Part shown: positions 1 through 33,965 of the stretch, piece by piece
Numbering within the stretch: position 1 is the stretch's first letter
Layout: each line of letters opens with the position of its first letter
Assembly (NCBI GenBank): GCA_002281485.1
Contig: NCGF01000025.1
Location: forward strand, 1-33,965
Reading direction: 5' to 3'
Length of the DNA stretch: 33,965 nucleotides
Origin: Sphingomonas sp. 28-66-16
GTDB taxonomy: Bacteria; Pseudomonadota; Alphaproteobacteria; Sphingomonadales; Sphingomonadaceae
Notes under the pieces: generated by a model
Told to the model about the DNA's origin: nothing
Database searches by the model: none
Seen by the model: only the letters and a program-made list of their open reading frames with translations
Translations under genes and position numbers: made by a program

Positions 1-273
1 CGCCTTGGGCTCGGCGTAATAGTACGCGTCCTGATAATCGATCGGCGTCAGGTCGAGCTTGGCCCAGTCCGGCGATTCCATCGTCAGCCAGTGGCGATAC
101 GCCTTCAGCCGCCAGTCGAGCATCCATTCGGGCTCGCCCTTCTTGGCGGAAATGAAGCGGACGGTGTCTTCGGACAGCCCTTTGGGGGCGAATTCCTGCT
201 CGATGTCCGAGCTGAAACCCCATTCATACTTCTTGTTGGCGGCGGCGATCGCCTCGGCATTCTTGGTGGCCAT
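1..273 (-). CDS. sufB: SufB, Fe-S cluster assembly scaffold (partial, 3' end beyond window)
   Basis: The minus strand from the ATG at 273-271 reads without a stop to the window edge (91 residues, beginning MATKNAEAIAAANKKYEWGF). The segments DIEQEFAPKGLSEDTVRFIS, GEPEWMLDWRLKAYRHWL and PIDYQDAYYYAEPKA are the conserved N-terminus of SufB. SufB partners SufC and SufD in the cytosolic complex that builds Fe-S clusters under oxidative stress or iron limitation. The catalytic core and C-terminus lie outside the window. The gene points away from the window, downstream of the Rrf2 regulator at 419-835, with 145 nt between them, which is the usual alphaproteobacterial layout of a suf operon behind its own regulator. 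Only the N-terminal fifth is visible, but the match is very characteristic. Confidence 0.93.
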   Translation of the reverse strand, partial: MATKNAEAIAAANKKYEWGFSSDIEQEFAPKGLSEDTVRFISAKKGEPEWMLDWRLKAYRHWLTMESPDWAKLDLTPIDYQDAYYYAEPKA

Positions 274-294
274 TATACCGTCATTCCCAAATAA

Positions 295-403
295 CCGTTC
301 GTGTCGAGTAGGGGCCGAGCCCGTCGGGGACCCGCATCGAGACGCCGCGCGCTCCCTCGATACGCGCGCTCGACAAGCTCGATCGCTACGCGGGACGAAC
401 GGG
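295..403. repeat. Intergenic inverted-repeat element between sufB and its regulator
   Basis: The ends are a perfect 8-bp inverted repeat, CCGTTCGT at 295-302 and ACGAACGG at 395-402. The interior is rich in CTCGA/TCGAG motifs (TCGAG at 304-308, CTCGAT near 356, CTCGAC near 370). This composition resembles the dispersed CGTTCGTGTCGAG-type repeats of sphingomonads, which can fold into one long imperfect hairpin. It fills nearly all of the 145-nt gap between the Rrf2 gene and sufB, so any transcript running through both genes would carry it. Family assignment is from memory, not from alignment. Confidence 0.5.
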
Positions 404-418
404 AAAACCGCGGCACAG

Positions 419-835
419 TCACGCCACCCCCTCGGCGCTCAGGCTGGCGAGCGACACCCCGGCGAGCGCCCCGCGCACCGCGCCGTTGACATTGTTCCAG
501 TGCGGCTTCACCCGGCAATTTTCCTCGATGATACAGTCGTGTCGCCCCTCGTCGACGCAGGCGGTCATCGCGATCGGCCCTTCGACCGCCTCGATGATGT
601 CGGCGAGCGAGATCGCCGCCGCCGGGCGCGACAGGCGAAAGCCGCCGCCGGTACCGCGCGCGCTCTCGATCAGGCCGGCCGCCGACAGGCGGCTGACCAG
701 TTTTTGCACCGTCGGGAGCGGAATGCCGGTCTCGTCGGCCAGCAGCGTCGCGTTCAGCCTGCCCGTCACACCGCAATGACGCGCGGCAGCGCTCATCATC
801 ACGACGGCATAGTCGGCAAGGCTGGAAAGACGCAT
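419..835 (-). CDS. Rrf2-family SUF system regulator
   Basis: This 138-residue protein has an N-terminal winged helix (HTH around residues 27-53, wing GTGGGFRLSR at 61-70) typical of the Rrf2/IscR family. The Fe-S ligand region TACVDEGRHDCIIEENC contains Cys93, Cys101 and Cys107, the three-cysteine pattern that binds a [2Fe-2S] or [4Fe-4S] cluster in IscR-like sensors. Placement directly ahead of sufB identifies it as the dedicated suf-operon regulator, which senses cluster status and represses or derepresses suf. The start at 835 has a well-placed AGGAG 5 nt upstream. A perfect palindrome at 844-866 just upstream suggests autoregulation. The distinction from true IscR rests on context: suf rather than isc genes follow. 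Confidence 0.9.
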   Translation of the reverse strand: MRLSSLADYAVVMMSAAARHCGVTGRLNATLLADETGIPLPTVQKLVSRLSAAGLIESARGTGGGFRLSRPAAAISLADIIEAVEGPIAMTACVDEGRHDCIIEENCRVKPHWNNVNGAVRGALAGVSLASLSAEGVA

Positions 836-843
836 GGGCTCCT

Positions 844-866
844 AATCGGATAAAATTGATCCGATT
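844..866 (-). promoter_or_regulatory. Palindromic operator of the Rrf2/suf promoter
   Basis: A perfect inverted repeat AATCGGAT-N7-ATCCGATT (half-sites 844-851 and 859-866) lies 9 nt upstream of the regulator's start codon. A TTGTCA hexamer on the minus strand (871-866) abuts it as a candidate -35, so the palindrome would cover the promoter. The position and symmetry fit a dimeric Rrf2 repressor binding its own promoter. The binding protein is inferred from position; the palindrome is directly visible. Confidence 0.6.
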
Positions 867-1067
867 GACAAATGGCGTCCGGGGCGCCCCGCGTCAACCG
901 TTAAGCGGCGGATGGAGTGGGCTTTGCGTAGGGAAGTTTAAAGCGTCCGCGCGAAATCCCTGCGCATCACGTTCGCGTCTCCGCTTCGCCGCGCGAACCC
1001 TAGCCACGCCCGACCGAAACGCATCGGCCAGTTGCCACTCCGCCACCGCCCTGCCAAACGCGCCACG

Positions 1068-2114
1068 ATGTTCCATCTCCTCCGCCCGGCCCTGTTCGCG
1101 CTCGATGCCGAGCAGGCGCACGGCCTGACGATCGACGCGCTCGCGGGTTGGGCCAGGATGGGCACGCCCTTCGCCGCCCCTGCCCCCGATCCGATGCTCC
1201 GATGCAATGTGGCGGGGCTGCGCTTCACCAGTCCGCTCGGGCTCGCCGCCGGGGTCGACAAGAATGGCGACGCGATCGACGGCTGGTTCGGGCTCGGCTT
1301 CGGCAGCGTCGAAATCGGCACGCTCACCCCGCTGCCCCAGCCCGGCAACCCGCGCCCGCGCATCTTCCGCCTCGTCGAGGACCGCGCGGTGATCAACCGG
1401 CTGGGCTTCAACAATGGCGGCATCGACGCCGCCCTGCCGCGCGCGCAGGCCGCGAGGCGAAACGGCGTGCTCGGCATCAACGTCGGCGCCAACAAGGACG
1501 CGACCGACCGGATCGAGGATTATCGGCGCGGCGTCGCCACGGCGGCACCGATCGCCGATTACGTCACGATCAACATCAGCTCGCCCAACACCCCGGGTCT
1601 GCGCGACCTGCAGCACGGCGCCGCGCTCGCCGACCTGCTCGCGGCGGCCGATGCGGCGCGGACCCTGCCCGGTGGCCAGACTCCGCTGTTCCTCAAGATC
1701 GCCCCCGATCTCGACGCCCTCGCGCTCGACGACATTGCCCGCGCGGCGATCGAGCACCGGATCGATGCGTTGATCGTCGCCAACACCACCATCAAACGCC
1801 CGCCGACGCTGGCGTCGCGCCATGCCGGCGAAAGCGGCGGCCTGTCGGGCGCGCCGCTCGCCGCCCTCTCCCGCGCGCGGCTCGCCGACGTCCGCCATGC
1901 GACCGGCGGGCAGCTCGCACTGATCTCGGTGGGCGGGATCGACAGCGCCGCCGAAGCCTATGCCCGCCTCCGCGCCGGAGCGAGCCTGATCCAGCTGTAC
2001 ACGGCGCTAGTCTATGAAGGACCGGGGCTCGCGCGCCGGATCAATCGCGAGCTGGCGGCGCTGCTGCGGCGCGACGGATTTGCCCGCATTGCCGATGCCG
2101 TCGGCGCGAAATGA
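1068..2114 (+). CDS. pyrD: Dihydroorotate dehydrogenase (quinone), class 2
   Basis: The 348-residue protein oxidises dihydroorotate to orotate, the fourth step of pyrimidine synthesis, passing electrons via FMN to membrane quinone. Seen motifs: SPLGLAAGVDKNGD (55-68) and FGSVEIGTLTP at the FMN site; NRLGFNNGG (110-118); NISSPNTPGLR (169-179), whose second serine (Ser172) is the class 2 catalytic base; KIAPDL; GGLSGAPL; and the C-terminal ISVGGID plus LIQLYTALVYEGP phosphate-binding segments. The amphipathic N-terminus MFHLLRPALFALDAEQAH is typical of class 2 membrane-associated enzymes. The start MFHLL was chosen over an in-frame ATG 36 nt upstream because family members begin this way. It stands alone, divergent from the suf regulator, with ggt 45 nt downstream. 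Confidence 0.96.
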   Translation: MFHLLRPALFALDAEQAHGLTIDALAGWARMGTPFAAPAPDPMLRCNVAGLRFTSPLGLAAGVDKNGDAIDGWFGLGFGSVEIGTLTPLPQPGNPRPRIFRLVEDRAVINRLGFNNGGIDAALPRAQAARRNGVLGINVGANKDATDRIEDYRRGVATAAPIADYVTINISSPNTPGLRDLQHGAALADLLAAADAARTLPGGQTPLFLKIAPDLDALALDDIARAAIEHRIDALIVANTTIKRPPTLASRHAGESGGLSGAPLAALSRARLADVRHATGGQLALISVGGIDSAAEAYARLRAGASLIQLYTALVYEGPGLARRINRELAALLRRDGFARIADAVGAK

Positions 2115-2159
2115 CGTTCGGTGCTTGCCTGCCCGGCAAAGCCCGTTAGGTTTGCAGCC

Positions 2160-3827
2160 ATGAAAAACTGGCTGATCGCGCTGCTGGCGCTGCTCGTCTT
2201 CCCGTCCTGCGTCGAGGCACAGGGCGTGGTCTCCTCCGCTGATCCGCGCGCCGCCGCAGCGGGCCAGGAAATCCTCCGCAAGGGCGGCAGCGCTGCCGAT
2301 GCCGAAATGGCGATGATGCTGGCGCTGACCGTGGTCGAGCCGCAATCGAGCGGGATCGGCGGCGGCGGCTTCTTCATCTATCAGGACGCGAAGACCGGCC
2401 TCCTCAGCACGATCGACGGCCGCGAAAAGGCGCCCGCCGCCGCGACGCCGCAACGTTTTCTCGGCGCCGACGGCAAACCGATGCCGTTCTTTCAGGCGGT
2501 GCCCGGCGGGCTCTCGGTCGGCGTGCCGGGCAACATGCGGTTGTTGGCGATGGTCCACCAGCGCTGGGGCAAGCTCCCCTGGAAGGATCTGTTCGCGCCG
2601 GCGATCCGGCTCGCCGAAGAGGGCTATGCCGTCACCCCGCCGATGGCGAGCGGGATGGGCTATGTCAGCCAGGTCTGGGGCGCCTTCCCTGCGATCGCCG
2701 CGCAGTACATGCATGACGGCAAGCCCTATGCGGTCGGCGAGACGATCAGGAATCCGGCGCTCGCCAAGACGTTGCGCACGCTTGCCGAGGCTGGCCCCGA
2801 CGCTTTCTACACCGGCCCGATCGCCGAGGCGATCGTCAAGGCAGCGGCGGGATCGACCAAAAACCCGAGCGACATCACCCTCGCCGATCTCGCTGCCTAT
2901 CAGGCCAAGGAGCGCGCGCCGGTGTGCGGTCATTACCGCCGCTATCGCATCTGCGGGATGGGCCCGCCTTCTTCGGGCGCGACCACGGTCCTTCAGATTC
3001 TCGGGATGCTCGAACGCTTCGACATGAAGAAGCTCGGCGCCGACAATCCGGTGTCATGGCATCTGATCGGCGAGGCGATGCTGCTCGCTTATGCCGATCG
3101 CGAAAAATATCTGGGCGACCAGGATTTCGTGAAGGTGCCGATCGCCGGGCTGATCGATCCGGCCTATCTGCGCGCGCGGTCCAGGCTGATCTCGCCGAGC
3201 AAGACGATGGCGAGCCACGACGCCGGCACGCCGCCCGGTGCCGAGCCGCGCACCGCTGCCGTCTCTTCAGAAGTCGCGGGCACCACCCATTTCATCGCGG
3301 TCGATCGCGCGGGCGACATCGCGACGATGACGTCGACGGTCGAAGGGCCGTTCGGCAGCCAGCTGATCGCCGACGGCTTCGTGCTCAACAACGAACTCAC
3401 CGATTTCACCTTCGCCCCCGAAAAGGACGGCGCCCCCGTCGCCAACCGCGTCGAGGGCAACAAGCGCCCGCTGTCGTCGATGTCGCCGACGATCGTCTAT
3501 GACGATCACAACGTGCCGATCTTCACCGTCGGCGCGGCCGGCGGCAAGACGATCATCATGCAGGTCGCCAAGGCGCTGATCGCGCATCTCGACTGGGGCA
3601 TGCCGGCGCGCGAGGCGCTGGGCCTCGGCCTCGTCTATTTCAACGCCAAGGGGCTGGTCGTCGAACAGGGCACGGCGGTCGAAGCGATGAAGCCGGGCCT
3701 CGAAAAGCTTGGTCACGACGTGACGGTCGCCAAACTGGGCCTCAAGGCGAACGCCGCCGAGCGCACCGCGACCGGCTGGGTGGGCGCTGCCGATCCGCGC
3801 AGCGTCGGCGTGGCGCTGACCGAATAA
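2160..3827 (+). CDS. ggt: Gamma-glutamyltransferase, exported
   Basis: The 555-residue precursor starts with a Sec signal peptide (MKNWLIALLALLVFPSCVEA). It hydrolyses or transfers the gamma-glutamyl group of glutathione and related peptides in the periplasm. The family autocleaves into large and small subunits just before a threonine nucleophile; here the segment GTTHFIAVD places that residue at Thr375. Other signatures are EPQSSGIGGGGFF (60-72), DGREKAP (86-92), SVGVPGN (119-125), GPFGSQL and LSSMSPTIV, whose Ser-Ser forms part of the oxyanion and substrate site. Length matches the family. The next gene, an acyl-CoA synthetase, begins 53 nt downstream and may be cotranscribed, with no obvious functional link. 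A lipobox is not convincing at Cys17. Confidence 0.93.
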   Translation: MKNWLIALLALLVFPSCVEAQGVVSSADPRAAAAGQEILRKGGSAADAEMAMMLALTVVEPQSSGIGGGGFFIYQDAKTGLLSTIDGREKAPAAATPQRFLGADGKPMPFFQAVPGGLSVGVPGNMRLLAMVHQRWGKLPWKDLFAPAIRLAEEGYAVTPPMASGMGYVSQVWGAFPAIAAQYMHDGKPYAVGETIRNPALAKTLRTLAEAGPDAFYTGPIAEAIVKAAAGSTKNPSDITLADLAAYQAKERAPVCGHYRRYRICGMGPPSSGATTVLQILGMLERFDMKKLGADNPVSWHLIGEAMLLAYADREKYLGDQDFVKVPIAGLIDPAYLRARSRLISPSKTMASHDAGTPPGAEPRTAAVSSEVAGTTHFIAVDRAGDIATMTSTVEGPFGSQLIADGFVLNNELTDFTFAPEKDGAPVANRVEGNKRPLSSMSPTIVYDDHNVPIFTVGAAGGKTIIMQVAKALIAHLDWGMPAREALGLGLVYFNAKGLVVEQGTAVEAMKPGLEKLGHDVTVAKLGLKANAAERTATGWVGAADPRSVGVALTE

Positions 3828-3880
3828 GCAGCGGGCCAGACAAGCGGCGGGCCGAACGAGGCCTCCGCGCAGGAGAGACG

Positions 3881-5671
3881 ATGCGCAAGCTCGAACATTT
3901 CCCCAATCTCGTGACGATGTTCTTCACCCGGGCACGCGAGAAGGGCGATCAACCCTTTCTGTGGCACAAGGCCGACGGGCGCTGGGTATCGCGCAGCTGG
4001 CGCGAGGCGGCCGAGCAGGTCGCCAGCCTCGCTGCGGGGCTCAAGGCGATCGGGCTCAACCCCGGCGACCGGGTGATGCTCGTCTCCGAGAACCGCCCCG
4101 AATGGTGCATCAGCGATCTGGCGATCATGGCGGCGGGCTGCGTGACCGTGCCGACCTATGTCACCAACACCGAGCGCGACCACACCCACATCATCGAGAA
4201 TTCGGGCGCCCGCGCGGTGATCGTCTCGAACGCCAAGCTTGCGCGCACCGTGTTGCCCGCCGTCGTGCGCGCGAGCCAGGCGCGGCTCGTCATCGGCATC
4301 GAAGATTTGCGGATCGGCCAGTCGGGCGACATCGCCTTTCACGGCTGGGGCAAGCTGATCGCCGATCACCCCACCAGCCCCGACGCCGCCTTCGCCGCCG
4401 CCGATTTCAAGCGCGAGGACCTTGCCTGCATCATCTACACCAGCGGTACCGGCGGCGCTCCGCGCGGCGTGATGCAGCATCACGGCGCGATCCTGCACAA
4501 CGTCAATGGCTGCTGCACGATCATCGAGGAGGATTTCGGTTGGGAGGACGAGGTGTTCCTGTCGTTCCTGCCGCTCAGCCACGCCTACGAACATACCGGT
4601 GGCCAGTTTTTCCCGATCGGGCTGGGGGCGCAGATCTATTATGCCGAGGGGCTCGAAAAGCTTGCGTCGAACATCGAGGAAACCCGCCCGACGCTGATGG
4701 TGGTGGTGCCCCGGTTGTTCGAGGTGCTCCGCGCGCGAATGCTCAAGGCGATCGAGAAACAGGGCAAGCTTTCCAACTACCTGCTCGATCAGGCGCTGGC
4801 GATCGGTGCGCGCGAGGCCAATGGCAAGCGCGGCCTGCTCGACGGCCCGATGAACCTGCTGCTCGGCGCGACGCTGCGCCCGAAGGTGTCGAAGCGGTTC
4901 GGCGGGCGGATCAAGGCGATGGTGTCGGGCGGGGCGCCGCTGAACCCCGAGATCGGTGTGTTCTTCCAGTCGCTCGGCCTGTGTTTTCTGCAGGGCTATG
5001 GACAGACCGAATCGGCGCCGGTGATCTCGTGCAACCGGCCCAGGGTCGGGCTCAAGATGGACACCGTCGGCCCGCCGCTCGTCGATACCGAGGTGCGGAT
5101 CGCCGAAGACGGCGAAATCCTCGTGCGCGGTGAGCTCGTGATGCACGGCTATTGGCGCAATCCCGAGGAGACCGCGCGGGTTCTGAAGGATGGCTGGCTC
5201 CATACCGGCGACATCGGCGAGATCGACGCCAAGGGGCGGATCAAGATCACCGATCGCAAGAAGGACCTGATCATCAACGACAAGGGCGACAATGTCGCGC
5301 CGCAAAAGGTGGAGGGAATGCTGACGCTGCAGCCCGAAATCCTTCAGGCGATGATCGCCGGCGACAAGCGCCCCTATATGGTCGCGGTGATCGTCCCCGA
5401 TCCCGAATGGACCCAGGAATTCTGCGCCAGATCGGGCGCGACCTGCGATTTCGCGCGGCTCGCCGACCATTCCGCCTATCGCGCCGCGATCAGCGCGGCC
5501 GTCGAGCGAGTCAACAAGGACCTGTCGGTGATCGAGCGCGTCCGGCGTTTCGTGATCGCCGACGAACCCTTTGCGATCGAGAACGAGCAGCTCACCCCGT
5601 CGCTCAAGATCAGGCGCCATGTGCTTCGGCAGGTCTACGGCGCGCGGCTCGACGGGCTCTATCGCGCCTGA
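3881..5671 (+). CDS. Long-chain fatty-acid--CoA ligase (AMP-forming)
   Basis: This 596-residue ANL-superfamily enzyme activates fatty acids to acyl-AMP and then acyl-CoA. The P-loop-like motif YTSGTGGAPRG is at 186-196, with Arg in place of the commoner final Lys. The adenine/acyl-AMP motif QGYGQTES is at 371-378, the hinge and A8 motifs GWLHTGDIGEID (438-449) and DRKKDLIINDKGDNV (458-472) follow, and the catalytic Lys of the A10 motif is Lys576 in TPSLKIRR. The long N-terminal domain and the motif set fit the FadD15/ACSL-type clade rather than E. coli FadD. A strong AGGAG at 3871-3875 sets the start. No membrane span is evident. Physiological chain length cannot be read from the sequence. 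Confidence 0.93.
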   Translation: MRKLEHFPNLVTMFFTRAREKGDQPFLWHKADGRWVSRSWREAAEQVASLAAGLKAIGLNPGDRVMLVSENRPEWCISDLAIMAAGCVTVPTYVTNTERDHTHIIENSGARAVIVSNAKLARTVLPAVVRASQARLVIGIEDLRIGQSGDIAFHGWGKLIADHPTSPDAAFAAADFKREDLACIIYTSGTGGAPRGVMQHHGAILHNVNGCCTIIEEDFGWEDEVFLSFLPLSHAYEHTGGQFFPIGLGAQIYYAEGLEKLASNIEETRPTLMVVVPRLFEVLRARMLKAIEKQGKLSNYLLDQALAIGAREANGKRGLLDGPMNLLLGATLRPKVSKRFGGRIKAMVSGGAPLNPEIGVFFQSLGLCFLQGYGQTESAPVISCNRPRVGLKMDTVGPPLVDTEVRIAEDGEILVRGELVMHGYWRNPEETARVLKDGWLHTGDIGEIDAKGRIKITDRKKDLIINDKGDNVAPQKVEGMLTLQPEILQAMIAGDKRPYMVAVIVPDPEWTQEFCARSGATCDFARLADHSAYRAAISAAVERVNKDLSVIERVRRFVIADEPFAIENEQLTPSLKIRRHVLRQVYGARLDGLYRA

Positions 5672-5809
5672 TCGACACGATCGGGCACCGGTCACCCGAC
5701 GGGCGTGCGCGATCGGCGACCAAGGGTCTGTTATCGTCTGCATGTAACCCGGCGGGCGGGCGCAGCGTATCAGGGGCGTTCGTCCAGACCCTTTTCAGGA
5801 GACCTTTCG

Positions 5810-6364
5810 ATGCGCCTTGCTCTCTCGCTTGCCCTGGCCGCGCCGCTTGCCGCCGCTGTCGCGACCGTCGCCTACGCCGCGCAGCCGATCGCCGTCGGCG
5901 CGCATGTGCCGGCCAATTTCGCCGCCGTCGACAGCGCCGGCAAGCCGCGCAGTTTCGCCTCGATCGCCGGCAAGAAGGGGGTCGTGCTGATCTTCTTCCG
6001 CTCGGCGAAATGGTGCCCCTATTGCCAGGCGCAGCTGAAGGACATCCGCGCGCTGCCGGCCCAACTCGCCCACCGCGGCTACACGCTCGCCGCGATCAGC
6101 TATGACGCGCCCGAATCGCTCGCCAGCTTCGCCGACCGGCAGCAGGTGAACTACACGCTGCTGTCGGATGGCGGATCGAAGATGATCGACGCGTTCGGCT
6201 TGCGCGATCCGCAATATCCGAAAGACAGCTTCGCCTATGGCGTGCCCAAGGCGACGGTGCTCGTGATCGGCAATGACGGCGTGATCAAGCGCAAGCTGAC
6301 CACCGAAGACTACAAGATTCGCCCGAGCAACGACAAGATCCTCGCCGCCGTCGACGCGGGGTGA
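5810..6364 (+). CDS. Exported AhpC/TSA-family redoxin
   Basis: The 184-residue protein has a signal peptide (residues 1-24, cleavage likely after AYA) and a thioredoxin-fold redoxin domain. The active-site region FFRSAKWCPYCQAQL contains a CxxC pair at Cys69 and Cys72; Cys69 occupies the peroxidatic position of AhpC/TSA proteins, and the second cysteine makes it resemble thiol-disulphide oxidoreductases such as TlpA/ResA. Expected location is the periplasm, where it would reduce peroxides or disulphides. The start is set by AGGAGA at 5797-5802. The ORF could be extended upstream by 35 residues, but that would bury the signal peptide. It converges with the M16 protease gene, with 33 nt between the stops. 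Exact activity is not deducible. Confidence 0.85.
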   Translation: MRLALSLALAAPLAAAVATVAYAAQPIAVGAHVPANFAAVDSAGKPRSFASIAGKKGVVLIFFRSAKWCPYCQAQLKDIRALPAQLAHRGYTLAAISYDAPESLASFADRQQVNYTLLSDGGSKMIDAFGLRDPQYPKDSFAYGVPKATVLVIGNDGVIKRKLTTEDYKIRPSNDKILAAVDAG

Positions 6365-6397
6365 CGGACGGGCCGGCGATCCGGATCGAATGCCGCT

Positions 6398-9319
6398 CTA
6401 GCGCGCGCCGGCTGTCTGGCCGCCGGCGCCGCCCTTGGGAAGCACCGCCATCGTCCATTCGGTCTCGGGCCGGAAATATTTCGCCGCCGTCGCCTGAAGC
6501 ATCTCGGGCGTCACCTTGGCGAGATCGGGGCCGAGCGCGCGCAGCGCATCGATCCGGCGATCGTCAAAGGTCGCGCCTTCGAGCTGGTTGAGCCAGAAGG
6601 TGTTTCCCGTCGAGGCGCGGGCGATATATTGCGCATAGGGAACGATCGTGCGCTTGAGCTCGTCGGCGTCGATCGGGTTGGCGGCGAGATCGGCGGCGAT
6701 TTCGCGGGCCAGCTTGAAGAAGAAACCGACCTTGTCGGGCGGCACCTGGCCGACACCGAGCACTCGCCCGCCGTTCGCCAGCCCCATCGGCCAGCTGCTC
6801 TGGACGCTCGGGCTGTAGCTCGCGCCCGCCTCCGAGCGCAGCCGATCGAACAGCCGGTCGCTGAAGATCTGCGCGATCAGTTCGAGCCGCCAGCTTTCGG
6901 CGGCGCCTTCGATCCCGCCACCCGTCGGCCACGCGATCACCGCCACCGCCTGGTTGGCAGGGCCGTCATGCGTGCGGATCACCGGCTTGGTGACATGCGC
7001 CGGAAAGCGTACCGGCGGCGGCGGCGTCTTCGACGCGATCCGCGGCTTGAGCGCGCCGAGGCTCTTGGCGACGGCATCGATCGCCGCATCGGCCTGAACG
7101 TCCCCGAACACCTGGACCTCGATCGGCCCCGATTGCAGCAGCGGTTCCCACAGCGCGCGGAATGCCTGCGGCGTCAGGGCCTGCACCTGCGCGCGCGTCG
7201 GCGCCGTCCAGCGCGGATCGCCGTCATGGAGCAGCCCGTCGAGATCGTGGCCGAGCACGCCACTCGGGGAGGCGGCATAGCCATCATAGGCGAGCAGGGA
7301 CGCCGCGCGCGCGCGCAGCACCGGATTGGGATCCCAGGCGGGCGCCGCGAGCTTCGCCGCCATCAGTTTCAACTGATCGGCGAGGTCCTCGGGCGAGGTC
7401 GTCGAGCCGAGCACGAAAGCATCGTCGTCGATCGCGAAATCGAGCCCGATCCGGCGCCCGGAGGTGATCTGGTCGAGCGCTTCCTGCCCGAGCGTGCCGA
7501 TGCCCCCCGCCATCAGCGCGAGCGGCGCGGCCCAGGCCGGCGTCGGCCGGTTGGCCGGCAACGCGTTGTAGCCGCGCCCGAAGCGGACGCGCACATAGAC
7601 GCGATTGGCCTCCGACGGGCTGGCGAACAGCATCATCCGCACGCCGTTGGCGAAGACGATCTTTTCCATGCCCAGATCGGTGATCGGGGTCCGGCTGACG
7701 ATCTTGCCGGCGGGCCCCAGCTTGGGGAGCGCCGAGAAATCGACCGCCTTCTCGGCCTTGCGCCGACCGGCGAGCCCGGCGACATCGGCCTTGAGCGCGA
7801 CCGCGAGCCGGGCGGCCGCGGTCGCGTCGGGCGTCGGGGTGTTGACGATCGCATGGGTCGCGTCGCCGACGAAAACCCGCTTGGTCGAGGCCAGCAGCGC
7901 CGCCGCCGAAAACATGCCCTTCGCCTTGGCGTCCTGGAGAATGTCATAAGCGGTGGCGGCGGTCGTCACGGTTTCGCGAATGTCGATCGCCTGGACGAGA
8001 TCATCGGCCTGTTTGGCGCCAGCTTCGGCGCGCGCGGTATCGACTTCGGTCTTCATCGCGGTGTCGAATTCGGCGAGCTCGCGATCGATCTCGGCCTGTG
8101 AAGCGGGGGCCGCCTGCGCATCCGCGATCACCGCGCGGACATCCTTGAGCGCGGCTTCCCAGTCATTGCCGATCGGCAGCACCTGAATGAAGGTGCCGTT
8201 GGCCGATCGCGAAACGTCGTCAAGGCTGACATTGGCCTGGATATAGCTGCCGCCGGTGCGCGCGCGCGTCTCCAGCCGCCGATTGATCAGCCGCAGCGCC
8301 ATCAGATCGACGAGCCGCTTCTGGTTGAAGATGATCGTGTCGTCGCGGTAGTGCCACGGCCGCAGGATCGCGACCGAGACCACGGGCGGCAGCGAGGGTT
8401 CGCTGGTCGCGGCCGTGGTCGGCTGGGCGGGATCGGGCTTGCCGAAATCGGGGTCGGCCGGATTCGCGCCGATGCCGGTCCAGCCGCTGAAATTCTTGGC
8501 GACCAGCGTCTCCGCCGTCGCCGGATCGATATCGCCCGAAACGATGACGACCGCGCGCTCGGGGCGATACCAGCGATCGTGGAACGCCTTGACGCCCGCC
8601 GCCGTCGCTGCCTCAAGCGTCTTGATGCTGCCGATCGGCGAGCGATCGGCGAGCGGCTGCCCCGCGAAGAAGGTCTGGCGCACGGCATCGCCGAAGCGGA
8701 CCTGCGGCCCCGGCTGCTCGCGCTGCTCGGCGAGCACGACCGGCCGCTCGGCATCGAGCGCCTGGGGTGTGATATTGGGCTGACGCATCATGCCCGACAA
8801 AATCTTCAGGCTCTCGTCGAGCCCGTCGGGGGTCGCGCTCGGCAGATCGAGCTTGTAGGTGGTGCCGGTCGGCGTGGTCTGGGCATTGGTGTCCGAACCG
8901 AAGGTGGTGCCCATCCGCTGCCACACCCGTTTCGCCTCGCCATCGGGGACATAGACCGAGCCGCGGAACGACAGATGCTCGATCAGATGCGCGAAACCGC
9001 GTTCGCTGTCGGTTTCGTAGAGCGATCCCGCATCGATTCGAACCCTGACCGCGACCTGCCCCGGCGGCACGCCGTTGCGGCGCACGGCATAGCGCAGGCC
9101 ATTGGGCAGCACCCCGAAATGCCAGTCGGGATCGGGCGCGATGTCGCTGCCCTTGTAGAGCCACGACGGTTCGCTCGCCGATGGCGCGGCCGCCGACGAC
9201 GACGCGGTGCCGGTCTGGCGCGCGATCGGGCGGACGTCCTGGCCGCTGGCCGGAAGCGCGAGCGCGATGGAAAGGCTGAGGAGGAGCGGGCGCAGGCGGC
9301 GCGGCACAAAGGCAATCAT
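6398..9319 (-). CDS. Periplasmic M16 zinc protease (insulinase family)
   Basis: The 973-residue protein has a signal peptide (MIAFVPRRLRPLLLSLSIAL, cleavage near residues 25-27). The inverted zinc motif HLIEH is at 111-115, and Glu191, 76 residues after the second His, is the expected distal ligand, so the N-terminal M16 half should be catalytic. The C-terminal half (from about residue 560) has the M16C fold pattern without an HxxEH, as is usual for two-domain M16A/B proteases. Substrates in this group are short unfolded peptides; the physiological one is unknown. The start at 9319 was preferred over an in-frame site 162 nt further up because it directly precedes the signal sequence and keeps clear of the divergent NifU-like gene. 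Confidence 0.9.
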   Translation of the reverse strand: MIAFVPRRLRPLLLSLSIALALPASGQDVRPIARQTGTASSSAAAPSASEPSWLYKGSDIAPDPDWHFGVLPNGLRYAVRRNGVPPGQVAVRVRIDAGSLYETDSERGFAHLIEHLSFRGSVYVPDGEAKRVWQRMGTTFGSDTNAQTTPTGTTYKLDLPSATPDGLDESLKILSGMMRQPNITPQALDAERPVVLAEQREQPGPQVRFGDAVRQTFFAGQPLADRSPIGSIKTLEAATAAGVKAFHDRWYRPERAVVIVSGDIDPATAETLVAKNFSGWTGIGANPADPDFGKPDPAQPTTAATSEPSLPPVVSVAILRPWHYRDDTIIFNQKRLVDLMALRLINRRLETRARTGGSYIQANVSLDDVSRSANGTFIQVLPIGNDWEAALKDVRAVIADAQAAPASQAEIDRELAEFDTAMKTEVDTARAEAGAKQADDLVQAIDIRETVTTAATAYDILQDAKAKGMFSAAALLASTKRVFVGDATHAIVNTPTPDATAAARLAVALKADVAGLAGRRKAEKAVDFSALPKLGPAGKIVSRTPITDLGMEKIVFANGVRMMLFASPSEANRVYVRVRFGRGYNALPANRPTPAWAAPLALMAGGIGTLGQEALDQITSGRRIGLDFAIDDDAFVLGSTTSPEDLADQLKLMAAKLAAPAWDPNPVLRARAASLLAYDGYAASPSGVLGHDLDGLLHDGDPRWTAPTRAQVQALTPQAFRALWEPLLQSGPIEVQVFGDVQADAAIDAVAKSLGALKPRIASKTPPPPVRFPAHVTKPVIRTHDGPANQAVAVIAWPTGGGIEGAAESWRLELIAQIFSDRLFDRLRSEAGASYSPSVQSSWPMGLANGGRVLGVGQVPPDKVGFFFKLAREIAADLAANPIDADELKRTIVPYAQYIARASTGNTFWLNQLEGATFDDRRIDALRALGPDLAKVTPEMLQATAAKYFRPETEWTMAVLPKGGAGGQTAGAR

Positions 9320-9435
9320 CAGGGCGATGTAGCGGCGTTGCCGCCGCTCCGCCAGCCATAGGCCGCGATTGTTCGGTCGATCCCGCGCCGCGCCGATGAA
9401 CGGTTGACCTTGATCCCGCGCGCCCAGCACGCCAC

Positions 9436-10020
9436 ATGAGCGGCATGTTGATCGAAACCGAATCCACGCCGAACCCGGCAACGCTCAAATTTCTTCCCGG
9501 CCGGACGGTCATGGAAGCAGGCACGCGCGATTTCGCGAGTCCCGAAGCGGCGGCGGTGTCGCCGTTGGCGGAAGCATTGTTCGACATCGGCGACGTGACC
9601 GGTGTGTTCTTCGGACGCGACTTTATTTCGGTGACGGCCGGGCCGGGGGTGAGCTGGGCGACGCTCAAGCCCGATGTCCTTTCGGTGCTGCTCGATCATT
9701 TCTCGGCGGCGATGCCGCTGTTCCGCGCGGGGTCTGCCGCCGACATTTCGGTGCCGGGCGACGCCGCCGGTTTTGCCGACGATCCCGCCGATGCCGATAT
9801 CATCGAGCAGATTCAGGACATCATCGAAACCCGGGTGCGCCCCGCCGTCGCCAATGACGGCGGCGACATCATCTATCAGGGCTTCACCAAGGGGAAGGTC
9901 TATCTGAAGATGCAGGGCGCCTGCGCCGGCTGCCCCTCCTCGACCGCGACGCTCAAGAACGGCATCGAGCAATTGCTCAAATATTACGTTCCCGAAGTCA
10001 CCGAAGTTCGCGCGGTCTGA
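9436..10020 (+). CDS. NifU-family Fe-S scaffold (Nfu type)
   Basis: The 194-residue protein has an Nfu N-terminal domain (ETESTPNPATLKFLPG at the start is diagnostic) and a C-terminal NifU domain with the cluster-binding CxxC in GACAGCPSS (Cys163, Cys166). Such proteins carry a [4Fe-4S] cluster between subunits and hand it to client enzymes. A likely client encoded close by is MiaB, which needs two clusters; the rSAM and UdgX proteins further on are others. The first ATG at 9436 and a second at 9445 (MLIETES, the more usual family start) are both possible; neither has a good ribosome binding site. The gene is divergent from the M16 protease and heads a plus-strand series that continues 29 nt later with the nitroreductase. 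Confidence 0.92.
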   Translation: MSGMLIETESTPNPATLKFLPGRTVMEAGTRDFASPEAAAVSPLAEALFDIGDVTGVFFGRDFISVTAGPGVSWATLKPDVLSVLLDHFSAAMPLFRAGSAADISVPGDAAGFADDPADADIIEQIQDIIETRVRPAVANDGGDIIYQGFTKGKVYLKMQGACAGCPSSTATLKNGIEQLLKYYVPEVTEVRAV

Positions 10021-10049
10021 ATCACCGCGCGCCAGCGAAAGGCAACGAT

Positions 10050-10643
10050 ATGGGCGAGAAGCTGCCCGATGCAGCGCTCGATACGATCTTCCGTACCGCG
10101 CGATCCTATAACGGCTATCTCGACCGCGCCGTTTCGACCGAGGATCTCCACGCGATCTGGGATTTGATGAAGTTCGGCCCGACGTCGGCCAATCAGCTGC
10201 CGGCCCGGCTCGTATGGTGCACCACCGACGCCGCCAAGGAAAAGCTGGCCGCGTGCGCAAGCGGCACCAACGCCCCCAAGATCAAGGCGGCGCCGGTGAC
10301 CGTGATCATCGGCATGGACGAGAATTTCCACGAACTGCTCCCCGAGCTCTTCCCGCATGCCGATGCCAAATCCTGGTTCGTCGGCAACGAAGCGCTGCGC
10401 AAGACGTCGGCGATGCGCAACGGGACGCTGCAGGGCGCCTATTTCATCATCGCCGCGCGGGCGTTGGGCTTCGATACCGGGCCGATGTCTGGCTTCAACA
10501 ACGAGGCGGTCGACGCCGCGTTCTTCGCGGAGACGCCGCACGTGAAATCGAACTTCATCTCGACGCTCGGCTATGGCGATCCGGCGACCATCTTCGAACG
10601 CCTGCCTCGCCCGGCGTTCGATCGCTTCAACCGGATCGATTGA
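10050..10643 (+). CDS. RutE/HadB-family nitroreductase (malonic semialdehyde reductase-like)
   Basis: The 197-residue FMN-dependent nitroreductase-fold protein shows RTARSYNGYLDR (15-26), LMKFGPTSANQLPAR (39-53) and GYGDPATIFERLPR near the C-terminus, all typical of the RutE/HadB subgroup. RutE reduces malonic semialdehyde to 3-hydroxypropionate in the pyrimidine-degrading Rut pathway, but no other rut genes are visible here, so the substrate may differ (a general enal, semialdehyde or nitro reductase). It is 29 nt downstream of the NifU-like gene, and its TGA overlaps the proposed TTG start of tsaB, so the genes are probably cotranscribed. Subfamily assignment is firm; substrate is inference. 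Confidence 0.85.
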   Translation: MGEKLPDAALDTIFRTARSYNGYLDRAVSTEDLHAIWDLMKFGPTSANQLPARLVWCTTDAAKEKLAACASGTNAPKIKAAPVTVIIGMDENFHELLPELFPHADAKSWFVGNEALRKTSAMRNGTLQGAYFIIAARALGFDTGPMSGFNNEAVDAAFFAETPHVKSNFISTLGYGDPATIFERLPRPAFDRFNRID

Positions 10644-11290
10644 CGACGTCGGCGTTGCGCACGCTCGTCATAGAGACCGCCACCGCCGCCTGCTCGGTCG
10701 CGCTGATCGATGACGGCACGGTCGTGGCGGCCCGCCACCAGATCGTCGGGCGCGGCCATGCCGAAAAGCTGCTGCCGATGATCGCCGCTCTCCCGGGCGG
10801 CGGGCGCGCCGATGCGCTGCTCGTCGATTGCGGGCCGGGCAGCTTCACCGGCATCCGGGTCGGCATCGCGGCCGCGCGCGCGCTCGCGCTCGGCTGGCAG
10901 ACCACGCTTGCGGGCTATTCGTCGCTCAGCCTGCTGGCGCTCGCGCATTTGCGGGACAACCCCGCCCTGCCCGGTCTTGCCGTGATCATCGAAGGGGGGC
11001 ATGGCGAGGTATTCATGCAGGTCTTCGACGCCCAGCCCTTCGCCGCGGTGCACGACCCCGCGTCGCTGACCCCGGCAGCGGCGCTGGCGGCGCTTGGGGC
11101 GCGCCGGGCGATCGGCAGCGGGGTGCCGCGGCTGGCGCTGATCGACGACGGGATCGACGCTGGCGCCGATGGCGCCGACGCGCTGCCGCGGGCGGCAGAC
11201 GCGGTGCTGCTGCCGCCGCGTTTCGCCGCGCTGGCGCCGATCCCCTTCTACGGGCGCGCGCCCGACGCCAAGCCGATGACGCCGGCATGA
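10640..11290 (+). CDS. tsaB: TsaB, tRNA t6A37 biosynthesis subunit
   Basis: The protein (216 residues from this start) begins TTSALRTLVIETATAACSVAL, the ASKHA-fold phosphate loop of TsaB. Its dimer/ATPase segment DCGPGSFTGIRVG (63-75) is the family hallmark. TsaB is the non-catalytic partner that, with TsaD and TsaE, attaches threonylcarbamoyl to A37 of ANN-reading tRNAs. There is no ATG near the expected start. TTG at 10640 overlaps the previous gene's TGA (TTGA) and favours translational coupling; TTG at 10655 would give MRTLVIETA, closer to homologues. The stop overlaps the rimI ATG in ATGA. The tsaB-rimI pair is a widespread arrangement. Confidence 0.93.
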   Translation: MTTSALRTLVIETATAACSVALIDDGTVVAARHQIVGRGHAEKLLPMIAALPGGGRADALLVDCGPGSFTGIRVGIAAARALALGWQTTLAGYSSLSLLALAHLRDNPALPGLAVIIEGGHGEVFMQVFDAQPFAAVHDPASLTPAAALAALGARRAIGSGVPRLALIDDGIDAGADGADALPRAADAVLLPPRFAALAPIPFYGRAPDAKPMTPA

Positions 11291-11763
11291 GCACCACCCT
11301 CAACCTGATCGAGCTGCGCATCGGCAGCACCCGCGATCTCGGCACGGTCGATGCGATCATGGCGCGCGCCTTCGATCCGCGCTTCGGCGAGGCGTGGACG
11401 CATGCGCAGTGCCTGGGCGTCCTGGCGATGCCCGGCGTGTGGCTGACGATCGCCAGCATCGACGGGCAGGCAGCCGGATTCGCGCTCAGCCGTGCGATCG
11501 TCGACGAAGCCGAACTGCTGCTGCTCGGCACAATCCCCGAGGTGCGGCGACGCGGCGTCGGTGGTGCGCTGGTGCGATCGGTGATCAACGAAGCGCGCGA
11601 TCGCGGGGCAGCAAGACTTTATCTCGAAGTAAGATCGAATAACGAAGCGGTTCGTCTTTACCGTTCTTTGGGATTTGAAAAGGTAGGAGAACGTCGCGGC
11701 TACTACCGTGGCACTGGCAGACAATTGTACGACGCTTACACTTTTCAGCAGATGTTGGGCTGA
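11287..11763 (+). CDS. rimI: RimI-type GNAT N-acetyltransferase
   Basis: The 158-residue GNAT protein carries the acetyl-CoA pyrophosphate motif RRRGVG (87-92) followed by GGALV, and the C-terminal LYLEVRSNNEAVRLYRSLGF (111-130) typical of RimI. RimI acetylates the N-terminal alanine of ribosomal protein S18, and often other N-termini. It overlaps tsaB by 4 nt (ATGA). From about 11608 codon use changes abruptly: roughly 40% of the last 50 codons end in G or C, with rare AGA, GTA and CTT, against the strongly GC-ending codons before. The protein itself stays normal, so this is a DNA-level constraint next to mucR and not a frameshift. Confidence 0.9.
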   Translation: MSTTLNLIELRIGSTRDLGTVDAIMARAFDPRFGEAWTHAQCLGVLAMPGVWLTIASIDGQAAGFALSRAIVDEAELLLLGTIPEVRRRGVGGALVRSVINEARDRGAARLYLEVRSNNEAVRLYRSLGFEKVGERRGYYRGTGRQLYDAYTFQQMLG

Positions 11764-11867
11764 TTTCACGAAAATAGCGATTTCATGCTTGTCTTTTTGG
11801 AAACTTGCCCCGATATGGATGTATTGTGCGTCAACAGGCAAGCCTCGCACAGGGCGAAAGGACAATG
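11764..11867 (+). promoter_or_regulatory. mucR promoter/leader, AT-rich, with a leader hairpin
   Basis: This 104-nt gap is much more AT-rich than the surroundings. A candidate promoter is TTGTCT (11790-11795) with GATATG 17 nt later (11813-11818). Just before the ribosome binding site the RNA can fold into a hairpin: TTGTGCG (11824-11830) pairs with CGCACAG (11846-11852), and AGGC pairs with GCCT inside it, with a TCAAC bulge. AAGGA (11858-11862) follows. MucR-family proteins are known to bind AT-rich DNA and to regulate their own genes, so this leader is a plausible autoregulatory target. The promoter hexamers are only a best guess. Confidence 0.4.
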
Positions 11868-12287
11868 ATGGACACGCAGACCGACATGCAGGAAACCCTG
11901 ATCACGCTGACGGCCGATATCGTCGCCGCGCACGTCAGCAACAACAGCGTCGCAGTTTCGGATCTGCCGATCCTGATTGCCAATGTTCATGGCGCGTTGA
12001 ACAGTCTGGGCAGCGAAGTCGTCGAACCGGAAGTCAAGCAGGAGCCGGCGGTATCGATCCGCTCGTCGATCAAGCCCGATTTCATCGTCTGCCTCGAAGA
12101 CGGCAAGAAGCTGAAGATGCTCAAGCGCCATTTGATGACTCATTATCAGATGACTCCCGAACAATACCGCGCCAAGTGGAACCTGCCCGCCGATTATCCG
12201 ATGGTCGCCCCCAATTACGCCGAACAGCGTCGCACGCTGGCAAAGAAGATCGGCCTCGGCACCAAGCGCCGCAAGCCCGTCCGCTAA
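11868..12287 (+). CDS. mucR: MucR/Ros-family transcriptional regulator
   Basis: The 139-residue protein has a helical N-terminal oligomerisation region (ETLITLTADIVAAHVSNNSVAV, about 9-30) and a prokaryotic Cys2His2-like zinc finger: CLEDGKKLKMLKRHLMTHYQMTP. Ligands by position are Cys75, Asp78, His88 and His92; the second Cys is replaced by Asp, as in other MucR homologues. After it comes QYRAKWNLPADYPMVAPNYAEQR, the family's second conserved block. MucR proteins act globally, H-NS-like, on exopolysaccharide, motility and cell-cycle genes. Two ATGs are adjacent; that at 11868 is 5 nt from AAGGA, that at 11865 only 2 nt, so 11868 is preferred. Placement between rimI and fur is the usual sphingomonad order. 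Confidence 0.93.
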   Translation: MDTQTDMQETLITLTADIVAAHVSNNSVAVSDLPILIANVHGALNSLGSEVVEPEVKQEPAVSIRSSIKPDFIVCLEDGKKLKMLKRHLMTHYQMTPEQYRAKWNLPADYPMVAPNYAEQRRTLAKKIGLGTKRRKPVR

Positions 12288-12295
12288 GCGCGAAA

Positions 12296-12318
12296 GCCCC
12301 TCCCCAGGCGGGAGGGGC
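12296..12318. repeat. GC-rich hairpin GCCCCTCCC/GGGAGGGGC after mucR
   Basis: A perfect 9-bp stem, GCCCCTCCC (12296-12304) and GGGAGGGGC (12310-12318), has a 5-nt loop. It begins 8 nt after the mucR stop and could end transcription, but no T-run follows. The same CCCCTCCC/GGGAGGGG core recurs at 12908-12931 and in the 15676-15771 pair, so it is better treated as a dispersed REP-like repeat that may double as a 3' end. The rest of the gap to the tRNA (12319-12569) shows nothing I can assign. Confidence 0.6.
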
Positions 12319-12569
12319 GAGCACCATGGGGCCGAAACGAGCGCGGGGCTGCCACGGCGGGGTTGCCATTCTGGCTTCGACGAGACGCGAATCGATTTTC
12401 TCGCTTGCGCCGCACGTCCAATCGCCCGCCCCGATGTCGACAAGCTGAAAGCTGCCAGCGGACGGCCAGGTCCGGAAAGCCGTGACCAAATTCCGGCGAC
12501 CGAAGACGAAAAAGCCCTGTTTTTCTAGAGGTTTGATCTGCCAACTGACGGGACTTTTGCAAGGGCTGC

Positions 12570-12643
12570 TGGAGCGGGTGAAGGGAATCGAACCCTCGTC
12601 GTAAGCTTGGGAAGCTTCTGCTCTGCCATTGAGCTACACCCGC
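12570..12643 (-). tRNA. tRNA-Gly (anticodon CCC)
   Basis: Read on the minus strand, 74 nt fold as a cloverleaf: acceptor GCGGGTG/CACCCGC, D stem GCTC/GAGC with loop AATGGCA, anticodon loop TTCCCAA (anticodon CCC), T arm GAGGG-TTCGATT-CCCTT, and an encoded CCA end (TGG at 12570-12572 on the plus strand). The anticodon stem GAAGC/GCTTA has one mismatched closing pair (G27-A43), tolerated in many tRNAs. Downstream on the minus strand there is a T-run (rc of 12519-12523) after AGGGCT, which could pair with AGCCCT next to the tRNA, a weak terminator candidate. It lies antisense within the mucR-fur interval. Confidence 0.95.
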
Positions 12644-12993
12644 ATTTCAAAGACTTAGCGACCTTGCAGTAAACTTCCGTCGCTTTTTTCGTCTCCAGTG
12701 CTGCGGCCCTCGCTGGCTCAGCACGCAGCGTCTTTATCAAATCCGGACGCGATAGGAAGGCCTTTGTAGCCGTTCCGCCTGCCAACAGATATTTTGCCGC
12801 GGCGGTATGATCCGTCGGACACCGAACGATCACGCGGCTGCCGCAGCCCTCCGGGCCGCCGAGTGAATGCCCGATGCTGACCGTCAGCCTGAAAGAAAAT
12901 CCTGGGCCCCCTCCCCCCCCGGCGGGAGGGGCACTTTCCCCGGCGGCCGATTGCCGGTACACCGCGCCTGAACAACGGGATGTACGGAACCGG
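12644..12993. other. 350-nt gap between tRNA-Gly and fur, no gene seen
   Basis: No reading frame here has a credible start, ribosome binding site and stop. The long minus-strand frames run straight through the tRNA or out of fur. The region should contain the tRNA promoter (minus strand) and the fur promoter (plus strand), but neither has convincing hexamers. A CCCCTCCC/GGGAGGGG hairpin copy sits at 12908-12931. Nothing resembling a canonical Fur box was recognised. Confidence 0.5.
12908..12931. repeat. GC-rich hairpin repeat copy upstream of fur
   Basis: CCCCTCCC (12908-12915) pairs with GGGAGGGG (12924-12931) across an 8-nt loop. It is the same core as the hairpin after mucR and the paired elements after miaB. 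It lies about 60 nt upstream of the fur start and may be within its leader. Confidence 0.55.
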
Positions 12994-13416
12994 ATGGCGC
13001 GCAAGATCGACCTCGAAGCGCTTTGCAACGAAAAGGGCCTGCGCATCACCGAGCAGCGCCGCGTGATCGCGCGTGTCCTGTCCGATGCCGAAGACCATCC
13101 CGATGTCGAGAAGGTCTATGAGCGCGCCTCGGCGATCGATCCGGGCATTTCGATCGCCACCGTCTACCGCACCGTGCGGCTGTTCGAAGAGGCCGGCATC
13201 CTCGATCGCCACGATTTCGGCGACGGCCGGTCGCGCTACGAGCCCGCGCCGGAATCGCATCACGATCATCTGATCGATGTCGAGACCGGCCGGGTCATCG
13301 AATTCGTCGATCCCGAACTCGAACAGCTCCAGAAGCAGATCGCCGAGCGACTCGGCTTCCGCCTCGTCGATCACCGGATGGAGCTGTACGGCGTTGCGCT
13401 TGACCGCAAGGGCTGA
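12994..13416 (+). CDS. fur: Ferric uptake regulator (Fur/Mur-type)
   Basis: The 140-residue metalloregulator has the Fur winged helix with recognition helix SIATVYRTVRLFEEAGI (53-69) and the metal-binding segment ESHHDHLIDVETG (87-99). His35, His89, His90 and His92, with acidic partners and His127, match regulatory-site positions. The structural-zinc CxxC found in E. coli Fur (after HHDHL) is absent; that position reads DVET, as in rhizobial Fur/Mur proteins. It therefore senses Fe(II) or Mn(II); which one cannot be told from sequence. The start MARKIDLEALC was chosen over an ATG 120 nt upstream because the extension is low-complexity repeat. The next gene, plsC, starts inside its 3' end. Confidence 0.94.
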   Translation: MARKIDLEALCNEKGLRITEQRRVIARVLSDAEDHPDVEKVYERASAIDPGISIATVYRTVRLFEEAGILDRHDFGDGRSRYEPAPESHHDHLIDVETGRVIEFVDPELEQLQKQIAERLGFRLVDHRMELYGVALDRKG

Positions 13417-14236
13417 CGCCGCCGGCTGGACTCGCCTGATCGTTCGCGTCGCGCTGCTCGCGATCGCGATCATCGGCTCGATCATCCCGCATGCGCTGTG
13501 GCGGCTGTTGCGGCTGTCGTCGCCCTGGCCGCGGCTGTTCATGGTCGCGACCACGCGGATCTGCGGGGTCCGCCGCAAGACTGTCGGCGTGCCGCTCAAA
13601 CGCGACGTGTTCTTCGTCGCCAATCATCTCAGCTGGCTCGACATCCCGGTGATCGCCAGCGCCAACGGCACCGCCTTCATCGCCAAGGCGGAGCTCGCCG
13701 ATGCGCCTCTGATCGGCTGGCTCGCGAAGATGAACCGCACCGTGTTCGTCAGCCGCGCCGACCGGATGGGGGTCGCCGAACAGATCAACCAGCTGCGCGA
13801 AGCGCTTGCCGACGTCTGGGCGATCTCGATCTTTCCCGAAGGCACCACCACCGACGGCCTGTCGCTGCTGCCGTTCAAGCCGAGCCTGCTCGCGGTGCTC
13901 GATCCGCCGCCACCGGGGATCATGGTCCAGCCGGTCGCGCTCGATTATGGCGCCGCCGCGCAGGAGATCGCCTGGGTCGGCGTCGAAGAGGGCCAGGACA
14001 ACGCGTTCCGCGTGCTCACCCGCAAGGGGAGCTTTCCGGTCACGGTGCATTTTCTCGAACCCTTCAACCCGCGCGACTATCCCGGCCGCAAGGCGATCAG
14101 CGCCGAGGCGCGGCGCCGCATCGAAGCCGCGATGGAGCGCGCGCTGGGCCACAAGCTGCGCGACTTTCCCGGGCATGACGCGCTGGCGACAGTGCCGCCG
14201 GGGGTGGCGTATGCGGCGCCGGCGACGACCGAATAG
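13394..14236 (+). CDS. plsC: Lysophospholipid/1-acylglycerol-phosphate acyltransferase
   Basis: This PlsC-type acyltransferase (280 residues from this start) has an N-terminal membrane span ([18 protein letters not shown], about 15-32), the catalytic NHLSWLD motif (HX4D), the glycerophosphate-binding segment FPEGTTTDG and the later VQPVALDY block. It would acylate lysophosphatidate at sn-2, or a related lyso-lipid such as lyso-ornithine lipid. There is no ATG or GTG in the right place. TTG at 13394, 10 nt after GGAG (13380-13383), overlaps the fur 3' end by 23 nt; TTG at 13400 is an alternative. The overlap suggests translation coupled to fur. Family is firm; lipid substrate is not determined. 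Confidence 0.88.
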
Positions 14237-14260
14237 CACGCCCGTCGCATCCCAACCGGT

Positions 14261-14289
14261 CGTCACCCCGAACCTGTTTCAGCATGACG
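14261..14289. repeat. Short form of the CGTCACCCCG...CATGACG dispersed repeat
   Basis: This 29-nt element begins CGTCACCCCG and ends CATGACG, the same termini as the 95-nt element at 15803-15897, but lacks the interior. It lies between plsC and miaB, 30 nt before the miaB start. It looks like an internally deleted copy of the same sphingomonad intergenic repeat. Confidence 0.5.
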
Positions 14290-14319
14290 AACCTCGAGGC
14301 GAGGGTTATAGCGCCAGCG

Positions 14320-15651
14320 ATGAACGCGCCTCCCCCCAAATTCGCTCCCAAGACCTTCCACGTCAAATCATTCGGCTGCCAGATGAACGTCTATGACGGC
14401 GACCGGATGGGCGAGTTGATGGCCGCGCAAGGCCTGACCGCGACCGACGACGCGTTCGCCGCCGATCTCGTCATCCTCAACACCTGCCACATTCGCGAGC
14501 GCGCGACCGAGAAGGTCTATTCGGACATCGGCCGCATCCGCAAACAAGCCGGTAAGCTGGGCGAAAACCCGATGATCGCCATCGCCGGCTGCGTCGCGCA
14601 GGCCGAGGGCGAAGAGATCGTCCGCCGCGCCAAGGTCGACGTCGTGGTCGGCCCGCAGGCCTATCACAACCTCCCCGACCTCATCGCGCGCGCCGCCCGC
14701 GGCGAGGCGGCGCTCGATACCGACATGCCCGTCGACATGAAGTTCGGCCACCTCCCCGCGCGCCGCCGGGTGCCGCCCAGCGCTTTCCTGACGGTGCAGG
14801 AGGGGTGCGACAAATTCTGCACCTATTGCGTGGTGCCCTACACAAGAGGCGCCGAAGTCAGCCGCCCGTTCGCCGCCATCGCCGAGGAGGCGAAGGCGCT
14901 GGTCGACGCCGGTGCCAAGGAAATCACGCTGCTCGGCCAGAATGTGAATGCCTGGGACGATGACGGTCCCAACGGTTCTCGGGGCCTGCATCACCTGATC
15001 GCCGCGCTCGACAAGATCGAGGGGCTCGCCCGCATCCGCTACACCACCAGCCACCCCAACGACATGGCCGACGGCCTGATCGCCGCGCACCGCGACGTGG
15101 CGAAGCTGATGCCGTTCCTGCACCTCCCCGTCCAATCCGGCAGCGACCGCATCCTGAAGGCGATGAACCGCAGCCATAGTCGCGACGGCTACCTTCGCCT
15201 GCTCGACCGCGTCCGCGCGGCCCGCCCCGATATCGCGCTGTCGGGCGATTTCATCGTCGGTTTCCCCGGAGAGACCGAAGCGGACTTCGCCGAAACGCTC
15301 AGCCTGGTCGACGCGGTCGGCTATGCCCAGGCCTATAGCTTCAAATACAGCCCCCGCCCCGGCACTCCCGCCGCGACGATGGCGGACCAGATCGGGCCGG
15401 AAGTGATGGACGAGCGCCTCCAACGCCTGCAAGCCGCGCTCAATCGCGACCAGGCGGCGTTCAACGCGGCGAGCATGGGGAAGCGGTGTGCAGTGTTGCT
15501 CGAACGCAAGGGCAAGCTGGAGGGGCAGCTGATCGGCAAGAGCCCATGGCTGCAATCGGTCCATGTGATGACCGATGCAGCGATCGGCGACCTGGTCGAG
15601 GTGGAGATCGTCGAGGCGGGCGCGAATTCGGTGATGGGCGAGCGCTTTTAG
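14320..15651 (+). CDS. miaB: MiaB, tRNA ms2i6A37 methylthiotransferase
   Basis: The 443-residue radical SAM enzyme adds the methylthio group to i6A37 of tRNAs reading UNN codons. The N-terminal UPF0004 domain provides three cysteines for the auxiliary [4Fe-4S] cluster (SFGCQMN Cys20, NTCHIRE Cys56, GCVAQ Cys91). The radical SAM core has CDKFCTYC (Cys163, Cys167, Cys170). A C-terminal TRAM-like domain follows (from about residue 380). The start MNAPPPKF at 14320 was preferred over an ATG 36 nt upstream that lies inside the repeat. Together with TsaB and TrmB it forms part of a tRNA-modification theme in this core cluster, and it depends on Fe-S delivery by proteins such as the Nfu-like one at 9436. 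Confidence 0.96.
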
Positions 15652-15675
15652 CGCGGTTTTGATCATCTACTTTAG

Positions 15676-15771
15676 CCCCTCCCCTTCAGGGGAGGGGTTG
15701 GGGTGGGGGCTGTCGACAATCGCCGCGCCTGCGGACACCCCCACCCCTGCCCCTCCCCTGAAGGGGAGGGG
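15676..15771. repeat. Inverted pair of 34-nt REP-like elements
   Basis: Copy 1 (15676-15709) is CCCCTCCCC-TTCA-GGGGAGGGG followed by TTGGGGTGGGGG. Copy 2 (15738-15771) is its reverse complement, matching at 32 of 34 positions. Each contains a 9-bp hairpin, and together they can form a long stem around a 28-nt spacer (TGTCGACAATC...). It begins 25 nt after the miaB stop, so it may also act as a 3' barrier or terminator. The arrangement recalls the paired REP structures (BIMEs) mobilised by REP-associated transposases; no such transposase gene is in the window. Confidence 0.8.
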
Positions 15772-15802
15772 TGAGCCCAATGAACCGCCGACAATCCCAC
15801 TC

Positions 15803-15897
15803 CGTCACCCCGGACTTGTTCCGGGGCCCACCGAGCCCCGCAAGCAATGGCTGGTTCGCTGGCGGAAGCGTGGATGCCTGACAGGTTCGGCATGACG
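15803..15897. repeat. 95-nt dispersed palindromic repeat
   Basis: The element starts CGTCACCCCGGACTTGTTCC and ends GTTCGGCATGACG; the outer parts are imperfect reverse complements (CGTCA/TGACG, GGACTTGTTCCGG against the GACAGGTTCGGCA region). A 29-nt short form is at 14261-14289 and a half copy in reverse orientation at 33792-33811. It is recognisably the CGTCACCCCGGACTTG intergenic repeat common in sphingomonads. The rest of the gap to the next gene (15898-16035) holds no recognisable gene. Confidence 0.65.
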
Positions 15898-16035
15898 ACA
15901 ATGGCGTTAAATGTCGTGCCCCTGGAACTGATGCTCATCTTGTTGCACTGGGCCGAAGCGGCTTTGGCTCTTGCCATTCCCTTCGATGTTGGGTCAACGT
16001 CAGCAAATATCCGCGGTCGGAAGTAGGGGAGTTTG

Positions 16036-16695
16036 ATGACCAAGAAGCGGGACCGCGTGACGTTGTTGCGATGGAGCATTTTATGCACTGTTGTCTTCGC
16101 GACTCCGGGTCGGGGTGCGGATCAAACGCCGGAGGGAGCCAATCGCTTCATCGGTTCTATCATCGTGCAGGCTACGATCGACGACAATCGGATCCCCGAT
16201 TTTCCGCGCGTTCAAGAATCGGGAAGCCCGAGGCTTGCCAATGGGGCATTATGGACAGGTCCTACGTCGAGTGAAGTGGCCAAGTATAGTGAGATGTACC
16301 GAAGACTGGACGTCAAAGGAGCAGCGTCGGGCGAAAATATTTGCCAGTTGAAAATCAGTTTAGGTGCAGCAGAAGTCCGTTATGATGGGCCAAGCGTCGC
16401 ATATGATATAAACGGATATCGGACATCTGATTTCAAAAAGATATCCAGACAGATCCGACCTGCCTGGAACTTTGATACAAATATTAAATGGAATTTGGTG
16501 TCGTCCGCTCAGGTATCTGGTTCGACGGTGAAGATATTTACCTCACAGGGGCCATTTTTTCTGGCGGCCCAGAAAACAGGGGGAGAGAAGTATTTTTCGG
16601 TTCATCTCGTCGATGAAGGCATTGCCGCACGCTTCGCATATGCCGTGGAATTCTTGAGGCTGCATTGCGATCCTCTAAGCGAAACGGGATTTTAG
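16036..16695 (+). CDS. Unknown exported protein, first of a lower-GC gene pair
   Basis: I do not recognise this 219-residue protein. It has a basic N-terminus and hydrophobic stretch (LLRWSILCTVVFATPGRG) forming a signal peptide with cleavage near residue 28. The mature part is a mixed beta-rich sequence with two cysteines, Cys103 and Cys211, that could form a disulphide. The start ATG follows GGGGAG (16026-16031) at 4 nt. Codon use is clearly less GC-ending than in miaB or phoH (frequent ATA, AAA, GTT, TTT codons), suggesting acquisition. The second gene of the pair begins 3 nt after its stop, so the two are almost certainly one transcript. Periplasmic or secreted location is inferred; function is unknown. 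Confidence 0.7.
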   Translation: MTKKRDRVTLLRWSILCTVVFATPGRGADQTPEGANRFIGSIIVQATIDDNRIPDFPRVQESGSPRLANGALWTGPTSSEVAKYSEMYRRLDVKGAASGENICQLKISLGAAEVRYDGPSVAYDINGYRTSDFKKISRQIRPAWNFDTNIKWNLVSSAQVSGSTVKIFTSQGPFFLAAQKTGGEKYFSVHLVDEGIAARFAYAVEFLRLHCDPLSETGF

Positions 16696-16698
16696 TTG

Positions 16699-17157
16699 AT
16701 GGTCGAGAATGGTTACCGTGAAGTTGCTCCCGTTATCATATGGGTTCTTGTCCTCTCGTCTTTTGCGTCAGGGATACTGCCACAGCGCGCCCATGCCCAG
16801 GAAGCTCGCACCCTTTATGTTCGTCGCGGTGCGAGCAGTGGGTGCAATCAATATAAGCCGGAACAATGCCTCAACCCGGCGACCCGACAAAAGATGGAAA
16901 AACTGAAGGGGGAACGGCTTAGTCGCGAGAGAATGGAAGAAGCTGATCGCGTAGCCAGAGCGGAACAGACCAAAATACGCGAAAAGGAATACCAACAGAA
17001 AGTCACCGAGGAGAAACTACGGATAGGTTTGGCGCCTCAAAGGGCGGCAGAGGCGGACAGAATCGCTCGAATGAAGATTGCCGCGGACAAGGCAAGATTG
17101 GTCGGAAAGTTTGCACAATGCGGCAAAGGTCGACCCGCCTGCGGTGCCCAAGAGTAG
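16699..17157 (+). CDS. Unknown exported coiled-coil protein, second of the pair
   Basis: I do not recognise this 152-residue protein. A hydrophobic segment (PVIIWVLVLSSFASGIL, 11-27) followed by RAHA-QE gives a clear signal peptide with cleavage after residue 33. Mature Cys49 and Cys57 sit before, and Cys141 and Cys148 after, a charged helical region (about 62-136) likely to be a coiled coil. Within it two similar units occur, EEADRVARAE (80-89) and AEADRIARMK (117-126). Reduced GC at third positions matches its upstream partner. ATG at 16699 is preferred; TTG at 16696 abuts the upstream stop. The symmetric cysteine pairs around a helical rod suggest a small disulphide-stabilised periplasmic protein, which is inference only. 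Confidence 0.65.
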   Translation: MVENGYREVAPVIIWVLVLSSFASGILPQRAHAQEARTLYVRRGASSGCNQYKPEQCLNPATRQKMEKLKGERLSRERMEEADRVARAEQTKIREKEYQQKVTEEKLRIGLAPQRAAEADRIARMKIAADKARLVGKFAQCGKGRPACGAQE

Positions 17158-17163
17158 GCGCAC

Positions 17164-17191
17164 GGGAATTCCGGGGACACAATATCTAATT
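17164..17191. repeat. REP-like remnant with GGGGACA core
   Basis: The 28-nt sequence is AATT-flanked (GGGAATT at 17164-17170, CTAATT at 17186-17191) around CCGGGGACACAATAT. It resembles the AATTC-GGGGACA-type palindromes found with REP-associated IS200-like transposases in many proteobacteria. It follows the stop of the second unknown gene by 6 nt. Only one copy is seen and no transposase is present, so this would be a remnant. The remaining gap to phoH (17192-17424) holds no recognisable gene. Confidence 0.35.
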
Positions 17192-17424
17192 GGCAACGTT
17201 TCGACGCCACGGCACGAACGCCCCGCACAATCCACCCAAACCGACCACTTTCTCCTGTCCTACACGCGCCCGATCTGCCAAACTCCACGACGGATGCAGC
17301 ACGCCCGCCCCTTCTGCGCGACCCCCGGCAATCTCCGCCGCAGCGGCCGCGTCGGGGTTTTGCGAGGAGCGATTGCAACCCGCAACTTCCGCACCTTAAG
17401 CCTCCTCCTGCCCGAAGGAATTGC

Positions 17425-18423
17425 ATGAGCCGCAAGCCCGTCCCCGCCCAGTCCGGCGAGCGCAGCCGCGCCGAACTCACCTTCGATCGGCCGCAACTGA
17501 TGGCGCAGCTGTTCGGCGAGTTCGATCGCAACCTGTTGCTGCTCGAAAGCCGACTCGGTGTCTACATCACCGCGCGGGGCAACAAGGTGGGGCTGGAGGG
17601 GACGGCCGAAGCGGTGGCGTCGGCGCGCGACGTGCTCAACGGGCTCTACAACCGCATCATCCGCGGTGAGATCATCGATACCGGGCTGATCGAGGCGGTC
17701 ATCGCGATGTCCGCCGAGCCGACGCTTGCCGGCATCATCAGCGCCGAGGCGACCGCGCCGCCCTCGATCATGATCCGCACGCGGAAAAAGACGATCGTCC
17801 CGCGCACCGTGGCGCAGGCGCATTACATGCGCGAGCTGCTGGGCAACGACATCATCTTCGCCCTCGGGCCGGCGGGCACCGGCAAGACCTATATCGCCGT
17901 CGCCCAGGCCGTCGCGCAGCTCATCACCGGCAGCATCCAGCGGCTGATCCTGTCGCGCCCGGCGGTCGAAGCGGGGGAGAAACTGGGCTTCCTGCCCGGC
18001 GACATGAAGGAAAAGGTCGATCCCTATCTGCGCCCCCTGTACGATGCGCTCAACGACTGCCTGCCCGCCGAACAGGTCGAGCGCCGGATCGCCTCGGGCG
18101 AGATCGAGATCGCGCCGATCGCCTTCATGCGCGGCCGCACGCTCGCCGACGCCTTCATCATCCTCGACGAGGCGCAGAACACCACGCCGGCCCAGATGAA
18201 GATGTTCCTCACCCGCTTCGGCGAGAACAGCCGCATGGTGGTGTGCGGCGATCCCAGGCAGACCGATCTGCCCGGCGGCATGGTCGCAAGCGGCCTCAAC
18301 GACGCGGTCGGGCGGCTCGAGGGGGTCGAAGGCCTGTCGATCTGCCGCTTTGGTGCGGGCGATGTGGTGCGCCATCCGATCGTGGGGCGGATCGTCGAAG
18401 CCTATGAGGGCAAGGATGCTTGA
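17425..18423 (+). CDS. phoH: PhoH-like ATPase
   Basis: The 332-residue protein has an N-terminal KH-like region (20-90) and a P-loop ATPase domain with Walker A GPAGTGKT (148-155) and Walker B FIILDEAQN, followed by the sensor segment GDPRQTDLP. This is the PhoH/YbeZ type, linked to RNA metabolism and ribosome quality control together with YbeY. The start has GAAGGA at 17414-17419. The ybeY ORF begins within its last 8 nt, so the two are translationally coupled, supporting a joint role. Despite the historic name, phosphate-starvation control is not evident; no pho box was recognised. Confidence 0.94.
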   Translation: MSRKPVPAQSGERSRAELTFDRPQLMAQLFGEFDRNLLLLESRLGVYITARGNKVGLEGTAEAVASARDVLNGLYNRIIRGEIIDTGLIEAVIAMSAEPTLAGIISAEATAPPSIMIRTRKKTIVPRTVAQAHYMRELLGNDIIFALGPAGTGKTYIAVAQAVAQLITGSIQRLILSRPAVEAGEKLGFLPGDMKEKVDPYLRPLYDALNDCLPAEQVERRIASGEIEIAPIAFMRGRTLADAFIILDEAQNTTPAQMKMFLTRFGENSRMVVCGDPRQTDLPGGMVASGLNDAVGRLEGVEGLSICRFGAGDVVRHPIVGRIVEAYEGKDA

Positions 18424-18946
18424 TCTGGGCGTGTCGGCCGAACCCGTTTGGCCCGATACTACTGACTGGGAGACGCTCGCGACCCGTGCCGCTGCCGCCA
18501 CGCTCGCCGCGACGGCACATGGCGAATGGGTCACGCTGCCCTTCACCGCCGAAATCTCCGTCCGCCTGACCGACGATGCCGAGGTACAACTCCTCAACCG
18601 CGACTACCGGCACAAGGACAAGCCGACCAACGTCCTGTCCTTTCCGATGATCGCCCCCGATCTGCTCGATGCGGTCGCCAATACCGATGATGGCGAGGTG
18701 CTGCTCGGCGACATCGTGCTGGCCTTTGGCGTGTGCAACGCCGAGGCGGCAGACAAGGGCATCACGCTGCAAGATCACGCGACGCATTTGATCGTGCACG
18801 GGACGCTGCATCTGCTAGGATATGATCATCAGGGGCCGGCCGAGGCCGAGGCGATGGAGCAGATCGAGCGCGATGTGCTGGCCACGCTCGGCATCGCCGA
18901 TCCCTATCGCTACGATCATGACGACCCTAACGAGGACGAGGACTAA
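18416..18946 (+). CDS. ybeY: YbeY, endoribonuclease/rRNA maturation factor
   Basis: The 176-residue UPF0054 protein has the zinc motif HGTLHLLGYDH with His128, His132 and His138 (H-x3-H-x5-H), and the preceding signatures LNRDYRHKDKPTNVLSF and LLGDIVLA. YbeY is a metal-dependent single-strand endoribonuclease acting in 16S rRNA 3' maturation and 70S quality control. The start ATG at 18416 overlaps phoH by 8 nt. The C-terminus is unusually acidic (YDHDDPNEDED). Order phoH-ybeY-corC is conserved widely in proteobacteria. Confidence 0.95.
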   Translation: MLDLGVSAEPVWPDTTDWETLATRAAAATLAATAHGEWVTLPFTAEISVRLTDDAEVQLLNRDYRHKDKPTNVLSFPMIAPDLLDAVANTDDGEVLLGDIVLAFGVCNAEAADKGITLQDHATHLIVHGTLHLLGYDHQGPAEAEAMEQIERDVLATLGIADPYRYDHDDPNEDED

Positions 18947-18955
18947 CCCACCCCG

Positions 18956-19867
18956 ATGGCCGACGGCCCCAGTACCGAGACCGGCCCCGCCGGCTCCCCG
19001 GAAGGCAGCTTATGGCGCTCCTTCCGCAGCTTCATCTTCGGCGAACCCGCCGACGATTCGCTCCGCGCCCAGCTCGAGGAAGCAATCGACGCGCATGAGG
19101 ATGATCCCGCGCCCGATGCGCGCGGTGATCTCTCTCCGCTCGAACGCCAGATGGTCCGCAATCTGCTCCATTTCGGCGAGCGCGATGCGGGCGATGTCGG
19201 CGTGCCGCGCTCGGATATCGTCGCGGTCGAGGAACGGACCAGCTTCGCCGATCTGGTGACGCTGTTCGCCGAAGCCGGCCACAGCCGCCTGCCGGTCTAT
19301 CGCGAGGAACTCGATACGATCATCGGCATGATCCACATCAAGGATGTCTTCAACATCCTCGCGACCGGCGCGCCGCATCCGGACAGCATCGCCGATCTGA
19401 TCCGCCAGCCGCTGTTCGTGCCGATGTCGCGCGGTACGCTCGATCTGCTCGCCGACATGCGCCAGAAACGCGTCCATCTGGCGATCGTGCTCGACGAATA
19501 TTTCGGCACCGAAGGGCTGGTGACGATCGAGGATCTGATCGAGGAGATCGTCGGCGATATCGAGGACGAGCATGACGACGCCCCCCAGCAGCTGCTGGTA
19601 CCGATCGACGGCGGCGCCTGGGAGGCCGATGGGCGCGCCGAGCTCGAAGACGTCGGCGAAGCGATCGATCCGCGGCTCGCCGAGACCGACGACGATATCG
19701 ACACGATCGGCGGGCTCGCGGCGGTGCTGGTCGGCCATGTCCCCGAAGTCGGCAGCTGCGTCGATCATCCCAGCGGCTGGCGGTTCGAGGTGCTCGAGGC
19801 CGATACCAAGCGAATCCTCCGGCTGCGGCTCCATCCGCCGCTGGCCGATGGTGGCGCGCGCGACTGA
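18956..19867 (+). CDS. corC: CorC/HlyC-family CBS-domain protein
   Basis: The 303-residue cytosolic protein has two CBS domains (about 79-137 and 148-205) and a C-terminal CorC_HlyC (transporter-associated) domain (about 218-298). The signature LDEYFGTEGLVTIEDLIEEIVGDIEDEHDD spans 179-208. It lacks the DUF21 membrane domain, so it is the short CorC type implicated in Mg2+/Co2+ homeostasis rather than a full CNNM-like transporter. It lies 9 nt after ybeY and is probably cotranscribed. In relatives lnt normally follows directly; here a 2.9-kb block separates them. The hemolysin label used in databases is historical. Confidence 0.92.
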   Translation: MADGPSTETGPAGSPEGSLWRSFRSFIFGEPADDSLRAQLEEAIDAHEDDPAPDARGDLSPLERQMVRNLLHFGERDAGDVGVPRSDIVAVEERTSFADLVTLFAEAGHSRLPVYREELDTIIGMIHIKDVFNILATGAPHPDSIADLIRQPLFVPMSRGTLDLLADMRQKRVHLAIVLDEYFGTEGLVTIEDLIEEIVGDIEDEHDDAPQQLLVPIDGGAWEADGRAELEDVGEAIDPRLAETDDDIDTIGGLAAVLVGHVPEVGSCVDHPSGWRFEVLEADTKRILRLRLHPPLADGGARD

Positions 19868-20053
19868 ACCGCCATATTTCGAAAGAATCATCGCGCCGAT
19901 CGCGCTAGATTGATTATCAGCCACTCGATCACACAGAGCTGATTAATGCGTTTTGGCGATTTATCAGGATCGGGTATCGAAGCTTTCGGTCAGCGTCCCT
20001 GATGTCGAGCGTTCCCCCGCGCTCGCCAGGCAGTTCCCCGCTCGCTGATCGAT

Positions 20054-20086
20054 ACGGCCGCCGGTGTCCCCCCCGCCGGCGGCCGT
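20054..20086. terminator. Hairpin downstream of corC
   Basis: A perfect 11-bp stem ACGGCCGCCGG (20054-20064) / CCGGCGGCCGT (20076-20086) with an 11-nt C-rich loop lies between corC and the sugar dehydrogenase. It lacks a T-run, so it is either a weak or factor-assisted terminator for the phoH-ybeY-corC transcript, or a structural repeat. The rest of the 296-nt gap (19868-20163) has an AT-richer stretch at 19900-19975 but no recognisable gene. Confidence 0.5.
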
Positions 20087-20163
20087 CCTGACGGGTCCAG
20101 CCGCGAAACCATGACCGCTATGCCCGAAAATGGCTTGGCCCGGGCGCGGCGCGGCCCTACCTA

Positions 20164-21495
20164 ATGCTGATGCGCAAACATATTCTCATCGTCCTTGGCC
20201 TCGTGCTGCTCGTCGCCGCCGGCATGTGGTACGTCGTCAGCCGGCCCGACGTCGCCAGGCTCAGCGTCGCGGAGGTATCGGGCAGCCGCCCCAAGATCAC
20301 CGATCCGCGCAAGCAGATCGTACCGACGATCAAGGTCGCTGACGCCGTCGGCTGGCCGGCCGGGGCGAAGCCGACCCCGGCGCCGGGGCTGAAGGTCAAC
20401 GCCTTTGCCGACGGGCTCGATCATCCTCGCTGGCTCTATACCCTGCCCAATGGCGACGTGCTGGTCGCCGAGACCAATTCGCCGCCCCGCAAGGCAAGTG
20501 GCATAACCGGCATGGTGATGGGCTATCTGATGAAGAAGGGCGGCGCAGCCGTGCCCTCGGCCAATCGCATCACCCTGCTGCGCGATGCCAATGGCGACGG
20601 CGTTGCCGAATTCCGGTCGGTGCTGATCAGCGGTCTCAATTCGCCGCTGGGCATGGCCCTGGTCGGCGACACGCTCTACATCGCCAACACCGACGCGCTG
20701 GTCCGCGTCCCCTTCAAGGTCGGCGAGACCAAGATCACCGCCAAGCCCGAAGTCGTGGTGCGCTATCCCGGCGGCGGCAATCACTGGGCCCGCAACGTGC
20801 TTGCCAGCCCGGACGGCAAGACCCTCTATGTCGCGGTCGGTTCGTCGAGCAATATCGCCGAGAATGGCCTCGATCTGGAGGTCAATCGCGCCAATATCCT
20901 GCAGGTCGATCCCGCCGCGAAGACCTTCCGCGTCTATGCCGCTGGCTTGCGCAACCCGCAGGGCCTGGCCTTCGAGCCCCAAAGCGGGCGGCTCTGGACG
21001 ACCGTCAACGAGCGCGACATGCTCGGCTCCGATCTCGCCCCCGATTATATGACGGCGGTCGAGCTCGGCGATTTCTTCGGCTGGCCGTACAGCTATTGGG
21101 GCGGTTATGTCGACAAACGGGTCGAGCCCGAGCGGCCCGATCTGCTCGAATATTCGAAGCGCCCCGATTACGCGCTTGGTCCGCATACCGCCTCGCTCGG
21201 GCTGAGCTTCGCGACCGGCGCCAAGCTGGGCGATCGCTTCGCCAATGGGGCGTTCGTCGGCCAGCATGGTTCGTGGAACCGAGTGCCCGTGTCGGGCTAC
21301 AAGGTGATCTACGTGCCGTTTGCCGCCAATGGTTTCCCGGTCAAGGGCGCCAAACCGGTCGATGTGCTGACCGGGTTCCTTGACGGCAAGGGCCGCGCCC
21401 AGGGACGCCCGGTCGGCGTTACCATCGACCATACAGGCGGCCTGCTGGTCGCTGACGATGTCGGTAATGTGATCTGGCGGGTCAGCGCGCCCTGA
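20164..21495 (+). CDS. PQQ-type sugar (L-sorbosone-like) dehydrogenase
   Basis: The 443-residue protein has an N-terminal membrane anchor or uncleaved signal (HILIVLGLVLLVAAGMWYVV, about 5-24) and a periplasmic beta-propeller of the soluble glucose/L-sorbosone dehydrogenase type. Visible propeller signatures are FADGLDHPRWLYTLPNGDVLVAET, RNPQGLAFEPQSGRLWTTVNERD, and FVGQHGSWNR followed by GRPVGVTIDHTGGLLVADDVGNVIWRV. Such enzymes oxidise aldoses or sorbosone-like substrates using PQQ; the substrate here cannot be told and no PQQ synthesis genes are in the window. ATGs at 20164 and 20170 are both possible; neither has a strong ribosome binding site. It belongs to the block inserted between corC and lnt. 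Confidence 0.85.
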   Translation: MLMRKHILIVLGLVLLVAAGMWYVVSRPDVARLSVAEVSGSRPKITDPRKQIVPTIKVADAVGWPAGAKPTPAPGLKVNAFADGLDHPRWLYTLPNGDVLVAETNSPPRKASGITGMVMGYLMKKGGAAVPSANRITLLRDANGDGVAEFRSVLISGLNSPLGMALVGDTLYIANTDALVRVPFKVGETKITAKPEVVVRYPGGGNHWARNVLASPDGKTLYVAVGSSSNIAENGLDLEVNRANILQVDPAAKTFRVYAAGLRNPQGLAFEPQSGRLWTTVNERDMLGSDLAPDYMTAVELGDFFGWPYSYWGGYVDKRVEPERPDLLEYSKRPDYALGPHTASLGLSFATGAKLGDRFANGAFVGQHGSWNRVPVSGYKVIYVPFAANGFPVKGAKPVDVLTGFLDGKGRAQGRPVGVTIDHTGGLLVADDVGNVIWRVSAP

Positions 21496-21536
21496 TCGAT
21501 CCGCCGTATCAGCCTCGCCGATCGGACCGGCGGCGA

Positions 21537-21569
21537 GTTGCAGCCGACACCTTCGGTATCGGCTGCAAC
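21537..21569 (+). terminator. Strong hairpin after the sugar dehydrogenase
   Basis: GTTGCAGCCGA (21537-21547) pairs perfectly with TCGGCTGCAAC (21559-21569), and ACC/GGT can pair inside a TTC loop. It begins 42 nt after the stop codon. No T-run follows, but stem stability and position suit a transcription end. Confidence 0.6.
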
Positions 21570-21675
21570 CGCTCGCGTCGGTCGCTGGCAGGACCAACCG
21601 ACACACCCCCTCCCCAGAGAATTCAGAATTGATAAAGCATTTAGGTCCGAAATGGATTTACATTTTCACGCGGTC

Positions 21676-21690
21676 TACCCATAACGGGTA
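21676..21690. promoter_or_regulatory. Small palindrome at the HTH gene start
   Basis: TACCC-ATAAC-GGGTA lies 6 nt before the GTG start of the HTH gene, at the end of an AT-richer stretch (21617-21690) that probably holds the promoter (TTGATA at 21629-21634 is a candidate -35). The palindrome may be an autoregulatory operator; this is inference from position alone. Confidence 0.3.
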
Positions 21691-21696
21691 ATCGCG

Positions 21697-22227
21697 GTGG
21701 CAGCACGCGCGGCGGCGACCGGGGGGATCACGACGACTATGGTCGCACGCGTAGTAACGGTGCCCGACAAGATGATGTCGAACTGGCGCATCGCCATGTT
21801 CAGCCTGGTCAACCTGTTTCTGGCAACGCAGCGCACCTTCGCCGCTGCCGACACCAAGTTGAACCCGAGCGAACTGCTGATCTACATGACGATCTGCGTC
21901 GCCAACATCCAGAAACTGATGCGCGAGCGCGCCATTCCCGACAGCTTCAATGCAACCACCGTGCTGCCGCGCGAGTGGGTCGTGCCCATCTCGCGCAATG
22001 CCATCGCCTCGGCGACCGGGCTGCCGCGCGAAACGGTGCGCCGGCAGGTCGAAAAAATGATCGAGCGCGGCCTGCTGATCGAAGATATCCGCGGTGGCGT
22101 CACCCCACCGCCCGGAATCATCGAGGCGCTTGGGCTGGCGCCAATGCTCGAACCGTTGCTTTGCGAGTTCACCAAGACCGCCGAGCAATTGCTGCGCTTC
22201 GGCGTGATCACCGCTTCGGTCGATTAA
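21697..22227 (+). CDS. Winged-helix/HTH-domain protein, unnamed family
   Basis: This 176-residue protein (GTG start) is not one I can name. Residues 98-130, [19 protein letters not shown] followed by [13 protein letters not shown], are a clear helix-turn-helix with a following wing helix, as in MarR- or Crp-type DNA-binding domains. The N-terminal half (26-80) is predicted helical and may dimerise or bind a ligand; no cyclic-nucleotide fold is seen. An ATG at 21739 would remove a low-complexity N-terminus and is a possible true start. It lies in the accessory block between corC and lnt and ends tail-to-tail with the VOC gene, the two stop codons overlapping within TTAA. A regulator role is likely; targets are unknown. 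Confidence 0.7.
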
Positions 22228-22646
22228 TCGCGCGCAAACAGCATCGCGTCGTCGGCGAAGGCCTTGAACTCCAGGGCATTGCCGCTCGGGTCTCGGAAGA
22301 ACATCGTCGCCTGCTCGCCCGCCTGGCCCTTGAACCGGACATGCGGCGCGATGCCGAAGGCGATCCCTGCCGCCGCGATCCGGGCGGCGAACCGCTCCCA
22401 ATCGGCCATCGTCAGCACCACACCGAAATGCGGAACGGGCACGGCATGGCCATCGACGGCCGTCGTTGTCGGGCCGGGCCGGGCATCGGGATCGAGATGG
22501 ACGACGATCTGATGCCCGAACAGATCGAAATCGATCCATTGCGCGGCGCTCCGCCCCTCGGCGCAGCCAAGCACCCCGCCGTAAAAGGCGCGCGCAGCGG
22601 CAAGATCGTGGACCGGAAAGGCGAGATGGAAGGGGCGGATCGTCAT
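22224..22646 (-). CDS. VOC-family (glyoxalase/dioxygenase-like) protein
   Basis: The 140-residue protein has the paired beta-alpha-beta-beta-beta modules of the vicinal oxygen chelate fold. Metal-ligand positions are present as His7 (PFHLAF), His73 (PHFGVVL) and Glu126 (NALEFKAF). [16 protein letters not shown] near the end is a typical VOC signature. Members include glyoxalase I, extradiol dioxygenases and fosfomycin-resistance enzymes; the conserved [12 protein letters not shown] segment is commonest in uncharacterised dioxygenase-like members. It is convergent with the HTH gene and divergent from lnt. Function within the superfamily is open. Confidence 0.85.
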
Positions 22647-22753
22647 CGCGTCACGCTAGCGGCACCGATCGCTTTCGTCATCCTTTCACGCGATTGCGCG
22701 GTGTCGGTGCTCGCGCGTTGCCTCGGCAGCCGAATCGGGCGATATCGCCCCGC

Positions 22754-24313
22754 GTGAAATTACCCCCTGCCCTTTTGTCGATCGGCCTCGGTGCGGCGGC
22801 AGCGATCGGCTTTGCACCGCTCAATCTATGGCCAGTGACCTTGGCCTGCCTCGCCTGGTGGCTGCTGCTCGTCCACGATGCGCCCAGCCTGCGCGCGGTG
22901 TTGTTGCGCGGCTGGCTGTTCGGGCTCGGCTATCTCACCGTCGCCAATCTGTGGATTCAGCGCGCCTTCACCTATCAGGACGCGATGCCCGCATGGCTGG
23001 GCTATCCCGCCGTGGTCCTGCTCGCGCTTTATCTCGCCATTTATCCGATGTTCGCCGCCGGCCTCGCCTGGCGTCTCGCGAGCCCGCGCGCCTCGGGCGA
23101 TAGCGCGACCCTCCCCGGCGGCAGCTTCGTGCTGGTCGCCGGCGCCGCGTGGATCGTCACCGAATGGCTCCGCGCGACGATGCTGACGGGCTATCCTTGG
23201 GACCCGCTGGCGGCGATCTGGCTACCGGCGATCGGGGTGGCACGCGCGACCGCCTGGATCGGCACCTATGCGCTGTCGGGGCTGACGGTCGTGCTCGCGG
23301 GCAGCCTGTTGCTGCTGGTGACCCAGCGGCGCTGGCGGCTGACCGCGCCGATGATCGCGGCCACGGCCCTGCTCGGGCTATCGGCGCTCGGTGATCGAAC
23401 GGTGCCCGCCACACCTGCCGACGCCCCCCGCGTGCGCGTGATCCAGCCCGATCTCGATCAGGAACAGCGCCCCCGCGAGGATTATGCCGAGACCAATCTC
23501 GCGACGATCGAGGCTTTGATGGGCACCCCCGGCCCCGCCCCCCGACTGATCGTCTGGCCCGAAGGCGCGCTGCGCTTCTTCGTCGAGGACGGTTATCCGC
23601 CCGAATGGTATTGGCGCGGGCGTGCGCCCGAGGTCCGCGCGCGGATCGCCAGCCATCTCGGCCCGCGCGACATCGTGCTGGCCGGCGGCAACGGCTTGCT
23701 GTTCGATGCGCAAGGCAAGCTCACCGCCGCCACCAACGCGATCTTCGCCATCGATTCGCGCGGACGGCTGCTTGGCCGGTACGACAAGGCGCATCTGGTG
23801 CCATGGGGCGAATATCTGCCGGCCAGGCCGCTGATGTCGGCGATCGGGCTGTCGCGGCTTGTGCCCGGCGACACCGATTTCCGCCCGGGTCCGGGCCCCG
23901 CCAGCCTCGGCCTGCCGGGTTTCGGGCTGATCGGCTTCCAGATCTGCTATGAGATCATCTTTTCGGGCCATGTCGTCGATCGCGCGCACCGCCCGCGGCT
24001 GATCTTCAATCCGTCGAACGACAGCTGGTACGCGCCTTCGGGTCCCGCCCAGCATCTCGCCATGGCCCGACTACGCGCGATCGAGGAGGGGCTGCCCGTG
24101 ATCCGGGCAACGCCGACCGGAATTTCGGCGATCGTCGATGCCGACGGGATCGTGCGCGCCCACATCGGCTTCGATCGCCCGGGCGCGATCGAGCTGCCGA
24201 TTCCATCCGCCCATCCGCCGACCCTGTTTGCCCGCGCCGGCAATCTGATGGCTGCGCTCGTTGCCATCGGGTTGCTCGCGCTGGCAGTTGCCATTCGTCG
24301 GCGAGCGCGATAG
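22754..24313 (+). CDS. lnt: Apolipoprotein N-acyltransferase
   Basis: The 519-residue inner-membrane enzyme adds the third acyl chain to lipoproteins. Several N-terminal membrane spans (for example 6-40, 82-108, 123-140, 172-190) precede the periplasmic nitrilase-like domain. Its catalytic triad is visible: Glu270 (VWPEGALRFF), Lys345 (RYDKAHLVPWGEYLP) and Cys398 (GFQICYEIIF). A last membrane span lies at about 494-514. The start is GTG at 22754 (VKLPPALL); the reading frame is open far upstream but without homology there. In relatives it follows corC directly and precedes metK, as it does here (70 nt). Confidence 0.95.
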   Translation: MKLPPALLSIGLGAAAAIGFAPLNLWPVTLACLAWWLLLVHDAPSLRAVLLRGWLFGLGYLTVANLWIQRAFTYQDAMPAWLGYPAVVLLALYLAIYPMFAAGLAWRLASPRASGDSATLPGGSFVLVAGAAWIVTEWLRATMLTGYPWDPLAAIWLPAIGVARATAWIGTYALSGLTVVLAGSLLLLVTQRRWRLTAPMIAATALLGLSALGDRTVPATPADAPRVRVIQPDLDQEQRPREDYAETNLATIEALMGTPGPAPRLIVWPEGALRFFVEDGYPPEWYWRGRAPEVRARIASHLGPRDIVLAGGNGLLFDAQGKLTAATNAIFAIDSRGRLLGRYDKAHLVPWGEYLPARPLMSAIGLSRLVPGDTDFRPGPGPASLGLPGFGLIGFQICYEIIFSGHVVDRAHRPRLIFNPSNDSWYAPSGPAQHLAMARLRAIEEGLPVIRATPTGISAIVDADGIVRAHIGFDRPGAIELPIPSAHPPTLFARAGNLMAALVAIGLLALAVAIRRRAR

Positions 24314-24318
24314 GGGCT

Positions 24319-24340
24319 CATATAACAAAAGCTTTATATC
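24319..24340. promoter_or_regulatory. Palindromic operator in the metK leader (SahR-like candidate)
   Basis: An AT-rich inverted repeat ATATAA (24320-24325)-N8-TTATAT (24334-24339) stands alone in otherwise GC-rich DNA, 43 nt before the metK start. It resembles the ATATAAAG/CTTTATAT-type operators reported for ArsR-family SahR regulators of the SAM cycle in proteobacteria. The symmetry is seen directly; the regulator is an inference from memory. No SahR gene is in the window. Confidence 0.5.
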
Positions 24341-24382
24341 CGATTTCCCACCCGCCATCTCCGCCCAACCAGAGGGATTTCC

Positions 24383-25606
24383 ATGCGCGCTTCGTTTCTT
24401 TTCACGTCCGAATCGGTCTCCGAAGGCCACCCCGACAAAGTCGCCGACCAGATTTCCGACGCCGTTGTCGACCTGTTCCTGTCGAAGGACCCCTATGCGC
24501 GCATCGCCTGTGAGACGCTGACGACCACCAACCGCGTCGTTCTCGCCGGTGAAATCCGCTGCAAGGGCGTGTATGAAAACGGCGAATGGGCCCCCGGCGC
24601 GCTCGACGAGATCGAGGCCGCCGTCCGCGCGACCGTCAAGCGCATCGGTTACGAGCAGGATGGCTTCCACTGGGAGACCTTCGAATTCGCCAACCACCTC
24701 CACGGCCAGAGCGCCCATATCGCGCAGGGCGTCGACGAGAGCGGCAACAAGGACGAAGGCGCCGGCGATCAGGGCATCATGTTCGGTTACGCGACCGACG
24801 AGACCCCCGATCTGCTGCCCGCGACGCTCTATTATTCGCACCGTATCCTCGAAAAGATGGCGCATGACCGCCACAACAAGGTAGTTCCTTTCCTCGAGCC
24901 CGACGCCAAGAGTCAGGTCACGCTGCATTACGAGAACGAAGTCCCCGTGCGCGCGACCGCGCTCGTCGTTTCGACACAGCACGCGCCCGGCTATTTCTTC
25001 CATGACAACGAGGGCGATCCGGCCAAGTACAAGGAACTGCGCGACTATGTCGTCGGTGTGTTCCACGAGGTCCTGCCCGAAGGCTTCATCACCGACGAAA
25101 CCGCGATCTACGTCAACCCGACCGGCCGCTTCGAAATCGGTGGCCCTGACGGCGATGCGGGTGTCACCGGGCGCAAGATCATCGTCGACACCTACGGCGG
25201 TGCCTCGCCCCACGGGGGCGGCGCGTTCAGCGGCAAGGACCCGACCAAGGTCGATCGCTCGGCCGCCTATGTCGCACGCTACATGGCGAAGAACATCGTC
25301 GCCGCCGGGCTCGCCCGTCGCTGCACGATCCAGCTGAGCTACGCGATCGGCATCGCCGAGCCGCTGTCGCTCTATGTCGATCTGCACGGCACCGCTGCCG
25401 ATGGCGTGACCGAGGCGAAGCTCGAGGAAGTGCTGCCGACGCTGGTCCGGCTGACCCCCAAGGGCATCCGCGAGCATCTCAAGCTCAACGCGCCGATCTA
25501 CCAGAAGACCGCCAGCTATGGCCATTTCGGGCGCAAGGCCGACGGCGACAGCTTTACCTGGGAAGCAACCGATCTGGTCGACAAGCTCAAGGCGGCGATG
25601 GCGTAA
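24383..25606 (+). CDS. metK: S-adenosylmethionine synthetase
   Basis: The 407-residue enzyme makes SAM from ATP and methionine. Signatures: [18 protein letters not shown] (13-30), [12 protein letters not shown] (126-137) and the P-loop [19 protein letters not shown] (278-296). The start follows AGAGGGA at a proper distance. Its product feeds the SAM-dependent enzymes encoded around it (MiaB, TrmB and the rSAM protein at 29457). A palindrome upstream suggests repression by a SAM-cycle regulator, and a terminator follows at 25639. Length is slightly above the E. coli enzyme (384), normal for alphaproteobacteria. Confidence 0.97.
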
Positions 25607-25638
25607 GCTTCGCTCCGGCAGACGATCGAAATGACAGG

Positions 25639-25671
25639 CTCCCCGGGCGTCGCGCGACTCCCGGGGAGTTT
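25639..25671 (+). terminator. Intrinsic terminator after metK
   Basis: CTCCCCGGG (25639-25647) pairs with CCCGGGGAG (25660-25668), the loop containing a further self-complementary GTCGCGCGAC, followed by TTTGCTT. It lies 33 nt after the metK stop and 20 nt before the 3' end of the convergent channel gene, so it may serve both directions. Confidence 0.75.
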
Positions 25672-25690
25672 GCTTGGGTGAAACGCGCCT

Positions 25691-26566
25691 CTAGGACAGC
25701 GGCTTCCTCGCGACCGGTTGCGGGCGGGCATTGCGGCGCGCGGCATTTCTTTTGCGGGTCTCACCGCCTTTGCGCATCTCGTCCTTCACCTGGGCATGCG
25801 CGAGTACCGCGAACAGGCCCGCACCGCCGGCCAGATTGCCCAGGATCGCCGGCACGAGGAACCCGAGCAACACCCGGACCGGGCCCGCTTCGCCGCTGAA
25901 GATCATCACGAACGCCTCGTTCGAACCGACGATCGAATGGCTGAAGCCGCCGATCGCGACCAGATAGGTCACCGCGAAGATGACGAAGAACGATTGCTCG
26001 CGGGCATTGGGGAGCGCCCAGGCGATGATCGCGATGAGAAAACCCGCCGGAACCGCGTTGAGAAACGTCGCCAGCGGGCTCAAGGCGAGCACGGTATGCG
26101 AGACGTTGATCATGCCTTCGCGGATCGCCGGATCGCCCGGCCAGCCCCACACGATCGCCGCCGCCGACAACGCCGTGCCGACCAGGTTCGCGCCGATCAC
26201 GATTGCCCACAGTCGCAACGTCCGCACTGCGGCCCAACGGCTCGGCGTCGTCACGAGCGGCAGCATCGCGGTGATGGTGCTTTCGGTGAACAATTGCATC
26301 CGCCCCAGAATGACGAGCAAAAACCCCATCGGATAGCCGATCGCCGCGATCAGCGGGCGCGCCGGGCTGTCGGGGAGATGCGCCTCGAGCGTCCCTTCGG
26401 CGAGCAGCGATGCGCTGATCGTCAGCCCCGCCGCGAGCCCCGACCAGAACAGCGACGACACCGGGCGCTCGAGCTCGTCCTGCCCTTCCTCGCGGACCGC
26501 GCGGTGCAGTTCCTGGGCATTGGCGGCCTTCAGCTCGTCGACATCGCCATCGGTCGTCTCGGTCAT
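25691..26566 (-). CDS. Formate/nitrite transporter (FNT) family channel
   Basis: The 291-residue inner-membrane protein has about six helices (approximately 38-58, 71-93, 115-140, 160-186, 192-209, 233-258). The central pore histidine of the family is His210 in GGFSHSIVGSNEAF. A hydrophilic acidic N-terminus (1-35) and a basic C-terminal tail (260-291) suit the YfdC-like branch rather than FocA or NirC proper. It would conduct small monovalent anions such as formate, nitrite or a similar acid; the substrate is not readable. AGGAG lies 7 nt before the start. It interrupts the usual metK-trmB neighbourhood on the opposite strand. Confidence 0.88.
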   Translation of the reverse strand: MTETTDGDVDELKAANAQELHRAVREEGQDELERPVSSLFWSGLAAGLTISASLLAEGTLEAHLPDSPARPLIAAIGYPMGFLLVILGRMQLFTESTITAMLPLVTTPSRWAAVRTLRLWAIVIGANLVGTALSAAAIVWGWPGDPAIREGMINVSHTVLALSPLATFLNAVPAGFLIAIIAWALPNAREQSFFVIFAVTYLVAIGGFSHSIVGSNEAFVMIFSGEAGPVRVLLGFLVPAILGNLAGGAGLFAVLAHAQVKDEMRKGGETRKRNAARRNARPQPVARKPLS

Positions 26567-26656
26567 GCAAATCTCCTCATGTCAGACGCGTAACGGTCGA
26601 CAGACCATTCGGCTCCCGGCTGGACATTCGCCGTGCAGGCATTAGGCGGGCGCCCA

Positions 26657-27346
26657 ATGAACGATCCCACCACCATCCGCCGCCTCTATGGCCGCCGCTC
26701 GGGTCACAAACTGCGCATCGGGCAGGCCGGCCTCGTCGAAGACCTGCTGCCCCAAGTCTCGGTCCCCGAAGACGGCCCGCTATCGGCCGCGCAGTTGTTC
26801 GGCGACACGATGCCTGCTGACTGCCCGCTGCATTTCGAGATCGGTTTTGGCGCCGGCGAGCATCTTGCCGCGCAGGCGGCGGCGCATCCGGGCACGGGGT
26901 TCATCGGCTGCGAGCCGTTCCTCAACGGCGTCGTCGGAGCGCTCGGCCATATCCGCGACGGCGCACTCGGCAACGTCCGGCTGCATATGGGCGATGCGCT
27001 GACGGTGCTCGAGCGGCTGCCCGACGCCTCGCTCGAGCGCGTTTACCTGCTCCACCCCGATCCGTGGCGCAAGGCGCGCCACGCCAAGCGGCGGATGATC
27101 AACAATGGCCCGCTCGATCTGATCCACGCCAAGCTCAGGCCCGGCGGCGAATTCCGGCTCGGTACCGATGACCCGACCTATTGCCGCTGGTCGATGATGA
27201 TCATGAACGCGCGGACCGATTTCGCCTGGCAGGCGTCATCCGCCGCAGATTTCCTGATCCGCCCCGACGACTGGCCCGAGACGCGCTATGAACGCAAGGC
27301 GCGGCGCCAGGGGCGCGAGGTGTGGTACTTTACGTACCGGCGCTAA
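26657..27346 (+). CDS. trmB: tRNA (guanine-N7)-methyltransferase
   Basis: The 229-residue SAM-dependent enzyme makes m7G46 in tRNA variable loops. Motif I EIGFGAGEH (61-69) binds SAM; HPDPWRKARHAKRR (133-146) and the later GTDDPTY (169-175) are the TrmB hallmarks. The start MNDPTTIRR was chosen over a GTG 24 nt upstream by comparison with typical N-termini. Its stop overlaps that of the convergent small UVR-motif gene (CTAA). With MiaB and TsaB it adds to the tRNA-modification content of this core region. Confidence 0.95.
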   Translation: MNDPTTIRRLYGRRSGHKLRIGQAGLVEDLLPQVSVPEDGPLSAAQLFGDTMPADCPLHFEIGFGAGEHLAAQAAAHPGTGFIGCEPFLNGVVGALGHIRDGALGNVRLHMGDALTVLERLPDASLERVYLLHPDPWRKARHAKRRMINNGPLDLIHAKLRPGGEFRLGTDDPTYCRWSMMIMNARTDFAWQASSAADFLIRPDDWPETRYERKARRQGREVWYFTYRR

Positions 27347-27618
27347 GCCTTGCCGCGCCGTGATCGGCCGCGGGTCATCAGATCGGGGCGCGGCGGCGGG
27401 GTCCAGCCCTTGGGGGGCGTGACCTGCTGGCGACTGGTGCCGAGCCCCATCGCGCCCGGTCGCTGGCGAATCAACCCGTCAGTATCGGCATCGGATGCCG
27501 TTCCCGGATCGGCACCGCCGCGCAGCAGCGCGATCTGATCGCGCAGCGCCCGCGCGGTTTCGAAATCGAGCGCGGCGGCTGCCGCTTCCATCGCGGCGCG
27601 AAGATCGGATTCGGTCAT
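27343..27618 (-). CDS. Small UvrB/UvrC-motif protein
   Basis: The 91-residue protein starts with a single UVR motif (SDLRAAMEAAAAALDFETARALRDQIALLRG, residues 4-33), the helical hairpin by which UvrB and UvrC interact and which also occurs in Clp-associated McsA proteins. The rest is a basic, proline-rich tail (PPKGWTPPPRPDLMTRGRSRRGKA). There are no zinc-binding cysteines as in McsA. It could modulate nucleotide excision repair or bind another UVR partner; this is inference. It overlaps trmB by 4 nt at the 3' end and lies 75 nt downstream of the GNAT gene on the same strand, so the two may share a transcript. Confidence 0.7.
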   Translation of the reverse strand: MTESDLRAAMEAAAAALDFETARALRDQIALLRGGADPGTASDADTDGLIRQRPGAMGLGTSRQQVTPPKGWTPPPRPDLMTRGRSRRGKA

Positions 27619-27693
27619 CGCTGGTCAACGCCGCTCGTGCCAAAGCGATGCATGCCGCGGCCGGTCGTCAGCTCGATAGCGCGCCGCCGCCCG

Positions 27694-28785
27694 TCAATGC
27701 CCCTGCCCGCTGCGGCGCCAAAGGCCGCGCATCGCCCGCGCCAAGAGCGCGAGCGCCCCGGGCCGGACGATCAGCCAGTCGCGGATTGCCGGCCCCTTGG
27801 TGGCGCCGATCACGCTCTTGTAGCCGCTGTCGCCGGCACCCCAGTCGACCTTGGTGATGCCGCCGGCCAGCGCTGCCGCGAGATTGCGATAATAGAGCAG
27901 TTTGCCCGGCGAGTGCTTGGCGAATGCCGGATCATAGCTGTTGGCGATGGCATATTTGAGCGTGCCGGCATCGATATCGAACGAGAAGGCGGCGGGCTTG
28001 CCGTTTACGGTGAGCAGCGCCGCCTGCAACATCGCGGCTAGCACCGGATCGGTCGCTGCCATCCGCCAAAAGGCGCCATGGCCGGTCTGCGTGAACTTGG
28101 CGTCGCGTCCATCGGTGCGGGCGGCGATCCAGCTCGCTTCCTCGATCGCGGCAAGCTGATCGAACCCACCTCCGGCCAGCGCCGCACCGTCGAGGAAGCG
28201 CCAGTCGAGCGCGCCATGCGCGGCGAGATGCTTTTCGTGGAAACGATTCTTGCGCAGCGTCGAATTGCGCGGCCAGCCTTCCGCCGCCTGCGCCGCCATG
28301 TCGAGCACGAAGCTGTCGGCGACGAACCGATCGAGCACCGCCCAGCCCTGCGCGCGCGCCGCGTCGATCAGCGCGCCAGCGGCGGGATCATCGTCATAGA
28401 CCGGGCCGATCCGCAATGCGTTGACCTTTCCGGCCAGCGCCTCGAGCAGCAGCGCATAGCCATCGGGCGTGGCATCGGCGCGCGCCGGAAAGCCGCGAAA
28501 CGGCCAATAGCTCCCGGGAATCGCGGCACAGCGGAGGAGCGCCGGGCCGATGCTGACGAACGGAATCGCGATCTCGGGGCGCCCGGCGCGCTCGACGACG
28601 ATCGTCCGCGCGGCGCCGCCATAGGCCGCCAACGCCGCCGCATACCATTGATAACGCAGGAAGCGATGCGTTTCGGGGCCGGACGACGCGACCCGGTCGA
28701 TCGCGCCCGAAAGCCCGTCGACCACCGCTACCCGCGCGGCGGGCGGCAGCCGCTCGAAATCAGCGAGGCGCATCGGCTTGGTCAT
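27694..28785 (-). CDS. GNAT-fold acyltransferase of the BioF2/CelD (Acetyltransf_6) type
   Basis: The 363-residue protein has tandem GNAT-like halves. The C-terminal part (about 150-310: RKNRFHEKHL, then LTVNGKPAAFSFDIDAGTLKYAIANSYDPAFAKHSPGKLLYYRNL) matches the Acetyltransf_6/FemAB-like fold seen in proteins linked to cellulose or exopolysaccharide synthesis (CelD/BcsL) and in amino-acyl transferases. No membrane span or signal peptide is seen. AGGAGG precedes the ATG at 28785, and an upstream in-frame start was rejected for that reason. It is divergent from the DUF2721 gene. The acyl acceptor is unknown. Confidence 0.78.
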   Translation of the reverse strand: MTKPMRLADFERLPPAARVAVVDGLSGAIDRVASSGPETHRFLRYQWYAAALAAYGGAARTIVVERAGRPEIAIPFVSIGPALLRCAAIPGSYWPFRGFPARADATPDGYALLLEALAGKVNALRIGPVYDDDPAAGALIDAARAQGWAVLDRFVADSFVLDMAAQAAEGWPRNSTLRKNRFHEKHLAAHGALDWRFLDGAALAGGGFDQLAAIEEASWIAARTDGRDAKFTQTGHGAFWRMAATDPVLAAMLQAALLTVNGKPAAFSFDIDAGTLKYAIANSYDPAFAKHSPGKLLYYRNLAAALAGGITKVDWGAGDSGYKSVIGATKGPAIRDWLIVRPGALALLARAMRGLWRRSGQGH

Positions 28786-28862
28786 GGTGCCTCCTACCCC
28801 GCGATCGGTTACCAACCGGTTGGCGCTTGACCCGCGCCGCCTTGCCACGTCAGACAGCAGTG

Positions 28863-29324
28863 ATGGAATTCTCCCCCGCCGTCACCACGATCGCGCAGAC
28901 GATCCAGCTATCGCTGAGCCCGGTGTTCATGCTGGCGGGCATCGCTGGCATCCTGAACGTGATCGCCGGGCGGCTCGCGCGCGTCGTCGATCGGGCGCGC
29001 ACGCTCGAGGCGCTGCACCCGCGATCGAGCGGCCCGGAACATGATCGCCACGTCTGGGAATTGCGGCTGCTCGACCGGCGGATGTCGGTGATCAACACCG
29101 CAATGTTCCTGTGCGTTTCGAGCGCAGTGGCGACCTGCTGCGTTGTCGCGCTGCTGTTCGTCGCCGAGCTGATTCACCTCCATATCGGCCCCGTCGTCGC
29201 GCTGATCTTCATCCTCGCGATGCTGTTGCTGGTGGCCGGCCTGATCGCTTTCATGATCGAGGTGCGCCTGTCGCTCAGGGCGACGCATGTGCGGGTGGAA
29301 CTGCTCGAGCGCGAGCGGGCATAG
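28863..29324 (+). CDS. DUF2721 family membrane protein
   Basis: The 153-residue protein shows the family N-terminus TIAQTIQLSLSPVFMLAGIAGILNVIAGRLARVVDRAR (about 9-46), with one membrane helix at about 14-32, followed by a cytosolic loop and two further helices (about 78-103 and 109-133). The function of DUF2721 proteins is unknown. The start MEFSPAV fits homologues; an upstream in-frame ATG (28827) is less likely. No functional link to its neighbours is apparent. Downstream, 132 nt separate it from the LexA-controlled operon. Confidence 0.8.
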   Translation: MEFSPAVTTIAQTIQLSLSPVFMLAGIAGILNVIAGRLARVVDRARTLEALHPRSSGPEHDRHVWELRLLDRRMSVINTAMFLCVSSAVATCCVVALLFVAELIHLHIGPVVALIFILAMLLLVAGLIAFMIEVRLSLRATHVRVELLERERA

Positions 29325-29416
29325 ATCAGGCCGAACCCGGCAACGCACCCGGCCCGCCCTCGGCCGATCGATTTCGCCGCCTGTTTCGCGGCGATCGGCG
29401 CGAGAAAAGCACAGCA

Positions 29417-29456
29417 TTGACTGGACTTGCCAGCGCCTGGAACATATGTGGAACAC
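29417..29456 (+). promoter_or_regulatory. LexA-box (SOS) promoter of the rSAM-udgX operon
   Basis: The sequence at 29440-29454 reads GAAC-N7-GAAC, which on the other strand is GTTC-CACATAT-GTTC, a perfect match to the alphaproteobacterial LexA box GTTC-N7-GTTC. A -35-like TTGACT is at 29417-29422, and 17 nt later the -10 region falls inside the box (GAACAT/CATATG, 29440-29448). The box ends 2 nt before the rSAM ATG at 29457. LexA bound here would block RNA polymerase, and the transcript would start at or just before the ATG, implying a very short or absent leader. The motif is seen directly; LexA control is an inference from it. Confidence 0.75.
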
Positions 29457-30701
29457 ATGGCCCAGCTCAGCACGCGTTCGAAACTCGAAATCCTGGCCGA
29501 TGCTGCGAAATATGATGCTTCCTGTTCATCCTCGGGATCGGTCAAGCGCCATTCGCGAGGCGGCAGGGGCATCGGATCGACCGATGGCGGGATGGGCATC
29601 TGCCATGCCTATGCCCCCGATGGTCGCTGCATCAGCCTGCTCAAGATCCTGCTCACCAACAGCTGCATCTTCGATTGCCACTATTGCATCAATCGCAAGA
29701 GCAGCAACGTCCGCCGGGCGCGCTTCACCGCCGACGAAGTCGTCCAGCTGACGCTGTCGTTCTACCGTCGCAACTATATCGAGGGGCTGTTCCTGTCGTC
29801 AGGGATCATCCATTCGTCGAACTACACGATGGAGCAGATCGTCGAAGTGGCGCGGTCGCTGCGCGAGGACCATGATTTTCGAGGCTATATCCATCTGAAG
29901 ACGATTCCCGATGCCGATCCCGCGCTGGTGCATCAGGCCGGGCTGCATGCCGATCGCGTGTCGATCAATGTCGAGCTGCCGACGGTCCAGGGCCTGAAGC
30001 GGCTGGCGCCCGAAAAATCCGAGGCCCGCATCGAAGGCGCGATGGCCGGAATGAAGTCCGCCATCATCGATACAGCGGATGCGAAGAAAAAATACCGCTC
30101 GGCGCCGCGTTTCGCGCCTGCCGGCCAATCGACGCAGATGATCGTTGGTGCCGATGCGGCCACTGATCGTGACATCGTGGTGCGTGCGGCGGGGCTCTAC
30201 GACCGGTTCGGGCTGCGACGGGTCTATTATTCGGCCTTCTCGCCGATTCCAGATGCGAGCGCCGTGCTGCCGCTCCAGCGCCCGCCGCTGATGCGCGAGC
30301 ACCGGCTATACCAGTCGGACTGGCTGATGCGCTTTTACGATTATGCCCCGCACGAGGTCGCCGAGGCGGCGGATGCCAACGGGATGATGCCGCTCGACAT
30401 CGATCCCAAGCTCGCCTGGGCGCTCAAATTTCGCGGGCGCTTCCCGGTCGACGTCAACCGGGCGCCGCGGGAGATGCTGTTGCGGGTGCCTGGGCTGGGC
30501 ACGCGCGCGGTCGACAAGATCATCGCCGCGCGGCGCTGGCGGCAGCTGGCGCTCGCCGATGTCGGGCGGCTGACGGTATCGGTGGCGAAGGTCCGGCCGT
30601 TCCTCGTCGCCAGCGATTGGCGACCCGTCGCGCTGGCCGATGCCGCGAATGTCGACGCGCTGGTGGCGCCCAAACCCCGGCAGATGGAGCTGTTCGCCTA
30701 G
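29457..30701 (+). CDS. Putative DNA modification/repair radical SAM protein
   Basis: The 414-residue protein belongs to the radical SAM family found next to UDG-like genes (TIGR03916 type). The core motif CIFDCHYC gives Cys70, Cys74 and Cys77 for the SAM-binding [4Fe-4S] cluster. Conserved cysteines Cys23, Cys49 and Cys58 precede it and may serve a second site. Residues about 329-385 (FPVDVNRAPREMLLRVPGLG and onward) form a helix-hairpin-helix like that of ComEA or DNA repair enzymes, implying DNA contact. The reaction is unknown. The start MAQLSTRSKLEILADAAKYD fits the family, but the only purine-rich element is a weak GGAA. It overlaps the LexA promoter and is followed after 28 nt by the UdgX fusion. 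Confidence 0.9.
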   Translation: MAQLSTRSKLEILADAAKYDASCSSSGSVKRHSRGGRGIGSTDGGMGICHAYAPDGRCISLLKILLTNSCIFDCHYCINRKSSNVRRARFTADEVVQLTLSFYRRNYIEGLFLSSGIIHSSNYTMEQIVEVARSLREDHDFRGYIHLKTIPDADPALVHQAGLHADRVSINVELPTVQGLKRLAPEKSEARIEGAMAGMKSAIIDTADAKKKYRSAPRFAPAGQSTQMIVGADAATDRDIVVRAAGLYDRFGLRRVYYSAFSPIPDASAVLPLQRPPLMREHRLYQSDWLMRFYDYAPHEVAEAADANGMMPLDIDPKLAWALKFRGRFPVDVNRAPREMLLRVPGLGTRAVDKIIAARRWRQLALADVGRLTVSVAKVRPFLVASDWRPVALADAANVDALVAPKPRQMELFA

Positions 30702-30729
30702 GGGCGACCGGGGGCGAAGGAGCGATATG

Positions 30730-32124
30730 ATGCACATCGTCCGGCTCGATGACGAAGACGATTTCGAGGGCTGGCGCGGCGCCGTTCGGACGTTGATGGC
30801 GCAGGGCGTGCCGCCGGATCAGGTCGTGTGGCAGGTGGGCGACGATGCCGGCGACCTGTTCGGTGATGGGATCACTGCCGGCGATCGGGCCGCCGCCAGC
30901 TTCACGGTGCCTCGCGCCTTCGTCGATCTGGCGCGCAAGGCCGTGCTGCACACCGATCCGGAGCGGTTCGCGCTGCTGCACCGGCTGCTCGTCCGGCTTC
31001 GAGACCAACCCAGGTTGATCGACGATCATGCCGATCCGGCGGTACGCAAGCTCGAGGGGCTCGCCAAACAGGTCCGCCGCGACATTCACAAGATGCGGGC
31101 GTTCGTCCGCTTCCGCGAAATCGAGGATGGCGACGAGGCCCGCTATGTCGCGTGGTTCGAGCCCGAATGCCACATCGTCCGCTACAACGCCGGCTTCTTC
31201 GTCGATCGTTTCGCGTCGATGCGGTGGTCGATCCTCACGCCGGCGTTGTCGATCCACTGGGACGGCACGACGCTCGTCGAAGCGCCGGGGGCATCGAAGG
31301 CCGACGCGCCCGACGGCGATCCGATCGAGGCGCTATGGAAGGGCTATTACGCCGCGATCTTCAATCCTGCGCGGCTCAAGGTCGGCGCGATGCTCAAGGA
31401 AATGCCACGCAAATATTGGAAGAACATGCCCGAAACCGCGCTGGTGCCGGGCCTCATCGCGGGCGCGCAGGCGCGCGAGGCGGCGATGGTCAACGCCGCG
31501 CGCACGCGGACCGGGGGCGATATCGAGGCGGCGTGGGCGGCGCTGCGCGAAGAGGCGATGGGCTGCACACGCTGCCCGCTGCACCGCAATGCGACGCAGA
31601 CCGTGTTCGGCGAAGGGCCGGTCGATGCCGACTTGATGATCGTGGGGGAGCAGCCGGGTGATCAGGAGGATCTCGCCGGCCACCCCTTTGTCGGCCCTGC
31701 GGGGCAGGTCTTCGATCGCGCGCTCGCCCAGGCCGGCATCGAACGGGCGCGCGTCTACGTCACCAATGCGGTCAAGCATTTCAAGTTCGAGCCGCGCGGG
31801 AAGCGACGAATCCACGCCAAGCCCGACGCTGGCGAGATCACCGCCTGTCGGTGGTGGATCGAGCAGGAGCGCGCGTTGATCAAGCCCCGGCTGACGCTGG
31901 CGCTCGGCGCGACGGCGGCACGCGCGTTGCTCGGGCGGCCCGTAACGGTCAGTCGGGAACGCGGGCGGCCGATCGATTTGCCCGGCGATCAGGGGCGCGG
32001 CTGGATTACCGTCCACCCGAGCTATCTGCTTCGCCTGCCCGACGAACGCACGCGAGACACCGAATTTGCGCGCTTCGTCGACGACCTGAAGGCGGCGCAT
32101 CTCGCCTGTCGCGCGTCGGCCTGA
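30730..32124 (+). CDS. udgX: DUF4130-UdgX fusion: covalent-type uracil-DNA glycosylase
   Basis: The 464-residue protein fuses an N-terminal DUF4130 domain (about 1-245; RFREIEDGDEARYVAWFEPE, MPRKYWKNMPE; function unknown) to a UdgX-type UDG (about 265-464). The UDG part shows an Fe-S pair CTRCPL (Cys279, Cys282), the active-site motif GEQPGDQED (306-314), TNAVKHFKFEPRGKRRIH (345-362) and C-terminal HPSYLLRL. KRRIH is the UdgX loop whose histidine (here His362) forms a covalent bond with the deoxyribose after uracil excision. Cys373, and probably His350, complete the cluster site. ATGs at 30727 and 30730 are possible; 30730 is 7 nt from AAGGAG and gives MHIVRLD. It is in one operon with the rSAM gene under a LexA-like box. 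Confidence 0.92.
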   Translation: MHIVRLDDEDDFEGWRGAVRTLMAQGVPPDQVVWQVGDDAGDLFGDGITAGDRAAASFTVPRAFVDLARKAVLHTDPERFALLHRLLVRLRDQPRLIDDHADPAVRKLEGLAKQVRRDIHKMRAFVRFREIEDGDEARYVAWFEPECHIVRYNAGFFVDRFASMRWSILTPALSIHWDGTTLVEAPGASKADAPDGDPIEALWKGYYAAIFNPARLKVGAMLKEMPRKYWKNMPETALVPGLIAGAQAREAAMVNAARTRTGGDIEAAWAALREEAMGCTRCPLHRNATQTVFGEGPVDADLMIVGEQPGDQEDLAGHPFVGPAGQVFDRALAQAGIERARVYVTNAVKHFKFEPRGKRRIHAKPDAGEITACRWWIEQERALIKPRLTLALGATAARALLGRPVTVSRERGRPIDLPGDQGRGWITVHPSYLLRLPDERTRDTEFARFVDDLKAAHLACRASA

Positions 32125-32154
32125 GGGGGCGATGCCACCCGGCCGGCGCGAATG

Positions 32155-33738
32155 CTAGCGGATCAACCCCGCCTGCCCCGACCCGACATCGGCATGCTCA
32201 CGATATTTCGGCGCCACCCGCGCCTTGCTCGCCTGTTCATAGACATAGCCCGCGTCGAGCAGCGCCTGTTCGCTATGCGCCGGACCGATGAACGACAGAC
32301 CGACCGGCAGTCCCTTTACCAGCCCCATCGGCACCGTCAGATTGGGATAGCCCGATACGGCCGGGAGTTCGGACGAGGAGGGACCGTGACCGTCGTCGCC
32401 ATAGACCGGCTCGACGAGCCAGGCTGGGCCGGTCGTCGGCTCGACGAGGATCGTCGCCTTGGCGGTGGCGAGCATCGCATCGATGCCTTCGGCACCCGCC
32501 AGCCGCACCGATTTGGCGCGCGCGCCGAGATATTCGGCATCGGCGAGCCCGCGCGTCTTTTCGGCGGCCAGGAAGGTTTCCTGACCGAAATAGGGCATCT
32601 CCGCCGCCTTGTTCGCCTCGTTGAAGGCGATCACATCGGCGAGAGTCCGCGTTTTAACCGCCGCCGGCGTGGACGCGAGATAGGTGTTGAGATCGGCTTT
32701 GAGTTCGGTCAGCAGCACCGAGAATTCGGCCTCGCCGAGCCCGGCCAGCTTGGGCGCTTCGACATCGACGAGCACCGCGCCCTGGGCTTTCAGCACCGCG
32801 AGCGCGGCCGCATAGAGTTTGGCCTGATCGGGCAGCATCTCGGGATGGAGGACCGCGATCCGCACGCCCCTGAGCGAGGCGCCCGCGAGGCTCGCGGCAT
32901 AGTCCTTGCGATAGCTTGCGGCATCGCTGGTGGCCGGGTCGGCCGGATCGGCGGCGATCATCGCCGAGAACAGGATCGCTGCGTCCCTGACCGACTTCGC
33001 CATCGGCCCCGGCGTATCCTGGCTGTGGCTGATCGGCACGACACGGGTGCGGCTGACCAGGCCGATCGTCGGCTTGAGTCCGACCAGTCCGTTGATCGAC
33101 GACGGGCAGACCACCGATCCGTCGGTCTCGGTGCCGATCGCGACTGCCGCGAAGCTCGCCGCAACCGCCGCACCCGAACCGCTGGACGAGCCGCACGGCG
33201 TGCGATCGAGCGCATAGGGATTGCGCACCTGCCCACCGATCGCGCTCCACCCGCTGACCGAATTGGACGAGCGGATATTGGCCCATTCGCTGAGATTGGT
33301 CTTGCCAAGGATCACGGCCCCTGCCTTGCGCAATTCGGCCACGACCGGCGCATCGCGTCGCGTGATATTGTCCTTGAGCGCGAGGCTGCCCGCCGTCGTC
33401 GCGATCGGATCGCTCGTCTCGATATTGTCCTTGATCAGCACCGGCACGCCGTCGAGCCGCCCCAGCGACTTGCCCGACTTGCGCCGCGCATCGGCGGCCT
33501 TGGCCTGTGCCAGCGCATCGGGATTGATCGCGATTACCGCCCGCAGCGTCGGCCCCGTTCGGTCCATCGCGGCGATCCGGGCGAGATAGGCCCGCACGAT
33601 CGCCTCGCTCGAAATGTCCTTGGCCATCATCGCCTGAAGCTGATCGATCGTGGCCTCTTCGACCTTGGGCATCGTTTGGGCGACCGCAGGGGCAGCGAGC
33701 GCGGCCGCGATCATGATCGAAGAAAGTAAAAAGCGCAT
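32155..33738 (-). CDS. Exported amidase (amidase signature family)
   Basis: The 527-residue protein has a signal peptide (MRFLLSSIMIAAALAAPAVA, cleavage after residue 20). The Ser-cisSer-Lys triad is visible: Lys103 (VLIKDNIET), Ser184 in PCGSSSGSGAA, and nucleophile Ser208 in GTETDGSVVCPSS, with the usual 24-residue spacing between the serines. This periplasmic amidase would hydrolyse a small amide or peptide-like substrate; related exported enzymes are annotated amidase or, by similarity, GatA-like, but the signal peptide excludes a GatCAB role. The start at 33738 is preceded by an AGGGGG stretch. It converges with the UdgX fusion, with 30 nt between stops. Confidence 0.92.
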   Translation of the reverse strand: MRFLLSSIMIAAALAAPAVAQTMPKVEEATIDQLQAMMAKDISSEAIVRAYLARIAAMDRTGPTLRAVIAINPDALAQAKAADARRKSGKSLGRLDGVPVLIKDNIETSDPIATTAGSLALKDNITRRDAPVVAELRKAGAVILGKTNLSEWANIRSSNSVSGWSAIGGQVRNPYALDRTPCGSSSGSGAAVAASFAAVAIGTETDGSVVCPSSINGLVGLKPTIGLVSRTRVVPISHSQDTPGPMAKSVRDAAILFSAMIAADPADPATSDAASYRKDYAASLAGASLRGVRIAVLHPEMLPDQAKLYAAALAVLKAQGAVLVDVEAPKLAGLGEAEFSVLLTELKADLNTYLASTPAAVKTRTLADVIAFNEANKAAEMPYFGQETFLAAEKTRGLADAEYLGARAKSVRLAGAEGIDAMLATAKATILVEPTTGPAWLVEPVYGDDGHGPSSSELPAVSGYPNLTVPMGLVKGLPVGLSFIGPAHSEQALLDAGYVYEQASKARVAPKYREHADVGSGQAGLIR

Positions 33739-33791
33739 CGACGGCCCCCTGCAACATGCGTTGAAGTCCAGTCTGCGAGATGACCGTAAGG

Positions 33792-33811
33792 GGAGCAAGC
33801 CCGGGGTGACG
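33792..33811 (-). repeat. Half copy of the CGTCACCCCG dispersed repeat
   Basis: On the minus strand this reads CGTCACCCCGGGCTTGCTCC, matching the first 20 nt of the element at 15803 at 17 of 20 positions. It lies in the leader of the amidase gene, about 54 nt from its start. No matching second half with the CATGACG terminus was found nearby. Confidence 0.45.
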
Positions 33812-33869
33812 AAATACCTAATCAACGAGCATCGCAACCCGCGAGCCAGGGAAAAAGGGTTGAGACATG

Positions 33870-33913
33870 AAAAGAGGCTGCCGGGGGGTGCCACGCACCG
33901 CCCCGGCAACCTC
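33870..33913 (-). terminator. Terminator-like hairpin of a minus-strand transcript from beyond the window
   Basis: On the minus strand GAGG-TTGCCGGGG pairs with CCCCGGCAG-CCTC, with GGTGC/GCACC in the upper stem, and TTTT follows directly (33873-33870). This is a good intrinsic terminator for a gene entering from the right edge. One minus-strand frame ends with TGA at 33925-33923 just before it (tail MVSRAGASGR), which may be that gene's 3' end, but too little is visible to call it. The leader of the amidase gene lies just downstream. Confidence 0.5.
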
Positions 33914-33965
33914 CTGACATGGTCAGCGGCCGGAAGCTCCAGCCCGGGAGACCATGCGAGCCGCC

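Follow-up and report, generated by a model that had tools for sequence, protein, structure and literature searches.

Gene content of the locus

The window analysed here, a stretch of 33,965 nucleotides of Sphingomonas sp. 28-66-16 (contig NCGF01000025.1), contains two adjacent genes, both of which were assigned by profile matches, and a ribosome-binding signal that was recognised from the sequence:

29457-30701, plus strand: gene 1, radical SAM protein of 414 amino acids, family TIGR03916 (rSAM_link_UDG)
30717..30722, plus strand: Shine-Dalgarno-like AAGGAG for gene 2
30727..32124, plus strand, alternative ATG at 30730: gene 2, DUF4130-UdgX fusion protein of 465 amino acids

The product of gene 1 scored 554.8 bits against TIGR03916 (cut-off 343.5), and the product of gene 2 carries both TIGR03915 and TIGR03914, corresponding to DUF4130 and UDG in Pfam. 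An earlier reading made from the sequence alone had described a radical SAM gene followed after 28 nt by a DUF4130-UdgX fusion, and these matches confirmed that order, the gap being 25 nt up to the ATG at 30727 and 28 nt up to the ATG at 30730. An anti-phage role of the gene pair was also considered and was dropped, as neither protein matched a PADLOC model at E <= 0.001.

The LexA box and its conservation

The region upstream of gene 1 contains the following elements:

29422..29427, plus strand: predicted -35 element TGGACT (family consensus cTtGaC), placed in this genome from a footprint of 55 orthologous promoters
29440-29454: LexA box GAAC-N7-GAAC, GAACATATGTGGAAC, reading GTTC-N7-GTTC on the minus strand, from the sequence and its conservation in relatives
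29445..29450, plus strand: predicted -10 element TATGTG (family consensus TATAaa), within the LexA box and 17 bp from the -35 element, placed from the same footprint
29457, plus strand: predicted transcription start at or beside the A of the start codon, from the position of the -10 element

The perfect GTTC-N7-GTTC box that the sequence-only reading had placed at the promoter is indeed present, is of the alphaproteobacterial type and lies 2 nt from the ATG at 29457. It is the sole perfect match within the window, where 0.68 would be expected by chance. Because the whole 3.1-Mb genome contains 58 matches to this motif and 48 to the reversed control motif, the lone match is not beyond chance and was rejected as evidence of SOS control; it is the conservation of the box that exceeds chance. 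Boxes of the identical type stand elsewhere in the genome in front of lexA and at the beginnings of uvrA, of a gene resembling imuA and of one for a Y-family polymerase. In the footprint, CTxGxC was conserved at positions -19..-14 relative to the LexA box, and the arrangement of the predicted elements suggests that the mRNA is leaderless.

A TIGR03916 gene above the cut-off was found in 67 of the 99 sampled genomes of Sphingomonadaceae, in 39 of 249 genomes sampled across the phylum and in just 7 of 142 genomes of the class when each family was represented by roughly one. For the comparison of operators across genomes, loci were found by phmmer. The alphaproteobacterial LexA box preceded the radical SAM gene in 65 of the 67 gene-carrying family genomes (the window included), in all 23 loci from other families of Alphaproteobacteria and in 4/4 additional genomes of the same family. 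Controls in the 67 family genomes gave an expectation of 0.37 genomes in shuffles and a single genome (1/67) with the reversed motif, and all of the alphaproteobacterial loci that were counted as misses had a box with one mismatch at the same place. In the 11 genomes from other classes of the phylum, the alphaproteobacterial box was absent, and CTGT-N8-ACAG was found in 8 of them against 0.046 expected; this operator was also present at the Caballeronia and Cupriavidus loci. One genome (G303) possessed neither a LexA above the cut-off nor a box, another (G322) possessed LexA and the operon without a recognisable operator, and the loci of Phocaeicola, Acinetobacter, Subdoligranulum, Fusobacterium and Gemmatirosa matched none of the LexA motifs tried. 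A box that was not conserved upstream of orthologues had been named beforehand as one result that would speak against SOS control, and the family and other-family counts show the opposite. Judged from these operators, the radical SAM gene is very likely under SOS control.

Features of the radical SAM protein

Four features were mapped on gene 1:

29523..29630, plus strand: codon stretch of three further near-invariant cysteines, C23, C49 and C58, from the alignment
29664..29687, plus strand: radical SAM cluster motif CX3CX2C (C70, C74 and C77; residues 70-77), from sequence and alignment
30447..30533, plus strand: helix-hairpin-helix (HHH_3, residues 331-359), from a profile match
30681..30695, plus strand: motif QMELF of the sliding-clamp-binding type (residues 409-413), from sequence and alignment

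In addition to the cluster motif, C23, C49 and C58 were invariant in an alignment of 44 proteins; among 180 distinct proteins, a pattern search recovered them in 179, 178 and 179, respectively. These cysteines had gone unremarked in the sequence-only reading. Their spacing, C23-X25-C49-X8-C58, differs from the N-terminal CX4CX5C that characterises the auxiliary cluster of LipA, and they may ligate a second metal cluster. The C-terminal helix-hairpin-helix claimed earlier fared unevenly: HHH_3 was matched at E <= 0.1 in 44/44 aligned relatives, but the window protein itself scored 19.3 bits, below the gathering cut-off of 27, and its other matches in this region were weak ones to ComEA/RuvA (E 0.017-0.07). 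Fold searches with the model of the radical SAM protein returned the generic radical SAM core and gave no pointer toward a DNA substrate. Spore photoproduct lyase (SPL) did not appear in the Pfam and NCBIfam tables or among the 50 matches listed by each fold search, and the literature that we found describes no reaction for the TIGR03916 protein.

The consensus for binding to the beta sliding clamp is a pentapeptide of the QLxLF type or a hexapeptide of the QLxLxL type. QMELF conforms to the pentapeptide and lies in a presumably flexible segment, the predicted structure having a pLDDT below 50 at residues 408-414. This tail was another feature that the first reading had passed over. Among relatives, the motif is generally QLELF or QLSLF. 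In three sets of distinct complete proteins, the pentapeptide was found in 139/146, 13/22 and 6/11, and either the pentapeptide or the hexapeptide form in 143/146, 22/22 and 7/11. The strict pentapeptide occurred in 0 of 66,685 other windows of 14 amino acids, and the relaxed form in 146 windows, so that this form of a short motif is not rare. The motif was absent from the last 22 residues of the Subdoligranulum and Gemmatirosa proteins, the latter having QLSLW slightly further from the C terminus. The idea that the partner protein carries such a motif was dropped, as the pentapeptide was found in 0 of 132 partner tails. The C terminus of the radical SAM protein may thus bind the sliding clamp (DnaN).

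The DUF4130-UdgX partner

Gene 2 encodes two domains and three motifs characteristic of UdgX, the motifs being as defined in the available part of PMC10359453:

30958..31434, plus strand: DUF4130 domain (PF13566, residues 78-236), from Pfam
31441..32094, plus strand: UdgX domain (TIGR03914, residues 239-456), from a profile match
31645..31659, plus strand: UdgX motif A, GEQPG, from sequence
31801..31815, plus strand: UdgX R-loop KRRIH with the crosslinking histidine, from sequence and conservation
32014..32034, plus strand: UdgX motif B, HPSYLLR, from sequence

The DUF4130 domain scored 219.7 bits against TIGR03915 (cut-off 112.25) and 135.6 bits in Pfam (cut-off 27), and a fold search gave weak DHH/RecJ-like matches only. 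The UdgX domain scored 319.7 bits against TIGR03914 (cut-off 189.95), and with GEQPG, KRRIH and HPS all present the protein qualifies as a UdgX by sequence. Among 140 distinct proteins matching the motif-A pattern, of which 132 have GEQPG and the other 8 are possibly first-match artefacts, 122 matched the R-loop pattern and 18 did not; by eye, 16 of these 18 keep a histidine there, while L059 has an asparagine and L242 has diverged.

UdgX is an optional part of the system

In 173 of 190 loci, a search for the partner ORF located it downstream of the radical SAM gene and in the same orientation, and 145 of these ORFs contained motif A by pattern. The 17 loci without a partner in the first search include some that were shortened, L215/L248, in which a divergent DUF4130 was found later, and 12 others with at least 1.4 kb of sequence. 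Eleven genomes carried DUF4130 only, and 10 of them encoded no TIGR03914 protein above the cut-off anywhere in the genome. Three family loci (L069, L180 and L192) whose partner ORF is complete but contains no motif A were left out of this count; UdgX motifs were present in another frame at L192 and L069, and none was seen in the L180 locus. A perfect SOS box preceded the radical SAM and DUF4130 pair in 8 of the 10 UdgX-free genomes, being the alphaproteobacterial box in G407 and G327 and the CTGT box in G257, G277, G311, G414, G420 and G447; in the remaining two it was imperfect (G459) or absent (G303). An annotated Parabacteroides locus likewise had TIGR03915 only. At the level of gene content, UdgX is therefore dispensable for the pair, an aspect that had escaped the first reading.

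Twelve genomes showed no partner in the sequence that follows the radical SAM gene, and every one of them encoded a TIGR03915 protein above the cut-off elsewhere. The LexA box was kept on the radical SAM gene in 12/12 of these genomes, and the separated partner gene had a box in 0/12, even when one mismatch was allowed, so the expectation of a box of its own on that gene was not borne out. Because the partner can be located elsewhere without a box, the operon is not a fixed regulatory unit. That the box stays with the radical SAM gene had likewise not been noticed in the first reading.

Proposed role and alternative explanations

We consider it probable that the radical SAM protein is a clamp-tethered enzyme of the SOS regulon that works with DUF4130, and that UdgX is an add-on trap for abasic sites. 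LexA bound over the -10 element and the start codon would block the predicted leaderless promoter, and removal of LexA through RecA* would allow the enzyme to be made, together with the partner where the genes are linked. The enzyme would contact DNA via its helix-hairpin-helix, and its QMELF tail would tether it to the DNA polymerase sliding clamp; if so tethered, it would act at post-replicative gaps or where forks have stalled. At such sites it might use radical chemistry on a crosslink or a damaged nucleotide, DUF4130 serving as its DNA-binding partner, while UdgX, fused to DUF4130 in most of the alphaproteobacterial loci seen, would trap and shield abasic or uracil sites. The fuller version, in which an SOS-induced repair enzyme docks on DnaN by its QLxLF tail, C23, C49 and C58 hold a second metal cluster, DUF4130 is the ancient core and UdgX a later addition, is offered tentatively, its chance being a little short of even.

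The sequence-only reading had proposed that UdgX forms a covalent adduct at uracil or abasic sites and that this adduct is then processed or released by the radical SAM enzyme. Its SOS part has stood (box conserved in 65/67 and 23/23), whereas its adduct part has weakened. The downstream, same-strand position of the partner in 173/190 loci, its fusion to UdgX in most of them (145/173 with motif A), the nearly always retained loop with the crosslinking histidine and the encounter of an SOS-induced enzyme with constitutively made UdgX would all fit such an activity, but the radical SAM and DUF4130 pair persists in 10/11 DUF4130-only genomes without a TIGR03914 protein above the cut-off, in 8/10 under a perfect SOS box, and the Parabacteroides locus has TIGR03915 only. 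Moreover, mycobacterial UdgX works without a radical SAM partner. Adduct processing has therefore been demoted as the core function, and we regard it as quite unlikely. An accessory of mutagenesis, that is, a clamp client that acts with ImuB/DnaE2 or Pol IV and, instead of repairing lesions, prepares or edits them for translesion synthesis, would share both its regulon and its class of clamp motif with ImuB; the operon and the imuA-like gene lie on different contigs of the draft genome, and this role seems unlikely to us. Least credible is a base- or RNA-modifying enzyme that inserts sulfur or methylthio groups with an auxiliary Fe-S cluster, by a logic like that of LipA or MiaB, and is SOS-induced for another reason. 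The C-X25-C-X8-C spacing of the three further cysteines is not that of LipA, the fold searches returned no more than matches common to the whole superfamily, and the helix-hairpin-helix, the clamp-type tail and the DNA-repair partners point to DNA.

As UdgX is optional and SOS control remains on the radical SAM gene even where the partner lies elsewhere, the radical SAM enzyme itself, rather than uracil repair, becomes the focus. Alarm control of this enzyme appears to have been known already, and the docking tag offers a new route to testing its role: if the tail binds DnaN, changing two residues would be enough to test the place and time of its action, and its substrate could be sought more narrowly, among lesions of forks and gaps.

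Comparison with known systems

We take COG4277 to be the TIGR03916 radical SAM family. The available text of PMC8565304 predicts LexA control for a two-gene operon COG1573-COG4277 in Bacteroidetes (2021) and states that SOS control of such systems had been reported for Verrucomicrobia (2016) and Alphaproteobacteria (Caulobacter, 2008). SOS control of the present pair, which we treat as the same, is very likely but not new, and the earlier hope that it would give the first physiological handle was not borne out. Both systems combine a UDG-family gene with a partner under LexA, but the UDG part here is a UdgX fused to DUF4130, and the available part of that paper makes no mention of a change of operator inside Pseudomonadota, of a clamp-type tail, of members lacking UdgX or of separated partners without a box.

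Like the Mycobacterium smegmatis enzyme, the UdgX of the window has GEQPG, the KRRIH loop and HPSxLLR; it differs in being fused to DUF4130 and adjoining a radical SAM gene, and motif B has a tyrosine where the published UdgX consensus has S/A. The weak fold-level matches of DUF4130 to RecJ/Cdc45 (DHH superfamily) are kept as a lead. SplB (COG1533), which the available part of PMC8565304 describes as a radical SAM enzyme of DNA repair linked to the SOS response in several species, resembles the window protein in being a radical SAM protein with an SOS link. The window protein differs by its helix-hairpin-helix, its three further cysteines and its clamp-type tail, and it has no SPL match in Pfam or NCBIfam. 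According to the part of PMC10421592 available, mycobacterial ImuB uses QLPLWG as its clamp motif. ImuB and other beta-clamp clients combine a motif of the QLxLF/QLxLW class with SOS control, as the radical SAM protein of the window appears to do, but here the client would be a radical SAM enzyme and the motif lies at the extreme C terminus.

Operon and LexA-type box in the window

In the window, a radical SAM gene and its partner form a two-gene operon preceded by a match to GTTC-N7-GTTC, the alphaproteobacterial LexA operator.

Features of the operon in the window
29440-29454: perfect LexA-type box, GAACATATGTGGAAC, two bases 5' of the first ATG (29457)
29457-30701, + strand: gene 1, radical SAM protein, 414 aa; TIGR03916, 554.8 bits (cut-off 343.5)
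30727 or 30730 to 32124, + strand: gene 2, TIGR03915/DUF4130 fused to TIGR03914/UdgX, by family profile matches

The gene 2 product retains intact UdgX motif A (GEQPG), R-loop (KRRIH) and motif B (HPSYLLR), as defined in PMC10359453. Taken alone, the box is no more than chance would give, because the whole genome contains 58 matches to GTTC-N7-GTTC and the reversed pattern has 48 there; when the window was shuffled 100 times, 49 of the shuffled sequences held at least one match. Twelve of the 58, including the window's box, end in [AT]TGTTC; among them are boxes at the starts of uvrA, a Y-family polymerase gene, an S24 peptidase gene and an imuA-like gene (57.7 bits, short of the family cut-off, 150), while the rest adjoin genes without a known SOS role or family match, such as that for ribosomal protein S2. 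The lexA gene of this genome has a perfect box 31 bases 5' of its start, outside the [AT]TGTTC subset, and the recA upstream region has one-mismatch boxes only.

Other boxes in the genome were also noted. The one near the ribosomal protein S2 gene (L120; contig C50, 63956-63970) lies about 120-195 nt upstream, depending on the start chosen. An Endonuclea_NS_2 (DNA/RNA non-specific endonuclease) gene (L117:1545-2300) begins 30 nt past a box (C48, 98140-98154), and a DUF5131 protein gene (L110:1527-2261) begins 12 nt past a perfect one (C41, 26811-26825). The DUF5131 protein weakly matches radical SAM mobile pair protein A, and its gene may be another radical SAM-like gene linked to SOS in this genome.

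Conservation of the operator

The sequence-only reading had proposed checking whether the LexA box is conserved 5' of orthologues, and this was borne out. The radical SAM gene was over cut-off in 67 of 99 sampled Sphingomonadaceae genomes, the window's included, and a perfect box stood just 5' of it in 65 of these (reversed motif, 1/67; shuffles, 0.37 on average), in 4/4 further genomes of the family and at 23/23 loci from other alphaproteobacterial families, counts that come from related genomes and are thus not independent. Among named loci in the genome collection, whose organisms partly overlap the family sample, 78 of 80 had it too. At the loci counted as lacking it (L064, L077, L149 and L180), a one-mismatch box occupies the same position, and L077 and L149 are identical in the upstream sequence shown. 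In an alignment of 55 promoters, the box was conspicuous amid poorly conserved flanks; a -35-like CTtGaC was followed 17 bp on by a TATAA -10 within the box. Because the start codon stands where transcription should begin, the transcript is predicted to be leaderless.

A stronger argument for SOS control, given the non-independence of those counts, is the swap of operator between lineages. Eleven genomes from other classes of Pseudomonadota had the radical SAM gene over cut-off, and the alphaproteobacterial box was absent 5' of it in all 11. Eight instead had a perfect CTGT-N8-ACAG at roughly the same position (0.046 genomes expected from shuffles), and a ninth had CTGTACAAAAAACCAG; loci from Caballeronia and Cupriavidus provided two additional cases. 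One genome, G303, has neither a box at this gene nor a LexA above cut-off, and is a natural negative control. Another, G322, has LexA and carries TTAGTAGTAATACTACTAA 5' of its own lexA, with no such site at the radical SAM gene, and is a true exception. An inverted repeat, GGTCTCAT-N3-ATGAGACC, about 20 bases 5' of the radical SAM start codon in G322 (L249) may be a terminator or other operator. In the other nine genomes, lexA itself was preceded by a perfect CTGT-N8-ACAG in five and by CTG-N10-CAG in three more; neither was present in the stretch read for G277. At the sequence level, the prediction that SOS controls the radical SAM gene is very well supported.

Partner gene and UdgX

For 12 genomes, the 1.4-3.5 kb read past the radical SAM gene yielded no partner, and all 12 encoded a TIGR03915 protein over cut-off elsewhere. 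Six partners were clearly apart by coordinates (G084, G027, G005 and the genomes of L153, L155 and L159), and the others lay about 1.4 to 5 kb downstream. The radical SAM gene had a perfect box in 12/12, while no partner gene had a perfect box within 600 nt or a one-mismatch box within 200 nt. Therefore, the two genes are retained together and SOS control follows the radical SAM gene: of the SOS-controlled two-gene operon first proposed, control of the radical SAM gene stands, and the result speaks against a fixed SOS operon. A long shared transcript covering partners a few kb downstream is possible.

Locus architecture varied further. In the Sphingomonas loci L135 and L139, an extra gene, hemerythrin-like by appearance, lies between the two; in L153, L155, L159 and L160, also Sphingomonas, the partner is farther off and lacks a LexA box. 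On an Azospirillum sp. TSH100 plasmid (L277), metK (SAM synthetase) lies on the opposite strand just upstream of the operon, and mtnA is found a few genes past its downstream end; both are genes of SAM supply and recycling.

The DUF4130 partner lacked UdgX in 11 surveyed genomes, only one of which (G130) had a TIGR03914 protein over cut-off elsewhere; G407 and G327 gave weaker UDG-family matches (114 and 110 bits), and 5/5 fusion-bearing genomes passed the cut-off in the same search. Therefore, UdgX is an addition to a core of radical SAM protein and DUF4130. An annotated Parabacteroides locus likewise has TIGR03915 alone. Where UdgX is fused, the loop with the crosslinking histidine is nearly always conserved.

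Features of the radical SAM protein

The protein of the window ends in QMELFA, and its relatives mostly in QLELF or QLSLF, which have the form of the classic sliding-clamp-binding pentapeptide. Among distinct complete proteins, Q[LMIF]xL[FWY] occurred within the last 14 residues in 139/146 family members, 13/22 loci of other alphaproteobacterial families and 6/11 of other classes; with a hexapeptide form allowed, the counts were 143/146, 22/22 and 7/11. The seven exceptions in the family were QASLF (3), QGSLF (1), QMEMF (2) and a broken gene (L096). Elsewhere in these proteins, 66,685 windows of 14 residues gave 0 matches to the pentapeptide and 146 to a relaxed form. Either tail form occurred in the last 22 residues at 8/10 plasmid-collection loci, including Bacteroidota, Fusobacterium and Acinetobacter, and neither in Subdoligranulum and a distant Gemmatirosa. 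In the structure model, the tail has pLDDT < 50, as expected of a flexible tail.

An alignment of 44 proteins shows three further cysteines N-terminal to the CX3CX2C motif (C23, C49 and C58) without exception, and a pattern search recovered them in 179, 178 and 179 of 180 proteins, respectively; the Gemmatirosa homologue lacks their equivalents. A second metal cluster on them would be the obvious reading. The core was modelled well (mean pLDDT 85.9) and residues 24-46 poorly; fold matches, best to lipoyl synthase and HydE, fall on the core shared across radical SAM enzymes and do not discriminate between chemistries.

Comparison with known systems

The arrangement of LexA box, radical SAM gene and DUF4130-UdgX gene is real and conserved. 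We take COG4277 to be the TIGR03916 family. PMC8565304 describes a COG1573-COG4277 two-gene operon in the predicted LexA network of Bacteroidetes and cites earlier reports from Verrucomicrobia and Alphaproteobacteria, so SOS control of this system is already in print and not new. In the literature searched, this radical SAM family had neither a described reaction nor a reported clamp motif, and its UdgX-free members had not been analysed; among the papers listed that combine clamp-binding motif, sliding clamp and LexA, none mentioned radical SAM. PMC10421592 gives QLPLWG as the clamp motif of mycobacterial ImuB. What is new relative to these systems is the clamp-type tail, the core without UdgX and the lack of a box at separated partners, all of which open direct tests of the enzyme's role.
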